Source of the DNA: Nitrospira sp.
GTDB taxonomy: Bacteria > Nitrospirota > Nitrospiria > Nitrospirales > Nitrospiraceae
DNA length: 64,000 bases
Direction: 5' to 3'
Assembly (NCBI GenBank): GCA_022226935.1
Contig: CP092081.1
Coordinates: 978,734-1,042,733, forward strand
Shown: positions 1-64,000 of the stretch, one piece after another
How the letters are laid out: each line of letters opens with the position of its first letter
Position numbering within the stretch: position 1 is the first letter of the stretch
Notes under the pieces: model-generated
What the model saw: the letters and a program-made list of their open reading frames with translations, nothing else
The model's database searches: none
Told to the model about the DNA's origin: nothing
Translations under genes and position numbers: made by a program

Positions 1-1821
1 TGGAGTCGCATCAAAGAGGCTCATGGGCCTGATGCGCTGGCAACGATTTCCTCAAGCCGCGGCACGAACGAAGAGAATTACCTGTTCGGCAAATTCATGC
101 GCTGCGCGATCGGCAGCAACCATATCGACAATTGCGCGCGGGTGTGCCACAGCGCGACCGTCACCGGCATGATGGAGACACTCGGCGCCTCGGCGGCGAC
201 CAATTCCATCCATGATTTGGATGTGGCAAAGCTGATCCTCGTGGTTGGCGCCAATCCCACGGAATCCCATCCGGTGCTGGGCGCGCGTATCAAACAAGCC
301 GTGCGGCGCGGGATGCCGTTGATCGTGATCGATCCACGGCGCACGGAACTGGCCAGGCTGGCCGATCTTCATCTCCAGCTGCATCCGGGTACCAATGTGG
401 CCCTGTTGAATGGCATGGGGCATGTCATCGCGAAGGAACATTTGACCGATACGGCCTTCGTGCATGACCGGACCGATGGGTTTGAGGAATGGCTGAAGGT
501 GGTGGAAGATTGTACTCCTGCACTGACGTCGAAGCTGACCGGCGTGCCGGCGCATCTCATTGCCGAAGCCGCGCGGCGGTATGCCACAAGCGGGGGCTCC
601 ATGGCCGTGCACGGTCTGGGCATGACCGAACATCGGTGGGGGAGCCATGGGGTGATGGCGCTGGTGAACCTTGCGCTCGCAACGGGCAACATCGGGAAGC
701 CCGGTACCGGCATCAACCCGTTGCGCGGGCAGAACAACGTGCAGGGCGCATCGGATGTCGGCTGCCTGCCTACCTTCTTTGCCGGGTATCAGCCCTTGAC
801 GGATCCAGCACTGGCGGCGGCGCACCTGGCTGTCACTGGGCGACCCTTGCCGACGGCGCGGGGCATGAAGACGCCCGACATGTGGGATGCGGCGCTGGCG
901 GGAACGCTCAAGAGTCTCTGGATCATTGGGTATGACGTGGCCCAGACCGATCCAAATCTGAAAAAAGTCCATGCGGCGCTCAAGCAGCTGGATTTTCTCA
1001 TCGTGCAGGATTTGTTTCTCAGCGAAACAGCCCAGCTGGCGCATCTCGTCATTCCCGGAGCCTCATTTTTGGAAAAGGACGGGACCTTCACGAATCTCGA
1101 ACGCCGCATCCAGCGTATTAGAAAGGCTGTGGAGCCGCCGGACGGTGTGTTGCCGGACTGGCAGGTGGTCTGCGAGGTGTCCGCGCGGATGGGATATCCG
1201 ATGCAGTATTCACATCCTTCGGCCATCATGGATGAGATTGCGCAATTGGCGCCGCTGTTTGCCGGGGTGTCGTTTGATCGACTGGATGCGCCGGAGGGAT
1301 TGCAGTGGCCCGTCCCCTCCAAGGAACATCCCGGCACATCGTTGATGCATGAACAGTCATTTCCGAAAGGCAAAGCGAAGTTTGTGGCAGTGGATTACCT
1401 GCCGCCGGGGGAGACGCCGACCGAAGCCTATCCGCTCGTGTTGATCACCGGAAGAATTCTGCAGCATTACAATTGCGGCGCGCAGACCAGGCGAACGGAG
1501 ATCATGCAGGTGGTCGATACCGATGTGCTGGAGATACACGCCCTCGATGCGGCCAGGCTGGAACTCCGTGACGGCGATCTGATCAGGCTGATCAGCGCGC
1601 GGGGGGAGGCAAAGCTGCCAGTGCTGATCAGTGACCGGGTGCAGCCGGGAGAGTTGTTCACGAGTTTTCACTTTCCTGATACGGACCTCAACGTGCTGCT
1701 GTCATCGAGCGCCGACGAAAGTTCCAAGTGCCCTGAGTATAAAGTTTCGACGGTGCGCGTTGAAAAAGTGCTGCCGCTCCCGACGCCTTCCTCCTCCATG
1801 CATGTGATGTTGATCACATGA
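1..1821 (+). CDS. fdhA: Formate dehydrogenase alpha subunit (molybdopterin oxidoreductase), 5'-truncated
   Basis: The reading frame is open from base 1, so the 5' end lies outside the window and 606 residues are visible. It matches the large molybdopterin/4Fe-4S oxidoreductase family, formate dehydrogenase branch: the motif NCARVCHSATVTGM (visible residues 45-58) aligns with the catalytic region of FdhF-type enzymes, with cysteine (TGC, 145-147) where selenocysteine sits in E. coli FdhF, followed by the conserved histidine. Further motifs are NPTESHPV, PLRGQNNVQG and a C-terminal molydopterin-dinucleotide-binding domain (LITGRILQHYN onward). It would oxidise formate to CO2 in the cytoplasm, passing electrons through Fe-S domains that lie upstream of the window. 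Its stop overlaps the start of an FNT-family channel (ATGA), which supports formate as substrate. Related nitrate reductase or other MopB enzymes are less likely given the RVCH motif. Confidence 0.9.
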   Translation, partial: WSRIKEAHGPDALATISSSRGTNEENYLFGKFMRCAIGSNHIDNCARVCHSATVTGMMETLGASAATNSIHDLDVAKLILVVGANPTESHPVLGARIKQAVRRGMPLIVIDPRRTELARLADLHLQLHPGTNVALLNGMGHVIAKEHLTDTAFVHDRTDGFEEWLKVVEDCTPALTSKLTGVPAHLIAEAARRYATSGGSMAVHGLGMTEHRWGSHGVMALVNLALATGNIGKPGTGINPLRGQNNVQGASDVGCLPTFFAGYQPLTDPALAAAHLAVTGRPLPTARGMKTPDMWDAALAGTLKSLWIIGYDVAQTDPNLKKVHAALKQLDFLIVQDLFLSETAQLAHLVIPGASFLEKDGTFTNLERRIQRIRKAVEPPDGVLPDWQVVCEVSARMGYPMQYSHPSAIMDEIAQLAPLFAGVSFDRLDAPEGLQWPVPSKEHPGTSLMHEQSFPKGKAKFVAVDYLPPGETPTEAYPLVLITGRILQHYNCGAQTRRTEIMQVVDTDVLEIHALDAARLELRDGDLIRLISARGEAKLPVLISDRVQPGELFTSFHFPDTDLNVLLSSSADESSKCPEYKVSTVRVEKVLPLPTPSSSMHVMLIT

Positions 1822-2663
1822 CTGGCGAGCTACTTCCTCCTGCAACCGGCTCGGTCGCCGATGCCTATCCGCCTCCGGAAATCGCCGCCCGTGTGTGCAA
1901 GCTTGGCCTGGCCAAGGTGAACACGGCCGTGCCCACCATGGTGGCCCTGGCCGTGCTGGCCGGCGCGTTCATTTCGTTGGGCGCCTTGTTTTATGCCGTG
2001 ACGATCACGGTGGGAAACGACGGTCCGACGTTGCCGTTCGGGTTGTTGAGGCTGGCCGGAGGGATCACGTTCAGCTTGGGGCTGATCCTGGTCGTGGTCG
2101 GCGGCGCGGAACTCTTTACCGGAAACAATCTGATTGCGATGGCTTGGGCAGCCGGTTGTGTGCAGACGCGCCAGGTGGTGAGCAATTGGATCTGGGTCTA
2201 TCTCGGAAACCTGCTGGGGGCCTGCGCAACGGCGGTCCTCGTGTTGCTTGGGGGGATTCAGTTGCTGGGGGATGGGGCAATCGGTGAAACGCTGGTGCGT
2301 ATCGCGCGCAGTAAAATCGCCCTTGATCCGCTGTCTGCCTTCGCGCGCGGCATTTTGTGCAATGTCCTGGTGTGTCTCGCGGTTTGGTTATGCATGGGCG
2401 CGAGGAGCGTGGCGGATAAGATTCTTGCGATTGTGTTTCCCATCAGCGCCTTCGTCGCCTGCGGCTTCGAACATTCCGTGGCGAATATGTTCTTCTTGCC
2501 GCTAGGAATAGCTCTGACGACCGGAAGCGCGGTGCCGCTGTCGCTGGTAGGCGCACTGAGCAACCTGCTGCTGGTCACCCTGGGCAACATCATCGGCGGG
2601 ACGGTATTAGTGGCGCTGGTTTATTGGTTCATTTACCTGCGAACTGCCTCTCAAGCGCGATGA
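1818..2663 (+). CDS. Formate/nitrite transporter (FNT) family channel
   Basis: The 281-residue protein has about six hydrophobic segments and FNT signature motifs: GGAELFTGNN (around residue 95), RGILCNVLVCLAVW (around 180) and the pore-histidine motif GFEHSVANMFF (around 215). FNT proteins form pentameric inner-membrane channels for formate, nitrite or hydrosulfide. The gene begins in a 4-nt ATGA overlap with the formate dehydrogenase gene, implying translational coupling and pointing to formate uptake or release. Nitrite cannot be excluded, because in a nitrite-oxidising bacterium a NirC-like role is also plausible and substrate cannot be read from sequence. Confidence 0.88.
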   Translation: MTGELLPPATGSVADAYPPPEIAARVCKLGLAKVNTAVPTMVALAVLAGAFISLGALFYAVTITVGNDGPTLPFGLLRLAGGITFSLGLILVVVGGAELFTGNNLIAMAWAAGCVQTRQVVSNWIWVYLGNLLGACATAVLVLLGGIQLLGDGAIGETLVRIARSKIALDPLSAFARGILCNVLVCLAVWLCMGARSVADKILAIVFPISAFVACGFEHSVANMFFLPLGIALTTGSAVPLSLVGALSNLLLVTLGNIIGGTVLVALVYWFIYLRTASQAR

Positions 2664-2676
2664 TCCCCGCCTCGGA

Positions 2677-3081
2677 TCAGCGGGCGTCCAACCCTTCTTT
2701 AATGGCCTTGGCGACGTCGCCGCATTCTGTTACCACTTCGACACGGTATTGCGGGCCGGGGTTGCGTGGTGTTCGGTTGGCGACGCAGGATTCGAAGTCC
2801 TTGATCGCGCTGTTTTCGAAGGTGCGACTCCAGATTTCGGAGACGCGCGTGCGCTCATCCTGTTGATGCTGATCAAGTGCCAGCCAGCCGACCAGCGCGA
2901 TTCCGGCGATCAACAATCCCATGCCGAGCAGCTTGACTGGTTTGCTGCGTAAGACTTTGAGGAGAAAATACAGGGCCGCTCCGCCCACCAGGAGGGCCGC
3001 CACGATGGCGATCGCCATTTCTGTCGGCGACAGTTCGAGGTATCGGGAATTCCACGTGAGGCCTAAGTTTGTCACGTTCAT
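2677..3081 (-). CDS. Small two-helix membrane protein of unknown function
   Basis: This 134-residue protein has two hydrophobic segments (about residues 21-42 and 52-69) separated by a short basic loop, then a soluble C-terminal half of about 65 residues with two cysteines (ESCVANR and VTECGDVAK) that could form a disulfide or bind a cofactor. No family was recognised. It is transcribed toward the FNT gene (convergent, 13 bp apart) and is not obviously part of an operon. The hydrophobic pattern and a complete frame support a real gene; the function is unknown. Confidence 0.6.
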   Translation of the reverse strand: MNVTNLGLTWNSRYLELSPTEMAIAIVAALLVGGAALYFLLKVLRSKPVKLLGMGLLIAGIALVGWLALDQHQQDERTRVSEIWSRTFENSAIKDFESCVANRTPRNPGPQYRVEVVTECGDVAKAIKEGLDAR

Positions 3082-3301
3082 CTCATCCCTCTCCTTTGGC
3101 TACTTATACCAGTTCAGCTCTTCAAAAGCCTCCCCTGATTCATGCCGGCGGACGCTCGCCGGGGGGACATGCTGGAGGAACCGTAGATTTCCGGCGGCGC
3201 TGTGTGCCGGATCGAGACAGAGAGATTCACGATTCTGATGCCGCCGGTGCCTAGGGCAGTGGTATGCTGCACCTCGTGAGCGTCCGGTTTCCTTAATCGC
3301 A

Positions 3302-4567
3302 ATGAACCATTCATCCATTCGCACCTCTCTCACTCGACGGCTTGGCATCATGCTGCCCCTAGGCTTTGCCTCGGGACTGCCGCTGGCCCTGACCGGCGGG
3401 ACGTTGCAGGCCTGGCTGACCGAGGCCGGGCTGGATCTGACGACGATCGGCCTGTTCGCCTACGTGGGCCTTCCCTATACCTTGAAGTTTCTCTGGGCCC
3501 CCGTGATGGATCGGATTGTGCCGCCCTGGCTGGGGCGGCGCCGCGGCTGGATGATCGTCACGCAAAGCGGTCTCGCGCTTGCCTTGGCTGTGATGGCGTT
3601 GATCGGCCCAACGGAGGGTGCGCAGGTGTTTGCCGCCTTGGCTCTGGCCGTCGCATTTCTTTCCGCCTCGCAGGATATCGTGTTCGATGCGTACCGGACC
3701 GACCTGTTGAAACCGGAGGAACGGGGATTGGGCGCGGCGACGTGGGTGATGGGCTACCGGATCGCCATGATTGCATCCGGTTCGTTGGCCTTGATCCTGG
3801 CTACTCGCTTGAACTGGTCGGCAGCCTATCTCTGTATGGCCGCGTTGATGGCCGTGGGTGTCGTAACGATCCTATTGAGTCCGGAACCGGAGGATGCGCA
3901 GGTGGCGCCGAAGTCGATGGCGGAGGCGGTCTGGGGACCCTTGTCAGAATTTTTGTCTCGCCCCATGGCGCTGGCGCTGTTGGGATTGATCGTCCTCTAT
4001 AAATTGGGCGACGCCTTCGCCGGCGCGTTGACGACCTCGTTCCTGCTGCGGGGGATGCAGTTTTCCTCGGAGGATATCGGGGTGGTCCGCGCATTCGGGA
4101 TGGGAGCCACGATCCTCGGTGCGTTTATCGGCGGCGGGTTGATGCCGCGCTTGGGACTATTCCGTTCGCTCTTTGTGTTTGGCGTCTTGCAGGCCCTGTC
4201 GAACCTATCATTCATGTGGCTGGCTTGGGCGGGGAAAAGTTACGCTGTGATGGCGTTTGCGGTGGGAGCCGAAAACCTGACCGGCGGCATGGGCACCGCC
4301 GCCTTCGTGGCGCTGGTCATGTCGCTCTGCAACCATCGCTATACCGCGACCCAGTTTGCGCTGCTCTCCTCCGTTGAGGCGCTCGGTCGCGTGTTCCTCG
4401 GTTGGCCTGCGGCAAAATTGGTGGGAATGGCCGGATGGGGCCCGTTTTTCTTTGTGACGTTCCTTGCCGCGTTGCCGGGTCTGTGGCTGCTGTGGGTTCT
4501 TCGCAAGCCGGTCTCCCAGCATGCGGAGTTGAATGCGGGCAGAGTCGAGGCCGAGGCGCCCTGTTAG
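3302..4567 (+). CDS. ampG: AmpG-like MFS permease
   Basis: The 421-residue protein has about twelve hydrophobic segments and the layout of the AmpG muropeptide permeases: an N-terminal stretch MLPLGFASGLPLALTGGTLQAWL, then LGRRRGWM, and SASQDIVFDAYRTDLL near residue 125, which is a hallmark of AmpG/acetyl-CoA-transporter-like MFS proteins. AmpG imports anhydro-muropeptides from the periplasm for cell-wall recycling. No amidase or beta-lactamase regulator lies nearby, so the gene symbol rests on family resemblance only. It stands alone between two minus-strand genes. Confidence 0.78.
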   Translation: MNHSSIRTSLTRRLGIMLPLGFASGLPLALTGGTLQAWLTEAGLDLTTIGLFAYVGLPYTLKFLWAPVMDRIVPPWLGRRRGWMIVTQSGLALALAVMALIGPTEGAQVFAALALAVAFLSASQDIVFDAYRTDLLKPEERGLGAATWVMGYRIAMIASGSLALILATRLNWSAAYLCMAALMAVGVVTILLSPEPEDAQVAPKSMAEAVWGPLSEFLSRPMALALLGLIVLYKLGDAFAGALTTSFLLRGMQFSSEDIGVVRAFGMGATILGAFIGGGLMPRLGLFRSLFVFGVLQALSNLSFMWLAWAGKSYAVMAFAVGAENLTGGMGTAAFVALVMSLCNHRYTATQFALLSSVEALGRVFLGWPAAKLVGMAGWGPFFFVTFLAALPGLWLLWVLRKPVSQHAELNAGRVEAEAPC

Positions 4568-4574
4568 TTCGTGA

Positions 4575-4603
4575 TAAAAAACGCTCCCGTAGGCGTTCCG
4601 TTT
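4575..4603 (+). terminator. Possible bidirectional terminator hairpin
   Basis: A short stem (AACGC at 4580-4584 with GCGTT at 4593-4597) lies in the 40-bp gap between convergent genes, preceded by an A-run and followed by a short T-run. The stem is only 5 bp, so this is tentative. Confidence 0.3.
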
Positions 4604-4607
4604 GATC

Positions 4608-4898
4608 CTATTTCATCTTCCTCTGCAGAAACAGAATAAACAGCATCAGTGTCGGCAGCGGTGCCAAGGCAAACGGCACCAGCCACAGGAACACGTTTTT
4701 GCCGCGCACCCGGGCTTGGTCGAACATCCACACAAACAGCCACACCAGCAGGCCGATATAGTTCACCGCCATCCAGCGGGTGGTGTGGATCTTCAAGCCG
4801 CTGATCGCTTCCGGCTCTCCTTGAATAAGAAAGATTCCGATCAGCAGGACGAACCCTGCCAGCAGGCCGGCGACGAGACGTTTACTCCAAACGAACAT
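4608..4898 (-). CDS. Small membrane protein of unknown function
   Basis: The start at 4898 is chosen because a strong Shine-Dalgarno (GGAGGAG) lies 5-7 nt upstream; an upstream in-frame ATG at 4952 lacks one. The 96-residue protein has three hydrophobic segments (about residues 8-25, 45-60 and 71-90) and a basic C-terminus LQRKMK. The frame is complete. No family was recognised. It is convergent with the AmpG-like permease and stands alone. Confidence 0.6.
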   Translation of the reverse strand: MFVWSKRLVAGLLAGFVLLIGIFLIQGEPEAISGLKIHTTRWMAVNYIGLLVWLFVWMFDQARVRGKNVFLWLVPFALAPLPTLMLFILFLQRKMK

Positions 4899-5058
4899 AG
4901 TGGCTCCTCCGTAACTGTCGAACAGGCGCGACCGCACGCCTGCGTATTCCATTCCTTGGAAATCGGGCGTAAGCTAAACAGACGTGGTGCATTTGTCAAA
5001 CCGTTGCTGCCTGTCCACGTTCACTGATCGTGCGGCACGGGGTGGCTGAAAGTGTGTG

Positions 5059-5430
5059 ATGCGCACTGGGACTCTGGCTGGCTTGGTCGGAAGTTTGATG
5101 ATTGCGGTCTGGTTGGCGGCGACCAATCCGACGATGGAGACCTATCTGCAATTCGTCGAAACGCGCCTGTCCGCTGAGATCGAGAAAATGGATCAATCCG
5201 GCCCGCGCCGCGATCGCGACCTGATTCGATCGATTTTCCGCGCGCAGGGGCCAAAGCTCGTCGAGGGTGTTGTTCGGCCCAATACCAGGCGGAATAATTG
5301 GGGTCTGCTCAGTCTGTTTGAGACGAATGTGTTGGACCAACCGGTGCTGGTGCTGGGGATTGGCGGCCAATTTGTCCCGTTACGAGGGGTCGAGGAGGCG
5401 ACGGTCAGGGTCGGTCGGCTCGCATTTTGA
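5059..5430 (+). CDS. Hypothetical exported or membrane-anchored protein (DUF4359-like)
   Basis: The protein has 123 residues from the ATG (a GTG sits one codon upstream). One N-terminal hydrophobic segment is followed immediately by a TNPTMETYLQFVE motif. The 'TNP....Y..F' arrangement after a signal anchor is reminiscent of DUF4359 proteins, but this is a guess from memory. The C-terminal half contains WGLLSLFETN and ends RVGRLAF. It precedes the nrdJ regulatory region by 150 bp and is probably not co-transcribed with nrdJ, which has its own promoter. Confidence 0.5.
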   Translation: MRTGTLAGLVGSLMIAVWLAATNPTMETYLQFVETRLSAEIEKMDQSGPRRDRDLIRSIFRAQGPKLVEGVVRPNTRRNNWGLLSLFETNVLDQPVLVLGIGGQFVPLRGVEEATVRVGRLAF

Positions 5431-5579
5431 ACTGTGCCATGAATTTTCTCGCCTCCCTGTGAAAAACTTCCTCCACAGCCTCTGCCTGGCTGTGGATAAC
5501 TCAGTGAAAAATGGAGAAACGCTGCATGAAACCTAGCGGAGACGCTATCACCAGCTTATCCCCATTACCCACAGGTGTG

Positions 5580-5595
5580 CCACAACATTTTGTTT
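5580..5595 (+). promoter_or_regulatory. NrdR box 1 (upstream)
   Basis: The 16-bp site CCACAACATTTTGTTT matches the NrdR consensus acaCwAtATaTwGtgt at about 12 of 16 positions, including the conserved C, A, AT, T and G. It begins exactly 31 bp (three helical turns) upstream of box 2, the usual spacing of NrdR box pairs, and overlaps the -35 element of the nrdJ promoter. Confidence 0.65.
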
Positions 5596-5622
5596 GACAA
5601 AAAAATGGGATCACTATATCTA
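5594..5622 (+). promoter_or_regulatory. Sigma70-type promoter of nrdJ
   Basis: A perfect -35 hexamer TTGACA (5594-5599) is followed after 17 bp by a -10-like TATCTA (5617-5622). Transcription would start near 5630, giving a leader of about 130 nt. I see no cobalamin riboswitch in that leader. The two NrdR boxes overlap the -35 and -10 regions, consistent with repression. The whole 5431-5758 interval otherwise holds no gene. Confidence 0.6.
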
Positions 5623-5626
5623 GTAT
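5611..5626 (+). promoter_or_regulatory. NrdR box 2 (downstream)
   Basis: The site TCACTATATCTAGTAT matches the NrdR consensus acaCwAtATaTwGtgt at about 13 of 16 positions and covers the -10 element of the nrdJ promoter. Paired with box 1 at 31-bp spacing it forms a standard NrdR operator. Confidence 0.72.
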
Positions 5627-5758
5627 GCAATGCAGTCGAGAGAGTTTTTCGAAGCGAATGCACCCCTGGACGGACAGGACTCCTTCCCGTCCCCAACCAA
5701 TACATCTGTGCCAGCCGGCACCCGCACCGAACGTTAGGCATCTGTTAAGGAGGAACCA

Positions 5759-8700
5759 GTGAGAATTGAACGAAGATTCACCAAGCGTGGGCAGAGCCCC
5801 TATGAGGGTCTTGCGTTCGTGAAACGTTCCTCGGAGATCCGGAATCCAGACGGATCGACCGTGTTCAAGTTGGAGCACATCGATATCCCGGAACATTGGA
5901 CGCAATTGGCGATCGATATTCTGGCGCAAAAATATTTCCGGAAGGCCGGAGTGCCGCAAGTGCACGAGGACGGTACACCGGTGGTGGATGCTGCAGGCAA
6001 GCCGGTGTTGGGAGGCGAGCGCGACTCCCGGCAGGTCTTCAACCGCTTGGCCGGATGCTGGACGTTCTGGGGGAAGAATCACGGCTATTTCAAAACGCCG
6101 GAAGATGCGACCGCCTTCCACGATGAAATGTGCTACATGCTGGCCTATCAGATGGCTGCCCCCAACAGCCCGCAGTGGTTCAACACGGGGCTCCACTATG
6201 CCTACGGGCTTTCAGGGCCGGCGCAGGGCCATTTCTACGTCGATCCCAAATTAGGCGAGGTGGTGCGGGCCACGAATGCATTCGAGCATCCCCAGCCGCA
6301 TGCCTGCTTCATTCAGTCGATCGAAGACGACCTGGTCAACGAGAACGGCATCATGGACCTGTGGGTTCGTGAAGCGCGGCTCTTCAAGTACGGGTCAGGC
6401 ACCGGTACGAATTTCTCCCGGCTGCGGGGCGACGGCGAATCCCTGTCGGGCGGCGGACGTTCCTCCGGCCTCATGTCGTTTCTGAAAATCGGCGACCGTG
6501 CTGCCGGAGCGATCAAGTCGGGCGGCACCACCAGACGCGCGGCCAAGATGGTCTGTCTGGACCTCGATCACCCCGACATCGAAGAATTCATCGACTGGAA
6601 AGTCGTCGAAGAGCAGAAGGTGGCCGCCATGGTCACCGGCTCCAAAATTTGCGCGCAACGGCTCAATGCTGTCCTCAAGGCCTGCCAATCGGTCGATGCG
6701 CAGGGACAGGCCCACCTCGAATTGGATATGAAGCAAAATCAGGTGCTGCGGGAAGCTGTCGCAGCCGCGCGTCGCGATATGGTGCCGGAGGCGTACATCC
6801 ATCGTATGTTCGACTATGCGAAGCAGGGGTATACCCACTTCGTGTTTCACGAATACGACACCAACTGGGATGGCAAGGCTTACCAGACCGTGTCGGGTCA
6901 GAATTCCAACAATAGCGTCCGCATCCCGAACGGTTTCTTCGATGCGTTGGAGCGGGACGGCGATTGGGAATTGCGCCGCCGGATCGATGGCAAGGTCAGC
7001 AAGACGATCAAAGCCCAAGACCTCTGGGACAAGATCGCGTGGGCAGCCTGGATTTGCGCCGATCCCGGTACCCAGTACGATACGACGATCAATGAATGGC
7101 ACACCTGTCCGGAAGACGGGCGGATCAACGCCTCGAATCCCTGTTCCGAATACATGTTTTTGGACGACACGGCCTGCAACCTGGCCTCGTTGAACCTCGC
7201 CAAGTTTTTTAATGCGGAAGGGGAGTTCGACCTGGATTCCTTCCGCCATGCCGTCCGGTTGTGGACCGTGGCCTTGGAGATCAGCGTGCTGATGGCCTCC
7301 TTCCCCAGCCGCGCGATTGCGCAGAAGAGTTACGAGTATCGGACGCTGGGATTGGGCTATGCCAACCTCGGCACCATTCTCATGAAGCAAAGTATCCCCT
7401 ATGATTCGCAGAAGGCGACGGCGATTTGCGGCGCGATCACGGCGATCATGACCGGCGAATCCTATGCGACATCGGCCGAGATGGCGGCGGAAATCGGCCC
7501 GTTCCTCGGCTACACCCGGAACCGGGAGTCGATGCTGCGCGTCATCCGCAATCACCGGCGGGCGGCCTACAGCGCGCCGCATGAGGAGTATGAAGGCCTC
7601 ACGATTCTGCCGGCCTCGATTCAACCGGAGCATTGTCCCCCGGCCATGTTGCTGGCGGCGCGGCGCGCCTGGGATCGCGCGTTGGAATTGGGCACGGCTT
7701 ATGGCTTCCGCAATGCCCAGGTCACCGTCATCGCGCCCACCGGTACGATCGGGCTGGTCATGGACTGCGACACGACCGGCATCGAGCCGGATTTCGCCCT
7801 GGTCAAGTTCAAGAAACTGGCGGGCGGCGGCTACTTCAAGATCATCAATCAGAGTCTGCCTCCGGCCCTGCAGGCCCTCGGCTATACCGAGGCCCAGATC
7901 CGGGACATCGTGGCCTATTGTGTGGGGCATCAAACCCTCCAGGGCGCACCCTTCATCAACCATGAGGTCTTACGGCAAAAGGGATTCGACGATGCGGCGC
8001 TGGAACGGCTGGAAGGATCGCTGGCGCAGGCGTTCGAAATTCAGTTCGTCTTCAACAAATATACGTTAGGCGAAGAGTTCTGCCGGCAGAAACTCGGCAT
8101 CAGCGAGGCGCAGTTGGCGGATCCGGCATTCAACATGCTCAAGACCCTGGGTTTCACCCAGGAAGATGTCGCGGCGGCGAACGACTATTGCTGTGGCACG
8201 ATGACCGTGGAAGGCGCCCCGCACCTCAAGCTCGAACATTTGCCCATCTTCGATTGTGCCAATCGTTGCGGGAGGATCGGGCAGCGCTACATCGCCGTCG
8301 ATGCGCATATTCGCATGATGGCGGCCGCCCAGCCCTTCATCAGTGGCGCGATCAGCAAGACCATCAACATGCCGGCGGATGCCACTTTGGACGACGTGAA
8401 GGCCGCCTACCTCTTCGCCTGGAAGAGCATGGTCAAGGCCGTGGCGCTGTATCGCGACGGGTCGAAGTTGAGCCAACCGTTGAACGCCTCTTCCGACAGC
8501 GGGAAAGGGGCAGAGGCGGCACCGAGCGTTGCCACGGTGGCGGAAAAAGTCGCCGAACGGGTGTTGGTGCGGTATCTCCACAAGCGCCGTTCGTTGCCGG
8601 CACGACGCGGCGGGTATACGCAGAAGGCGATCATCGGAGGACACAAATTGTACCTGCGGACCGGCGAGTACGAAGACGGCACGCTGGGCGAAATCTTCCT

Positions 8701-9301
8701 CGACATGCACAAGGAAGGCGCGGCCTTCCGCAGCTTGATGAATAACTTCGCCATCGCGATTTCCCTCGGCCTCCAGCATGGCGTGCCGCTGGAGGAATTC
8801 GTCGAAGCCTTCGTCTTCACCCGGTTCGAGCCGAACGGGCCGGTGAAACTGAATGATCGCATCAAGATGGCCACGTCGATCATCGACTACATTTTCCGTG
8901 AACTGGCCATCACCTATCTCGAGCGGAAGGATCTCTCCCAGGTGCAGGAAGATGACCTCCGCATGGATTCGATGAAGAAAGACGAGCAGGATCCCGAATG
9001 TGTGGAAGAAGAAGTCGACATGACGGCGCTCAAGAAGGCCTCGATCCTGACGGAGCACTTGCCCGTGCGACGGAACGGTATGAACGGCGGGAATGGTCAT
9101 AGCCAGAGAGCGGGGAACGGCAGCGTTGCTCACAAATTGGAACTGAAACGCGAGACCTTGACCGTGACCTCCGTGCGGCAGGAAGCCAAGGAAAAAGGCT
9201 ACGAAGGCGACCCCTGCCAGAATTGCAAACAGTTCACCCTCGTCCGCAACGGGACCTGCCTGAAGTGCATGAGCTGCGGAGAAACGAGTGGGTGCTCGTA
9301 A
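5759..9301 (+). CDS. nrdJ: Adenosylcobalamin-dependent (class II) ribonucleoside-diphosphate reductase
   Basis: This 1180-residue cytoplasmic enzyme reduces ribonucleotides to deoxyribonucleotides, using adenosylcobalamin to generate the thiyl radical, so it does not need oxygen or a separate radical subunit. The visible barrel motifs are HACFIQS (about residue 182), NPCSEYMF (about 460, loop with the active-site cysteine), [15 protein letters not shown] (about 810) and a long C-terminal extension ending in cysteine pairs CQNC, CLKC and CGETSGC (about 1153-1179), typical of the long vitamin B12-dependent form. The start is GTG, with AAGGAGG 5-11 nt upstream. It is regulated by the NrdR-type boxes at 5580-5626 and followed by a strong RNA hairpin. 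It appears monocistronic. Confidence 0.96.
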
Positions 9302-9333
9302 CGTAGAGGAACCAATTGTTCAGCGTAACAGCG

Positions 9334-9374
9334 AGGCCGTGGCTATCTTAGAAAAACGAGGGTAGTCGCGGCCT
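9334..9374 (+). terminator. Stable hairpin 3' of nrdJ
   Basis: The arms 9334-9347 and 9361-9374 pair over 14 bp if three G-U wobbles are allowed, with a 13-nt A-rich loop. The wobbles all fit RNA of the nrdJ sense strand. It lies 32 nt after the nrdJ stop. There is no U-run, so it may be a 3'-end-protecting structure rather than a classical intrinsic terminator. The rest of 9302-9554 shows no gene. Confidence 0.45.
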
Positions 9375-9554
9375 TGCCGTAATCCGTCAGTCTCCGCCCT
9401 CTCCGCAGTTCACTGAGGGGGCGCGATCGCACAGATCTCCATTCCCGATCGTCCCCCTCCTTCCGAGTTACCAACACCAGGTAATGTGCCGCCGCTTCTC
9501 CTCGGCTAACTTTAAGCATCAGCGAAATCGGCGGCCCACACCAGAGGAGGACGG

Positions 9555-9920
9555 ATGAAAAAGCGATACAGTTCACGAGCGTCAGTACAGAGCACCTGCT
9601 GGTTGTCCTGTGACGGCTTGGTCGGCCAGGCGGAAATGGTCAATCTCTCGGTGCCGGGCTGCCTGCTCACGACGCGCATGAAACTGAAGGTCGGCCAGTA
9701 TGTGGACCTCCGGCTGACGTTTCCCAAGAGCCCCGCACCCATGCAGATCAAGCTGGCGGCCGTGCGTTGGGTCGGCGCCGCGCAGGTGGGCCTCGAGTTT
9801 ATCCGGATGTCTGAGGCGGATCAGGCTCGGTTGCGTTGGTTGGCCGGGTATGTCGAGCAACGGACGCCCCAGGCCAACTGGAGCGAGCCTGTGGTTTGTA
9901 TGAGTCCGGCTTACAGTTAA
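9555..9920 (+). CDS. PilZ domain protein (putative c-di-GMP receptor)
   Basis: This 121-residue protein consists of a single PilZ domain. It starts with the c-di-GMP-binding RxxxR motif (RYSSR, residues 4-8), followed by the N-x-S-x-x-G motif (NLSVPG, about residues 32-37) and beta strands such as VRWVGAAQVGLEF. Both ligand motifs are intact, so binding is plausible. A strong GAGGAGG lies upstream of the ATG. It stands alone and is followed by a 13-bp perfect hairpin. The output (motility, polysaccharide) cannot be inferred from its neighbours. Confidence 0.85.
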   Translation: MKKRYSSRASVQSTCWLSCDGLVGQAEMVNLSVPGCLLTTRMKLKVGQYVDLRLTFPKSPAPMQIKLAAVRWVGAAQVGLEFIRMSEADQARLRWLAGYVEQRTPQANWSEPVVCMSPAYS

Positions 9921-9957
9921 AGCTCGCTGGGAGAAAAGAGAAGCGTGGAGGTGTCAT

Positions 9958-9989
9958 TGACCGGGCAACAGTACATTGTTGCCCGGTCA
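9958..9989 (+). terminator. Perfect 13-bp stem-loop after the PilZ gene
   Basis: TGACCGGGCAACA (9958-9970) and its exact complement TGTTGCCCGGTCA (9977-9989) flank a 6-nt loop. It begins 38 bp after the PilZ stop. No T-tract follows, so termination would have to rely on the stem alone; a protein-binding palindrome is an alternative. The remaining gene-free stretch to 10247 shows nothing else I can support. Confidence 0.45.
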
Positions 9990-10247
9990 CCGCTACCGAT
10001 TCTTCCTTCCACCAAGCAGTTCTTGCCTAGAAGCTCTGATCAGCTGCCAGAATCGCAGAATCCTCGGCCCATTGGATATGAGGTTGCTCTCTTCGCCAGG
10101 CCCGGTCCTTGCTTGACTTCCCTTAAGACTTCACCCCTATCGACCGAAGAGTGATGGTGGGCGGCGCAAGGATTCGCTGCTCGGCACCCTACACCAGAAA
10201 TTACCATGCACGGACCGCGTGGATCTCTGTTTTACCGAGGAGACGCT

Positions 10248-10754
10248 ATGTCTATTTCAAGTGTCGGGTCGTCGCCGGTCCTCCAATGGCTTCAATCGTA
10301 CCTATCCTCCGGCGCTGGATCGTCGAAGGGCACGCCCGCATCGTGCGGCTGTCAGCCTTCCGGTGATATGACGTCTATTTCCACAGAAGCTGCCCAATTG
10401 AATGCGAGCCACGCCTCGCAAGCTGACGATCCTTCACAGGCCGAGGGCGCGACAAGAACCCCAGGCTATCGCCGTCATCATCGTCACGGGGAGGGCGGGG
10501 AGGGGGCCTTCATGGATCGCCTTGCCCAATCGATCATCTCCGACCTTCAGCAGGCGACAGGAACAGGCACACCAAGCGAATCTGGATCATCCACGCCTGC
10601 CACGACGAGCTCTAGCGACAGGGGCGGTTCTTTCGTCGATAAGCTCGCGCAGAGCATTGCAAATGATCTTCTGAGCAAGTATCAGCAGACAACGGGTGGC
10701 GGCAATTCCTCCTCATCACCGAATGCAACCAGCCCAGTCAATGTGATTGCCTAG
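10248..10754 (+). CDS. Small Ser/Gly-rich protein with a duplicated motif
   Basis: The start at 10248 is preferred because GAGGAGA precedes it; an upstream in-frame ATG at 10206 has none. The 168-residue protein is rich in Ser, Thr and Gly, has no signal peptide or membrane segment, and carries two copies of an amphipathic motif: FMDRLAQSIISDL (residues 88-100) and FVDKLAQSIANDL (residues 129-141). A His/Arg patch RRHHRHGEGGEG precedes the first copy, and the N-terminus has a CGC motif (33-35). No known family was recognised. The composition suggests flexible linkers around two short interaction helices. Confidence 0.62.
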   Translation: MSISSVGSSPVLQWLQSYLSSGAGSSKGTPASCGCQPSGDMTSISTEAAQLNASHASQADDPSQAEGATRTPGYRRHHRHGEGGEGAFMDRLAQSIISDLQQATGTGTPSESGSSTPATTSSSDRGGSFVDKLAQSIANDLLSKYQQTTGGGNSSSSPNATSPVNVIA

Positions 10755-10767
10755 AAAGGTACGTGCG

Positions 10768-10807
10768 GTCTCGCGGGGCCGGCCGATTCAGGTCGGTTCT
10801 GCGAGAC
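10768..10807. terminator. Possible bidirectional terminator hairpin
   Basis: GTCTCGC (10768-10774) pairs with GCGAGAC (10801-10807), enclosing an inner CCGA/TCGG stem. It lies in the 63-bp gap between convergent genes. There is no clear T-run, so it is moderately supported by position and structure only. Confidence 0.4.
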
Positions 10808-10817
10808 GCCGTTCTAC

Positions 10818-11444
10818 TCAATAAGGAGATGACCCTCCGTATCCTCCGCCCCGCCCTCGTCCGCCACCCCGCCCTCCACGCCGCGGCGAATCATCCGATG
10901 AGGATCCTTCCGAACGTGGTGAGGCCGTGATACCAGCCTTTGCAATGATTCGGATTTCGATCAGAGCATCGGCGAAGGCTAGACGCTGCACCTGGAGCAG
11001 CGTGCTCGCCACAGTAGGAGGGCCACCATACACCTCCCGGCGAATCTTTGGGCCGACCGTGAGCGCCGGAGGGATATCGGTGACGTAAAGCGTTTCCTCC
11101 AACACATCATTCATGGTGAGATTGAATTGTTGCAGCACCTTTGCCACGTTGGCATAGGCTTGGCGCATCTGCACGTCCATACTGCCCTTCCCGACGATGA
11201 GACCTTTTTCATCCAGGCTCATCTGGCCTGACAGCATCACCAGTCCGTTCGCTTTGACGCCTTGGACCTGCCCGAACTCTCTCTCCCACGACGTGTCCAT
11301 GGAGATGATTTCTCTGGGAGCGGGAGCCCCACCGGTGGGACCGTCCGCTGCGGGATAGGTGCGCTGCGGCCCCATACACCCGACGGTCAATAGGCCGGCC
11401 ACGAGCAGCGCGAAGCGGGAGGGCACGCCGACATAGTTCTTCAT
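10818..11444 (-). CDS. Lipoprotein with RidA (YjgF/UK114) domain
   Basis: From the ATG at 11444 the protein has 208 residues: a lipoprotein signal ending in LTVGC (residues about 15-19), a Pro/Gly linker, a RidA-like domain (about residues 60-175; GLVMLSGQMSLDEKGLIV, QMRQAYANVAKVLQQFNLTMNDVLEETLYVTD, and LLQVQRLAFADALIEIRIIA) and a Ser/Arg/Gly-rich tail. Cytoplasmic RidA deaminates reactive enamines and imines; an envelope-anchored copy probably has a different role, and the usual catalytic arginine context is not obvious. An alternative start is 11474. It is divergent from the DUF748 gene. Confidence 0.72.
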   Translation of the reverse strand: MKNYVGVPSRFALLVAGLLTVGCMGPQRTYPAADGPTGGAPAPREIISMDTSWEREFGQVQGVKANGLVMLSGQMSLDEKGLIVGKGSMDVQMRQAYANVAKVLQQFNLTMNDVLEETLYVTDIPPALTVGPKIRREVYGGPPTVASTLLQVQRLAFADALIEIRIIAKAGITASPRSEGSSSDDSPRRGGRGGGRGRGGGYGGSSPY

Positions 11445-11652
11445 GGCCAAGGTGAGCCTCGCTGGAAATTTCATCTGGGACCGGCAGATTGACAGAGGAC
11501 AGTGTACCTGAAAAGCCTCTGTCAGCTCGACGGCTTCCTCGAACGTCATCATGTGCCGGTTTTTCACTACTAGGGTTCACCCGAGTTGGACCATGGCGCT
11601 GGTTTGATACCCTGGGGGGATATTCCCCCTTACACACGACGGAGCTCACGTT

Positions 11653-13227
11653 GTGCCGACTCGCCCTGTCATCTCGCGCTGGATCACGTGGATGGGTGGT
11701 ATCGCACTCGTCCTGGTGACGGCAGTGCTACTCGCCGCAACAATCGCGGATGAGCCGGTGAGGAAGTATGTCGAAGACAAGGCCAATGCCTCGCTCAACG
11801 TGTATACGCTGCGCATCGGCAAGCTGGACCTGCATCCGCTGACCCTGTCGCTCGATCTGGAAAACGTGACCCTCATCCAGAAGCGCCATCCCGACCCTCC
11901 GATGGCCCACATTCCGAAATGGCATGTCGGCATTCAGTTAGGAGGACTGTTGACCGGAAAACTGGTGAGCGCCCATCGCATCGACGGCCCCTCCGCCGAG
12001 TTGACGCGTCCCCAAGCCAAGAGGGGGATCAAGGAAACTCCTCCGAGCGGTTGGCAGGACATCGTGCGAACCCTCTTTCCCCTGCGGATCAGTGAATTGA
12101 AGGTCGAGCAGGCGCAGGTCACGTACTACGATCATTCCAAGGCTCAGCCGGTGAAACTCACTGACGTGCAGTTCGAAGCCGGCGAGATCAGCAACCGCGG
12201 CGGCGAAGGCCAGGAATATCCTACACCCGTCAAAATGGAAGCACGGCTCCCGCAGGGAGGCCGCATTACAGCCAAGGGTCATGCCAATGTGCTGACCAAA
12301 CCATTGCCGGCCTTCACTGTCGATTTCAATCTTGACGACATCGCGCTCCAGGATTTCGCCGGTCTCGCCGCTGGCTATGACGTGCAGCTCGATCAGGGCA
12401 AGATCACAGCCAATGGCCACGCAGAATACGCCCCTTGGAAACACGTGGCGGATGTGCGGGACATCCGTCTCGAAGGAGTGAGGGCGGACTATGTCTATCG
12501 GCGGCGCCCCACAGATGAGGCGCGCCGGGCGGAAGCTGTGGCTGTGGCTAAGAAAGCGAAGGACAATTCTCTTCTCGTCGTGAATGTGAAACAGGGAAAA
12601 GTCGTGGGCTGCGAATTCGGCTTTGTGAACAAGGCCGCCACCCCTCATTACCGCGTGTTTGTCGGGGAGGTCAATGCAGATCTGAATAATTTCACGACCA
12701 GGTTGCGCGAATCGGCAGGGGGCGAGGCGGTAGTCAAAGCGACGGGGCGATTCATGGGCACGGGACGCAGCGTCATGACCGGCACGTTTCGGCCTGAAAC
12801 GCCCTTCCCTGATTTCGACGTCGGAGTCCAAATCGTTAAAACCGAACTGAAATCGTTCAACGATGTGCTGCGGGCCTACACCGACTTCGACGTGCATCAA
12901 GGCAACCTTTCCGTGTTCAGCGAACTCTCCGTCCGCCACAAACAGGTCTCTGGTTATCTCAAGCCGATATTCAAGGATGTCGAGGTCTATGACCCCGAGC
13001 AAGATACTGAGAAAGCGCGGACAAACAAAGTGTTCGAATCGGTTATCAGCGACATCGTGGAGCTGCTGAATAATCCAAGCCAGGATCAGGTTGCGGCGGA
13101 CGCGGGCATCACCAGTCCGGTAACAAACCCCCCTGCAGAGACCTGGCAAGTCATGAGCACCCTGATACAAAACGCCTTCTTTAAAGCCATTCTCCCGGGT
13201 CTGGAAAAAGAGCAAGGCAAAGCATGA
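11653..13227 (+). CDS. DUF748 domain envelope protein
   Basis: This 524-residue protein starts at GTG with GGAG 8 nt upstream. An N-terminal hydrophobic anchor (about residues 10-30) is followed by long beta-rich AsmA-like repeats: LRIGKLDLHPLTLSLDLENVTL, FPLRISELKVEQAQVTYYD, PAFTVDFNLDDIALQDF and SGYLKPIFKDVEVYDPEQD. These are typical of DUF748 proteins, which are anchored in the inner membrane and span the periplasm; relatives of AsmA are linked to outer-membrane lipid homeostasis. It is followed 33 bp later by topoisomerase IB and is divergent from the RidA lipoprotein. Substrate unknown. Confidence 0.78.
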   Translation: MPTRPVISRWITWMGGIALVLVTAVLLAATIADEPVRKYVEDKANASLNVYTLRIGKLDLHPLTLSLDLENVTLIQKRHPDPPMAHIPKWHVGIQLGGLLTGKLVSAHRIDGPSAELTRPQAKRGIKETPPSGWQDIVRTLFPLRISELKVEQAQVTYYDHSKAQPVKLTDVQFEAGEISNRGGEGQEYPTPVKMEARLPQGGRITAKGHANVLTKPLPAFTVDFNLDDIALQDFAGLAAGYDVQLDQGKITANGHAEYAPWKHVADVRDIRLEGVRADYVYRRRPTDEARRAEAVAVAKKAKDNSLLVVNVKQGKVVGCEFGFVNKAATPHYRVFVGEVNADLNNFTTRLRESAGGEAVVKATGRFMGTGRSVMTGTFRPETPFPDFDVGVQIVKTELKSFNDVLRAYTDFDVHQGNLSVFSELSVRHKQVSGYLKPIFKDVEVYDPEQDTEKARTNKVFESVISDIVELLNNPSQDQVAADAGITSPVTNPPAETWQVMSTLIQNAFFKAILPGLEKEQGKA

Positions 13228-13260
13228 CTGCAGGTCTCGGATGACGCCCACCCATTCACG

Positions 13261-14358
13261 ATGCGAATACTCTCTTCGAAAGATGTCGTGAGGTCGGCCC
13301 GCACGGCCGGTCTGCGATATGTGAGCGAGGGCGTGGGAGGATTCAGGCGAGTCCTGAAACGCGGAGCCAATGCCTACCTCAACGCCTCGGGAGTGCCGAT
13401 TCGCGATGAACGCCACCTTCGCCGCATCCGCGCGCTCGTCATTCCCCCGGCTTGGAGAGACGTATGGATCTGTGACGATCCCAACGGCCATCTGCAGGCG
13501 ACCGGGCGTGATGCGAGAGGACGAAAACAGTATCGCTATCACCAACGCTGGCGTGAAGTGCGGGAGGAAAACAAATATGGCCGGCTGCTCGCGTTCGCCA
13601 GGCTGTTGCCGCGTATCCGGAAGCGGATCGATCGCGACCTCGCGTTGCCCGGTCTGCCGCGAGAAAAGATGTTAGCCACGGTCGTGCGCTTGCTCGAAAC
13701 GACGCTGATCCGAATCGGCAATGAAGAATATGCCAAGACCAACAATTCTTTTGGCCTGACGACGATGCGCGACCGTCATGCCCGGGTCGAGGGGGCGAGG
13801 GTCAAGTTCGAATTTCGAGGTAAAAGCGGGGTGAAACATAGGGTGGATCTCACGGACCGCCGGTTGGCCCGCATCGTTCGACAAAGCCGGGATCTGCCGG
13901 GGTTCGAGCTTTTTCAATATGTCGATGCGGAGGGCGTTCGACATGGCATCGACGCCGGAGACGTCAATGACTATCTCCGGCGCGTAGCGGGAGAGGAGTG
14001 TACGGCGAAGGACTTCCGCACCTGGGCCGGGACGGTGCTGGCAGCGAAGGCCGTGCAAGAATGCTGCCCAATCGGCTCGGCGGCGCAGGCCAAACGGAAT
14101 GTCGCGGCCGCTCTTGAGACGGTGGCGAAGCGACTCGGCAATACCACGACCATTTGCCGAAAATGTTATGTGCATCCGGAAATCGTGCAGGCCTATCTGG
14201 AGGGAGCGCTGTCTCGTTCGTTGACGACGAGGCTCAGGCGGCCGTTTGCGCGCCTGGCAGGATGCTTATCGCCGGATGAGGCTGCCGTATTGGCTTGTCT
14301 CGAACGTCGCCTCGGGCGGAGGTCCGGACGGGCCGTAGGATTGCGCTCATCCGCCTAA
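13261..14358 (+). CDS. DNA topoisomerase IB (poxvirus-like)
   Basis: This 365-residue enzyme relaxes supercoils by transient 3'-phosphotyrosyl nicking. The visible residues align with the vaccinia enzyme: R151 (IRIGNEEY), K188 (FRGKSG), R253 (FRTWAG), N294 at the position of the catalytic histidine (usual in bacterial copies) and the nucleophile Y303 in CRKCYVHPE. The N-terminal domain (GVPIRDERHLRRIRALVIPPAW, residues 44-65) is also characteristic. Length is normal for the bacterial family. All catalytic positions appear intact, so it should be active. It is 12 bp upstream of the hpnR reading frame. Confidence 0.93.
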   Translation: MRILSSKDVVRSARTAGLRYVSEGVGGFRRVLKRGANAYLNASGVPIRDERHLRRIRALVIPPAWRDVWICDDPNGHLQATGRDARGRKQYRYHQRWREVREENKYGRLLAFARLLPRIRKRIDRDLALPGLPREKMLATVVRLLETTLIRIGNEEYAKTNNSFGLTTMRDRHARVEGARVKFEFRGKSGVKHRVDLTDRRLARIVRQSRDLPGFELFQYVDAEGVRHGIDAGDVNDYLRRVAGEECTAKDFRTWAGTVLAAKAVQECCPIGSAAQAKRNVAAALETVAKRLGNTTTICRKCYVHPEIVQAYLEGALSRSLTTRLRRPFARLAGCLSPDEAAVLACLERRLGRRSGRAVGLRSSA

Positions 14359-14370
14359 TGGAGGAAGGAC

Positions 14371-15941
14371 ATGCGTGTTCTTGCCGTGCATCCCGGCCCC
14401 TTGATGTATACCAAGATCTATCTCCGGCTGGAGCCGCTTGGACTGGAATTGGTGGCTGAAGGACTGAGGCAAGCCGGTCATGACGTTCGGCTGATCGACT
14501 TACAAGTGGAATCGCAGGAGGCCTATATGGCTGTCTTGCGGGAATGGAAGCCGGATGTCGTGGCGTTCTCCTGTAATTGCCTCGCGAATGTTCCGGAAAT
14601 CGTCGATCTCGCAAAAGTGACGAAAGCGATCCTCCGCACCTCTCTGGTGTGTGTGGGAGGGCATAGCGCGTCCTTTATTGCGTCCCAGCTCCTCAGTCAT
14701 GCCACCGGCACGATCGATTGCGTCCTGCGCGGAGAAGGCGAAGAAGCGATGCGGATGCTGCTGGAGGCAGCGGCTGAGGACCGGACGGCTCTTGGGTCCG
14801 TGCCCGGATGCGTGACCCTTGAGGGCGACGGGCCGCCGGCGAGATTTGTGCACCGTCTGGATGACATACAGCCGGCAAGAGATCTGCTGCGGCACCGCCG
14901 GAAATATTTCATCGGGGTGTTGGATCCCTGCGCGTCGATCGAGTTCACCAGGGGCTGCCCTTGGGACTGCTCTTTTTGCAGCGCCTGGACGTTTTACGGG
15001 CGAAGTCATCGAGCAAGGAGTTGCAAGGCGATCGTAGAGGACCTCAAACGGATTGCCGAACCCGGTGTCTTTCTCGTAGACGATGTCGCGTTCATCCAAG
15101 CCCAACAGGGACCGCGATCGGGGAGGCCATCGCTTCTCACGGCATTCGCAAACAATACTATTTGGAAACCCGGGGGGATATGCTGCTCCGTAATAAAGAG
15201 GTCTTTCGACTGTGGACGAAGTTGGGCCTCAAATACATGTTCCTCGGGATCGAGGCCATCGATGCGGATGGCCTCAGCAAACATCGCAAGCGCATCTCGT
15301 TGGGCAAAAACTTTGAAGCGCTGGAATTTGCGAGAACGCTGGGCATCACCGTCGCGATCAATCTGATTGCCGACCCCGATTGGGACCGCGAGCGGTTTGA
15401 GACGATTCGCCGGTGGTGCCTGGAGATTCCGGAAATCGTCAACATCAGCGTCAATACACCCTATCCCGGGACGGAAAGCTGGCACACCGAGACGCGGCCG
15501 ATCCTGACGCGCGACTACCGGCTTTTCGATATCCAGCATGCGGTCATGCCGACGCGACTCCCGTTGCCGGAGTTCTATGGCGAGTTGGTCAAGACACAGC
15601 AGGTTCTGAATACGAAACATCTGGGATGGGCGGCTCTGAAAGGGACCGTGAAACTCGCGGCTGGGCACTTATTACGAGGGCAAACCAACTTCGTAAAGAT
15701 GCTCTGGAAGTTCAACAGCGTCTATGATCCCACGCTCCAATTGGCCGATCATCTGAAACCGGTGGCCTATCTGATGGATTTGCCGGAGAAATCGAATGGG
15801 TTTGGTCATAACCGCGTCATCCCGATTCACCGCGTGAAGAGCCGGGCGTACCAGCAACTGGATGAGGAGACGATCAGCTTCGTCAATCGGAGCAGCGGCC
15901 AGGCGATCGCGATGGAACAGCGTTCGTCCGAGAACGGCTAG
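14371..15941 (+). pseudogene. hpnR: Hopanoid C-3 methylase HpnR homologue, frameshifted
   Basis: HpnR is a B12-binding radical SAM methyltransferase that adds the C-3 methyl group to hopanoids. The N-terminal part (14371 to about 15112) has the cobalamin-binding domain (start MRVLAVHPGPLMYTKIYL, then VCVGGHSASF) and the radical SAM cluster motif CPWDCSFC (about residues 196-203). Near 15110-15113, just after codons for DDVAFIQAQQG, one base appears to be missing: the conserved continuation AIGEAIASHGIRKQYYLETRGD is found in the -1 frame from 15114 and runs to the normal C-terminus at 15941. Read together the two frames give a full-length protein of about 520 residues. A true mutation or an assembly error are both possible. 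Confidence 0.85.
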
Positions 15942-16012
15942 AGCAGAGGGATCGCAGACCGTGAGTCATCACTCCTCTCCGGTTACTCAGCGGACGAGGC
16001 TGTCGTTCTCGC

Positions 16013-16513
16013 TCACTGTTTGCTGTGGGCAAAGGCGTGTGCTGCCTGAGTCCCAGTCCATTCGCGATGTGCAATCCGTCTCGCGATCAAGTGATCGAGG
16101 GACCAGGCCCCACCGCCTTCCACAAGAAGCGCCAGGCTCATCCCAATGACCAGCAGATGATATTCAAATCCTTCTCCCTGCTGTTGGCCGAACCAATTCA
16201 TGAAGAAGCCGTGAGGCCAATGCACCATGGTAATGGCTCCCAGCATGATGAGAACATAGCTGGCGGCCACGAAGCGGGTGAGAAATCCGGCTAATAGACT
16301 GAGGCTGCCGATCGACTCGCCGATGATGACGAGAAAAGCGATGAGCCAGGGAAGCCCCATGGTAGTGGTGAAAAATCCGATCGTGCCCGTGTAGCCTTGC
16401 CCCCCAAACCAGCCCAAGAGTTTCTGCGCTCCGTGGGCGAAGATCACCATCGCCAGCATTACACGCAGGATGAGCATTCCTACAGAGGCGTGAGTGGTAA
16501 AGAGCCGGTGCAT
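16013..16513 (-). CDS. DoxX family membrane protein
   Basis: The start at 16513 is chosen because GAGG lies 6 nt upstream. The 166-residue protein has four hydrophobic segments and DoxX motifs: LRVMLAMVIFAHGAQKLLGWFGGQGYTGTIGFF near the N-terminus, IGESIGSLSLLAGFLTRFVA in the middle and HWPHGFFMNWFGQQQGEGFEYHLL before the last helix. DoxX-like proteins are small inner-membrane proteins tied loosely to redox or thiosulfate metabolism; a specific role cannot be assigned. It is preceded by another small membrane-protein gene on the same strand. Confidence 0.85.
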   Translation of the reverse strand: MHRLFTTHASVGMLILRVMLAMVIFAHGAQKLLGWFGGQGYTGTIGFFTTTMGLPWLIAFLVIIGESIGSLSLLAGFLTRFVAASYVLIMLGAITMVHWPHGFFMNWFGQQQGEGFEYHLLVIGMSLALLVEGGGAWSLDHLIARRIAHREWTGTQAAHAFAHSKQ

Positions 16514-16551
16514 GCGCGACCTCAACATCCAACAAGAGCTGTGGGCCGTCC

Positions 16552-16920
16552 TTATGGCGAGAGCAATCGATCTCGTATAAAGCTGAGATGAAATCCTCTG
16601 AACGGCGTCGTTACGATCCGCCTCACGATAAGCGGCATGATGAGAAAGGCACTGATCAGTGTGGTGAAAGCGATTGGCAACACAGCCACCCATAATGTCG
16701 GAGGCGTCCGTGTGAGTTCGGGAAACAGAAAGAGCAAGACGACATTTCCGGCGAACATGAGCAGGACGAAAGTTCCGACACCGCCCCAGAGGAAGGGCCA
16801 GCCTAGCCGCAACAATTCGTCATACCTCGGCTGGTTCTCGTTCATGGCAGAAGGGGAGATTGCCGCCGATCTTTCGTCTTCCCTGATGAGGCCGGTATTT
16901 GATTGGCTCTCGATCGTCAT
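16552..16920 (-). CDS. Small two-helix membrane protein of unknown function
   Basis: The frame is open from 16947; ATG codons at 16947, 16920 and 16845 are possible starts and none has a convincing Shine-Dalgarno. The common part has a hydrophilic N-terminus (NENQPRYDELLRLGWPF) followed by two hydrophobic segments (GGVGTFVLLMFAGNVVLLFLF and LWVAVLPIAFTTLISAFLIM) and a basic C-terminus. It lies 38 bp upstream of the DoxX gene in the same direction and is probably co-transcribed with it. No family was recognised. Confidence 0.5.
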   Translation of the reverse strand: MTIESQSNTGLIREDERSAAISPSAMNENQPRYDELLRLGWPFLWGGVGTFVLLMFAGNVVLLFLFPELTRTPPTLWVAVLPIAFTTLISAFLIMPLIVRRIVTTPFRGFHLSFIRDRLLSP

Positions 16921-16965
16921 GTCGCGACCATACAGAACAGAGTCCATCTGCAGCGCCGTGAAGTC

Positions 16966-18219
16966 ATGCTGTTCATTATGGACCTCCGCAACGTCGATCC
17001 GACACTAGGCGTAACCCTCGTCAGTACGCCTTGCGGCTCTCTTCCGGGTCCGGCCGTCGACGGGTATTCAGTTCTTCTGGCCGATGACAATGCAGACATG
17101 CGGGACTACGTCATGCGCCTGCTCAGCGGGCAGTACCACGTGGAAGCGGTGCCCGACGGGGCTTCGGCGCTACGATCCGCGCTGACTCATCCTCCGGATC
17201 TGGTGCTCGCCGACATCATGATGCCCGGCATGGACGGCCTGGATCTGCTCCGCGCCCTCCGGGCTGAACCCACGACGCGCAACATTCCGATCATTCTGCT
17301 GTCCGCGCGGGCGGGGGAGGAGTCAAAGGTTCAAGGGCTCGAGACCGGTGCGGATGACTATCTTGTGAAGCCATTTGCCTCCCGTGAGCTGTTGGCTCGT
17401 GTGAAGACTCACCTTGAGCTGGCGCGCGCGCGTCGTCGTGTGACCATGGAACTGGGCTCGCGCTTGGCAGAATTGGAACAGGCCAATACGTCTATCCGCG
17501 AGGGCCGGCTTGCGGCATTGAACATTCTTGAGGATGCCGTCGAGGCCCGGGACCGGGCCGAGGGCTTGAACCGGAAGCTGCAACAAGAAATCACCGACCG
17601 CTGCAAAGCCGAATCCGCCCGCAAGGAAAGTGAAGCGCGACTTGCCTCCGACCTCGCCGGCATGCGGCGCCTACACGAATTGCATACAAGAATCGCGACG
17701 GAACACAATGTGAAGACAGCGCTCGCTAAGATTCTGGCTGCCGCCTGCGACCTCACGAGGACTCAGCGGGGCTGCGTGCAGCTTGTCGGTGACGACGGGG
17801 AGCGACTTGAGACGTTGGTGTGGCACGGTTACGCAGATGACAGCCCTGTTCTCCAACATGGTTCCTTCCCCTGGTTACAACCTGTCAGTGATCCGTCTCG
17901 ACAGTGTCTGCAGCGCCTCATCATCCAAGATGTCGCGGGCTGTGCGCCGCTCGCCGGAACCGAGGAACGTGACATCATGCTGGCCGAAGGGGTCTAGGCC
18001 ATGCAGTCAACGCCGCTGATCAGCCGCAGCGGTCGATTAGTGGGTCTACTCAGCACACAATTCGATACACCGCATCGCCCGACCGACGATGAGTTGAAGA
18101 TCATCGATATGCTGGCGTGGACGGCGACAGAATTCATTAACCGTGACAGAACCGATCAGCCGCGGCGAACAAAGAGCGGCGGATCTCGTCGAAAACGATC
18201 GACGAGAGAGAGGGACTGA
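16966..18219 (+). pseudogene. Response regulator with coiled coil and GAF domain, interrupted by an in-frame TAG
   Basis: A receiver domain (VLLADDNADMRDYV, phospho-acceptor D in VLADIMMPGMDG, signature K in DDYLVKPF) is followed by a long helical linker (RLAELEQANTSIREGRLAALNILEDAVEARDRAE) and a GAF domain. The GAF domain is cut by TAG at 17995-17997 (AEGV-stop-AMQSTPLISRSGRLVGLLST); the same frame continues to 18219 with the rest of the domain (RPTDDELKIIDMLAWTATEFINR). The joined product would be about 417 residues. The stop probably replaced an arginine or glutamine codon. The start is uncertain; 16966 is the ATG before MLFIMDLRN. No kinase or output domain is present. Either a recent nonsense mutation or a two-piece gene. 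Confidence 0.75.
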
Positions 18220-18261
18220 TCAGTTGTGCGCCATGGCGAAAGCCACGAGGCCGGAGACCGG

Positions 18262-18555
18262 ATGAAGGTGACGGTCGATCGACAGTTGGTTGCGGCTGAA
18301 TGGCAGGAGCGAGGCTTCAGTTGTGATCTTTGGGTTGATCCGCCGGGGCAAGTATGGGAGGATTACCGCCACGCAACCGATGAATTGGTCATGCCGGTCG
18401 CGGGCCGGTTGGAACTGGAATTCGGAGGGGAGGCTGTGCAACCCGCTCTGGGAGAGGAAGTTCTGATTCCTGCCGGTGTGCTTCACACCGGCAGAAACAT
18501 CGGAGGAACGACTGCTCAGTGGCTCTACGGGTACAGGCGGGCGCAGACAGGCTGA
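18262..18555 (+). CDS. Cupin domain protein
   Basis: This small (97-residue) protein is one cupin barrel: the first motif region HATDELVMPVAGRLELEFGG and second LGEEVLIPAGVLHTGRNIG carry histidine and glutamate residues in the usual metal-binding places. A GTG at 18226 would add 12 residues. Single-domain cupins of this size often bind a metal and act as dioxygenases, isomerases or sensors; no substrate can be inferred. It follows the broken response regulator and precedes the ACT-domain gene by 29 bp. Confidence 0.75.
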   Translation: MKVTVDRQLVAAEWQERGFSCDLWVDPPGQVWEDYRHATDELVMPVAGRLELEFGGEAVQPALGEEVLIPAGVLHTGRNIGGTTAQWLYGYRRAQTG

Positions 18556-18584
18556 TGGACTGACTCACGGAGGGAGAGGAGCCG

Positions 18585-18995
18585 ATGCCGACAACGACGC
18601 AATTTGTGGTGAGTGGACAGAGCAAGCCCGGTGTGCTGGCCTCAGTGGCGGCGGTGCTGGGGGCCGCAGGGGTCAACATCAAGGCCTTTTCCGCGCCGGA
18701 AGTGACAGGGCCGGGAAAGTTGCGGTTGATCGTGGCGGATGTCGATGCCGCGCGCATCGCGCTGAGAAAATCGAAAATCAAATTCCGTGAAGAGACCGCC
18801 CTGATTCTGAGCTTGGAAAACAAGCCGGGCGCGTTGAAGCAAGTGGCCGATTCGCTCACCCGGGCGCGCATCAATGTCAAGTGCGGATACTGCACCCCAT
18901 CGCGGGAAGGTAAACGCGCCATTGTCGTGCTGACCGTTTCGAACACCACCAAAGCCCTTGGGGTGCTGCGCACCCATTCACTCGACGAATTTTAA
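18585..18995 (+). CDS. Tandem ACT-domain protein
   Basis: The 136-residue protein is made of two ACT domains: residues about 5-65 (FVVSGQSKPGVLASVAAVLGAAGVNIKAFSA) and 70-130 (ALILSLENKPGALKQVADSLTRARINVKCGYCTP). The 'kPGvL/aL...l..a.iNi' pattern is the ACT signature, which binds amino acids as an allosteric ligand. Standing alone without an enzyme domain, it may be a regulatory subunit or amino-acid sensor. GGAGGGAGAGGAG precedes the ATG. The RlpA gene starts 9 bp after its stop, so the two may be co-transcribed. Confidence 0.85.
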   Translation: MPTTTQFVVSGQSKPGVLASVAAVLGAAGVNIKAFSAPEVTGPGKLRLIVADVDAARIALRKSKIKFREETALILSLENKPGALKQVADSLTRARINVKCGYCTPSREGKRAIVVLTVSNTTKALGVLRTHSLDEF

Positions 18996-19003
18996 TTCTA
19001 CGC

Positions 19004-19711
19004 ATGCCGGGAGAGAAGAAGGCAGCCACCACTCGTCTTCTCCTCTCCCCGTTTCTTCTGCTCTTCCTCATATCGCTCCCCGGCTGTTCCGGCTGGAGTC
19101 CGGCGCGCCCTTCCTATCCGCCTGGCTATCCCTTGGGATTCGTGGAGCGGGGGAGTGCGTCCTGGTACGGGCCTGGTTTTCATGGCAACCGGACGGCCAA
19201 TGGCGAAGTCTACGACATGCATAAACTCACGGCCGCGCATCGCACGTTGCCGTTGGGCTCTGTGGCGGTTGTGCGATCATTGACGACGGGACGCCAAGTG
19301 ACCGTGCGGATCAACGATCGCGGGCCCTTTGCACGCGGCAGAATTCTGGACCTGTCGCTGGCCGGTGCCCAAGCGGTAGGGATGGTTGGGCGCGGGACGG
19401 ATGACATCGAACTGCGTGTCATCCGTTACGAGGGGAGAGCCGGAGATATGGGCGTCTTGCGCGTCCAAGTCGGCTCCTTTGCCGAGCCCGCCAATGCGGA
19501 AGCTCTGGTGCAACGGCTCCGAAACGCCTATCCCGGTTCTCGCGTAGTCGCGGTCGATCTGCCGGATGGCCGCCGGTATCGAGTCTATGCCGGCCAGTTT
19601 CAGACGGAGGGTCAAGCCGAGCAGGCCGCGGCGCATTTGAAACGAGCGCTCGATACGGATGCGTTGATCGTGCGTGATGACAGTCGGTCGCCGGCCACGG
19701 GAAATCCATGA
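19004..19711 (+). CDS. rlpA: RlpA-like lipoprotein with SPOR domain
   Basis: The 235-residue protein has a lipoprotein signal (hydrophobic segment then SLPGC around residue 27), a double-psi barrel RlpA domain (about residues 45-140; ERGSASWYGPGFHGNRTANGEVYD, LTAAHRTLPLGSVAVV, RINDRGPF) and a C-terminal SPOR domain (about 145-225; LRVQVGSFAEPANAEALVQRL and RVYAGQFQTEGQAEQAAAHL). RlpA is an outer-membrane-anchored septal lytic transglycosylase acting on denuded glycan strands; SPOR binds those strands. Catalytic aspartate (NDRGPF) is present. Confidence 0.92.
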   Translation: MPGEKKAATTRLLLSPFLLLFLISLPGCSGWSPARPSYPPGYPLGFVERGSASWYGPGFHGNRTANGEVYDMHKLTAAHRTLPLGSVAVVRSLTTGRQVTVRINDRGPFARGRILDLSLAGAQAVGMVGRGTDDIELRVIRYEGRAGDMGVLRVQVGSFAEPANAEALVQRLRNAYPGSRVVAVDLPDGRRYRVYAGQFQTEGQAEQAAAHLKRALDTDALIVRDDSRSPATGNP

Positions 19712-19977
19712 ACGCAGGAACGTGGCCCAGACGTGAAGCGACTGATAGCATGCAGTTTCGCCGCATAGCAGGAAATCGTTTCAAGGCTTGATGCGACTCT
19801 CGGCCTATGCTAAGTGTAATAGGCGATGGATGATAGTGACCCGAGAGGACCCATTCTCGTCGTCTTCTCACGACATCGGGCAAGTCTTGCAGTTCGAACC
19901 CTGGGCTTCGAACTGATCCAAGGATCCATTGTTCACTCTCACACATTGGTTTCGTTCATCTAGCCTCGATAGGTCTT

Positions 19978-25183
<5,206 letters not shown>

Positions 25184-25184
<1 letters not shown>

Positions 25185-26137
25185 TATCGGCCGGGATGGA
25201 GAGGGTCGTCACTGCCAAAGAAGAAATCTCCGAGTCCTTGCGGCAGGGCCTGATCGCCCAGCGCGCGTTTTCGCCGGCGCGATTGCATCGGCAGGTCCAA
25301 CGCTTCTTCGCCGAGGACCTTGATGAGGGATTCCCGCCAGGCCGCATCGACCGACAGCGGATGCGCCGGATCTTGCGCGCGGCGTTTCAAGGCATACTGC
25401 AGAAGATGGATGCCGTCGCGCACGGAGTACTCGAGACTGAGTTGATGCGCTTCCTGGAGAAATTCCACGGTCAGCGCCAGCATCTCCGCCGGCGCAAAGG
25501 GGAGATGGTACTTTAAAATTGCAAGTTCGTCTTCCCGCGACGGAAATCCCATGCCGAGTGTCGGTTGCAGGCGGGACAGGATGTAGTCGGGCACCTCATA
25601 GGTCGAGGCGTCTTCGTTCATGGTCACGCAGCAACGGAAGTCCGCATGGGCTTTGATCAGAATTCCCGCGATAATGGATTCCACACAGCGCCGGTGATCC
25701 AGCAGCGGAGCCAGCGAGGCCCAGCTCTTTTCGTTCATCCGGTTGCCCTCGTCCAGCACGCAAATGCTGCCGGTGAGGACCGCGGTGACGAGCGGCGAAG
25801 CATGGTAACTGATGGTGCCGGATTCCGCCAGGACCGGCGTAATCAGAAGATCTTCCGGGCGCGTGTCGGCGGTGCACTGAAACACATACAGGTCCTGTTT
25901 ACGCTCACGGGCTCCGGCCATCGCCAGGGTGGTCTTTCCGATCCCGGGCTGACCGGTGATGCGGGGCGAGAGGGGCAAGTCGCGTTCGTCGATGACGAGC
26001 CAGCAGGCCAGCAGCTGTTTCAGGATTTCGCGATTCCCGATCCATTCCTGACCCATGCTCATGGGTTGGGCCAGGTGGAGGGTGATGCCGTCGATGGAAA
26101 TGACTCGAGACGAGGCCGGTTGTGCGCCTGATGCCAT
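25184..26137 (-). CDS. MoxR-type AAA+ ATPase
   Basis: The 317-residue protein is a single AAA+ module: Walker [10 protein letters not shown] (residues 62-70), Walker [11 protein letters not shown] (125-134), sensor-1 region [14 protein letters not shown] and a downstream helical lid. The LDEGNRM motif and the order of segments fit the MoxR branch, whose members act as chaperones that assemble or activate partner proteins, often with VWA-domain partners. No VWA gene is present here; instead it is coupled to an unrecognised 632-aa protein and then ligA. The C-terminus is basic (RRRKRALGD). Confidence 0.88.
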
Positions 26138-26372
26138 AGTCTTTCGTGCCGGTGATTGGCTAGAATGGATGGAGCGACTGTCTCTGCGAACCGTAGCATA
26201 GGCGCGGGGAGGCGGTCAAACGCCGTGCCTGCCTGTTTCACTTTGACTTTCGCTGCCTTGGACCGTATTCTACGCACTTTCGCAGACCGCGAATCGGCGG
26301 CGGATATGCCACGGAATTCTCCCGGGGAGCGCATGGAGTGCCTCCCGTTGAGAAGGTGAACGAAGGAGCCAC

Positions 26373-27059
26373 ATGATGAGCGAACAACAGGGACGGATGA
26401 GACGCGGGATCGTAGTTCCCATCGGTCTGCTGATACTGGGCAGCCTGGGGTTGAGCGGTTGTGTGATGTCGGAAAAATATGAGGCGGAGAAGGCGCGCAG
26501 TCTGAACTTCCAGCGTCTTCTGGCGCAGGAAGAAAAACGCAGCGCCGAATTGGATGCGGAAGTGAAGCGCGGCAAGCGCGAACTCAGCGAATACGAGGCC
26601 CGTAATCGCGAACTGGGCGCGCAGGTCGAGGCGGTGCGCCAGCAGGCCGCTCAGATCCAGGAAGAGGCGCAGGCCATGAAGGAAGCCAGCCTGATAGAAA
26701 AACGGGCGCAGGAAGATATGAAGCGCCTGACGACCATTCCAAAAGCCAAGAAAGCGGCGCCGAAGAAAGACTTTGCCGCATCCGTGGATGAGGCGCTCAA
26801 GGCGGAAGTGCCGTCCGACTTGAGCCTGGACTCGGCCACCGGCGCGACCAAGGATGCAGTCGGTCTCAGTGACCTAATGGACAGCGAAGGGGCGAGCGCT
26901 CCCTCGGCGACCGGCACCACACACACGGTGCGTCCCGGTGAAACCCTGTACCGCATCGGACAGAAGTATCATGTCGCGCCGGATCAATTGCGCAAGTGGA
27001 ACAATTTGAAAGATAACACCCTCGCGGTGGGGCAAAAGCTGGTCGTCAGCCGACCCTAA
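26373..27059 (+). CDS. LysM-domain lipoprotein with coiled coil
   Basis: The 228-residue protein has a lipoprotein signal ending in LSGC (about residue 30), a long coiled coil (about 33-115; EEKRSAELDAEVKRGKRELSEYEARNRELGAQVEAVRQQ), an Ala/Lys linker and a C-terminal LysM domain (about 182-226; HTVRPGETLYRIGQKYHVAPDQLRKWNNL) that binds peptidoglycan. It is likely an envelope protein anchored in the outer membrane and reaching the wall. An ATG at 26376 is an alternative start. It lies 22 bp before trpE and may share its transcript. Confidence 0.85.
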   Translation: MMSEQQGRMRRGIVVPIGLLILGSLGLSGCVMSEKYEAEKARSLNFQRLLAQEEKRSAELDAEVKRGKRELSEYEARNRELGAQVEAVRQQAAQIQEEAQAMKEASLIEKRAQEDMKRLTTIPKAKKAAPKKDFAASVDEALKAEVPSDLSLDSATGATKDAVGLSDLMDSEGASAPSATGTTHTVRPGETLYRIGQKYHVAPDQLRKWNNLKDNTLAVGQKLVVSRP

Positions 27060-27081
27060 CGCGCCCAGCCGATCATCTCAT

Positions 27082-28578
27082 ATGGCCAAGCAGCAGTATT
27101 CACTGACCCTGGACGAGTTTCGGGGCCTGGCGACGGAAGGCAACCTGATTCCGTTGTACCGCGAGATTCTGGCGGACTACGAGACGCCGGTATCGGCGTT
27201 TGCCAAAATCGACCAGGGCCCGACCGCCTACCTGCTGGAGAGTGTCGCCGGCGGCGAAAATTGGGCGCGGTACTCCTTTTTGGGAAGCGGCTCCTCGGCC
27301 GTGATCCATGAAGAGAAGGGCGATTTGATCCTGACTCGCGGGAAGAAGCGCCTGAAGATTCAGAGCCGGGGCAACCCGCTGGAACGTGTGCGCGAATTGA
27401 TGGAGGACTATCGGCCGGTGACGGTGCCCGGGCTGCCCCGGTTTGTCGGCGGCGCAGTCGGGTATTTGAGTTATGACGTGGTGCGGACCTTCGAGGAATT
27501 GCCGTCCCTCCGCAAAGACAGCCTGGGCATGCCGGAAGTGGCCTTTCTCCTGACCGACACCCTCCTGATTTTCGACAACGTGTCGCAGAAGATCAAAGTG
27601 GTGGCGAACGCCTATCTCGAATCGACAACAGACCGCGCCATCCGTGAGGCCTATCGCCATGCGACGGCGCGGATCGACAAAATGATCGCTCGGCTGAAGC
27701 GGCCCATGCGGCAACCCCCTGTGAAGCGCCGACGCAAGCCCATCACGTTCACGCCCAATATGAACCGGGCTGATTTTGAGAAGATGGTGACGTGGACCAA
27801 GGAATACATCCGCGCAGGCGATATCGTCCAGGCCGTTCTATCTCAACGGTGGGAAACGCAGATCCACACGACGCCTTTTCAACTGTATCGGGCGCTGCGC
27901 GTCGTGAATCCCTCTCCGTATATGTATTATTTGCGCGTGGCGGGAGTGGAGCTGGTCGGGTCCTCACCGGAAACGTTGGTGCGTTGCGAGGACGGGCAGA
28001 TTTCCCTGCGCCCCATTGCGGGCACGCGTCGTCGCGGCAAAACGCCGGATGAAGATCAGGACCTGGCACGGGCGCTCCTGGCCGATGAAAAAGAACGGGC
28101 CGAACATGTCATGCTGGTCGATCTGGGCCGGAATGACGTGGGCCGGGTCGCGGCTCGCGGGTCGGTGAAGGTGGATTCCTTGATGCAGGTCGAACGGTAT
28201 TCTCACGTGATGCATATCGTGTCGCAGGTGACCGGGCAATTGGAAAAGGGCAAATCGGTCTATGACGTGACGCGCGCCTGTTTTCCGGCCGGAACCGTGT
28301 CGGGTGCGCCCAAGATTCGCGCCATGCAGATCATCGAGGAATTGGAACCGACGCGGCGGGGACCGTACGCGGGAGCCGTCGGTTATTTCGGATTCTCCGG
28401 CAACATGGATATGTGCATCAACATCCGGACCGTGGTGATCAAAGGCAGGCAAGCCTACATTCAGGCCGGCGCCGGGATCGTCGCCGATTCGGTTCCCGAA
28501 CTTGAGTATGATGAGACATGCAATAAAGCCCGCGCGATGATGAAGGCCATTGAACTCGCCGAGCAGGGATTGGAATGA
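27082..28578 (+). CDS. trpE: Anthranilate synthase component I
   Basis: The 498-residue enzyme converts chorismate and ammonia (from TrpG) to anthranilate. The N-terminal tryptophan-inhibition motif is visible as AYLLESVAGGENWARYSFLG (about residues 50-70); the C-terminal chorismate-binding domain shows IVQAVLSQRW, YLRVAGVELVGSSPETLVRCEDG, PIAGTRRRG, HVMLVDLGRNDVGRV and FPAGTVSGAPKIRAMQIIEELE. Feedback inhibition by tryptophan is therefore likely. It heads the trp gene run and has only 22 bp to the upstream LysM gene, with no room for a trp leader-attenuator. Confidence 0.97.
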   Translation: MAKQQYSLTLDEFRGLATEGNLIPLYREILADYETPVSAFAKIDQGPTAYLLESVAGGENWARYSFLGSGSSAVIHEEKGDLILTRGKKRLKIQSRGNPLERVRELMEDYRPVTVPGLPRFVGGAVGYLSYDVVRTFEELPSLRKDSLGMPEVAFLLTDTLLIFDNVSQKIKVVANAYLESTTDRAIREAYRHATARIDKMIARLKRPMRQPPVKRRRKPITFTPNMNRADFEKMVTWTKEYIRAGDIVQAVLSQRWETQIHTTPFQLYRALRVVNPSPYMYYLRVAGVELVGSSPETLVRCEDGQISLRPIAGTRRRGKTPDEDQDLARALLADEKERAEHVMLVDLGRNDVGRVAARGSVKVDSLMQVERYSHVMHIVSQVTGQLEKGKSVYDVTRACFPAGTVSGAPKIRAMQIIEELEPTRRGPYAGAVGYFGFSGNMDMCINIRTVVIKGRQAYIQAGAGIVADSVPELEYDETCNKARAMMKAIELAEQGLE

Positions 28579-28651
28579 AAGCGTGAAACGTGAAACGTAA
28601 AAGGTGAAACGAACCACGAGAGACGAGCGACGAATTGCGAGCGACGAACCA
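28579..28651 (+). repeat. Short-period repeats in the trpE-trpG spacer
   Basis: The 73-bp spacer consists of degenerate short units: GTGAAACGTGAAACGTAAAA then GGTGAAACGAAC, then ACGAGAGACGAGCGACGAAT and GCGAGCGACGAACC. A related array occurs in the prfB-lysS spacer (40989-41036, minus strand), so this is a dispersed low-complexity element rather than random sequence. No Shine-Dalgarno is obvious before the trpG ATG. Confidence 0.6.
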
Positions 28652-29215
28652 ATGTTGTTGATGATCGATAATTACGACTCCTTTACCTACAACCTCGTCC
28701 AATATTTCGGCGAGTTGGGGGAAGACGTCGTCGTCTACCGCAACAATAAGATTTCCATCCAGGAGATGGAAGCCTTGAAGCCGAGCCGGCTCGTCATTTC
28801 ACCGGGACCCTGCACACCGAATGAAGCCGGCGTGTCGGTAGAGGCGATCAAGCATTTCGGCGGCAAGTTGCCATTGCTGGGCGTCTGCCTCGGCCATCAA
28901 TCCCTGGCTGTCGCCTTCGGTGGGGAGGTGATTCGTGCCGAGCGCCTCATGCATGGAAAGACCTCGATGGTTCGCCACGACGGCCGGACCCTGTTTCGTA
29001 ATCTGCCGAATCCCTTCGAAGCCACCCGGTACCATTCGCTCATCGTGAACCGGAAGAATCTGCCCGATTGTTTTGAGATCAGCGCGGAAACCGCCGAGGG
29101 CGAAATCATGGGCATGCGGCACAAAACGCTGGGCATCGAAGGGGTGCAATTCCATCCCGAATCGATCCTCACTACCGCCGGCAAGGAGCTGTTGCGCAAC
29201 TTCCTCAAGTTATAG
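28652..29215 (+). CDS. trpG: Anthranilate synthase component II / glutamine amidotransferase
   Basis: The start at 28652 ([19 protein letters not shown]) is the canonical N-terminus; the frame opens at 28604 inside the repeat spacer. The 187-residue class I glutamine amidotransferase has the nucleophile motif [15 protein letters not shown] and the His-Glu motif VQFHPESIL. It provides ammonia to TrpE and may also serve PabB, since many bacteria share one TrpG/PabA. Its position between trpE and trpD supports the tryptophan role. Confidence 0.96.
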
Positions 29216-29257
29216 CGTGAGGGCCGGTGCGCCGCCGCCTCCCATCGATGGGTACCC

Positions 29258-30274
29258 ATGATCAAAGATGCCATCAACAAACTCGCCGAACGGACTGACC
29301 TGACGGAGCAGGAAGCCGAGACGGTGATGGGCGAGATCATGGACGGATCCGCCACCTGCGCTCAGATTGCCGCGTACCTCATGGGCCTGCGCATGAAGGG
29401 CGAGACGGTGGAAGAGATCGCCGGATCGGTCTTGGCCATGCGCGCGAGAGCGACGCCAATCCGGGTCAAGGATTCGATGGTGCTGGATACGTGCGGCACC
29501 GGCGGCGATCGTGCCCATACCTTCAATATTTCGACGACGGCGGCATTCGTGGTGGCTGGTGCCGGGCTCACGGTCGCCAAACATGGCAATCGCTCCGTCT
29601 CGTCGAAGTCCGGAAGCGCCGATGTGCTGGCCGCGCTGGGTGTCGCCATTCAACTGCCGCCTGAGCAGGTGGCCGATTGCGTCAACGAAGTGGGCATCGG
29701 ATTCCTATTTGCGCCGCTGTACCACAGCGCCATGAAACATTGTGCCCAGCCCCGGCAGGAACTGGGCATTCGCACGTTGCTGAATATCCTCGGCCCTCTC
29801 ACCAATCCGGCCGGAGCCCGCCTGCAGGTCGTTGGGGTGTTCGATGCCGGCCTGACCGAATTGCTGGCCAAGGTGCTGGTTCATCTTGGCGCGCAACATT
29901 GTTTTGTGGTGCATGGGATGGACGGCCTGGATGAAATCACCGTGACGGACCGCACCAGAATCTCAGAGGGCAAGGCCGGCGTGGTGTCGAGTTACACAAT
30001 TGATCCCGCAGAGTTCGGACTCCCGCGCGTCAGGCCCAAGGATCTCGTCGGAGGAAACGCCGAAGACAACGCCGCCATCACGCGGGACATTTTCCGGGGC
30101 CGCAAAGGCCCGAAGCGCGATATTGTCTGTCTCAACGCGGCATCCGCACTGGTGGCAGGGCGTAAAGCAAAAACCTTACAAGAGGGGTTCGAGCTGGCGC
30201 AGCGGACGATCGACTCCGGTGCAGCCATGGAAAAACTGGAACAACTCATCGCATTTACCAAGAAGGCCTCGTGA
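29258..30274 (+). CDS. trpD: Anthranilate phosphoribosyltransferase
   Basis: The 338-residue enzyme transfers the phosphoribosyl group of PRPP to anthranilate. Motifs: DTCGTGGDRAHTFNISTTAAFVVAGAGLTVAKHGNRSVSSKSGSADVLAALG (about residues 78-130), the FLFAPLYHSAMKHC stretch and RTLLNILGPLTNPAGA. Length and motifs are normal. TrpC starts 4 bp after its stop, indicating one operon. Confidence 0.97.
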   Translation: MIKDAINKLAERTDLTEQEAETVMGEIMDGSATCAQIAAYLMGLRMKGETVEEIAGSVLAMRARATPIRVKDSMVLDTCGTGGDRAHTFNISTTAAFVVAGAGLTVAKHGNRSVSSKSGSADVLAALGVAIQLPPEQVADCVNEVGIGFLFAPLYHSAMKHCAQPRQELGIRTLLNILGPLTNPAGARLQVVGVFDAGLTELLAKVLVHLGAQHCFVVHGMDGLDEITVTDRTRISEGKAGVVSSYTIDPAEFGLPRVRPKDLVGGNAEDNAAITRDIFRGRKGPKRDIVCLNAASALVAGRKAKTLQEGFELAQRTIDSGAAMEKLEQLIAFTKKAS

Positions 30275-30278
30275 CATC

Positions 30279-31100
30279 GTGATTCTCGATCGAATCCTCG
30301 AACATAAGAAAGCAGAACTGCGTCATAAGAACAGCCGGGGGTATCTGGCTGACCTGAAAACCAGAATCCGTGACGCCGGTCCGACGCTGGGGTTTGCGGT
30401 CACCCTGGATGCGCGCCGCACGCCCGAGAGGCCGGCGCTCATCGCGGAAGTGAAGAAGGCCTCGCCGAGTCTCGGTCTCTTGCGGCCTGAATTCGAGCAG
30501 CGGTTCGAGCCGGTCAAGATTGCCGAGGCCTACCGGGAGCATGGCGCGTCGGCGGTGTCCGTGCTGACGGACAAGGATTTTTTTCAAGGTGATCTGGCGT
30601 ATCTGGCCGATGTGAAACGCAAGGTTGGCCTCCCTGCGCTGAACAAAGAATTCATGGTTGCGGACATTCAATTTTATGAGGCCCGGGCCTATGGCGCCGA
30701 CGCGGTCCTGCTGATCGTGGCCGGTTTGGAGAAACGTCAATTGATCGACTTTTCGGCGCTGGCCAAGGAGTTGTCACTGGATGTGCTCGTGGAAACGCAC
30801 CATGAGCGTGAACTCGACACGGTGCTCGAATGGTTGCCGGACGTCCGGCTCATCGGGATCAACAATCGCGACCTCAAGACCTTCTCGACAGACCTCGGCG
30901 TGACCCTTCGCCTGGCGAAGCGGATTCCACCGGACAAGCTGATCGTGAGCGAGAGTGGAATCCATACCCGCAAGGATGTCGTGCGATTGGTCGAAGCCGG
31001 CGTGCATGCCATGCTGATCGGCGAATCGTTGATCCGGGCGCAGGATATCGGGGCGAAGATTCGTGAACTGCTGGGTGATCAATCCACAAAGGAGCAATGA
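30279..31100 (+). CDS. trpC: Indole-3-glycerol-phosphate synthase
   Basis: The start is GTG at 30279 (VILDRILEHKKAELRHK), which gives the typical N-terminus and 273 residues; the frame is open further upstream inside trpD, which is not used. The TIM-barrel enzyme closes the ring of CdRP to indole-3-glycerol phosphate. Motifs: PALIAEVKKASPSLGLLRPEF, SVLTDKDFFQGDL, LNKEFMVADIQFYEARAYGADAVLLI, IGINNRDLKTFSTDL and VSESGIHTRKDV. Its stop overlaps the next start (TGATG). Confidence 0.96.
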   Translation: MILDRILEHKKAELRHKNSRGYLADLKTRIRDAGPTLGFAVTLDARRTPERPALIAEVKKASPSLGLLRPEFEQRFEPVKIAEAYREHGASAVSVLTDKDFFQGDLAYLADVKRKVGLPALNKEFMVADIQFYEARAYGADAVLLIVAGLEKRQLIDFSALAKELSLDVLVETHHERELDTVLEWLPDVRLIGINNRDLKTFSTDLGVTLRLAKRIPPDKLIVSESGIHTRKDVVRLVEAGVHAMLIGESLIRAQDIGAKIRELLGDQSTKEQ

Positions 31101-31414
31101 TGAGGACGCTGCTTTTTCTCGGTCTGATGGCGATGGGGCTGACGCTGGCTGGATGCGTGAACCAGGAGATTCATGAATACTCTCCCAAGTGGGATTCCTG
31201 GATGGGGAGTAGCAAGGACGATCGCATCAAGGAAATGGGCATTCCCACGCGCTGCCATTCGTTCAAAGACGGAGGCGAAGTATGCGAATGGTCGATCCCG
31301 CAGCAGGACGGCAGGCAGGATGTGATCGGCCTGACCTTCAATCCGAAGGGGCAGGCCTGCCAGTGGTCCTATCGCGGGTTTTACGGGATGCAAAAAAGTA
31401 AGACAAGCTGTTGA
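31100..31414 (+). CDS. Small lipoprotein inside the trp operon
   Basis: The ATG at 31100 (GGAG 5 nt upstream) overlaps the trpC stop by one base; an ATG at 31097 is also possible. The 104-residue protein has a lipoprotein signal ending in LAGC (about residues 16-19) and a mature part with four cysteines (RCHSF, EVCEW, QACQW, KTSC) plus SPKWDSWMGSSKDDRIKEMGIPTRC, which resembles small SmpA/BamE-like or beta-lactamase-inhibitor-like folds. It is transcribed with the trp genes yet has no visible role in tryptophan synthesis. Confidence 0.75.
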   Translation: MRTLLFLGLMAMGLTLAGCVNQEIHEYSPKWDSWMGSSKDDRIKEMGIPTRCHSFKDGGEVCEWSIPQQDGRQDVIGLTFNPKGQACQWSYRGFYGMQKSKTSC

Positions 31415-31417
31415 CGT

Positions 31418-32050
31418 ATGACCGTGAAGGTAAAAATCTGCGGGCTGACGAATGCCGAGGATGCGGCGGTGGCGGTCGAGGCCGGCGCAGACGCAGTCGG
31501 GTTCGTGTTCCACAAGAAAAGTCCGCGCTGCGCGGAAACGGAAGCCGTGAAGGCGATCGTCAAGGAATTGCCTCCCTTCGTGTTGCCGATCGGCGTCTTC
31601 GTGAATGAAGAGGCCAAGGTCGTGCGGGACATCATGGACAGCTGCGGTCTGGCTCTGGCCCAACTTCACGGCGACGAGACAGCCGCCTACTGTGAATCAT
31701 TGGGGCGTCCGGTGCTCAAAGCCATCCGTCTGAGGGACCGGCGGTCGTTTCTCGCCCTCGCAGAGTTTCAAGGCCGCGCCGGCGTGCGCGGATTTTTGGT
31801 GGATGCCTTTTCTCCCGATGCCTATGGCGGCACGGGGCAGGTGGCTGATTGGTCGTTGGCTGCCGAAGCCGCATCGGTCGCGCGCATTCTCCTCGCCGGC
31901 GGACTGACTCCCGACAACGTCACCCGCGCCATCGAGCAGGTCCATCCCTACGGCGTCGACGTCAGCAGCGGCGTTGAAGCGACGCCGGGAAAAAAGGACC
32001 ATGTAAAAGTCCGGGCGTTTGTGGACGCCGTGAAGCTGCTGCCGCGATAA
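31418..32050 (+). CDS. trpF: Phosphoribosylanthranilate isomerase
   Basis: The 210-residue TIM-barrel enzyme isomerises phosphoribosylanthranilate to CdRP. The N-terminal motif [12 protein letters not shown] contains the catalytic cysteine, the strand [15 protein letters not shown] follows, then [24 protein letters not shown] (catalytic aspartate) and the phosphate-binding [11 protein letters not shown] and [15 protein letters not shown]. It is separated by only 3 bp from the upstream lipoprotein gene. Confidence 0.96.
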
Positions 32051-32098
32051 AAGTTCGCTTCGCTGTGAGTCCGAGGCTGGCGGACGTTTTCAGCATCC

Positions 32099-32107
32099 TG
32101 GTATACT
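32099..32107 (+). promoter_or_regulatory. Possible extended -10 promoter before trpB
   Basis: TGG followed by TATACT (32102-32107) fits an extended -10 element in the 88-bp trpF-trpB gap; no good -35 hexamer is seen. It could give trpB and trpA separate expression. Confidence 0.35.
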
Positions 32108-32138
32108 TTTCTTTTTACGATTAGCTGAAGGAAGACAC

Positions 32139-33329
32139 ATGGCGATACCAGATCGACATGGGCGGTTCGGACCCTACGGCGGGCGCTATGTGCCCGAAAC
32201 TCTGATGCCGGCGTTGCTGGAGCTGGAGGAGGCCTACCAGCGCACCCGCAAGGACAAGAGCTTTCAAGCCGAACTGAAACATTATCTCACGGAATACGTC
32301 GGGCGGCCGACGCCGTTGTATTTTGCTCAGCGACTGACGAAGCGGCTGGGTGGCGCAAAAATCTATCTGAAGCGGGAAGATCTCTGCCATACCGGTGCTC
32401 ATAAGATCAACAACGCCATCGGACAGGCGTTGCTCGCACGCCGAATGAAGAAACCGCGGCTCATCGCCGAGACCGGCGCGGGTCAGCATGGCGTGGCGAC
32501 GGCGACGGTGGCGGCGATGTTCGGGCTCGAATGCGAAATCTACATGGGCACGGAGGACATGCAACGGCAGGCGTTGAACGTGTTCCGCATGCGGTTGCTC
32601 GGTTCTAAAGTCACGGGCGTCGATGCCGGCAGCCGGACGTTAAAAGATGCCATCAGCGAAGCCATGCGGGATTGGACGACCAATGTTCGGACCACCCACT
32701 ACGTGCTCGGGTCGGTCCTCGGTGCGCATCCCTATCCGATGATGATCCGCGATTTTCAGGCGGTGATTGGGCGCGAGGCACGCAAGCAGATTTTGTCTGC
32801 CGAGGGACGCCTCCCTGATTGTCTGATCGCCTGCGTCGGCGGCGGCAGTAATGCCATGGGATTGTTTCACGCCTTTGTCCCGGACAAAAAGGTGAGGATG
32901 GTTGGGGTGGAAGCCGCAGGGCTTGGTGTGGAAAGCGGCAAACATGCGGCGCGTTTCGCCGGCGGGCGTCCAGGCGTGCTTCAGGGGACGATGACGTACT
33001 TGCTGCAGGACGAGAATGGGCAGGTCAATCTCACCCATTCCGTCTCGGCCGGGTTGGACTATGCGGCGGTGGGACCGGAGCATAGTTATCACAAGGAAAC
33101 CAACCGGGCCGAATATACTTCGGCGACGGATGATGAAGCCCTGGCTGCCTTCGACTTGCTTGCGCGGGAAGAGGGCATCATGCCGGCGCTGGAAAGCGCC
33201 CACGCCATGGCTGAGGTGGTCAAGTGCGCGCCACGTATGAAAAAGAATCAGATCGTCGTGGTGAATCTGTCGGGACGCGGCGATAAGGATGTGCAGCAGG
33301 TGGCCAGAATCAAGGGCGTGACCCTCTAG
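32139..33329 (+). CDS. trpB: Tryptophan synthase beta chain
   Basis: The 396-residue PLP enzyme condenses indole with serine. Motifs: [19 protein letters not shown] at the N-terminus, the PLP-lysine region [36 protein letters not shown], the phosphate-binding [10 protein letters not shown] and [11 protein letters not shown] near the end. It is a normal TrpB1-type length. Its stop codon is the first base pair of a 125-bp inverted-repeat element that separates it from trpA. Confidence 0.97.
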
Positions 33330-33453
33330 CAGGAGGTTGAAAACGGCCTCCAGCTTTGTTCTCGCGGCGCGCAGAGTTTCGACGTACTGCTGAAGTACGC
33401 CTCGCCTCTCCGCTGGCTGCGGCCGCGCTGGATGATCGTTTTGAACCTCCTGC
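33329..33453. repeat. 125-bp palindromic element between trpB and trpA
   Basis: 17-bp terminal inverted repeats, GCAGGAGGTTGAAAACG (33329-33345) and CGTTTTGAACCTCCTGC (33437-33453), differ at one base. The interior holds a smaller stem GTACT/AGTAC around 33383-33400. No coding sequence is inside. It resembles REP/MITE-like dispersed elements and could fold into a long hairpin in the trpBA transcript; the first base of the left arm belongs to the trpB stop codon. Confidence 0.75.
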
Positions 33454-33493
33454 GCTTGGTTCAAGGACGATTGAGAGGCAAAGGGATATCGAC

Positions 33494-34294
33494 ATGAATC
33501 GTTTGGATCAGACGTTCGGGCGGTTGAAAGCGAGGGGGGAGAAAGCCCTCATCACCTATATCATGGCCGGTGATCCGTCCTTGCAGGAGACGGAACAGTT
33601 GGTGCTCGAACTGGAGCGGGCGGGGGCCGACATCATTGAATTGGGTGTACCCTTTTCCGATCCCATCGCGGATGGACCGGTCATTCAACAGGCAGCCGAG
33701 CGGGGATTACAAAGCGGCACTTCGCTGCGCCGGATTCTCGAATCGATCACGCGTCTTCGCGCCATGACACAGATCCCTATCGTCCTGATGGCCTATTACA
33801 ACAACATCCATGCGTTCGGAGAAGCGGACTTTTGCAGCAAGGCCGCTGCGGCCGGCGTGGACGGCCTCATCGTCCCGGACATGCCGCCCGATGAAGCGGC
33901 ACCGCTCCGCCAGCCGGCGGCTACGGCCGGCCTGCATCTGATTTTTCTCCTGGCGCCGACCAGCACGGCGTCGCGCCGCGCCTACGTAGCGAAGGAGTCC
34001 GGCGGATTTGTCTATTATGTTTCCATCACAGGCATCACTGGGGCTAAACTGAACGACATGGCGAGCGTGCGAGACAACGTCGCCAAGATCAGAAAGCACA
34101 CCAAAACGCCCGTTGCCGTGGGATTCGGCGTGGCTACGCCGGAAGATGCCGCGCGGGTCGCCGAAACTGCAGACGGCGTCATCGTCGGGAGTGCGATTGT
34201 CCGTCGTGTTGGAGAACATGGGCAGGATGGCCGACTCGTTCACGAAGTGGGGTCTTTCGTTCGCTCCCTCAAGGCTGCCATGCAGCCCGGCTGA
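33494..34294 (+). CDS. trpA: Tryptophan synthase alpha chain
   Basis: The start at 33494 (MNRLDQTFGRLKARGEKALITYIMAGDPS) gives the canonical N-terminus; the open frame upstream runs through the inverted-repeat element and is not coding. The 266-residue TIM-barrel enzyme cleaves indole-3-glycerol phosphate to indole. Catalytic residues are visible in LELERAGADIIELGVPFSDPIADGPVIQQA (Glu and Asp), with VDGLIVPDMPPDEA, VYYVSITGITGAK and VAVGFGVATPEDA following. It is the last gene of the trp run. Confidence 0.96.
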   Translation: MNRLDQTFGRLKARGEKALITYIMAGDPSLQETEQLVLELERAGADIIELGVPFSDPIADGPVIQQAAERGLQSGTSLRRILESITRLRAMTQIPIVLMAYYNNIHAFGEADFCSKAAAAGVDGLIVPDMPPDEAAPLRQPAATAGLHLIFLLAPTSTASRRAYVAKESGGFVYYVSITGITGAKLNDMASVRDNVAKIRKHTKTPVAVGFGVATPEDAARVAETADGVIVGSAIVRRVGEHGQDGRLVHEVGSFVRSLKAAMQPG

Positions 34295-34497
34295 CCGGGT
34301 CACCGTCGGCATTCGTTCCTTATCACACCGGTTCGTTTCGAATTCTGTTTGCCGGCCGATCGCGCGCTTCCTCCGCGTCAGGCCTGATTCGCATCCATCT
34401 CGGGTTCCCGCCTTCTATCAACGTTCAGCAACAATCATACATACAGAGCGGTCACGCTCTGTCTCACAACGATCGATGGTTCACATGAGGAGATGCC

Positions 34498-35553
34498 ATG
34501 GCCGTAGCTCGTCGGAAGATCAGCCGCACCACCCGTAAGACAACCTCCACGAATGCGTCAGTCGCCGCGCGGAGAAAACCCACCGTTCGCAAGCCTTCTC
34601 CGGTCGGTGAAGATCGCCTGCTCCGTACGCTGCAGCAAGGTCTATTCAACACCCTGTCGAGTGCAGAAGGTGAAGGGCGCTCGCCCATCGGTGTGGCTGC
34701 GGTATTTGTACAATTATTCCTGCAGCTGACCAAGGTTCAGGCCGTGGCGCTGTACGTACGGGACGAACAAACCCGTGAAATGGCCTGTCTGGCGGAAGCC
34801 GGCAGCAGCGATCCATCGGTCGCGGAGCTTTGGCAGGAAGGGTTGAAAAAAGCAGAGCAGCAGGCTCAGGTTGCCAGTGGCGAGTTGCATGGCGTCCGAC
34901 TGCACCGCATCAACCGATTGGATGGGGTCGTCATGTTCCGAGCCGGCAAGTCCCAGCGATTGCCCTCGCGCAAGCTCCTGTCGCTGCTGACGGCGGTGGA
35001 ACCTTGGCTGGCGGTTCTGCTGGACCATGCCCGGTTGACGGTCAAGTATGCCGCCAAGATTCTTCGCATTCAGCATATGGAGCAGGTGAGCGATATCTTG
35101 AATTCGTCCCTGGCCGAGGAAGAAAAATTGCGGCGGGCCTTGGATGCGGCGGTTCGACTGGTGGAAGCCGAAGCCGGCGCGTTGTTTCTCGCATCCCCCG
35201 ACGGAACTTTGAGCTTGTCCGCTCTCGGCGGGGAACGTGCCGCAGGACTCACGGCTCTGCATTCGACCATTGCCGTGGGAGTCTATCGTACAGGTCAGGC
35301 GGTGCTCATTACCCAGGGCCGCCAGGATCCGCGGCTGGTTGCGGGGCAGGGATGGCAAGCCGCTCTCTCGGTCGCCTCGCTCGTGTCTGTTCCGGTCCGC
35401 ATGGGCGCGCGGGCCGTAGGGGTGCTGGAAGTGGTCAACCGGCGCAGCGGTAAGCCCTTCAGCAACTGGGATGTGTTGGAGCTGGCGAGTCTCTCGAACC
35501 AGTTCGGGCTTGCAATCGACAATCTGAGACGGGGAGCGGGCGTGAGGGGGTGA
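34498..35553 (+). CDS. Tandem GAF-domain protein
   Basis: The 351-residue protein begins with a basic Arg/Lys/Thr-rich tail (residues 1-35, possibly nucleic-acid or membrane binding), then a divergent GAF-like region (about 40-185; AAVFVQLFLQLTKVQAVALYVRDE) and a clear C-terminal GAF domain (about 200-345; RALDAAVRLVEAEAGALFLASPDGTLSLSALGG and RMGARAVGVLEVVNRRSGKPFSNWDVLELASLSNQFGLAIDN). No kinase, cyclase or HTH domain is attached, so it may be a sensory adaptor. GAGGAG precedes the ATG. It stands alone; the 203-bp gap from trpA has no recognised element. Confidence 0.8.
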   Translation: MAVARRKISRTTRKTTSTNASVAARRKPTVRKPSPVGEDRLLRTLQQGLFNTLSSAEGEGRSPIGVAAVFVQLFLQLTKVQAVALYVRDEQTREMACLAEAGSSDPSVAELWQEGLKKAEQQAQVASGELHGVRLHRINRLDGVVMFRAGKSQRLPSRKLLSLLTAVEPWLAVLLDHARLTVKYAAKILRIQHMEQVSDILNSSLAEEEKLRRALDAAVRLVEAEAGALFLASPDGTLSLSALGGERAAGLTALHSTIAVGVYRTGQAVLITQGRQDPRLVAGQGWQAALSVASLVSVPVRMGARAVGVLEVVNRRSGKPFSNWDVLELASLSNQFGLAIDNLRRGAGVRG

Positions 35554-35568
35554 CGGACGCGCAGAGAG

Positions 35569-36174
35569 TCAGCGTTTTTCTGGCGGCATGTACTTGATCA
35601 TGTCGGCCGCCAGTTTAGTGGCCAGATCCTTCATATCCGGCCGGATGAAGAGATAACTTTCCTGCACCTGGTGGCGCGCCTTCCAGACGATGGCGCCGTT
35701 GACGGCGTCCACCAGCCGCATACTCAAGCCGACGCGAGCGATATTATCGCCTTCCTCCCTGGTGTATTCCCAGGCATTCACCTTGACCACCAGCAGGGAA
35801 TCCGCTCCCAGGGCATGCCCGATCTTGATCGCAGAACTTTTATCCGATTGGCCCGTTGTTTCCATGCGCGAGAAATAAGTGACGAGCGCATCGAAGGCGT
35901 CTTTGGTCGTCTGGAATGTGTCGGTGACCTGATCGGGCGGGACGACTTTTTCGACTCGGCGGCTTTTGATCAGCACCTTCGCCACGACTTCTTCCACGTC
36001 TTCTCGCGCACTGTCATAGGTACCGGAGATGGGCAGAATCGCCATTGTCTTCGGGTAGAAACCCCGAGCAGCCGGTCCTTCCCACATCTCCTGCAAGCCT
36101 CCGCAGCCTGCGAGCAGCCCGGTCATCAGGAGACAGAGAACAACGCCGATGGTGGAAACTGTGTGTCGTGTCAT
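35569..36174 (-). CDS. Lipoprotein with CsgG/LpoB-like domain
   Basis: The start at 36174 (MTRHTVSTIGVVLCLLMTGLLAGC) gives a clean lipoprotein signal; an ATG at 36207 would lengthen it. The 201-residue protein after the lipobox reads TMAILPISGTYDSAREDVEEVVAKVLIKSRRVEKVV, then IKIGHALGADSLLVVKVNAWEY and VGLSMRLVDAVNGAIVWKARHQ, a pattern of CsgG/LpoB-like alpha-beta lipoproteins. Such proteins sit in the outer membrane and either form secretion pores or activate enzymes. It is last in the minus-strand run that includes Lol genes. Confidence 0.75.
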   Translation of the reverse strand: MTRHTVSTIGVVLCLLMTGLLAGCGGLQEMWEGPAARGFYPKTMAILPISGTYDSAREDVEEVVAKVLIKSRRVEKVVPPDQVTDTFQTTKDAFDALVTYFSRMETTGQSDKSSAIKIGHALGADSLLVVKVNAWEYTREEGDNIARVGLSMRLVDAVNGAIVWKARHQVQESYLFIRPDMKDLATKLAADMIKYMPPEKR

Positions 36175-36220
36175 GGTTCGTACAACAAGTGTAGCAGATT
36201 GATTCACTGCGAACGCGACC

Positions 36221-37366
36221 TTAGAAGGTCACAGCGATGGATCCCGAGGCCAGTGCAGCCTGGTCCCTGAAATCATACCCGCCGGCAATATCGATGCGCA
36301 AGGCTAAGACACGTATGCCGAAGCCAGCCGTCGGGATAAACGGCGTTTTGGCATCCTGCATATTCTTGAATGCGCCGAGTCGAAAGGACAGCAGTTCTGA
36401 CAGGATCGTCTGTTCTGCGCCGAGGCTCAGGACCTGGCTGTATACACCGGGCGTGAGGGTATTGTTCTTCGTAATGTCCACGTCCGCGGTCAAGGTGAGG
36501 GAATTGTACGGGTTCACGGCGATGCCGGTCCGGACCTGCGGCAACAGTTTGAATTTATCGCCGTTCGGCGCATCGAAGGTCGGCGCGTTGATATCCTTTG
36601 CGACAATGCCCATCCGCAACCAGGAGGAAGGGCGGAACATGGCGCCCACGTCGATGCCGAGCGCGCTTGAGATTTTGGCGCGCCCGATGTCCTCGAAGAC
36701 CTTCACGTCGTCGCTGGCGCCGCGGATATTGGTGGCCCCGGTATAGGCCGCGCCTTGGATGACCTTGCCGGTGACACCGATGGAAAACATCCGGTCCATG
36801 AACGCATAGGCATAGGACAGCGCGGCCTGCCGGACTTCCAGTCCGTTCATGGCGAATTGCCCGTTGACGGTGAGATTCGTCCCATTGTTCGTAAAGCCCA
36901 CCGGGCCGCGTAAAAAACCCCCGGAGGTGGCGACATCCGAGACGTTGAACCCCAATGCATGTTCGCCGAAGTTGCCCTTGACGTAGAATCCGCCGGAGGC
37001 GGCTGCCGTCAGGTTGGTGCCCGGTTTGTTCATCCGATCGATTTGCTGTTGCAGGCGGGCGATATTGGCGGCGGACGTATCATTCAAGTTCACGCGGTTG
37101 ATGTCCTTGATCGTATCGAAGACGTCGCCGCGATCCACCACCTGGCCACCGCCTTGAATCCGCATATCGAATTTCTTGCTCATCGCCATGCCGGCGGGAT
37201 TCCAGTAGGTGGCGAGGGAGTCGGTCGTGGTGGCCACTCCGGCTCCGCCCATACCCATCTGGCGTGATCCGACAAATACAAATTCAACTGCGGCTGCCTG
37301 GAGCGGCAGGAGGATGGCAAGCAGGACCGCCGCATATCGGACGGAGGATCTGACCTGTGTGTTCAT
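36221..37366 (-). CDS. Outer-membrane beta-barrel protein (TraF_2/FadL-like)
   Basis: The ATG at 37366 (a TTG lies one codon upstream) opens a 381-residue protein with a signal peptide (AAVLLAILLPLQAAA, cleavage about residue 27). The mature start EFVFVGSRQMGMGGAGVATTTDSLATYWNPAGMA is typical of FadL/TraF_2/PorV-like barrels, which open with 'GaRa.gmGGAgvA...da.a..wNPA'. The remainder alternates short hydrophobic strands and ends with AALASGSIAVTF, with the C-terminal phenylalanine of barrel proteins. Cargo unknown. It is 46 bp upstream of the CsgG-like lipoprotein gene, so they may work together. Confidence 0.8.
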   Translation of the reverse strand: MNTQVRSSVRYAAVLLAILLPLQAAAVEFVFVGSRQMGMGGAGVATTTDSLATYWNPAGMAMSKKFDMRIQGGGQVVDRGDVFDTIKDINRVNLNDTSAANIARLQQQIDRMNKPGTNLTAAASGGFYVKGNFGEHALGFNVSDVATSGGFLRGPVGFTNNGTNLTVNGQFAMNGLEVRQAALSYAYAFMDRMFSIGVTGKVIQGAAYTGATNIRGASDDVKVFEDIGRAKISSALGIDVGAMFRPSSWLRMGIVAKDINAPTFDAPNGDKFKLLPQVRTGIAVNPYNSLTLTADVDITKNNTLTPGVYSQVLSLGAEQTILSELLSFRLGAFKNMQDAKTPFIPTAGFGIRVLALRIDIAGGYDFRDQAALASGSIAVTF

Positions 37367-37473
37367 CAACTCAGTAGAACTCCCGCTCGGAAGGATCGAT
37401 GGCGCAGTCTACGAAAAGAGGCTGAAGCCGTCAAGAAATCATTGTCCGCCCGGAGGGCATCCGCGAGACTCGC

Positions 37474-38142
37474 CTAAGACGAGATGATCGCGCCGTCCTG
37501 CATGGAGACGATGCGGTCCGCCTGAGCGGAAAGTTTGTCGTTGTGCGTGACGATCACAAACGTGGTGCCTCGCGAACGGTTCAATTGACGCATGAGCGCG
37601 AAGAGCGCCTCACCGGTATGGGTGTCGAGGTTGCCCGTCGGTTCATCGGCCAATACCAGGTCGGGTTGCTGCATCAGGGCCCGCGCGACGGAGACCCGCT
37701 GCTGCTCGCCTCCGGACAGTTCGCCCGGTTTGTGATGCAGGCGATCGCCCAGACCGACCTCGCCGAGGAGTTTGGTGGCTTCGCCGACGACATCGGCCAT
37801 CTCACGTTTCTGAATCATCGCCGGCAAACAGGCATTTTCGAGCGCCGTGAATTCCGGCAGCAGGTGGTGAAATTGAAAGACGAATCCGACTCGCTTGTTG
37901 CGAAAGTCCGCCTGCTGTTGCTCGGTAAGTTGAAACAGATCCTGCCCATCGAACGACACGGTGCCCTTGGTGGGCCGGTCCAAGGTGCCGAGAATTTGCA
38001 AGAGCGTACTCTTGCCCGCGCCGGAGGCCCCGATGATGGCGATCAGCTCCCCGCGCGCGATATGCAGATGGATGTTGTTCAACACCACCAGTTCGCGCCC
38101 GCCCATTGGAAATGTTTTGTAGAGCCCGACGACGTCAATCAT
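37474..38142 (-). CDS. lolD: Lipoprotein-releasing ABC transporter, ATP-binding protein
   Basis: The 222-residue ATPase has Walker [10 protein letters not shown] (about residues 38-46), signature LSGGEQQR (about 143-150), Walker [13 protein letters not shown] and the H-loop VIVTHN. It belongs to the MacB/LolD/FtsE group; pairing with the LolC/E-type permease just upstream identifies it as LolD, which powers extraction of lipoproteins from the inner membrane to LolA. The gap to the permease gene is 84 bp. Confidence 0.92.
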
Positions 38143-38226
38143 GAAAAATGCTGCCTAGTGCCGGGAGCGCAGAGTGGTTCCGGTTCGATACTGCCATGGC
38201 GCAACGTCGCAACGACTCCGTTTCTG

Positions 38227-39504
38227 TCATTCATATCTCAGCGCGGCGGCCGGATCGAGTTTGGCCGCTTGGAGCGACGGATACAGTGTGGCGGCAAAGC
38301 TGATGAGAATCGCCGACCCTGCGACCAGCAACACATCCGATCCGAGCACATGCACGGGAATCTTGGAAATGTAGTAGACCGTCGGATCGAAAGTCCAAAA
38401 GGTCTGGATCAGCCAGAGGAACGCATACCCCAGCGGCACGCCGATGGCCGCGCCCGAACAGCCGATGATCAGGCCGTTGAGCATAAAAATCCGCATGATG
38501 CCCTTGCGGGTGGCGCCCATCGCCTTGAGGATTGCAATCTCGCGCTGTTTTTCCGTCACGATCATGGTCAGGGTGCTGACGATGTTGAACGACGCCACGA
38601 TCGTGATGAGTACCAGCAGCAAAAACATCATCGTCTTTTCCAGCTTCAGGGCCGAAAACAGGTTGCGGTTCATTTGCATCCAGTCCCTGGCCCAGAAGGC
38701 GAAGCCAAGCTGCTGCTCGATCGACCGGGCCACGTCGGCCGCTCGAAACACATCGGCGACTTTGACCTCGATGCCCGTCACCGTCGCGCCCATGTTGAAA
38801 AATTTCTGTGCTTCTCCCAGCTCGATGTAAGCGAGGGAAGAATCGTATTCGTACATGCCGGATTGGAAGATACCGACCACGACGAACTGCCGGATCTTCG
38901 GGGTCATGCTGGCGCCTGTGATCGGCCCCACCGGTGAGACGACGTTGAGCGTATCGCCGGGGAAGACGCCTAGTCGCATCGACAATTCCTTACCGAGAAT
39001 GATGCCCGGCCGCATGGCGGTATCCGGTCCGTTCGGCTCGCGTTCCTTTTCCGGCACGATGACCTTGGTCGAATGTGAGAGGTCAGCGAGGTTGCCATTC
39101 ACCAGATTGCGCGCCAGTTCGGTCACGGTGCCTTCACGCGCCGGATCGATTCCGCGCAGGATGATGCCCTGGACGCCGGATGAAGAGGTGAGCAGGACTT
39201 GCCTGAAAATGAAGGGTGTAGCCGCCAGCACCTCCGGGACGCCTGCGACCTTTTTCACCTGTTCCTCGTAATCGACCATGGACTCTTTCATACGGTCGTT
39301 CACGAGAATATGGGCGGTGGTGCCGAGAATCTTGGCCTGCACATCCTCCTTGAACCCCGTCATGATGCCGACGGTGCCGATCAAGGCCGCCACGCCCAGC
39401 GTGATGCCGACGATGGACACGATCGTATTGAAGGAGATGGTGCGGTTGCGCCGCTTGGCGCGCAGGTAGCGCAGGCCGATGAAAATTTCGTAGGGAAGCG
39501 CCAT
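38227..39504 (-). CDS. lolC: Lipoprotein-releasing system transmembrane protein LolC/LolE
   Basis: The 425-residue permease has the LolCE layout: N-terminal EIFIGLRYLRAKRRNRTISFNTIVSIVGITLGVAALI, one helix, a large periplasmic domain (about residues 45-270) and three C-terminal helices with the conserved region EKTMMFLLLVLITIVASFNIVSTLTMIVTEKQREIAILKAMGATRKGIMRIFMLNG. A single permease gene is present, suggesting a homodimeric LolF-like arrangement or another copy elsewhere. It starts 2 bp after lysS. Confidence 0.92.
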   Translation of the reverse strand: MALPYEIFIGLRYLRAKRRNRTISFNTIVSIVGITLGVAALIGTVGIMTGFKEDVQAKILGTTAHILVNDRMKESMVDYEEQVKKVAGVPEVLAATPFIFRQVLLTSSSGVQGIILRGIDPAREGTVTELARNLVNGNLADLSHSTKVIVPEKEREPNGPDTAMRPGIILGKELSMRLGVFPGDTLNVVSPVGPITGASMTPKIRQFVVVGIFQSGMYEYDSSLAYIELGEAQKFFNMGATVTGIEVKVADVFRAADVARSIEQQLGFAFWARDWMQMNRNLFSALKLEKTMMFLLLVLITIVASFNIVSTLTMIVTEKQREIAILKAMGATRKGIMRIFMLNGLIIGCSGAAIGVPLGYAFLWLIQTFWTFDPTVYYISKIPVHVLGSDVLLVAGSAILISFAATLYPSLQAAKLDPAAALRYE

Positions 39505-39506
39505 GT

Positions 39507-40988
39507 CTACTTTTCAGGCCTGAGTTGCGGGAAGAGCACCACATCCCGGATGGAAGCCTGATTGGTAAAGAGCATGACCAGACGATCGATGCCGATGCCT
39601 TCGCCGGCGGTCGGCGGCATGCCGTATTCGAGGGCGCGCAGGAAATCTTCGTCCACCCGATGGGCCTCTTCGTCGCCGGCCGCATGTTGAGCGGCCTGGG
39701 CCTCGAAGCGCTCACGCTGATCGAGCGGATCGTTCAACTCGGAAAAGGCATTGGCGATCTCGCGCCCGGCGATATACAACTCGAACCGGTCGGTCAACGA
39801 GGGATCGGAATCCTTGCGGCGCGCGAGGGGAGAAATCTCGATCGGGTAGTCGGTGATGAACGTCGGCTGCTGCAGTTGCGGTTCGACGGTTTCTTCGAAA
39901 ATGTCGTTCAGAATATTGACGAGGGAAGCGTTCGGATCGACCTCGACTCCCAGCCGTTTGGCGGCGGCGAGGGCTTCGTCGCGATTCGTGAGGGCCGACG
40001 GCGGCAAACTGTTCACTTCCAGGATCGCCTGATGGTAGGACCAACGGCGCCAGGGAGATCCCAGATTGATCTGCGCGCCCTGATACTCGATGGTCGTCGT
40101 GCCCAGAATGTCCTGCGCCAATCGGCTGAAGAGTTCTTCGGTCAGGATGATCAGGTCTTGGTAGTCGGCATAGGCGACGTAAAACTCCAGCATCGTAAAT
40201 TCGGGGTTATGGATCGTCGAAATGCCTTCGTTCCGGAAATTGCGATTGATCTCGAAGACGCGGGGAAATCCCCCCACGATCAGCCGCTTCAGGTACAGTT
40301 CCGGCGCAATGCGCAGATAGAGTTCGGCCCCCAGGGCGTTGTGATGAGTCACAAAGGGTTTGGCCGCTGCGCCGCCGGGAATCGGATGCATCATCGGTGT
40401 TTCCACTTCGAGGAAGCCACGCTCGATGAGGAACGCGCGAATCCCGGACACGATGCGGCTGCGCAGCGCGAAAATCTGGTGCACCTGCGGATTGGCGATC
40501 AGGTCGACATATCGTTGCCGGTATCTGGTTTCGACATCGGTGAGACCGTGCCATTTTTCCGGCAGGGGGCGGAGGGCCTTGCTGAGAAACGTGAGCGTCT
40601 TCGCCTCGACGGTGAACTCATTGGTCTTGGTGCGAAAGAGAATGCCGGTGACGCCGATCCAGTCGCCGAGATCCAGTCCTTCGGAAATCTGGTGGGCCTG
40701 GTCGCCCAGCGTGTCTTTCTTCAAATAGACCTGGAGACGGTCCGCGCCGTCTTGCAACACGGCAAACGCCGCTTTGCCGAAGCGGCGCAAGCCGACGATA
40801 CGGCCGGCGATGGTGCACCCGACTTGTTCCTGCTCCAGCACCTCTTTGCTCTTTTCCCCATGCAGGCGCATGAGCTGCCCCGCGCGGTCCTTGATCTCGA
40901 AGCGCGTTCCATAGGGTGCCACACCGAGATGGCGGAGCTGGTCGAGTTTCTTGATGCGTTGTTGCCGTTGATCGTTGAATTCATCCAT
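39507..40988 (-). CDS. lysS: Lysyl-tRNA synthetase (class II)
   Basis: The 493-residue enzyme charges tRNA-Lys. The N-terminal OB-fold anticodon-binding domain (about residues 55-150; VGCTIAGRIVGLRRFGKAAFAVLQDG) is followed by the class II catalytic core with motif 1 (FLEVETPMMHPIPGGAAAKPF), motif 2 (FPRVFEINRNFRNEGISTIHNPEFTMLE) and motif 3 (GEGIGIDRLVMLFTN). Length and motifs are standard. It follows prfB across a repeat-filled 48-bp spacer, as in the common prfB-lysS pairing. Confidence 0.97.
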   Translation of the reverse strand: MDEFNDQRQQRIKKLDQLRHLGVAPYGTRFEIKDRAGQLMRLHGEKSKEVLEQEQVGCTIAGRIVGLRRFGKAAFAVLQDGADRLQVYLKKDTLGDQAHQISEGLDLGDWIGVTGILFRTKTNEFTVEAKTLTFLSKALRPLPEKWHGLTDVETRYRQRYVDLIANPQVHQIFALRSRIVSGIRAFLIERGFLEVETPMMHPIPGGAAAKPFVTHHNALGAELYLRIAPELYLKRLIVGGFPRVFEINRNFRNEGISTIHNPEFTMLEFYVAYADYQDLIILTEELFSRLAQDILGTTTIEYQGAQINLGSPWRRWSYHQAILEVNSLPPSALTNRDEALAAAKRLGVEVDPNASLVNILNDIFEETVEPQLQQPTFITDYPIEISPLARRKDSDPSLTDRFELYIAGREIANAFSELNDPLDQRERFEAQAAQHAAGDEEAHRVDEDFLRALEYGMPPTAGEGIGIDRLVMLFTNQASIRDVVLFPQLRPEK

Positions 40989-41036
40989 CGGTAGGTCTCT
41001 CGCCGTTCGTATTTCGTCTCTCGTCTTACGTTTACG
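40989..41036 (-). repeat. Short-period repeats in the prfB-lysS spacer
   Basis: Read on the minus strand the spacer is GTAACGTAAACGTAAGACGA followed by GAGACGAAATACGAACGGCG and AGAGACC. It shares units (ACGTAA, ACGAGAGACGA, CGAnnGACC) with the trpE-trpG spacer at 28579-28651. It sits between two cotranscribed genes. Confidence 0.55.
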
Positions 41037-42180
41037 TTACAGGTCGTCATCTGTCATGGCGACCGGCTGGGGAGCCTTGCCGCCGGTCATTTTTCTCTGC
41101 AGATAGGCTTCGATGAAGCCGTCCAGGTCGCCGTCCATCACCGCCGATACCTGACCGACTTCGTACCCCGTCCGATGATCTTTGACCATCTGGTACGGTT
41201 GGAAGACGTAGGACCGGATCTGGCTGCCCCAGGCGATATCTTTTTTCTCGCCGACGATCGCGTTGAACTCGGCTTCCTTCTTGCGTTGTTCCACTTCAAA
41301 AAGGCGGGCTCTCAAAATTTTCATCGCCCCGTTCCGATTTTGAAGCTGAGACCGTTCGTTTTGACATTGCACCACAATGCCGGTCGGAATGTGGGTGATG
41401 CGAATGGCCGTCTCGACCTTGTTTACATTCTGACCGCCTGCGCCGCCGGCCCGGAACGTGTCGACCCGCAGGTCTTTATCTTCGATGACGACTTCCACGT
41501 CATCGTCAAGCTCTGGATACACGAACACAGAGGCGAAGGACGTATGCCGGCGCTTATTCGCGTCGAACGGAGAAATTCTCACCAGGCGATGCACGCCGGC
41601 CTCGGCCTTCAGATAGCCATAGGCATAGGGGCCGTTGACCGACAATGTCGCGCTCTTGATGCCGGCTTCTTCCCCGGCCTGCAAATCCAATGTCTCGATC
41701 TTGAAACCCTTCTGCTCGGCCCAGCGGACGTACATCCGTAGGAGCATCTGCGCCCAGTCTTGCGACTCGGTGCCACCGGCCCCCGGATGGATGGCGAAGA
41801 TGGCGTTGTTCGCGTCCAGCTCGCCGGAGAGTAGCAATTCGATGCGGAACTGGGCGACGGCTTTTTCGAAGGGGTCGAGTTCGGCCGTGAGTTCCTGCTC
41901 CAGTCCGGCATCCCCCGACTCCAAGGCCAACTCCAGCAGCGCTTCGATATCGCTCTGACGGCGCTCGGTGTCCCGCCAGCGCGAGAGTTCGCGGTCCAGA
42001 GCGGCCTTGCGGCGGTTCACTTTGGCGGCAGCCTGCGTATCTTTCCAGAAATCCGGCTGGGAGGTTTTGACGTCGATGTCGTTGAGTTCAGATGTCATCC
42101 GAGCCAGGTCAAAGATGCCCCCGTAGCTGCGCTAACTGTTCGCCGAGGGTTCGCACGCGGGTCCGCACATCATCCAACAT
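41037..42180 (-). CDS. prfB: Peptide chain release factor 2 (programmed +1 frameshift)
   Basis: The gene starts at 42180 ([23 protein letters not shown], 23 codons), meets TGA at 42109-42111, and continues after a +1 slip as [21 protein letters not shown] to 41037, giving 380 residues. The second frame alone (from ATG 42098) would lack the N-terminus. The catalytic GGQ motif is visible in [19 protein letters not shown]2 recognises UGA and UAA stops; the frameshift gives autoregulation: low RF2 favours the slip. It sits 18 bp after lnt and upstream of lysS. Confidence 0.95.
42108..42123 (-). promoter_or_regulatory. RF2 recoding site (CTT TGA C with upstream G-rich SD-like element)
   Basis: On the minus strand the site reads CGG GGG CAT CTT TGA C. 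The canonical RF2 slip CTT TGA C is intact, and a Shine-Dalgarno-like G-run lies 3 nt upstream of CTT, as in E. coli (AGG GGG TAT CTT TGA C). Decoding shifts from CTT to GAC. Confidence 0.93.
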
Positions 42181-42198
42181 GGCACGATCCTTTCATTC

Positions 42199-43833
42199 TC
42201 AGGCTGGTCGCCCGGCAGGTTCGCCACCGGCTGGTTCGGCATCAGGCGAGAAGTAGCCGGTCAGGCACAAAAGCGCGATGAGTATAGCACAGGCATAGGC
42301 AAAGAGATCACCGTATTGGGAGTAAAAGGTCTGTTGATGACTGACAGGAATGCTCCCTCGCAAGGCTTCTTGCGTGAAGATCGGAGACTGTTGCAGCACA
42401 CGGCCGTACGGGTCGATGAACCCGGAAATGCCGGTATTCGCCGCTCGCGCAAAGGCGACATGGTTTTCGACGGCGCGAAACACCACCATGCCGAAATGTT
42501 GATAGGGGGCCGATGAGGGGCCGAACCAGGCGTCATTGGTGACAGTGACCATGAAGTCCGCCCCGTTCGCGGCAAATTGTCGCACCAGATTGGGAAAAAT
42601 CACTTCATAACAAATGACCACGCCGAACTTCAGATGGAAATCCGCGTTGGTGGCGGCGGCAACCATGGGCGGGGTCTTTTCGTGCGGTTTGAACATCAAC
42701 AGCGTCGAGCCCGGGCCGGCCTCGAAGTCGCCGATCCCTTCCACCAGCTTATCGAGAAAGAACAGCAGGGAGTTGTGAAAGGGGATGTATTCCCCGAACG
42801 GCACCAGATGTTGCTTATCGTATCGGCCGAGGATCTGGCCGTCAGTGGCGAGCAGGTAGGCGCTGTTCAGCAAAAACGGTTTCCCGTCCGGATAACGCCG
42901 GAGCGCCGGACTGCCGAATAACAGCGGGGCACCGGCGCGTTTCGCCATGTCGCCCACGATGGCTCGGTATTGCGGCTCCATCTCGAACACAAAGGGTGTC
43001 GCGGCTTCCGGCCAGACGATGAGATCCAGGTTCTCACCCAATCCGGCGGTCAATCGATCATAGCGGGACATGGTTTCCTGGCGGAAGGCCACATCCCATT
43101 TCTGGGCCTGTTCGACGTTCGGTTGGACGAGACCGACGGAGAGCATGCGGGGTGTGGCATGTTGGGCGGCGGACAAGACGCTCGTGCCGTAAAAGAGCGC
43201 CACGCCGAATCCTGCCGCGGCCGCAACCAGCGAGGGCCAGGGAAAGGAACGGATTTGAAATCCACGATAGGCTTTGAAGCTCCAAATCAGTGTTTCTGCC
43301 AGCGCGGCATTGACCAGCACGAGCAGAAACGACACGCCATACACGCCAAAATGGTCGGCGAACTGAATGATGGATAGCCATTGGTACTGGGAATAGCCGA
43401 ATAGCGCCCAGGGCAAGCCGGAGAGAAAATAGGTCCGGATCAATTCGAGAGTCACCCAGAGGAACGGCGCCGGCAGAAATCCCAGCGTGGGGAAGGCCGT
43501 TCTGATCCAGGAAAGCGCGCCAGCGTAGACCGCCAGATAGAGGCCGAGATAGACCGTGAGCAAGAGCATCACCAGGACGGCGATCGGCAGCGGAACCTTG
43601 CCGTACACATTCATGGCGGTGATCACCCAGAACATGGCCCCCGTAAAGGCAAGGGTGCCGGCGAGCCATCCCACCCGGAAGGCGCGGCGCGGCGAGACGT
43701 ATTCCACCGCAATGTGCAGCGGGACCAAGGCAAACCAGGCCACGATGCCGAGGTCGAATGCGGGAAATGACAAGGGGTAGAGAAAACCGCTCGCGCAAGC
43801 AAGCAGAATGAGGCGTGCGCGGGAGATGGTCAT
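42199..43833 (-). CDS. lnt: Apolipoprotein N-acyltransferase
   Basis: The ATG at 43833 (MTISRARLILLACASGFLYPLSFPAFDLG) is preferred; a TTG at 43869 would add 12 residues. The 544-residue protein has about six N-terminal membrane helices followed by a periplasmic carbon-nitrogen hydrolase domain with the E-K-C triad visible in LIVWPEAATPF, YDKQHLVPFGEYIPF and VVICYEVIFP. It adds the third acyl chain to lipoproteins so that LolCDE can release them. It leads the run lnt-prfB-lysS-lolC-lolD, linking lipoprotein maturation with export. Confidence 0.95.
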   Translation of the reverse strand: MTISRARLILLACASGFLYPLSFPAFDLGIVAWFALVPLHIAVEYVSPRRAFRVGWLAGTLAFTGAMFWVITAMNVYGKVPLPIAVLVMLLLTVYLGLYLAVYAGALSWIRTAFPTLGFLPAPFLWVTLELIRTYFLSGLPWALFGYSQYQWLSIIQFADHFGVYGVSFLLVLVNAALAETLIWSFKAYRGFQIRSFPWPSLVAAAAGFGVALFYGTSVLSAAQHATPRMLSVGLVQPNVEQAQKWDVAFRQETMSRYDRLTAGLGENLDLIVWPEAATPFVFEMEPQYRAIVGDMAKRAGAPLLFGSPALRRYPDGKPFLLNSAYLLATDGQILGRYDKQHLVPFGEYIPFHNSLLFFLDKLVEGIGDFEAGPGSTLLMFKPHEKTPPMVAAATNADFHLKFGVVICYEVIFPNLVRQFAANGADFMVTVTNDAWFGPSSAPYQHFGMVVFRAVENHVAFARAANTGISGFIDPYGRVLQQSPIFTQEALRGSIPVSHQQTFYSQYGDLFAYACAILIALLCLTGYFSPDAEPAGGEPAGRPA

Positions 43834-43929
43834 TAGCGGTAACTTAACGAAAGCCTTGAGGAGATTCAACAGTCCTGTTGGGACCGCCGATTCCGAAGCG
43901 GTCTGATCCGCGGTTCGCCGTCGCGTCCA

Positions 43930-44328
43930 CTAATGTCCGGGGCGTCCGCCGGAGGGTCCGAAGCGTCCCGGAGTAGAGGGAACGGCAGGGGCTTGTGGCT
44001 GCGGGATGGCCATGCCTTTGGGGTGAAGCGGCAGCAGAGGCGCAGGTGTCAGGAGATTCGGCGGGGTTGGCGTTCCAAAAGGGGTGGTGGTGCCCGGTGT
44101 GGTTCCATGCGGCCCGCTGAAACTGTGAGAAGGGATGCCCGATCCCAACTGCGTAGGATTCTTGTTTCCGTGCGCATCAGAATAGATCGCACTGCCGTCG
44201 CCCAGCGGAGAGACCGTACCGGTGGTGCCATCCGATTGTCGAAACAGAAAGGGCTGTGCACCGGCATTGGAGCATGGCGAGACCAACGACCACATGACGA
44301 AGAACAGCATCACAGCGAGGGTCGGCAT
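43930..44328 (-). CDS. Small secreted Pro/Gly-rich protein
   Basis: The start at 44328 has AGAGG 6 nt upstream. The 132-residue protein has a signal peptide (MPTLAVMLFFVMWSLVSPCSNAGA, cleavage about residue 24), a short conserved-looking segment (QPFLFRQSDGTTGTVSPLGDGSAIYSDAHGNKNPTQLG) and a long Pro/Thr/Gly-rich low-complexity tail ending GPSGGRPGH. No family was recognised. It is 60 bp or more upstream of lnt on the same strand, so co-transcription is possible. Confidence 0.6.
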   Translation of the reverse strand: MPTLAVMLFFVMWSLVSPCSNAGAQPFLFRQSDGTTGTVSPLGDGSAIYSDAHGNKNPTQLGSGIPSHSFSGPHGTTPGTTTPFGTPTPPNLLTPAPLLPLHPKGMAIPQPQAPAVPSTPGRFGPSGGRPGH

Positions 44329-44725
44329 GGGGCACCTCTCCACAAGAGGCAATGCAAATGTCCTGCAGACATCCTATCAGAAGATGGAGGGATGCCGGGA
44401 AGGGAGTCACGAGAGGAGTTCCATTGCACGATGGCCGCCAGGCCGCGCCGGCTCTAAACTTTTCGCGTCTTGACCGATTTTTTTGCGGAGCGTAGACTGA
44501 TTGCATCCGAGTCGGTACCACCCTTTCTGCAGGTGGTCACATGGTCTCCCGTGGCATACATGACCGCGGCATTGACCAAGCCAGTCTTGTCCCTTTTCTC
44601 CCTCAGGCTCCCCCGCGCGTCGATATCTCTTGGCATGTACATGCGAGTGTCTTGTGGTCTGTGCCAAGCCGAAGGCATACATGCATGGAGCGTAGGTATC
44701 ACCCTTTTTCAAAGGAGGGTCCTTT
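44329..44725. other. Gene-free stretch with small palindromes
   Basis: About 400 bp without a supportable gene. It contains a 12-bp perfect palindrome GCATGTACATGC (44633-44644) and a short ACCACC/GGTGGT stem around 44517-44537. It probably holds divergent promoters for the flanking genes, but I cannot point to convincing -35/-10 pairs. Confidence 0.4.
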
Positions 44726-44908
44726 ATGCACAGACGACAGGGATCCCGTGCCGTTCAACCGACGGCGTGCCGGCATCATGCCTGTTTGCCCCGCGCCGGA
44801 TTACCTGAGGCAGGAAGGAGGGTGCCATGGGACGCAAATATGACCTCGTGGATGTCATGGCAGCGATCGGGTTGGTGGCCACCTTATTCGGAGGATATCT
44901 GCTCGTGA
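44726..44908 (+). CDS. Possible short leader ORF
   Basis: This 60-codon ORF has an excellent Shine-Dalgarno (AAAGGAGG) 7 nt upstream of its ATG but overlaps the next gene by 82 bp in another frame, and its Arg/Ala/His/Pro-rich composition looks non-coding. The Shine-Dalgarno itself lies in a small hairpin (AAAGGA, GGG loop, TCCTTT; 44711-44725). It may serve translational coupling rather than make a functional protein. Confidence 0.25.
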   Translation: MHRRQGSRAVQPTACRHHACLPRAGLPEAGRRVPWDANMTSWMSWQRSGWWPPYSEDICS

Positions 44909-45777
44909 CGGCTGCCGATGGATTTTGGCAGGCACCGATCACTCCCACCATGAGCAGTGTCACCGTCGGCAATGAACCATCCACTGGCATGCAGTATCTC
45001 CAGCCGGTGTTAGGACAAGCCATCGTGCAAGACTTGTTGCTGGAGCAGGATGCCGGCGCAGCCTTGTCGACCTCTGCGATGGAACTGAACCGCGCTGTCA
45101 GTGAGTCTGAGCGAATCTCCACCACGTTGTTAAGTCCGCTCGTGCTGGCGGAATTGCGCGCCTTCGGACAGGACACCGATCACCGAGCGCGCATGCAGTA
45201 TGTCATGGGCAAGTCGGTCGTCAATCAGACGCGGCGTGGCATCTCGACCGGAATGCTTTCCGCTGACCAGTATGGCGGCGAATTCAATGCCACCCTGATC
45301 AGGACGGCCGAGTTGACCGGGCAGCGGATGCACGACCAGTTCGAGGCCACGAGACAGCCGGCACTGGGTCAATCGATCATCGAGGCTATTCAAGAGGAAG
45401 ATCGGATGACCGCCGCGGCTCAGGAACGAGTCGGACGGGCTGTGGTCCAGGTGACCCAAGCTCAGGAGAACTATGCGGAAGCGAAAGCCGACCGGCAGAT
45501 CCAATTGGCCAGTGCGACGGTTGCGGCGGTACGTACCGGTGTGTTGATGGACCGGCTGGCGCTCTTAGAAGACATGTCGGCTGACCGGACGATGATCGCC
45601 CATCATCATCGGACTGCCAGCGCGGACGTCTCGCGCGGTTCCCTGATTCTGGCTTGTGTCGGGCTCATCGCCCTGTTCGTGGGCGGGTTGGCCTTCAGCA
45701 GCCGGAAAGGCGAGGAGGAGATTATTCCGCTCTGGAAGCTGGAAACATTACTGCAATTGCATCGGTCGGGCAGATAG
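44827..45777 (+). CDS. Bitopic membrane protein of unknown function
   Basis: This 316-residue protein has GGAGG 6 nt upstream of ATG. It has an N-terminal hydrophobic segment (about residues 9-29, DVMAAIGLVATLFGGYLLVTAA), a long helical soluble region (about 35-265) with many Ala, Gln and Glu, and a second hydrophobic segment (about 269-289; GSLILACVGLIALFVGGLAFSS) followed by a charged C-terminus. The topology suggests a periplasmic helical domain held between two helices. No family was recognised. A 40-codon membrane-protein gene follows after a strong hairpin. Confidence 0.65.
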   Translation: MGRKYDLVDVMAAIGLVATLFGGYLLVTAADGFWQAPITPTMSSVTVGNEPSTGMQYLQPVLGQAIVQDLLLEQDAGAALSTSAMELNRAVSESERISTTLLSPLVLAELRAFGQDTDHRARMQYVMGKSVVNQTRRGISTGMLSADQYGGEFNATLIRTAELTGQRMHDQFEATRQPALGQSIIEAIQEEDRMTAAAQERVGRAVVQVTQAQENYAEAKADRQIQLASATVAAVRTGVLMDRLALLEDMSADRTMIAHHHRTASADVSRGSLILACVGLIALFVGGLAFSSRKGEEEIIPLWKLETLLQLHRSGR

Positions 45778-45785
45778 GCGGATCA

Positions 45786-45814
45786 CCCTGGGAATCGATG
45801 GGCGATTCCCAGGG
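45786..45814 (+). promoter_or_regulatory. Perfect 12-bp hairpin between two membrane-protein genes
   Basis: CCCTGGGAATCG (45786-45797) and CGATTCCCAGGG (45803-45814) enclose a 5-nt loop. It begins 8 bp after the upstream stop and ends just before the GAGAGGAG ribosome-binding site of the next small gene. It may be a processing or attenuating structure that sets unequal expression of the two genes; there is no T-run. Confidence 0.5.
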
Positions 45815-45832
45815 GCTGAGAGGAGACCAAAT

Positions 45833-45955
45833 ATGTCGTGGGAGAACTGGGCTGTGGCAATCGGACTCGGCGCGCTCCTCATGATGTTCTTCGGCTTGAT
45901 GGAGATGTTTTTTGCCGGTCCTCGGCATCCTTTGGATCAGTCACAGCGAAAATAG
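45833..45955 (+). CDS. 40-residue single-helix membrane protein
   Basis: The ORF MSWENWAVAIGLGALLMMFF plus LMEMFFAGPRHPLDQSQRK (with one G between) has one hydrophobic helix (about residues 6-27) and a short basic tail. AGAGGAG lies 8 nt before ATG. It follows the 316-residue membrane protein by 55 bp with a hairpin in between. No family was recognised; a role as a small subunit of a membrane complex is only a guess. Confidence 0.6.
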   Translation: MSWENWAVAIGLGALLMMFFGLMEMFFAGPRHPLDQSQRK

Positions 45956-45958
45956 CGT

Positions 45959-46300
45959 TCAGTTCAAGCAGGACCAGAGGCCCGGTAACATCACTTTCGC
46001 CATGGCTTTGAGTTCGGCTTCCGATTGCGGGGGAACGTCGGACAGGGCGATGCCGAAATCATGGCCTTTTGACCAGCGAACGGTCGCGCGGCGGATCAGC
46101 ATGGAAGTTTCGGGGATTGCCTGAATCACGATGACCACCAACTCCATTCCGACCGTCACGGCTTCTCTCCCGCGCACGCGTCCCCCTGCGATGTTGAAGT
46201 CCTCGGTCACGCCGATGGTTTGAAACGCGCCGTTCGAATAGTAGATCGGGTATTGCACGGCGATGCGCCTGGTTCCGCGTTCGCGATAGGAAGCGTTCAT
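45959..46300 (-). CDS. PilZ domain protein
   Basis: This 113-residue protein is a single PilZ domain: RxxxR motif RGTRR (residues 8-12), the second motif region TEDFNIAGGRVRG (about 31-43), and terminal strands VRWSKGHDFGIAL. The D/N-x-S-x-x-G motif is altered to N-I-A-G-G, so c-di-GMP affinity may be reduced. Its ATG overlaps the stop of the VanZ-like gene (ATGA), so the two are translationally coupled. Confidence 0.78.
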   Translation of the reverse strand: MNASYRERGTRRIAVQYPIYYSNGAFQTIGVTEDFNIAGGRVRGREAVTVGMELVVIVIQAIPETSMLIRRATVRWSKGHDFGIALSDVPPQSEAELKAMAKVMLPGLWSCLN

Positions 46301-46728
46301 CTCGGCTCTGTTCCTTTCATCACGTGGCGACGGGTCGTCTCCCGCTCCACCGTACAACGTTTCGATACCCTGTCCTGCCACAGCATCAACGCGGCGGCGA
46401 TCATGGCTCCCAGAAGGTCTTTGCACACATCGTCGAGGGAGGATTCTCGTCCTGGAGCCATGCCCTGAGCCACTTCCGTCCAGAGGCCGAATACGCCTGT
46501 TGCCAGGACGCCGATGCAGGTCGCATGGATGACCGGCCATCCGCGGCGAAGAAGTCCCCACATCACCAACCCGGCAAACAGCCCGTAGGCCGGCACATGC
46601 GCTCCATCGCGCCAGGTTCCCGGTACGAGTTCGATCAGGGAACCACCCCATCCGATACCCGGCGCGGCCACCGCAAGCCCGACCAGCAACAGCATGTAGC
46701 TCAGGATGACAGGAGCCGCGAAAACCAT
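46297..46728 (-). CDS. VanZ-like membrane protein
   Basis: The 143-residue protein has four hydrophobic segments and the VanZ-like ending LWTEVAQGMAPGRESSLDDVCKDLLGAMIAAALML, where the 'R..s..D...n..G' pattern is typical, and DGAHVPAYGLFAGLVMWGL in the middle, matching the 'DK..H...f..l' motif. VanZ proteins are small membrane proteins whose biochemical role is unclear; some give low-level teicoplanin resistance. It is coupled to a PilZ gene here. Confidence 0.78.
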   Translation of the reverse strand: MVFAAPVILSYMLLLVGLAVAAPGIGWGGSLIELVPGTWRDGAHVPAYGLFAGLVMWGLLRRGWPVIHATCIGVLATGVFGLWTEVAQGMAPGRESSLDDVCKDLLGAMIAAALMLWQDRVSKRCTVERETTRRHVMKGTEPR

Positions 46729-46905
46729 GTGAGGGAAAATTCTCCGGTGAGCTCACGTGACCTTGCGCAGAGTACTGCGCAGAATGCGGAGCGCACCATC
46801 GGTCCTTCGGCCAAGTGGATAGTGCTTTGGAGGGGAGAGCGCCCGCTGGAGGGTCAGCCTAACGACAGGGCGAGAGGAGAGAAAAAACGGCTGGGATGTG
46901 CGGGC

Positions 46906-47418
46906 TCAAGGTTGTGTGTCAGGTTTCTGATGGTGCCACTCTCGCGGATTGGCGGAGTGGGCTTGGTAGGCTTGGCCGAACCCGAGCACGAGGTGGGCAT
47001 CACTCATATGCAGCTCCCAGATGGCGAAGTCGCCGAAGCCGAACAGCATCCGTGATTGTGGGAATTGTGCCAGGTACCGCTGTTTCACCCCGTCATACGA
47101 CTCGTGGGACGGGAGGAGAATCGCCCCACTCCCTTGCAAGTTGAGGCGTTGCAACGCCGACGGGTTCTTTCCTGCTCCGTCCGGTTCGGCGATAAACAGA
47201 CTGACGCGGGGATCTTCGAGCAGATGGTGGGTGTGCGAGGCCAAGCGGCTCAGGTGGAGATAGACGCGGGACCAATCGTCACCGATCAGATAGGGAACAT
47301 GTGACCCGAAGGGATGGCCCTGCTTGAGCGTCAACAACACGGCGACTCGTACGTGCGCCACGAGTGCGTCGCAAGCACTCTGGACCTCTTTCGTCGGCAT
47401 CGTATCCGGCATCGGCAT
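46906..47418 (-). CDS. Pyridoxamine 5'-phosphate oxidase-like (HugZ-type) FMN split-barrel protein
   Basis: The start at 47418 (MPMPDTMPTKEVQSACDALVA) has GGAGGG 6-8 nt upstream. The 170-residue protein has the split-barrel opening VAVLLTLKQGHPFGSHVPYLIGDDWSRVYLHLSRLASHTHHLLEDPRVSLFI, then LQRLNLQGSGAIL and RYLAQFPQSRMLFGFGDFAIWELHMSDAHLVLGFGQAY. This is characteristic of HugZ-like haem-utilisation or flavin-binding proteins; substrate not determined. It is divergent from the lipoprotein cluster. Confidence 0.8.
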   Translation of the reverse strand: MPMPDTMPTKEVQSACDALVAHVRVAVLLTLKQGHPFGSHVPYLIGDDWSRVYLHLSRLASHTHHLLEDPRVSLFIAEPDGAGKNPSALQRLNLQGSGAILLPSHESYDGVKQRYLAQFPQSRMLFGFGDFAIWELHMSDAHLVLGFGQAYQAHSANPREWHHQKPDTQP

Positions 47419-47601
47419 AGCTCGCCCTCCAGTAGGGCCATTGTAGCCGCCTCTGATCGATTGTCCAGTCATCTGATAATGCAGGCAGCCGGCTCTGCCG
47501 GAAGATCTTCGCAGATCACGCTTTGCGTCGGGGAGAAGCGCAGGATAAGATGTGCCGCTGGCGATGGCGCATATGGCGAGAGAAACAGGGAGACGCAGAC
47601 T

Positions 47602-48003
47602 ATGAGACACATGCAATGGGGATTGGCGCTGGTGGGCATCTGTGCTGTGATCGGTCTGACGGGATGCGGTGGCAAGCAGGCCGAGATCAAGGAAGACCGG
47701 TTGACTGTCGGCCGCGTGCAGGGGGAAGTGAAAGTCGGTATGTCGGCCGCGCAGGTGGCGGAACTCCTGGGTTCGCCGAATATCGTCACTACCGACGACA
47801 AGCGGCGAGAGGTGTGGATCTATGACAAGGTGTCGACGGATCGGGTCGACACGTCCAGCTCATCGTATGCCGGGCTCATCATACTTGGGGCAAACTCCAG
47901 CGATCACTCCAGCTCTCAGCGGCAGCGCACCTTGACCATCATCATTAAGTATGACGAAGACAAGAAGGTCAGAGATTTTGCCTACAACTCGACCCAATTC
48001 TAA
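47602..48003 (+). CDS. SmpA/BamE-like lipoprotein, first of a four-lipoprotein run
   Basis: The ATG at 47602 follows GGGAG. The 133-residue protein has a lipoprotein signal ending in LTGC (residues about 19-22), then VGRVQGEVKVGMSAAQVAELLGSPNIVTTDDKRREVWIYDK, the 'v..GMs..qV..lLG.P' motif of SmpA/OmlA/BamE proteins, and a C-terminal strand LTIIIKYDEDKKVRDFAYN. It is anchored in an outer membrane leaflet and could belong to envelope assembly or quality control. It leads three paralogous lipoprotein genes. Confidence 0.8.
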   Translation: MRHMQWGLALVGICAVIGLTGCGGKQAEIKEDRLTVGRVQGEVKVGMSAAQVAELLGSPNIVTTDDKRREVWIYDKVSTDRVDTSSSSYAGLIILGANSSDHSSSQRQRTLTIIIKYDEDKKVRDFAYNSTQF

Positions 48004-48595
48004 GCCGCCCCGTCAAAAGCTCGGAGGCGGGTGGGTCGCCCTCATCTTGACGCTGGCCTGCGGCATGTGCCTCGGCGGTTGTGCGGAACGGACACAGCCC
48101 ACGCAGTTCTTTGAACTCTCGCCGGAGAGCAGCGCCAATCGGGCGATGCAGACCCGTCTCTTTGAAACGGGAGCTGAAAACGAGTTGTTATCGGCGTCGG
48201 CCGCCTCGCTGCAAGATCTGGGCTTTCAGATAGAGGAGAGCGTGCGGGAGGTCGGGCTTTTGCGCGCGGCAAAAGAGCGCAGTGCCCGGGAGTACGGTCA
48301 GTATCGCAACCGCTTCCTCATTTGGCTAGTGTCGCTCGGGCACCTGGTCATTCCGGTCGATTTACATCAGAAAATTGCCGCGACGATTGTGATCCGCCCG
48401 GCGAGCCAGGATCATGCGCGGCAGGAAGTCCGAATCATCTTCTATCGCGTGATATGGAAGGGAGACGGCCAAGCGGATCGCAACTATATTCCACCCGGCG
48501 AGCAGAAGATGGAAATGATCCGTGACCCGGAGATTTATCAGCAATTCTTTGCGAAGCTTTCCAAGGCGGTATTCTTGGAACCGCATTCGATTTAA
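47951..48595 (+). CDS. Lipoprotein paralogue A of a tandem family
   Basis: The ATG at 47951 lies inside the preceding gene (53-bp overlap); a TTG at 47978 with AAGG upstream is a realistic alternative. The signal WVALILTLACGMCLGGC ends in a lipobox cysteine (about residue 44). The mature domain shares with the next two proteins the segment RLFETGAENELLSASAASLQDLGFQIEE...VGLLRAAKER and the ending RDPEIYQQFFAKLSKAVFLE. It has an extra hydrophobic insertion (FLIWLVSLGHLVIPVDLHQK). No named family was recognised. Confidence 0.72.
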   Translation: MTKTRRSEILPTTRPNSKPPRQKLGGGWVALILTLACGMCLGGCAERTQPTQFFELSPESSANRAMQTRLFETGAENELLSASAASLQDLGFQIEESVREVGLLRAAKERSAREYGQYRNRFLIWLVSLGHLVIPVDLHQKIAATIVIRPASQDHARQEVRIIFYRVIWKGDGQADRNYIPPGEQKMEMIRDPEIYQQFFAKLSKAVFLEPHSI

Positions 48596-48607
48596 CGGCG
48601 AGGACAC

Positions 48608-49045
48608 ATGAATCGGAGACAAGTCATCGGAGCGGTGGGGATCGTGACGGCTGCCCTGGTGCTGCACGGTTGTGTGGCTCCGGAGCCACGGCAAGAACTG
48701 TTCGCGCCGACTGATGCCCAGATGAAGATCCGGAGTGCGCAGAGCCGCACGTTCGAGGTCAATGATTCCACCGTGGTGATGCGCGGAGTGATCGCCGCCT
48801 TGCAAGATTTAGGATTTATTATTGAACGCGCTAATGCGCCGCTCGGGCTGGTGACCGCAGCGCGGTTTGCCGAACCCAATTATTATGATGTCCTCGGGGT
48901 GACGGTGACGGTGAGGCCTCAAGAAGCCGGCAAGACTATGATCCGGGCCAATGCGATTTATAACAGCAAGCCGATCGAAGACCCGAAGGTCTATCAGAAC
49001 TTTTTTGCCGCGGTGGAGCGGTCGTTGTTTCTGGTGAAGGACTAG
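48608..49045 (+). CDS. Lipoprotein paralogue B of a tandem family
   Basis: The 145-residue protein has a lipoprotein signal ending in LHGC (about residues 19-22). The mature part reads SRTFEVNDSTVVMRGVIAALQDLGFIIERANAPLGLVTAARF and, near the end, EDPKVYQNFFAAVERSLFLVKD, matching paralogues A and C closely. A middle strand LGVTVTVRPQEAGKTMIRANAIY fits an alpha/beta fold. It starts 12 bp after paralogue A and ends 3 bp before paralogue C, so all three are one operon. Confidence 0.8.
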   Translation: MNRRQVIGAVGIVTAALVLHGCVAPEPRQELFAPTDAQMKIRSAQSRTFEVNDSTVVMRGVIAALQDLGFIIERANAPLGLVTAARFAEPNYYDVLGVTVTVRPQEAGKTMIRANAIYNSKPIEDPKVYQNFFAAVERSLFLVKD

Positions 49046-49048
49046 CGC

Positions 49049-49651
49049 GTGGCCGGTCGCCGTCGTGTAACGCTGTTCACATTTCGCCGGTCGAGCGTTC
49101 GACCATGCGTGGGGAGTGCCCTCCTGCTCGCGGTGCTCGCGGCCGGCTGCTCGCCCTATGAATGGCGACATGACAATCAATGGGAATCGCGCGACCAGAT
49201 CTGGCTGTCCGAAGCGAGCCAGGTCAAGGTACGGGCGGCGCAAAGCCGGGTGTTCGATGGGGCTGACCGGGTCAAAACGATTCAGGCGGTGGTCTCTACC
49301 TGTCAGGATCTGGGGTTCGCCGTCGAAGTGCTGGATGAAGCCCTCGGGATCGTCTCGGCAAAGAAGTTCGATGATTACGAACCGTCTCGATTGAGTGATC
49401 CCTCCTATCATCTCTATCGGGATGACGGGCTGTTGATCGTGACTCAGCACTTCCGGAGCTGGGGGCCGTTTTACCACCGGAGCAATCTGGTTCGTCTCAC
49501 GGTGACGGTTCGGCCGCGCGGAGATGCGCAATTGGTCGTGCGGGCCAGCGCCCAGTATTACCTGAAGGCGATCGAGTCTCCCGAGCCGTATCAGCAATTT
49601 TTTCGGACATTGGAACAGGCGCTGTTCATTCAGGCGAGTGTCTCGCCTTAG
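49049..49651 (+). CDS. Lipoprotein paralogue C of a tandem family
   Basis: A GTG start 3 bp after paralogue B opens a 200-residue lipoprotein (signal ending AAGC, about residue 34). The shared segment is SRVFDGADRVKTIQAVVSTCQDLGFAVEVLDEALGIVSAKKF and the shared ending ESPEPYQQFFRTLEQALFIQA. A middle insertion (DDYEPSRLSDPSYHLYRDDGLLIVTQHFRSWG) is absent from B. The family is small, envelope-anchored and unrecognised. A weak hairpin (49706-49730) lies downstream. Confidence 0.8.
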   Translation: MAGRRRVTLFTFRRSSVRPCVGSALLLAVLAAGCSPYEWRHDNQWESRDQIWLSEASQVKVRAAQSRVFDGADRVKTIQAVVSTCQDLGFAVEVLDEALGIVSAKKFDDYEPSRLSDPSYHLYRDDGLLIVTQHFRSWGPFYHRSNLVRLTVTVRPRGDAQLVVRASAQYYLKAIESPEPYQQFFRTLEQALFIQASVSP

Positions 49652-49755
49652 CGGGTGTTTGAAAAGACCGTCACAGGCTACTCAGCGGCGGGATTCATTC
49701 ACGGGATGTTGATGGGCGCCCGTTCAACATGCCGGAGATGGGCACCGGATTGAGA

Positions 49756-50077
49756 TTACACGCCACGCTGATGGGAGGCACCGTGTGGGTCGTCAATCTG
49801 CAACTCTCCTCCCTTCTCTTTCGTGGAACAGCTCGCCGACATCAAGGTAGTACACACCGGCCCAGAAACTGCCGGGATGGGAATGGGCCTCATTGACACC
49901 GCCGTTTTGCTGCACATTGGTCCACACTTCCACCACACCCCAATCCGGTCGACCAGTGTCCTGCCCACAGCGCTGGGACAAGGTGGTGACTTGTTTCGCC
50001 ACTTCCAACATCGGAGCGAGCAAGTCTCGCAAGGGTTCGCCGGCCCAGTCGAGCATGGAAAGATCATCGGTCGGCAT
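49756..50077 (-). pseudogene. Decayed 2OG-Fe(II) oxygenase (PF13759-like)
   Basis: From ATG 50077 the frame reads VEVWTNVQQNGGVNEAHSHPGSFWAGVYYLDVGELFHE, the core of a 2OG-Fe(II) oxygenase family (H-x-H-P-G-S-x-x-x-G-V-Y-Y). It then leaves the conserved frame and stops at 49793, while a neighbouring frame continues with GGELQIDDPHGASHQRGV to 49756. The frameshift lies near 49810-49818. The N-terminal third of the family and the C-terminal arginine region are not seen. It looks like a remnant; sequencing error could explain the frameshift but not the missing ends. Confidence 0.6.
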
Positions 50078-50328
50078 GGATGATGTCCATACTGATCTGT
50101 GACCGCGGATGGGTGCGCGGTCTCTCCACTACAGCGCAAGTCAACCTAGATGTTCGCCCAGGAGAATGCGCGGCAGGTTGTCCGGTACAAAATTGGAGCG
50201 GAAGGCGGCCGGGAGTCTCCGAGGCGCGGCGTGCAGCCAAGAGGCCAGGCGGGCTGCTTGACAGCGCGTTGCCGTCGGCCTAGCCTGATGTGGCCACGAT
50301 CGATCTACTCATAACCAGGGAGGTCATC

Positions 50329-50532
50329 ATGTCTGTCGCCCGTGTGACGGAAATCATTGCCGCATCCCCGAAGAGTTTTGACGATGCCATTCATCAAGGC
50401 ATTGCTCGCGCCAATAAGACGTTGCAGCACGTCAAAAGCGCGTGGATCGAGGATCAGAAGGTGGATATCGAAGAGGGAAAGATCACGCAGTATCGTGTGG
50501 CGTTAAAAGTGACGTTCGTGCTCAACGAATAA
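50329..50532 (+). CDS. Dodecin family flavin-binding protein
   Basis: The start at 50329 (MSVARVTEIIAASPKSFDDAI) has GGGAGG upstream. The 67-residue protein shows the dodecin pattern: VARVTEIIAASPKSFDDAIHQGIARANKTLQHVKSAWIEDQKVDIEEGKITQYRVALKVTFVL, with the W in the flavin-stacking position. Dodecins form hollow dodecamers that store or buffer flavins or related ligands. A small unnamed gene follows 9 bp later and may be co-expressed. Confidence 0.92.
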   Translation: MSVARVTEIIAASPKSFDDAIHQGIARANKTLQHVKSAWIEDQKVDIEEGKITQYRVALKVTFVLNE

Positions 50533-50541
50533 GGGAGCATC

Positions 50542-50718
50542 ATGAAAAATGTCGAGATGTCCGTCGAAGGAACCTGGTTGACCATCAGGGTGGATTTGTC
50601 GAAGGAGTTCGGTCCGTCGGCATCGGGCAAGACCACCATCATCGCCTCCACTGAAGGCAATGTGACCATCCCGGGACGCGAGGAAAAAATCGGTCTCAAT
50701 ATTTACCGAAAAAAATAG
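50542..50718 (+). CDS. Small conserved-looking protein next to dodecin
   Basis: The ORF encodes 58 residues (MKNVEMSVEGTWLTIRVDLS onward), with GGGAGC 6 nt before ATG. It has the look of a single beta-rich domain: alternating hydrophobics in VEGTWLTIRVDLS and a central ASGKTTIIASTEGNVTIPG. The GKTT triplet is not a complete P-loop. I recall similar small proteins in many bacteria with the same 'SGKT.iiASt.G' core but no function. Nine bp after dodecin. Confidence 0.65.
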   Translation: MKNVEMSVEGTWLTIRVDLSKEFGPSASGKTTIIASTEGNVTIPGREEKIGLNIYRKK

Positions 50719-50906
50719 GGGCGAGAGCGCCGGGCCTCGTCCGTTCCGTCGATGAGCAGGAGGGAGGACGAAGCGCGCGACAAGAGCGCAGCTGAGACGA
50801 GCCTGGCGGCCAATGGCTTGCTGGATTCTTGTCGTCAAAAGGAGGACAATACCATTCGGTGCGGTAACCGGGTCGTACGAAGGCCTGTCGGGTTTCATAG
50901 ATCGTC

Positions 50907-52469
50907 ATGTTGAGCACCCAGCCCAGTGCCGTCAAGGTACCCGCTCCCACGATTCTCATCGTGGACGATGATCCCGACATTGCGCTTGTCTTGAAGGACC
51001 TCCTGGAGCATTCCGGCTACCAGGTTCAGATTGCCGTGACCGGCGCGGAAGCGCTGACCAGGGCGAAGACGGACTCGTTTTCGGCCGTGCTCCTCGACCT
51101 CATGTTACCCGATATGGACGGCCTTTCAGTCCTCACCCTTTTGAAAGGACTCGACCCGGCACTGCCGGTGATCATGCTGACGGCGTTTGTGGAGGTCGCC
51201 AAGAAACACGCGTCGCTCACGGAGGGCGCATTCGGCTATCTCACCAAACCGTATGACGGCGAAGAATTGAAAGCCCTGATCAAGCGGGCCGTCGGGGTCA
51301 AACATTTGTCCCTCGAAGCCGCTTCGGCGAAACAGGCGCTCACCGCCAGTGAGGACCGGTTTCGCGAAGTGGTGCAGACCGCTCCCGACGCCATCGTGCT
51401 CGCAGATGGCGAGGGGCGAATTTTATCATGGAATAGTGCGGCGGAGCGGTTGTTCGGGTATCGGGCAGAGGAGGTCCTGGAACAATCCCTGACCATGATC
51501 ATGCCCGAACGGTACCGCGGCAATCACGAGCGGGCATTGGAGCGGGTGCGTACGACGGGCGATGTGCGCTTGAAAGGGACCGTCGTCACGATGCATGGCC
51601 TGCACAAGGATGGTCGGGAATTTCCCATCGAGATGTCACTGAGTAGCTGGATTTCGAGCGGCACACGTGTGCACTGCGGCATTGTGCGGGATATCACGGC
51701 TCGAAAAGAGGCGGAAGCGCGTCTGCTTCAACAGCAGATCGAACAACAAGCCCTGTTGGATCTGATTCCGGCCATGGTGTGGTACAAGGACTCTCACAAT
51801 CGCATTCTTCGGGCCAACCGGCGAGCGGCCGAATCCATCGGCAAAACCGTCACGGAGATTGAAGGGCGATCGACCGATGAGTTTTATCCTGAGGACGCCG
51901 AACGGTATCATCAGGACGATTTGGAAGTCATCGTGTCGGGTCGACCGAAGCTCGGCATCATCGAGCCCCATCGAACGGGAGGGAAGAAGCACTGGGTGCA
52001 AACAGACAAAGTGCCCTACCTCGATCCGCAAGGGAAGGTGCTCGGCGTGTTGGTCTTCGCGCAGGATATTACGGATCAAAAGCGCCATGAGGCCGCGCTT
52101 CGCGAGAATCAGGACCTCGTGCAGATCGTAATGGAAGCGGCCGGCAACGGCCTTGTGATCGTGGATGGCGACGGAAACATTCAGTCCGCAAATGCACGGG
52201 TTGCGGAATTCTTCGGGTATGCGCCGGGCGACTTGATTGGGCAATCGCTCCAACGGCTGATTCCTGCGCTGTTCAGTGCTGGGAAATTCGAGTTAGGATC
52301 CGACCGTGGGGCTTCGACGAAGGAGACCTCGCTTCAGCCTCACCCTGCATGTGTCGGCCTGCATAAGGACGGCGCAGAGATTGCCGTCTCCATCAGCTCG
52401 ACGATGCTGAGGACGGCGAATGGAGCGCAGGGAGTCGTGGCGATCCATTCTCTGGGCGGCCCCGGATGA
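50907..52469 (+). CDS. Response regulator with three PAS domains, no kinase domain
   Basis: The 520-residue protein starts with a receiver domain (about residues 15-125; ILIVDDDPDIAL, phospho-acceptor in VLLDLMLPDMDG, signature K in GYLTKPYDG) and continues with three PAS domains: about 148-265 (REVVQTAPDAIVLADGEGRILSWNSAAERLFGYRAEEVL), 280-400 (LLDLIPAMVWYKDSHNRILRANRRAAESIGKT) and 408-515 (IVMEAAGNGLVIVDGDGNIQSANARVAEFFGYAPGDLIGQ). It ends without a histidine kinase, GGDEF or HTH domain. It overlaps the following membrane-protein gene by 4 bp (ATGA). Confidence 0.9.
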   Translation: MLSTQPSAVKVPAPTILIVDDDPDIALVLKDLLEHSGYQVQIAVTGAEALTRAKTDSFSAVLLDLMLPDMDGLSVLTLLKGLDPALPVIMLTAFVEVAKKHASLTEGAFGYLTKPYDGEELKALIKRAVGVKHLSLEAASAKQALTASEDRFREVVQTAPDAIVLADGEGRILSWNSAAERLFGYRAEEVLEQSLTMIMPERYRGNHERALERVRTTGDVRLKGTVVTMHGLHKDGREFPIEMSLSSWISSGTRVHCGIVRDITARKEAEARLLQQQIEQQALLDLIPAMVWYKDSHNRILRANRRAAESIGKTVTEIEGRSTDEFYPEDAERYHQDDLEVIVSGRPKLGIIEPHRTGGKKHWVQTDKVPYLDPQGKVLGVLVFAQDITDQKRHEAALRENQDLVQIVMEAAGNGLVIVDGDGNIQSANARVAEFFGYAPGDLIGQSLQRLIPALFSAGKFELGSDRGASTKETSLQPHPACVGLHKDGAEIAVSISSTMLRTANGAQGVVAIHSLGGPG

Positions 52470-52939
52470 ATCTCCGCTTTGGATTCATCATCCTGGTGCT
52501 GGCGTTTCTCGCACTGCTGCTGGCCATCGGCGTCCTGACGGCGATTCGCTGGATTAGGATGCACTATCCCGAGCGCGCCAACGCCATCCTCGCCGGAGGC
52601 GCGGCGATCGTCGCCGGAGCCGTGGTCATGACCATTCTCGAATTGAACGATCGGCCGTTGTTCCGGCCGCATGACCTCATCACCTTGCAAGAGCCGGTCG
52701 TGGCACGGACCATTCCCGTCGATCGCGCTGCAGGCAGCGTCACCTGCATAGTCGATCTGCATGAACATCTGGGTGTGTTGGAGATTGAAGTCGAACAGGG
52801 CGCGCTGAAGGCACGCGTCGAAAGTAACAATACCTCCGCGCCGGTTTTTTGCCCCGTCGGCGCAGAAGTGCGCATCGATCTGAACTGGCTCCGCCGGCTG
52901 ACCGTCACCCGCCGGCAGACGCAGGTGAGCGGGTCCTAG
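52466..52939 (+). CDS. Membrane protein coupled to the PAS regulator
   Basis: The 157-residue protein has two hydrophobic segments (about residues 6-27 and 41-57) followed by a soluble C-terminal domain (about 60-157; HDLITLQEPVVARTIPVDRAAGSVTCIVDLHEHLGVLEIEVEQGALKARV) rich in short beta strands, with two cysteines. No family was recognised. The ATGA overlap with the response regulator indicates translational coupling, so it may be the output or sensor partner of that protein. Confidence 0.6.
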   Translation: MNLRFGFIILVLAFLALLLAIGVLTAIRWIRMHYPERANAILAGGAAIVAGAVVMTILELNDRPLFRPHDLITLQEPVVARTIPVDRAAGSVTCIVDLHEHLGVLEIEVEQGALKARVESNNTSAPVFCPVGAEVRIDLNWLRRLTVTRRQTQVSGS

Positions 52940-53351
52940 ACGACGCATGCGCGCTCTTGACTGATCGGTGTGGAGAGGCCTATCGTACCCGAGTGGGGGG
53001 AGTTAACGCCCCGAGGGAATATGTACAACAAGGGGATTGAGTGTTGAGGATGGTGTGCATGCCCGGCTTGTACCGGGAAGCCTGAAGTCCTCCCGAGATC
53101 TCCGCCGTATCTACCTCTCCTCGGTAGGTGCGTCCTCCTCCCACCCAAACATTCCTTCTCCCCGCAATCCCTCTCCCTGCATGGAGACATCGTGCCGGTC
53201 CCGCGACATGTTGCGCGCTCTCGCGAGGACGACCGGAATCTCCTCAAGGCTTGACTCTCCGCACCGTTCCCTGTAAACGACGAGGAGGATACGTACCGCG
53301 TCCAGTGACTGCGCCGCGCTGTTTCTGTGAATCCCTTGCTTGAGAGGTTGA
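52940..53351. other. 412-bp intergenic region upstream of topoisomerase VI
   Basis: I see no gene with start, Shine-Dalgarno and plausible composition. Small ORFs here are Arg/Pro/Ser-rich and look non-coding. The stretch presumably carries the top6BA promoter, but no convincing -35/-10 pair was found. Confidence 0.4.
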
Positions 53352-55463
53352 ATGGCCACCAAGAGATTATCGTCACGTGCCGAGTCTTCCACGCCCGCGT
53401 CTCCCTCCGAATCCACCGAATCTGAATCGGCCGCTTCACGGAACACATCTGTCGCCGCACGAAAATCGGCGCCCGCGGTTACGGCGGTGGAAATGGGCGC
53501 GCGGCAGCGCGAGATTTCCGTGTCCGAATTCTTCACGAAGAATCGGCACCTGCTGGGATTCGACAATCCACGGAAGGCGTTGCTGACGTGCGTGAAAGAA
53601 GCGGTCGACAACTCGCTGGATGCCTGTGAAGAAGCGGGCATCCTGCCGGACGTGACGGTGAAGCTCGAAGTGGTGGCGAATGGCTCCGCGCTGGTTGCAC
53701 CGAGTCAAGCGACCCGTTTTCGTATCACGGTCACCGACAACGGGCCGGGCATTGTCCGCCAGCAGATTCCGCGCGTGTTTGCGAAGCTGCTCTATGGATC
53801 CAAGTTTCACCGCATGCGGATGAGCCGGGGGCAGCAGGGCATCGGGATTTCCGCGGCCGGTATGTATGGCCAGCTCACGACCGGCAAGCCGGTGAAAGTG
53901 ATTTCGCGCACCGGCCCACGGGCGGCGGCGCATTACTTCGAAGTGCAAATCGACACGAAAAAGAATGAACCGCTGGTGCATGAAAATAAACAGATCGAGT
54001 GGTCGCAACCGCAAGGCACCGAGGTGGTACTGGAAGTCGAAGGACGATATCAAAAGGGTCGCGCCTCTGTGGATGAATGGCTGGAGCAGACATCGATTGC
54101 CAATCCGCACGTGCGGCTCACGTATTCCACGCCGGAAGGGGAACAGAAGAATTACCCTCGCACCTATCACGAATTGCCGCCGTCGCCGAAGGAGATCAAA
54201 CCGCATCCGTACGGGATCGAATTCGGGGCTCTGCTCAAGATGCTGCAGGATACGAAGAGCCATACGGTCGCGTCGTTTCTGGCCAGTGATTTTTGCCGGG
54301 TGTCGCCCGTGTTGGCCGAGGAGATCTGTAAGGCCGCCAAACTGTCGCCTGCGATCAAACCCCGCGAGGTCAAACCCCACGCAGCGGAAACGCTCTACAA
54401 AACCATCCAGACCACCAAAATCATGGCGCCGCCGACCAATTGCATTTCGCCGATCGGCGAGAAGGCGATTCTTTCGGGCCTCTACAAGCAGATCAAGGGC
54501 GAGTTTTATACGGCGGTCAGCCGTCCGCCGGCCGTCTATCGCGGATATCCCTTTGTCATCGAAGCAGGACTCGCATTCGGGAAAGGGCCGGACGAAGTGT
54601 CGAAGCCGCAGCAGGCGGCGGTGCCCCTGGCGGAAGGCGAAGATCAAGGCAACGACACCGAACAGGCGCGAGTGATCCGATACGCCAATCGGGTGCCCTT
54701 GCTCTATCAACAATCGGCCTGTGCCACCTTCAAAGCGGTGCTCAGCACCACCTGGCGCAACTATGGTGTCAGCCAGTCGCGAGGCGCGTTGCCTGCCGGA
54801 CCGATGGTGATCTTTGTGCATATGGCCTCCGTCTGGGTGCCGTTCACCAGCGAGTCAAAGGAAGCCATCGCCGACTACGACGAAATTCAGAAGGAAATTA
54901 CCCTGGCTCTGCGCGAAGCCGGTCGGCGGCTGGGGATTTTTCTCCGCAGGCGCGAACGGGCCGCCAGCGAATTCCGGCGGCGCAATATTTTCGAACTCTA
55001 TATCGAAGAGGTGGTGGCGGCGTGCAATCGGTTGAAGGGCGGGAACCTTCCCACTGAAAAACTCAAAGAACAGCTGCACAAAATCGCCAGTTCGCGGACG
55101 GGCGGCCTCAAGACGGATGAGGCGCTCGGGAAAACCGGCGCCGGGCCTGAAGGGCTGCCCCATTCCATCATCGTGACAGCGGAAGGTATCGAGGGAGAGC
55201 GCGAGATCGCTGAGAATGTCCCGGCGCCTGGGGCGGGTCCGGTGAAATCTGTCTCTCTTGAGACCGCTCCTCTGACCAAGCCTCCCGCGAAAGGGAAGCG
55301 AACGACCGCAACCGCGCCTGCATCAAAAACACGTGGGCCTGCCTCGCGTGAGAAGCGCAAGGCCGGGCAGCAGGAGTTGTTCGCCGAAGCGGCTGAGGGA
55401 AAGAAGGCGCCGGCGCGCAAGAATGCATCCAAGGCGGCGGCAGCCACTCGCAAAAGGACATAG
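53352..55463 (+). CDS. top6B: DNA topoisomerase VI subunit B
   Basis: The 703-residue ATPase subunit has a GHKL (Bergerat) fold: N-box KEAVDNSLDACEEAG (about residues 81-95), G1 box VTDNGPGI (about 130-137), G2 box GQQGIGISAAGMYGQLTTGKP (about 160-180), followed by helix-two-turn-helix (FCRVSPVLAEEICKAA) and transducer regions with the switch-lysine area. It has a Ser/Ala-rich N-terminal extension (about 45 residues) and a Lys/Ala-rich C-terminal tail (about 640-703) that could bind DNA. Topo VI is a type IIB enzyme typical of archaea and uncommon in bacteria. GAGG precedes the ATG. Confidence 0.93.
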   Translation: MATKRLSSRAESSTPASPSESTESESAASRNTSVAARKSAPAVTAVEMGARQREISVSEFFTKNRHLLGFDNPRKALLTCVKEAVDNSLDACEEAGILPDVTVKLEVVANGSALVAPSQATRFRITVTDNGPGIVRQQIPRVFAKLLYGSKFHRMRMSRGQQGIGISAAGMYGQLTTGKPVKVISRTGPRAAAHYFEVQIDTKKNEPLVHENKQIEWSQPQGTEVVLEVEGRYQKGRASVDEWLEQTSIANPHVRLTYSTPEGEQKNYPRTYHELPPSPKEIKPHPYGIEFGALLKMLQDTKSHTVASFLASDFCRVSPVLAEEICKAAKLSPAIKPREVKPHAAETLYKTIQTTKIMAPPTNCISPIGEKAILSGLYKQIKGEFYTAVSRPPAVYRGYPFVIEAGLAFGKGPDEVSKPQQAAVPLAEGEDQGNDTEQARVIRYANRVPLLYQQSACATFKAVLSTTWRNYGVSQSRGALPAGPMVIFVHMASVWVPFTSESKEAIADYDEIQKEITLALREAGRRLGIFLRRRERAASEFRRRNIFELYIEEVVAACNRLKGGNLPTEKLKEQLHKIASSRTGGLKTDEALGKTGAGPEGLPHSIIVTAEGIEGEREIAENVPAPGAGPVKSVSLETAPLTKPPAKGKRTTATAPASKTRGPASREKRKAGQQELFAEAAEGKKAPARKNASKAAAATRKRT

Positions 55464-55471
55464 GATAACGT

Positions 55472-56578
55472 ATGGCACAGGCGAAACCGAAAAAGAACGG
55501 TGCAGTGGCAAAAAAGCTCGTCGGCATGGCCGATGTCGTCATCGCCGCGGCCCAACGATCCAAAGACCCCACATTCGAGATCCCGATTCGAGCCCTGTCG
55601 AACGTGTCGTTCAATCCGCGTAAGGGCTTGATCGAGATGGGAGAGAAAAAACAAGCGCGCACGTTCTTCAACGTCGGCATGGCCAAGAAGTTTATGCAGA
55701 CGATGCTGGTGGCCGACGCCCTGGCTGAGCTGCAGCAGGCCGATTTGACCACGTCGTTGAGGGAAATTTACTACCGCACGAAACATACGATTCAAGATTC
55801 GCACGAGAACACGTTCGATACGCAAGATGAGTCCGATCCGATCATCGAGGATCTGGAAGTGTCGCTCATCGCCCTGCGGGAAGAACTCCATGTGCGGGCG
55901 GAGAACAGCGGAAGCATCGTGGGCCCGGTGGTTTTCGGCGATGACGGCGACCGGGTGGATTGCGCCAAATTAGGCAAGGGCGGCTATTCCGTGCCTTCGA
56001 TCGTCGAGCCGGAATATTTGGAGATCCGCCGCTGCACGGCCGATTTTCTCTTGTTGGTTGAAAAAGGCACGCAGTGGAACCGCCTGTCGGAAGATAAATT
56101 CTGGCGGCGGTACAACTGTGTGCTGCTGACGGGAAACGGGCAACCTCCGCGCGGGGTACGTCGACTGGCGCGCCGCCTCCATGAAGAACACAAACTCCCG
56201 GTGTACGTCTTGGTCGATAACGATCCTTGGGGATACTACATCTACTCCGTCGTGAAACAGGGATCGATCAACCTCGCGTTCGAGAGCCAGCGCATGGCTA
56301 TCCCGAAGGCCAAATTCATCGGGCTGTCCAGCGCCGATCCTGAACGGTACGAGCTGCCCCGTAATGTCGGCATCAAGCTGAATGAAAAGGACGTCACACG
56401 CGCCAAAGAGCTGCTGAACTATCAATGGTTCCAGAAGCCAGCCTGGCAGCAGGAAATCAAACGGATGCTCACGAGCGGGCTCAAGTACGAATTGGACGCG
56501 CTGGCGAATAAAGACTTCCAATATCTCACCAAGAAGTACTTGCCGCGCAAGCTGAAGGAAAAGGATTGGCTCGATTAG
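55472..56578 (+). CDS. top6A: DNA topoisomerase VI subunit A (Spo11 homologue)
   Basis: The 368-residue cleavage subunit starts 8 bp after top6B. The winged-helix tyrosine motif LREIYYRTKH places the catalytic tyrosine at Y100 or Y101, and the Toprim domain shows E197 (LLLVEKGT) and the acidic pair D249-x-D251 (VLVDNDPWGYYIYSV). Together with top6B it would make transient double-strand breaks to relax or decatenate DNA in an ATP-dependent manner. All key residues look intact. Confidence 0.93.
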   Translation: MAQAKPKKNGAVAKKLVGMADVVIAAAQRSKDPTFEIPIRALSNVSFNPRKGLIEMGEKKQARTFFNVGMAKKFMQTMLVADALAELQQADLTTSLREIYYRTKHTIQDSHENTFDTQDESDPIIEDLEVSLIALREELHVRAENSGSIVGPVVFGDDGDRVDCAKLGKGGYSVPSIVEPEYLEIRRCTADFLLLVEKGTQWNRLSEDKFWRRYNCVLLTGNGQPPRGVRRLARRLHEEHKLPVYVLVDNDPWGYYIYSVVKQGSINLAFESQRMAIPKAKFIGLSSADPERYELPRNVGIKLNEKDVTRAKELLNYQWFQKPAWQQEIKRMLTSGLKYELDALANKDFQYLTKKYLPRKLKEKDWLD

Positions 56579-56600
56579 CGCACGAAGGGAGAGCGATGTG

Positions 56601-57023
56601 ATGCCGCAGGGTCGAGGAATGCGATCGATTCAGGCCTATGTGATGCGTACGGGGGTTGGCGTGCTGCTGTTTGTCCCGAGCTTTGTCACCGCGCAACTGC
56701 TGCCGCCGTCTTCGAATCAGTCCAACCAACAGAATCAGCCGGGGCAAAGTCTGCAGGCGCCAGGAACTATTCCCATCCCCAATCCGCTCGCCCAACAGTC
56801 GGCCATTTCATCCACGGCATCGGGCGCCAGCGCGCCGCAAAGCAACACCATTCCGTCCAGCCAAGGCAAGTCGTTCGGAACCATCGGCAAAGGGTTGCCC
56901 GGTATGACCGGTGGATCGGTGCTGACTGGTCCAATGGGATCGCAAGATCCCTCCGCACGCTACATGCGGCCGACCGTGATCCCGCCGCTCTTCTGTGATC
57001 CCGCCATCAATATTCCCTGTTAG
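56601..57023 (+). CDS. Small secreted low-complexity protein
   Basis: The ATG at 56601 (a GTG lies one codon before) follows GGGAG. The 140-residue protein has a signal peptide (MRTGVGVLLFVPSFVTAQ, cleavage about residue 32), a Gln/Asn/Ser/Pro-rich middle and a C-terminus VIPPLFCDPAINIPC with two cysteines. No family was recognised. It sits 22 bp after top6A on the same strand but is unlikely to be functionally related. Confidence 0.55.
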   Translation: MPQGRGMRSIQAYVMRTGVGVLLFVPSFVTAQLLPPSSNQSNQQNQPGQSLQAPGTIPIPNPLAQQSAISSTASGASAPQSNTIPSSQGKSFGTIGKGLPGMTGGSVLTGPMGSQDPSARYMRPTVIPPLFCDPAINIPC

Positions 57024-57148
57024 GTATCTGCTACGGATTCTCGCGTGTCGATAATCTTGTCGCTCGGTTGTTCGTGAGCCGCAATACCATTCCGGCAACT
57101 ATACGGATAGACTGAACAGCTCAGAGACGTTGGCGATGTGTGAGGGAC

Positions 57149-57580
57149 TCAGGAATTTCGTCGCGATGGCGCGGGTTCGACGCGGATGGTGCCGGTCGGC
57201 GTCATGGCGCCCTGGGGATTGTCGGCATCGAGCCAGACGTTGAAGCGGATGGTGCCGGGTTTCAGGAAGCAGAGACTGACCGATTGTAACGGCGCGATCG
57301 TGACCGTGTCCTGCAAGACTCCGAATTGCTTGAATCCTTTGTCGCATGCGAGCAACGCCGGGTCGCTGTCTTCAAGCATCCGCAAGGTGACCGGGTGAGG
57401 ATTCAGGTTTTGCCACCGGATTTCATCGCCGATCTGCGCGATCAAATGGCGCGGCGCGATTTCCGAGCGGATATTAAAATACCGGATAGCCCCCGTCAGG
57501 CGGGACGTAGAGGGTGTATTACAGCCGATACTGAAACCGGCCGTGAGCACAATGAGCAGGAGTGCGAGCGCGGAACGCAT
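57149..57580 (-). CDS. Cupredoxin-like lipoprotein
   Basis: The 143-residue protein has a lipoprotein signal ending in SIGC (about residues 17-20) and a beta-sandwich pattern: PRHLIAQIGDEIRWQNLNPHPVTLRML and SVSLCFLKPGTIRFNVWLDADNPQGAMTPTGTIRV. The GDEIRWxNxxxxPHxV element resembles cupredoxins, but the usual Cys-x(n)-His-x(n)-Met copper site is not complete, so copper binding is doubtful. Convergent with the secreted protein gene. Confidence 0.6.
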   Translation of the reverse strand: MRSALALLLIVLTAGFSIGCNTPSTSRLTGAIRYFNIRSEIAPRHLIAQIGDEIRWQNLNPHPVTLRMLEDSDPALLACDKGFKQFGVLQDTVTIAPLQSVSLCFLKPGTIRFNVWLDADNPQGAMTPTGTIRVEPAPSRRNS

Positions 57581-57720
57581 GGGCGATCCTACAAAAACGG
57601 AGCGGCAGTTCTCTACTCGGAATGTTACGAGGCGCAGTGGACTATATGGTACCGGTCAACGGAATCAGCGGTCCGGCGTTGTCGTAAAGAGCGACAGATC
57701 GACCACGGAAAGCATCTCCC

Positions 57721-59043
57721 ATGGGGCTGACCTTCGATGAATCACGCCATCTGCTGTCTCGCACCGGCTTCGGCGGAACGCCGGAAGAGATCCGATCGCT
57801 CATGGCATTCGACCGGCATGGCGCCGTCACACGGCTGCTGACCATTCCCACGAATAGGGCCTCCACGCCTCCTCCCTCGTGGATTCATCGCCTCCCTCCG
57901 CTGCCGAAGCTGCGAAAATTCTGGAGCGATCGCGAGCGGAAGGCCTTTCACGAGCAACTCAAGCAACAGGGCCATGAACTCAAGGCCTGGTGGTACCGGG
58001 AACTCGTCACGACGCGCCATCCGCTTCTGGAGCGCATGACCCTGTTCTGGCACAATCATTTCACCTCCAGCTTACATAAGGTGCGGTGGCCGGCATTTCT
58101 GTATCAACAGAACGTGCTGTTGCGGCTGTATGCGTTGGGATCGTTTCGCACCTTGCTGCAGGCTATCGCAAAGAACCCTGCCATGCTGCTCTATCTCGAC
58201 ACACAGACTAATCGGCGGGAGCATCCCAATGAAAACTTTGCTCGGGAATTGTTCGAACTGTTTACCCTCGGCGAAGGGTACTATACGGAACGGGACATCA
58301 AGGAAGCGGCGCGCGCATTTGCAGGCTGGCACCTCGATCTGCGCACCGGCGCGTTTCGCGTCGATCTGCGCCACCATGACGAGGGGCAGAAGCAGGTGTT
58401 CGGCAAGACCGGCCGCTTCGGAGGCGACGATATCCTTTCCCTCACGCTGGAGCAGCCCCAGGTGGCTCGCCATCTTGTCGGCAAATTCTGGAAGGAATTT
58501 GTATCCGATGAACCAGACCGGATGGAGGTGGAACGCCTTGCCGAATCGTTCAGGCGCAGCAACTATGAGACAGGCTTGCTGCTGAACGACCTGCTGCTGA
58601 CGCCACAGTTCTGGGCGCCGGAGAATCGAGGCGTCCTGATCAAGTCGCCGGTTGAGCTCATCGTGGGGACGGCGAGGTTGTTCGATCTTCCGCTCGATGA
58701 CGAGACGCCGTACATCGCGTATGGTCGCAAGCTGGGTCAGGATCTTTTCGACCCTCCGAATGTGAAGGGCTGGCCCGGCGGTCTGCGCTGGATTACCACC
58801 TCAACTCTGCTGGATCGCACGCAACTGCTGCATCGGGCCATTCGTGGCCATGAGACGGGCCATCCGCATGGCATGGCAGACATGAAACAGGCACAAGGTG
58901 CGACCTGGCTGGCGGCGGAGCCACTCGATGTGATGCAAACGACGCTGCTTCCACTCGCGCCGGTACAGCCGTTGGCTGCGGGAGAGGAGCGCGGGCAGGC
59001 CGTGCATCATTTGGTGTTGGATCCGGTCTACCAATTGAAATGA
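57721..59043 (+). CDS. DUF1800 family protein
   Basis: The 440-residue protein matches DUF1800 by its landmarks: N-terminal ESRHLLSRTGFGGTPEEI, MTLFWHNHFTSSLHKVRWPAFLYQQNVLLRLYALGSFRTLLQAIAKNPAMLLYLDTQTNRREHPNENFARELFELFTLGEGYYTERDIKEAARAFAGWHLD (about residues 105-210) and the ending LFDPPNVKGWPGGLRWI. The function of the family is unknown; it is regularly encoded next to a DUF1501 protein, as here (6 bp gap). No signal peptide is obvious with this start. Confidence 0.9.
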   Translation: MGLTFDESRHLLSRTGFGGTPEEIRSLMAFDRHGAVTRLLTIPTNRASTPPPSWIHRLPPLPKLRKFWSDRERKAFHEQLKQQGHELKAWWYRELVTTRHPLLERMTLFWHNHFTSSLHKVRWPAFLYQQNVLLRLYALGSFRTLLQAIAKNPAMLLYLDTQTNRREHPNENFARELFELFTLGEGYYTERDIKEAARAFAGWHLDLRTGAFRVDLRHHDEGQKQVFGKTGRFGGDDILSLTLEQPQVARHLVGKFWKEFVSDEPDRMEVERLAESFRRSNYETGLLLNDLLLTPQFWAPENRGVLIKSPVELIVGTARLFDLPLDDETPYIAYGRKLGQDLFDPPNVKGWPGGLRWITTSTLLDRTQLLHRAIRGHETGHPHGMADMKQAQGATWLAAEPLDVMQTTLLPLAPVQPLAAGEERGQAVHHLVLDPVYQLK

Positions 59044-59049
59044 GGCACG

Positions 59050-60261
59050 ATGGCGGCGAGCGGCATACATCGACGCGCACTCTTACAAGCGGCCATGGCG
59101 CTTCCCCTTGTGTTGTTGCGTCCCGCCTGGCCGTCGCAGCTCTGGGCGGCGGACACGAATGGTATCCTCCCCGGTTCCCGCAATCGTGAACGTATTCTGC
59201 TGCTGGTGGAGTTGCAGGGCGGGAATGACGGTCTCAATACGGTCGTTCCTTACGGTGATGCGGCGTACTACCGGGCGAGACCGCAATTGGCGATCCCACG
59301 TGATCAAGTTCGACAGCTCACTCCCCAATTGGGTCTCCACCCAGCCCTATCGCCATTGCTGTCTGTGTGGGAACGCAAGGAGCTGGTATGGGTGCAGGGA
59401 GTCGGGTATCCCAAGCCGAATCGATCGCATTTTCGTTCCATTGAAATCTGGAACACGGCATCGGATAGCGAAGAGGTCCTGGACAAGGGATGGTTGTCGG
59501 AAATATTTGCACAGTATCCATTGCCGATCGGGTTTACGGCCGAAGGCGTTCTGTTGGGCAGGGGAGACGCGGGCCCCCTGAGTGGAGGCAAGGTACGCAC
59601 CATCGCACTGCATGATCCCGCACAGTTTTTCCATCAGGCCGGCAGGGTCGCACCGGTGTCTGTGGCGACGACGAATCGCGCGCTCGCCCATATTCTTGAG
59701 GTTCGGCGCGAGATTTCTCAAGCGGCGACCGATTTGCAGAGTCGTATTCAACAAGTACCGCCGCTGTCGATCGACTTCCCCTCGCACAAATTCGGGAAGC
59801 AACTGGAAGTCGCCGCCAGGCTGATTGCGGCGAAAGTTTCGGTAGCCGTCATCAAGGTCACTCACGGCAGTTTTGACACTCACGCCGGTCAATTGGCTGC
59901 TCACCACCGGCTACTGGAAGAACTGGCCCAAGGATTGATGGCTTTCCGCGCGGCAATGGAACAACGGGGTCTCTGGAGCGAGGTGTTGGTGATGACCTAT
60001 TCCGAATTCGGCCGCCGGGTCGGAGAAAATGCCAGCCACGGTACCGATCACGGCACCGCAGCCACGCACCTCTTTATGGGCGGGCGTGTCAAGGGTGGTT
60101 TGTATGGCGCACCTTGTTCGTTGACCGACCTGGAGGGGGGCGACCTGAAACATACGCTGGACTACCGGAGTCTATATGCAACCGTGATTGAACAGTGGTG
60201 GGGCTTGCCGGCTGCGTCGTTCAGGAGCGGTCGTTATCCGGCCATAGACTGCATCGCCTGA
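59050..60261 (+). CDS. DUF1501 family protein, Tat-exported
   Basis: The 403-residue protein has a twin-arginine-like signal (HRRALLQAAMALPLVLL, residues 7-23) and DUF1501 motifs: LLVELQGGNDGLNTVVPYGDAAYYRARPQLAIP, VQGVGYPKPNRSHFRSIEIW, VIKVTHGSFDTHAGQLAAHHRLLEELAQGLMAFRAAM, EVLVMTYSEFGRRVGENASHGTDHGTAATHLFMGG and a C-terminal YRSLYATVIEQWWGLP. These resemble sulfatase/alkaline-phosphatase-like folds. It should be periplasmic and forms a pair with the DUF1800 gene. Its biochemical role is unknown. Confidence 0.9.
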   Translation: MAASGIHRRALLQAAMALPLVLLRPAWPSQLWAADTNGILPGSRNRERILLLVELQGGNDGLNTVVPYGDAAYYRARPQLAIPRDQVRQLTPQLGLHPALSPLLSVWERKELVWVQGVGYPKPNRSHFRSIEIWNTASDSEEVLDKGWLSEIFAQYPLPIGFTAEGVLLGRGDAGPLSGGKVRTIALHDPAQFFHQAGRVAPVSVATTNRALAHILEVRREISQAATDLQSRIQQVPPLSIDFPSHKFGKQLEVAARLIAAKVSVAVIKVTHGSFDTHAGQLAAHHRLLEELAQGLMAFRAAMEQRGLWSEVLVMTYSEFGRRVGENASHGTDHGTAATHLFMGGRVKGGLYGAPCSLTDLEGGDLKHTLDYRSLYATVIEQWWGLPAASFRSGRYPAIDCIA

Positions 60262-60327
60262 TGGGCGGGACTTGATTTCGTGCCGTAATCTTCCTATCCT
60301 GCGTGTCTCTGAAAGGAAGGTGACGTC

Positions 60328-60693
60328 ATGCTGAGGGAGATTGTACGAACCGGTGTTGCGGCAGTGCTGTTGATGTCAGTCATGTTGTTGCCCGTGTTGA
60401 CCTCACCAATTCGGGCAGAAGACGGTGGCGCGTCGAACCCCTCGTCCGTCACGCAGTCTCAGGCTCACCGCCCCGGGGTATTGCAGCAGACGCCCGCTCC
60501 GGTTGAACCGTCATTGCCGCTGCTGGTGGCCGAAGGATCCAATTCCTGTGAGATCGTGTCCTGCGGCATGGGCATCAAGCAAACCTGCCAGATCACGTGC
60601 CCCGCCGATAAAACGCCGAAGTGCAGCTGCGATTGTGAACGAAGCTTCGGCCCGATGTGTATGGATTACAAGGCGAACTGTCGCTGCGAATAG
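60328..60693 (+). CDS. Secreted Cys-rich protein
   Basis: The 121-residue protein has a signal peptide (VAAVLLMSVMLLPVLTSPIRA, cleavage about residue 30), a Ser/Pro linker and a Cys-rich C-terminal domain of about 50 residues with ten cysteines (SCEIVSCGMGIKQTCQITCP, KCSCDCERSFGPMCMD and NCRCE). The cysteine spacing suggests disulfides or a metal cluster. GGAAGG lies upstream of ATG. It follows the DUF1800/DUF1501 pair by 66 bp. No family was recognised. Confidence 0.65.
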   Translation: MLREIVRTGVAAVLLMSVMLLPVLTSPIRAEDGGASNPSSVTQSQAHRPGVLQQTPAPVEPSLPLLVAEGSNSCEIVSCGMGIKQTCQITCPADKTPKCSCDCERSFGPMCMDYKANCRCE

Positions 60694-60711
60694 GGGGAGT
60701 CGGCCGGTCAC

Positions 60712-60912
60712 TCATTCATTGTTCGGCGAAGAGGACTCCGTCCCACCCACGGTCAGGCTCGGCCCTGGCACGCGGTACTGCTCTCCTGCCCAGGCTCCCA
60801 AATCGATCAGTTGGCAGCGCTCGGAACAAAACGGGCGCCAGGGATTGTCGTTCCAGGTCGTAGCCTGGTGACATTCGGGGCAACGGCGCGATGAAGGCTC
60901 GCTTCCGAGCAA
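60712..60912 (-). CDS. yacG: DNA gyrase inhibitor YacG family zinc-binding protein
   Basis: The 66-residue protein starts at TTG and contains the full YacG core: [20 protein letters not shown] followed by [20 protein letters not shown], with four zinc-binding cysteines. E. coli YacG binds GyrB and inhibits gyrase. The gene begins 5 bp after the NlpC/P60-like lipoprotein gene on the same strand, so its transcription depends on that gene. Confidence 0.9.
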
Positions 60913-60917
60913 GGTGC

Positions 60918-61619
60918 TTACCTTGTAGCGGGTGATCCTGACGCAGAGTCTATCACTCTCGTGCCGAAGGCGGCAAACAACTCGCCGGTCAGATAGGCCG
61001 TGTGCGCTCCATCCCGCCAGTGTTTTCGTCGCATATAATCATTGAGCAGTCGACCGTCGGCCGTGCGATGGATATGCGGATGCGCCACATTCATCCGGTA
61101 TCGTTCGATGGCGCCGGCCACCCGGCTAATGAAGACGATCGTGCCGTCCTGCTCCACCTGTTCCACGATCCCGACATGCGTCAGCGGATCGTTGACCAAG
61201 CCGTCTCCATTGAAGTCCCAGGTATTGTCGAAGAACACCACATCACCGGCCTGTACGACCGGCCCGCGGTGGAGTCGACCATTTTTCCGGATGTGGTTGT
61301 AAATGAGACCCACGCCGTTGGTCCTACCGTCGGCAGAGCCTTCGGAGTAAAGATCAATGCCGTGGGCGAGATAAATGGCGCGTGTCACTCCGGCGCAGTC
61401 GTAACTGATCCGACGGCCCTGACTTTCGATGATGGTGGCGCCGACCAGGTTCACGGCTGTGCGGACGATCGCTTGTTGACGGGTGTCGCTGTGACTGGCA
61501 CGGCAACAATCAGGAAGAGGAGTTACCGCCTGCCGCAGTCCTTGTGACGACGGAGCGGCGCAGGCGGTGAGTGCGGAAGCGAGGGCCAGGCTACACCATG
61601 TGCGTGAGAGCATCGGCAT
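60918..61619 (-). CDS. NlpC/P60- or CHAP-like lipoprotein
   Basis: The start at 61619 (or 61613) gives a lipoprotein signal ending in LTAC (about residue 20) and 233 residues. The catalytic-looking cysteine is in [23 protein letters not shown], and a following histidine is in [25 protein letters not shown] lies in between. This matches the Cys-His papain-like peptidoglycan amidase/endopeptidase layout, so it should cleave wall peptides from the outer membrane. yacG follows it by 5 bp. Confidence 0.78.
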
Positions 61620-61708
61620 ACAGTGTAAGTATAGCGCTTCTTCGGAGCATGTCAGTCGAGGGGCTAAACGACGTCCCATCGCCGCTGCCAATCTTCTTCA
61701 GTATGTTT

Positions 61709-63361
61709 TCACGCGCCGGCGCTAGAGAAGACTTGCTTGATCAAGGTCTGCGCATCTTCTTGGATCTGCAGCAGATGAGCCTGCCCTTTGAAGCTCTCCG
61801 CGTAAAGTTTATACACATCCTCCGTTCCGCTGGGGCGGGCGGCAAACCAGCCGTTGGCGGTGGTGACCTTGAGCCCACCGATCGAGGCCTTGTTTCCCGG
61901 CGCTTCCGTCAACATGGCGATGATGGGTTCTCCGGCGAGCTCCTTGCTCCGCACTTGCTGCGGTGAAAATTTTTGCAGGGCGGCTTTTTGCGCTCTGGTG
62001 GCCGGCGCATCGATTCGCTCGTAGACCGGCTCGCCGAGTTGGGCCGTCAATTCACCGTACAATTGCGCCGGGTCTTTTCCCGTGACCGCCAGCATCTCCG
62101 CCGCGAGCAGATTCATGATGATGCCGTCTTTATCGGTCACCCAGGTGGTGCCATCGAGCCGAAGAAAGGCCGCGCCCGCGCTTTCTTCTCCGCCGAATCC
62201 CAAGGAGCCGTCGCTGAGGCCCGGTACGAACCATTTGAATCCCACGGGCACTTCGACCAGCCTCCGTTTCAGCGACCGGACGAGGCGGTCGATGATGTTG
62301 CTACTAACGACCGTCTTGCCGACTCCTGCCGTACTCTTCCACCCGGGACGATGGGTGAAGAGATAAGAGATCGCGGCCGCGAGGTAGTGGTTCGGGTTCA
62401 TCAAACCGGCCCCGGGCGTCACGATGCCGTGGCGATCCGTATCGGTGTCGTTCCCAAAAGCCAGATCGAATCGGTTCTTGAGCGTAATGAGCGAGGCCAT
62501 GGCATAGGGGGAGGAGCAGTCCATACGGATCTTCCCGTCCCAATCGAGCGTCATGAAGCGAAAGGTCGGATCGACAGATTCGTTGACGATCTCCAGATTC
62601 AATCCATATCGCTCAGCCAGGGGGCGCCAGTACGCCACGGCTGCACCACCCAGCGGATCGACGCCCAGGCGCAGGTTCGCTGCCTTGATGCGATCGAGAT
62701 CGACGACATGGGCAAGATCTGCGATGTAGGTCCCGGCGAAATCGTAGCGCGTGGTAGAGGCCGCTCGAATCGCCTGCTCGTAGGGTATGCGTTTCACACC
62801 CTGCAGGTTGGCCGCCAGGAGTTCATTGGCGCGGTTCTCAATGGCTTTCGTCACGTCGGTGTCGGCAGGGCCGCCATGGGGCGGATTGTATTTGAATCCG
62901 CCGTCCTCCGGTGGATTATGCGAGGGCGTGACGATGATGCCATCGGCGAAGCCGGACGTTCGGTCGCGATTGGTTTGAATGATCGCATGGGACATGACCG
63001 GGGTCGGCGTGTAGCCGTCGTCCTTATCCATGCGGACGTGGACACCGTTCGCGGCCAGCACCTCCAGGGCGCTGCGCTGAGCAGGAGCGGAGAGCGCATG
63101 GGTATCTTTGCCGATGAAGAGGGGGCCTGTCGTGCCGGCTTTGATCCGGTACTCGCAGATCGCCTGAGTGATTGCAAGAATGTGCGCTTCGTTGAACGTT
63201 CGTTTCAAGGATGAGCCGCGATGGCCGCTGGTGCCGAAGCTGACGCGCTGGTGAACATCGGCTGGGTCCGGCGTCTCCTGGTCATAGGCCTGCTCCAGTC
63301 GGGCGAGATCAACAAACTGTTCCGGTTGTGCCAGTTGGCCGGCGCGGGGATGGTGAGCCAT
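61709..63361 (-). CDS. pgm: Phosphoglucomutase, alpha-D-glucose-specific
   Basis: The start at 63361 ([22 protein letters not shown]) matches E. coli Pgm, giving 550 residues. Motifs: [12 protein letters not shown] near the N-terminus, the phosphoserine motif [24 protein letters not shown], the metal-binding [11 protein letters not shown], the sugar-binding GFGGEESAG and the phosphate-binding [15 protein letters not shown]. It interconverts glucose-1-phosphate and glucose-6-phosphate for glycogen and nucleotide sugars. It stands alone. Confidence 0.97.
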
Positions 63362-63516
63362 GGACGCCTCAATAGAATTGATGACGGGCGGATGATGAGT
63401 GCAGATCCGTTTTCGCTCAGTATATACACCTCGATCTCGATTGTCAGGCACGCTTGGTTGCGCGGTCCTCGGCGCGGGTGTTAAGATCCGGTCACGTTAA
63501 GGAGAGGGGTTTGACC

Positions 63517-63783
63517 ATGCCGAATATCACCTTATTGCATTCACCAACCTGCGGAGCTTGCCCTTCGGCGAAACGCCTCTGGAAGGAGCTCAGGGTAAAG
63601 TATAGCTTTAGCTATCGCGAGGTCGATATTACGACCCCGGACGGCCAGGAGCTGGCAAACCGGCATTCGGTCCGGGCGGTACCCGCGACCATTATCGATG
63701 GCCGGTTGACGTTCGTCGGGGTGCCGCCTCGCCAAAGTGCGGAAAAAGCGCTGCAGCTGAAGATGAAACCGCAGGGAGCGTGA
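63517..63783 (+). CDS. Glutaredoxin/thioredoxin-like protein
   Basis: The start at 63517 (MPNITLLHSPTCGACPSAKRLWKEL) follows AAGGAGAGG. The 88-residue protein has a CGAC redox motif (residues 12-15), a central VDITTPDGQELANRHSVRAVPATIIDG with the cis-proline (AVPAT) and ends KPQGA. It is a small single-domain thiol-disulfide oxidoreductase fold. It lies 12 bp upstream of a zinc-ribbon gene, so the two probably form an operon. Partner unknown. Confidence 0.85.
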   Translation: MPNITLLHSPTCGACPSAKRLWKELRVKYSFSYREVDITTPDGQELANRHSVRAVPATIIDGRLTFVGVPPRQSAEKALQLKMKPQGA

Positions 63784-63795
63784 GATCGGAGATAT

Positions 63796-63960
63796 ATGAC
63801 CGTTCCTGATGACGATGATTTCGAGCTGCCGATCCTTCCTATGATCGACAAGGGACCGCCACCGGAATGCGGCACCTGCGGCGATCCCATGAAATTTATC
63901 GACGGCGACTGGGCCTGTGTTGATTGCAACGGCGAACTGCTGGGTCCGGAAACCGGCTAG
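63796..63960 (+). CDS. 54-residue zinc-ribbon protein
   Basis: The ORF encodes MTVPDDDDFELPILPMIDKG plus a C-terminal zinc ribbon with CGTCGDPM and ACVDCNG (CxxC...CxxC, about residues 25-45). The N-terminus is acidic. It is 12 bp after the redoxin gene. No family was recognised; a rubredoxin-like metal site or protein-binding ribbon is possible. Only 40 bp of the window follow it. Confidence 0.65.
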   Translation: MTVPDDDDFELPILPMIDKGPPPECGTCGDPMKFIDGDWACVDCNGELLGPETG

Positions 63961-64000
63961 TGGAGGAATCGTCCCCCGGTCGATGTCGAATGAACACGAT

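Follow-up and report, generated by a model that had tools for sequence, protein, structure and literature searches.

A hopanoid C-3 methylase gene (hpnR) broken by a one-base frameshift was found in the 64,000-nucleotide stretch of Nitrospira DNA analysed here (the window, G000:C1:978734-1042733 of a single-contig genome of 4,229,538 bases), and this gene is likely a redundant copy that was inactivated recently. It would be an ordinary pseudogene, a redundant hpnR broken by one base, and in this genus the gene comes and goes. 3-Methylhopanes are read as biomarkers, and the absence or breakage of hpnR is used to predict which organisms produce them. In a literature search on broken, lost or multiple hpnR genes, none of the matches listed mentioned hpnR.

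The broken copy and its reading frames

The features of the window around the broken gene are the following:

11653 to 13227, + strand: conserved upstream neighbour by which the syntenic site can be recognised in relatives (DUF748 is a hand label with no family search behind it)
13261 to 14358, + strand: topoisomerase IB (TopIB) gene, directly upstream of hpnR
14371 to 15366, + strand: ORF matching positions 1-247 of TIGR04367 with 420.7 bits
14371 to 15111, + strand: 5' half of hpnR, frame 1, with the B12-binding domain and the CxxxCxxC motif
14961 to 15941, + strand: ORF matching positions 245-488 of TIGR04367 with 420.4 bits
15109 to 15113, + strand: the break, five bases versus six in intact orthologues
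15114 to 15941, + strand: 3' half of hpnR, second frame, up to the stop (TIGR04367 positions 245-488)
15115 to 15366, + strand: out-of-frame tail of the first ORF past the break, about 83 amino acids and then a stop
16013 to 16693, - strand: DoxX-family gene, downstream of hpnR

Membership of the HpnR family was defined by the equivalog cut-off of TIGR04367 (650 bits). In the profile search, this profile of 490 positions is fully spanned by the window between 14371 and 15941, across two frames; either half alone stays below the cut-off and no single ORF of the window passes it. The two halves together cover positions 1-488, which bears out the gene identity proposed in the earlier note, and the HpnR matches that carry organism names are mostly from Nitrospira. 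In the 5' half, the family search placed the B12-binding domain PF02310 at residues 14-130, and the radical SAM motif CxxxCxxC is found at residue 196.

Conservation in frame 1 ends at the glycine codon 15109-15111, and the second frame takes over from 15114, one base out. This is the single-base break with the conserved sequence picking up at 15114 that had been described before, and both the coordinates and the description are correct. Codon usage agrees, with scores of +0.14 in the own frame versus -0.02 in the best other frame for the first part of hpnR, and +0.27 versus +0.02 for the second, while the tail of the first ORF past the break scores -0.47 in its own frame versus +0.33 in another. 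This split-frame signal, with its switch in codon usage, is far above chance. The frame is disrupted relative to intact orthologues, one of the features expected of a pseudogene.

The syntenic site in relatives and hpnR across the genus

Comparison with the hpnR of sister genomes, which the earlier note had proposed as a check, showed syntenic orthologues in G013 and G011, each in one frame and each behind the orthologue of the 11653 gene. The 3' half of the broken gene (15114 to 15941) has 84% amino acid identity to both. Nitrospira sp. CR1.2 has the same HpnR protein as G011, and further genes are common to G011 and the window, namely NrdJ upstream and cupin, ACT, RlpA, CBS and LigA downstream (all hand labels, with a family search behind cupin alone). 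In an HpnR tree of 93 rows, a quick tree with SH-aLRT support only, the broken copy clusters with G013 and G011 (100) and the intact copy of the same genome clusters with the HpnR of G004 (97).

The TopIB gene is present at the syntenic site in G024, G017 and G027, and G014 retains part of it along with the 11653 gene. All that remains of hpnR between TopIB and DoxX in G024 is a relic, a match of 88% to the start of hpnR (49 query bases, E = 9e-9) that extends, with the end of TopIB included, to 85% over 85 positions (E = 1.4e-18). A search of the syntenic site in G017 and G027 found TopIB with no recognisable hpnR behind it, and there is no hpnR above the cut-off anywhere in either genome. 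Judging by gene order and similarity, the broken copy is the old syntenic hpnR, which is intact in two relatives, reduced to a relic of about 49 bp in a third and absent in others, the sites inspected being those of G011, G013, G014, G017, G024 and G027. As a separate observation, the orthologue of the 11653 gene in G014 (L068, contig C39, 457-2009) was matched as two overlapping pieces, and perhaps it carries a frame break too.

Concerning the genus as a whole, hpnR above the cut-off is found in 11 of the 29 genomes, at 13 places, with two copies each in G020 and G021. The alaS tree covers 24 of the 29 genomes (G002, G007, G009, G019 and G025 gave no full gene and are not included, and G015 is partial), and it places G000 in a clade of 11 genomes, G024 among them, with support of 100/100. 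Within this clade, hpnR passes the cut-off only in G000, G011 and G013, and the other eight genomes have none above it, G024 with its relic. The distribution of hpnR in the genus is patchy, with up to two copies per genome, and the comparison suggests both gains and losses. The presence of hpnR in marine Nitrospira has already been published, according to PMC10579370. It should also be noted, as a side observation on the same set of genomes, that rpoB (TIGR02013) gave no match in G000 versus a match in 23 of the 29; the gene may lie in a stretch outside the sequence searched.

The nature of the break

The one-base difference could be a sequencing or assembly error in an organism that has two working hpnR copies, as the two copies above the cut-off in both G020 and G021 would allow; such an error is rather unlikely. 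It would fit the single lesion in 1.57 kb, as no other disabling lesion was seen in the broken copy, and also the signature of purifying selection on its branch (dN/dS of 0.063 versus 0.126 and 0.096 in the two intact orthologues, with dS near saturation). Substitutions at conserved columns number seven in the broken copy versus six and four in the intact orthologues, and these counts give no clear sign of decay. Because the branch dN/dS is low and the conserved-column counts are similar, the break would be either very young or an error. However, there is no homopolymer longer than three at the break, the nearest run being GGGG at 15120, and the broken gene is the same one that relatives have lost at that site.

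The frequency of frame switches in the genome was estimated by comparing 400 kb each of G000 and G017, using orthologous and coding-supported ORFs. Going from G017 to G000, there were 12 candidates in 258 ORFs, and three had support in each of the four parts; by eye, two of these three were judged spurious, and the third looks like a genuine gene whose break lies in a proline-rich repeat. The reverse comparison gave four candidates in 251 ORFs, none fully supported, and a looser first survey had given 16 candidates one way and 17 the other, most of them spurious ORFs. Since only three of the 258 ORFs were flagged and one is credible, G000 is not riddled with frameshifts. The loss of the syntenic copy in relatives, together with this scarcity of other frame switches, favours a real lesion. 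On balance, a real lesion is preferred to an error at about two to one. The credible case of the survey deserves a mention of its own: it is a proline-rich repeat protein (G000:C1:856067-857784, in L154) whose frame switches inside the proline tract relative to G017, and this could be a slippage lesion, an assembly error or a phase-variable site.

Productive recoding, in which the ribosome would slip by -1 at the break and make a full-length HpnR, had been raised as an alternative in the earlier note and is very improbable. The frames overlap at the break, both are apparently constrained, and two relaxed slippery-like heptamers with one mismatch each are seen at 15105 and 15108, one overlapping the site and the other starting within it. 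Nevertheless, a strict X XXY YYZ heptamer is absent from the frame overlap (14961-15366), and since the syntenic orthologues of G013 and G011 and all other aligned hpnR rows are in one frame, there is no conserved recoding site. Recoding was rejected on these two grounds. An Rfam search of positions 12000-19000 gave no match, and near the broken hpnR no RNA element or promoter stood above chance.

The second hpnR and the fate of C-3 methylation

The reading that this lineage has "just lost" 3-methylhopanoid production, which the earlier note proposed in case the break is real, has the broken window copy in its favour, as well as the lack of 3-methyl BHPDs in some hpnR carriers (PMC12583986), but it is scarcely credible, since the same genome holds an intact second hpnR together with genes for squalene-hopene cyclase and HpnH. 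This second hpnR was found by a TIGR04367 search of the own genome (C1:1967425-1968888, 913 bits, no internal stop), and both shc (774 bits) and hpnH (550 bits) are above their cut-offs. With these three genes in place, the gene for 3-methylhopanoids is not lost from the lineage, and a loss of production fails at the gene level. The same paper indicates that possession of hpnR is no guarantee of the product.

A recent duplication of one gene was considered as the origin of the two copies and ruled out: their residue identity is 70.9% and 71.2% over the two halves (about 71%), and the HpnR tree places them on separate branches. The intact copy lies on an island (L052:7570-14313, equal to G000:C1:1965569-1972312) with the following genes, the sigma-54 activator being directly upstream of hpnR:

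L052:7570-9165: sigma-54 activator
L052:9426-11015: intact hpnR
L052:11162-11845: HAD hydrolase
L052:12152-12844: unknown gene
L052:12838-14313: SthA-like transhydrogenase

The flanks of the island (L052:4000-6936 and 16122-16500) are 9.2 kb apart in G000, about 1.3 kb in G014 and about 1.0 kb in G018. The sigma-54, HAD and SthA genes also form a group that lacks hpnR in G016, G028 and G020, and in G004 hpnR sits between a sigma-54 match and an SthA match. Because of this island comparison and the HpnR tree, the intact hpnR was probably acquired horizontally.

Returning to the redundant, recently inactivated copy as the preferred reading, the syntenic hpnR would have been inherited within a Nitrospira subclade and would then have lost one base at 15109-15113. 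Its product would consist of the B12 domain, half of the radical-SAM domain and about 83 out-of-frame residues, and it is very probably inactive. A C-3 methylase gene is kept as the second, distantly related hpnR on the island, whose origin is probably horizontal, and the constraint relaxed by this second copy is a likely reason why the first could break. However, loss of the broken copy does not need the second one as its cause, because eight of the 11 genomes of the clade have no hpnR above the cut-off. As a more tentative possibility, C-3 methylation could be passing from the old, vertically inherited hpnR to the horizontally acquired one directly behind a sigma-54 activator; the old copy would then be seen shortly after its inactivation, and the output of 3-methylhopanoids would become conditional.

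Regarding the use of gene absence in lipid-biomarker work, the lesson is a modest one: a single broken hpnR says little about the capacity for 3-methylhopanoids. G000 is also a genome in which an older and a newer hpnR copy can be compared.

Among the closest known relatives of the broken gene are the syntenic hpnR of G013 and G011, with the same upstream (11653) gene and 78-84% amino acid identity per half; unlike the broken copy, they are in one frame, and the upstream TopIB gene was not found there. The second hpnR of G000 (C1:1967425-1968888) and the hpnR of G004 belong, like the broken copy, to the HpnR family and, unlike it, are intact. The second G000 copy differs further from the broken one in its 71% identity, in its place on another branch and in its island with a sigma-54 regulator.

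Follow-up and report, generated by a model that had tools for sequence, protein, structure and literature searches.

A recurring cassette of BamE-family and helix-grip lipoprotein genes in Nitrospira, other bacterial phyla, plasmids, and phage contigs

A cassette of small lipoprotein genes, comprising one BamE-family gene (E) and two genes of an unnamed helix-grip family (B and D) that are joined by a third (C) in the Nitrospiraceae, was identified in a Nitrospira genome and recurs in conserved order over several phyla, on plasmids, and in phage contigs. The cassette is undescribed as far as the databases and literature searched go. Full-text literature searches (BamC-like or BamE lipoproteins, Flpp3 together with BamC, and prophage exclusion together with BamA) found no prior description, in agreement with a sequence-only reading of the locus that knew of no named system with such a layout. 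The BamC/Flpp3 helix-grip fold, the multi-phylum cassette, and its presence on plasmids and phages go beyond that reading. Our best explanation, which we put forward tentatively, is a mobile outer-membrane lipoprotein cassette that would dock on or near the BAM machine and alter outer-membrane assembly or the cell surface.

Genomic locus and gene boundaries

The window (the whole 64,000-nucleotide stretch of DNA that was analyzed) comes from a Nitrospira genome of 4.23 Mb. The four consecutive lipoprotein genes that had been read from it are all present as open reading frames (Table 1), each with a signal peptide and a lipobox (E, ...LTGC; B, ...LGGC; C, ...LHGC; D, ...AAGC; with the following residue, the E lipobox is LTGC-G). 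A divergent gene, whose start probably lies inside the listed reading frame, precedes the set and a convergent gene follows it, so E-B-C-D is probably one transcription unit; a promoter and terminator scan gave no signal above chance. The tight packing noted for the genes, with gaps of 3 to 12 bp, holds between B and C (12 bp) and between C and D (3 bp). With the upstream ATG at 47951 as the start of B, however, B and E share 53 bp. The start codon of B is uncertain, and a start past the E stop would leave a very short signal peptide.

Table 1. Genes of the lipoprotein cassette and its boundaries (positions in the window)
Feature	Position	Strand	Basis and remarks
E: BamE-family (SmpA/OmlA) lipoprotein	47602..48003	+	133 aa; Pfam BamE PF04355
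B: helix-grip lipoprotein with hydrophobic insert	47951..48595	+	alignment A2, AlphaFold2 model, Foldseek
C: helix-grip lipoprotein without insert	48608..49045	+	alignment A1, AlphaFold2 model, Foldseek, trees
D: helix-grip lipoprotein, GTG start	49049..49651	+	alignment A1, relatives in other phyla
PNPOx-family gene, divergent boundary, outside cassette	within 46909..47616	-	PF01243, E 6e-10
2OG-Fe(II) oxygenase-like fragment, convergent boundary, outside cassette	49793..50077	-	PF13759, E 1.8e-8

The localization signals were also compared among relatives, a check that the sequence-only reading had proposed. Of the lipoboxes scored, aspartate at position +2, the inner-membrane retention signal of E. 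coli lipoproteins, was present in only 1 of the 83 from D and in none of the 74 from B or the 46 from E; these +2 residues fit a predicted retention of E, B, and D in the outer membrane. The signal peptide of C (window 48608-48680) starts in a twin-arginine-like manner (MNRRQVIGAVG) and falls just under the NCBIfam TAT model (14.5 versus 16.7 bits). This copy of the cassette does not lie in a prophage. About 4 kb downstream, at window 53352-55463, lies a gene for subunit B of topoisomerase VI, an enzyme mainly known from archaea and plants, and a 316-aa protein without a Pfam match is encoded at window 44827-45777 and stays near the cassette throughout the genus Nitrospira.

B, C, and D are homologues with a predicted helix-grip fold

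The view of B, C, and D as three paralogues of an unnamed family was borne out. The core R-x-F ... QDLGF-xx-E ... G-[LI]-[LV]-x-A-x-[KR] and the C-terminal P-xx-YQ-x-FF-xx-[LV] can be read directly in all three, and QDLGF, R92, and PxxYQxFF are among the conserved residues of the grip proteins. A single-sequence search of the same genome with C recovered D at 2e-8 and B at 3e-5. The profiles of D-type (A1) and B-type (A2) proteins aligned in HHalign with 99.8% probability over 120 columns, compared with 0.3% for the unrelated E family of the same operon as a control. By these comparisons, B, C, and D are true homologues. No credible Pfam family match was obtained for 72 B-, C-, and D-type members, with PF06804 and PF12092 absent at E values up to 10, and no NCBIfam family matched the window proteins or 40 D-type relatives. 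A divergent D relative in locus L133 (1405-1851) passes the Pfam cut-off of DUF1499 (23.8 versus 22.6 bits), and DUF1499 may be a distant branch of the grip family.

AlphaFold2, run on home-made alignments, yielded a confident model for C (pLDDT 88, pTM 0.78) and one of fair quality for B (pLDDT 78.7). The C model consists of an N-terminal helix followed by strand-helix-four strands-helix, and the models of C and B each contain one helix-grip domain. In Foldseek searches of the PDB, E. coli BamC occupied ranks 1 to 13 for C (best E value, 1.8e-6) and ranks 1 to 9 for B (best E value, 1.1e-3), with a probability of 1.00 in both cases. VIA-align placed Flpp3 on top for C (9nlt_B: Z 11.3, rmsd 2.6, 93 aligned; 6pny: Z 10.9, rmsd 2.8, 97 aligned), and the BamC N-domain (Z 10.2, rmsd 3.8, 101 aligned) was tied with other grip folds; Flpp3, a plant Bet v 1-like protein, KA1 domains, and BamC all fell in one narrow band of Z 9 to 11. 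The predicted fold of B and C is thus helix-grip, with BamC and Flpp3 as the nearest lipoproteins, and this fold alone does not prove descent from BamC. Remote kinship of the grip proteins with BamC or DUF3568 is suggested by HHalign, in which the A1 and A2 profiles reached 23% and 69% with BamC (the N-domain for A1) and the A1 and B profiles reached 82% and 6% with DUF3568.

A PDB sequence search with C gave no match, and a BFVD fold search gave no informative viral relative. Weak matches of the B profile to RNase H and a receptor in the PDB were dismissed as chance (E value of 0.07 or worse). A BamE-like C-terminal tail seen by eye on the D protein of locus L082 (5815-6612) reached only 20% in HHalign with no Pfam match, and no fusion is claimed.

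The BamE-family protein and the hydrophobic inserts

The first gene had been called SmpA/BamE-like, and the Pfam search agrees: E matches PF04355 at 26.8 bits, above the cut-off of 23.2, and is the sole BamE-family match in the genome carrying the window. Other E members are borderline (19.5 to 23.7 bits), several of them just under the cut-off. The alignment of the family (A3) contains the motifs GM...V...LGSPN and W-x-Y. Among the cassette proteins, only E matches well in PHROGs (phrog_3135, to which no function is assigned there).

A hydrophobic, Gly/Ser-rich insert of about 34 residues around YAGLIILGANSS lies between the W-x-Y and TLT motifs of E, and B carries a hydrophobic insert of about 28 residues, QYRNRFLIWLVSLGHLVIP, between two strands. 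The best 12-residue window had a median hydropathy of 2.31 in B, exceeding 1.0 in 59 of 59 proteins, and of 1.46 in E, exceeding 1.0 in 89% of 66, compared with a median of 0.61 and 32% above 1.0 for random 25-residue pieces of the same proteins. D proteins outside the Nitrospiraceae are without such an insert, and the Nitrospiraceae D has an insert of its own. The inserts, we infer, may bring E and B into contact with one another or with the membrane.

An insert so far above background in E and B would also suit a lipid- or cell-wall-binding outer-membrane complex that is unrelated to BAM, in which the grip cavity and the inserts of E and B hold or move lipid or brace the membrane. Proteins of the helix-grip fold often take hydrophobic ligands, and both Flpp3 and Bet v 1 are near by VIA Z score; no lipid-handling gene travels with the cassette, however, and we consider this explanation rather unlikely.

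Distribution and gene order across phyla

A scan of a species-level genome collection returned 64 loci. Besides Nitrospira, the carriers are labeled as Nitrospinota, Desulfobacterota/Thermodesulfobacteriota, "Deltaproteobacteria," Planctomycetota, and Pseudomonadota (Rhodospirillales, Micavibrio, and others), labels to be taken with caution since many carriers are metagenome assembled. The order E-B-D, or E-B-C-D in the Nitrospiraceae, is kept in nearly every intact locus, in tallies that count some Nitrospira genomes twice, and order and strand are the same in some fifty loci outside Nitrospira. Similar tandem sets, whose search had been suggested, recur over several phyla. A two-gene form, E with a single grip gene, is present in further families of the same order and sporadically outside it, a Vibrio replicon among the cases.

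Within phyla the cassette is sparse: genomes drawn from the phylum of a Desulfobacterales carrier (L055) gave a match in 10 of 297, those from the phylum of a Micavibrio carrier (L074) in 9 of 398, and those from the phylum of a Planctomycetota carrier (L049) in 7 of 294, the carrier included in each case. In the genus Nitrospira, 25 of 28 other genomes have a match, and the cassette occupies one fixed chromosomal site, which runs from Lnt and PNPOx to dodecin and a PAS regulator. Several Nitrospiraceae genomes have neither the cassette nor any BamE match, so its function is dispensable. Across the loci read, no recurring neighbor names a function; only PAS and regulator genes, which are common, recur, and no bam, toxin, or lipid-handling gene does.

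A chance cluster of ordinary, unrelated lipoprotein genes, which are common and small, was also considered. This explanation is contradicted by the order and strand kept in some fifty loci, and the correlated divergence of the genes and the intact cassettes on plasmids and phages also speak against it, which makes it highly improbable. The proposal that the genes encode subunits of one outer-membrane complex very probably holds, considering the E-B-D order kept over several phyla and the near absence of Asp at lipobox position +2.

Several loci depart from the usual arrangement. L133 and L134 (genomes G879 and G947; 2.0 Mb) contain E and five grip genes, of which two lie convergently on the other strand; two of the proteins seem to be without a lipobox. 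In two Nitrospira loci (L025 and L047), the cassette D is split over two frames, with another D-like copy at a distance of about 3 kb. An apparent natural B-D fusion in L068 was rejected, as the reading frame runs across a block of N.

Ancient divergence of B and D and a local third copy

Phylogenetic trees separated the B and D clades with support of 100/99. Each clade holds many of the carrying phyla, and the B/D split is therefore, on the tree topology, older than the acquisition of the cassette by the Nitrospira lineage. Duplication in place followed by divergence, as had been proposed for the three paralogues, may apply to C, a local Nitrospiraceae extra, but not to B and D, whose split predates the lineage. 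The C copy was found only in the Nitrospiraceae, and a single Nitrospiraceae clade of C and D was neither shown nor rejected (AU p = 0.44). In four Nitrospiraceae genomes (G101, G126, G264, and G248), a TGA stop falls inside the C-type match while the D match stays open, a hint that these genomes have a damaged C or can do without it.

The window's D corresponds to the second grip gene of cassettes in other phyla. Its nearest relative outside Nitrospirota belongs to Nitrospinota (56% identical), and nearest relatives are often labeled as another phylum. The median identity across phyla is 53 to 67%. Over 40 loci, the identities of E, B, and D are correlated beyond permutation (Spearman 0.36 to 0.66), as would be expected if the three genes travel together.

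Cassettes on plasmids and in phage contigs

The cassette is carried by an 8-kb plasmid from a paper-mill isolate of Acinetobacter, where its neighbors are replication genes, RelE/ParE-type toxin-antitoxin genes, and a SulP gene. A 704-kb replicon of Azospirillum carries it as well (L227, 6929-8372), next to an IS5 transposase. These plasmid copies are annotated as "hypothetical protein" because the family is without a Pfam or NCBIfam entry. Complete cassettes were also found in at least five viral contigs, all metagenomic, and in most of them genes for phage head, tail, or terminase lie alongside; a collection of annotated phages gave no cassette match. The cassette lies between a head protease/major head gene and a major tail gene, on the opposite strand, in L224; before the terminase genes of a Mu-like phage in L225; between a CI-like repressor gene and tail-fibre genes of opposite direction in L231; and after an OLD-like ATPase-TOPRIM gene and before tail-fibre assembly genes in L229. 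Such positions are typical for accessory genes of temperate phages. With phage genes on its flanks in L224, L225, L229, and L231, the cassette is a candidate phage accessory gene set (moron) there.

These sites resemble those of the lysogenic-conversion lipoproteins of temperate phages as a general class, whereas the cassette combines BamE and BamC folds in three genes, is mostly chromosomal, and spans several phyla. They would also suit a surface-exclusion or protection module of phages and plasmids that shields the envelope from other phages or envelope-attacking toxins, with the likeness to BAM one of fold only and the cassette retained by some chromosomes. The accessory-gene positions in L224, L231, and L229 and the location before the terminase genes in L225 point in this direction, as does the proposal that BamE-like lipoproteins act as periplasmic immunity proteins against lipid-targeting toxins (PMC12419801). 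Immunity proteins evolve fast, however, in contrast to the identity that the cassette retains across phyla, and its single fixed site in the genus Nitrospira, the lack of a toxin gene recurring beside it, and the absence of a match in the annotated phage collection weigh against such a module, which we judge to be rather unlikely.

Comparison with known lipoproteins

BamC (NlpB, PF06804) is an outer-membrane lipoprotein with helix-grip domains and the top Foldseek match of C and B, but it has two such domains per chain, whereas B, C, and D have one each. The BamD-binding N-terminal tail of BamC comprises about 75 residues in E. coli, with the domain at residues 101 to 212 (PMC3359395); the cassette proteins are without this tail, and a median of 25 (B) or 32 (D) residues separates the lipid-bearing Cys from the grip domain. 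None of the 72 B-, C-, and D-type members matches the PF06804 model, and cassette members lie in other phyla. Failing three tests (Pfam match, tandem domains, and tail), the grip proteins are not BamC itself.

E is a lipoprotein of the same Pfam family as BamE/SmpA/OmlA, with its motifs and an outer-membrane-type lipobox, and differs in its conserved hydrophobic Gly-rich insert and in the several members under the cut-off. Flpp3/DUF3568 (PF12092) is, like the grip proteins, a single helix-grip lipoprotein, and it is the top VIA-align match for C and aligns well with A1; B, C, and D nonetheless have no Pfam match to it, and its agreement with the B profile is slight. Flpp3/DUF3568 is not, to our knowledge, associated with a BamE-like gene. 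BamF of Caulobacter is a lineage-specific lipoprotein in the BAM complex of bacteria without BamC, with no evidence for a fold in common with BamC beyond the disordered N terminus (PMC3359395), while the cassette proteins have a predicted grip fold.

A possible mobile module acting on BAM

A mobile cassette that docks on or near BAM is, to us, the most likely explanation, although a tentative one. Since BamC tops the Foldseek matches and E is of the BamE family by Pfam, E and the grip genes resemble accessory subunits of one machine. The cassette would comprise E, with the BamE fold, and two BamC-fold subunits of ancient divergence (B and D), joined by C in the Nitrospiraceae. All of these would be exported, retained in the outer membrane, and periplasm facing, and may form one hetero-complex that its lipids and the E and B inserts hold at the membrane. 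This complex would dock on the BAM machine or next to it, like BamE and BamC of E. coli, and docking would change which outer-membrane proteins get assembled or how tight the membrane is. A phage- or plasmid-borne cassette would thereby alter the surface of a new host (lysogenic conversion), and in Nitrospira the fixed cassette would serve as a permanent accessory BAM module.

In favor of docking, the conserved E-B-D pairing, the mobility, the correlated identities, the lipobox +2 residues, and the five-POTRA BamA and BamD-like protein encoded by the host genome all appear consistent with it, as does the lack of any BamE-family match outside the cassette in that genome. Several observations argue against it: no bam gene recurs beside the cassette in the loci read and no direct link to BamA or BamD was seen; B, C, and D are without the BamD-binding tail; the cassette is dispensable in the Nitrospiraceae; and the helix-grip fold is common, with limited HHalign agreement with BamC. 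Two carriers (G276 and G280) encode a separate, stronger BamE-family match besides the cassette, so E need not be the BAM subunit there.

Implications

BamC has been reported only in beta- and gammaproteobacteria (PMC3359395; PMC13067283), and for deltaproteobacteria a study from 2012 raised the possibility that other proteins evolved for the roles of BamB, BamC/BamF, and BamE (PMC3359395). Cassette carriers belong mostly to lineages in which BamC is reported absent (PMC3359395; PMC13067283), and the cassette is a concrete candidate for BAM accessory roles in deltaproteobacteria and beyond, with its partner genes named. The further idea of an unrecognized mobile BAM-modifying complex, by which phages and plasmids install their own BamE and BamC look-alikes on the host BAM and which Nitrospira kept and extended with a third grip subunit, is more doubtful. 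If the cassette does act on BAM, a phage- or plasmid-borne re-tuning of outer-membrane assembly would be new, with relevance to the host range of phages, to permeability, and to how envelope traits spread.
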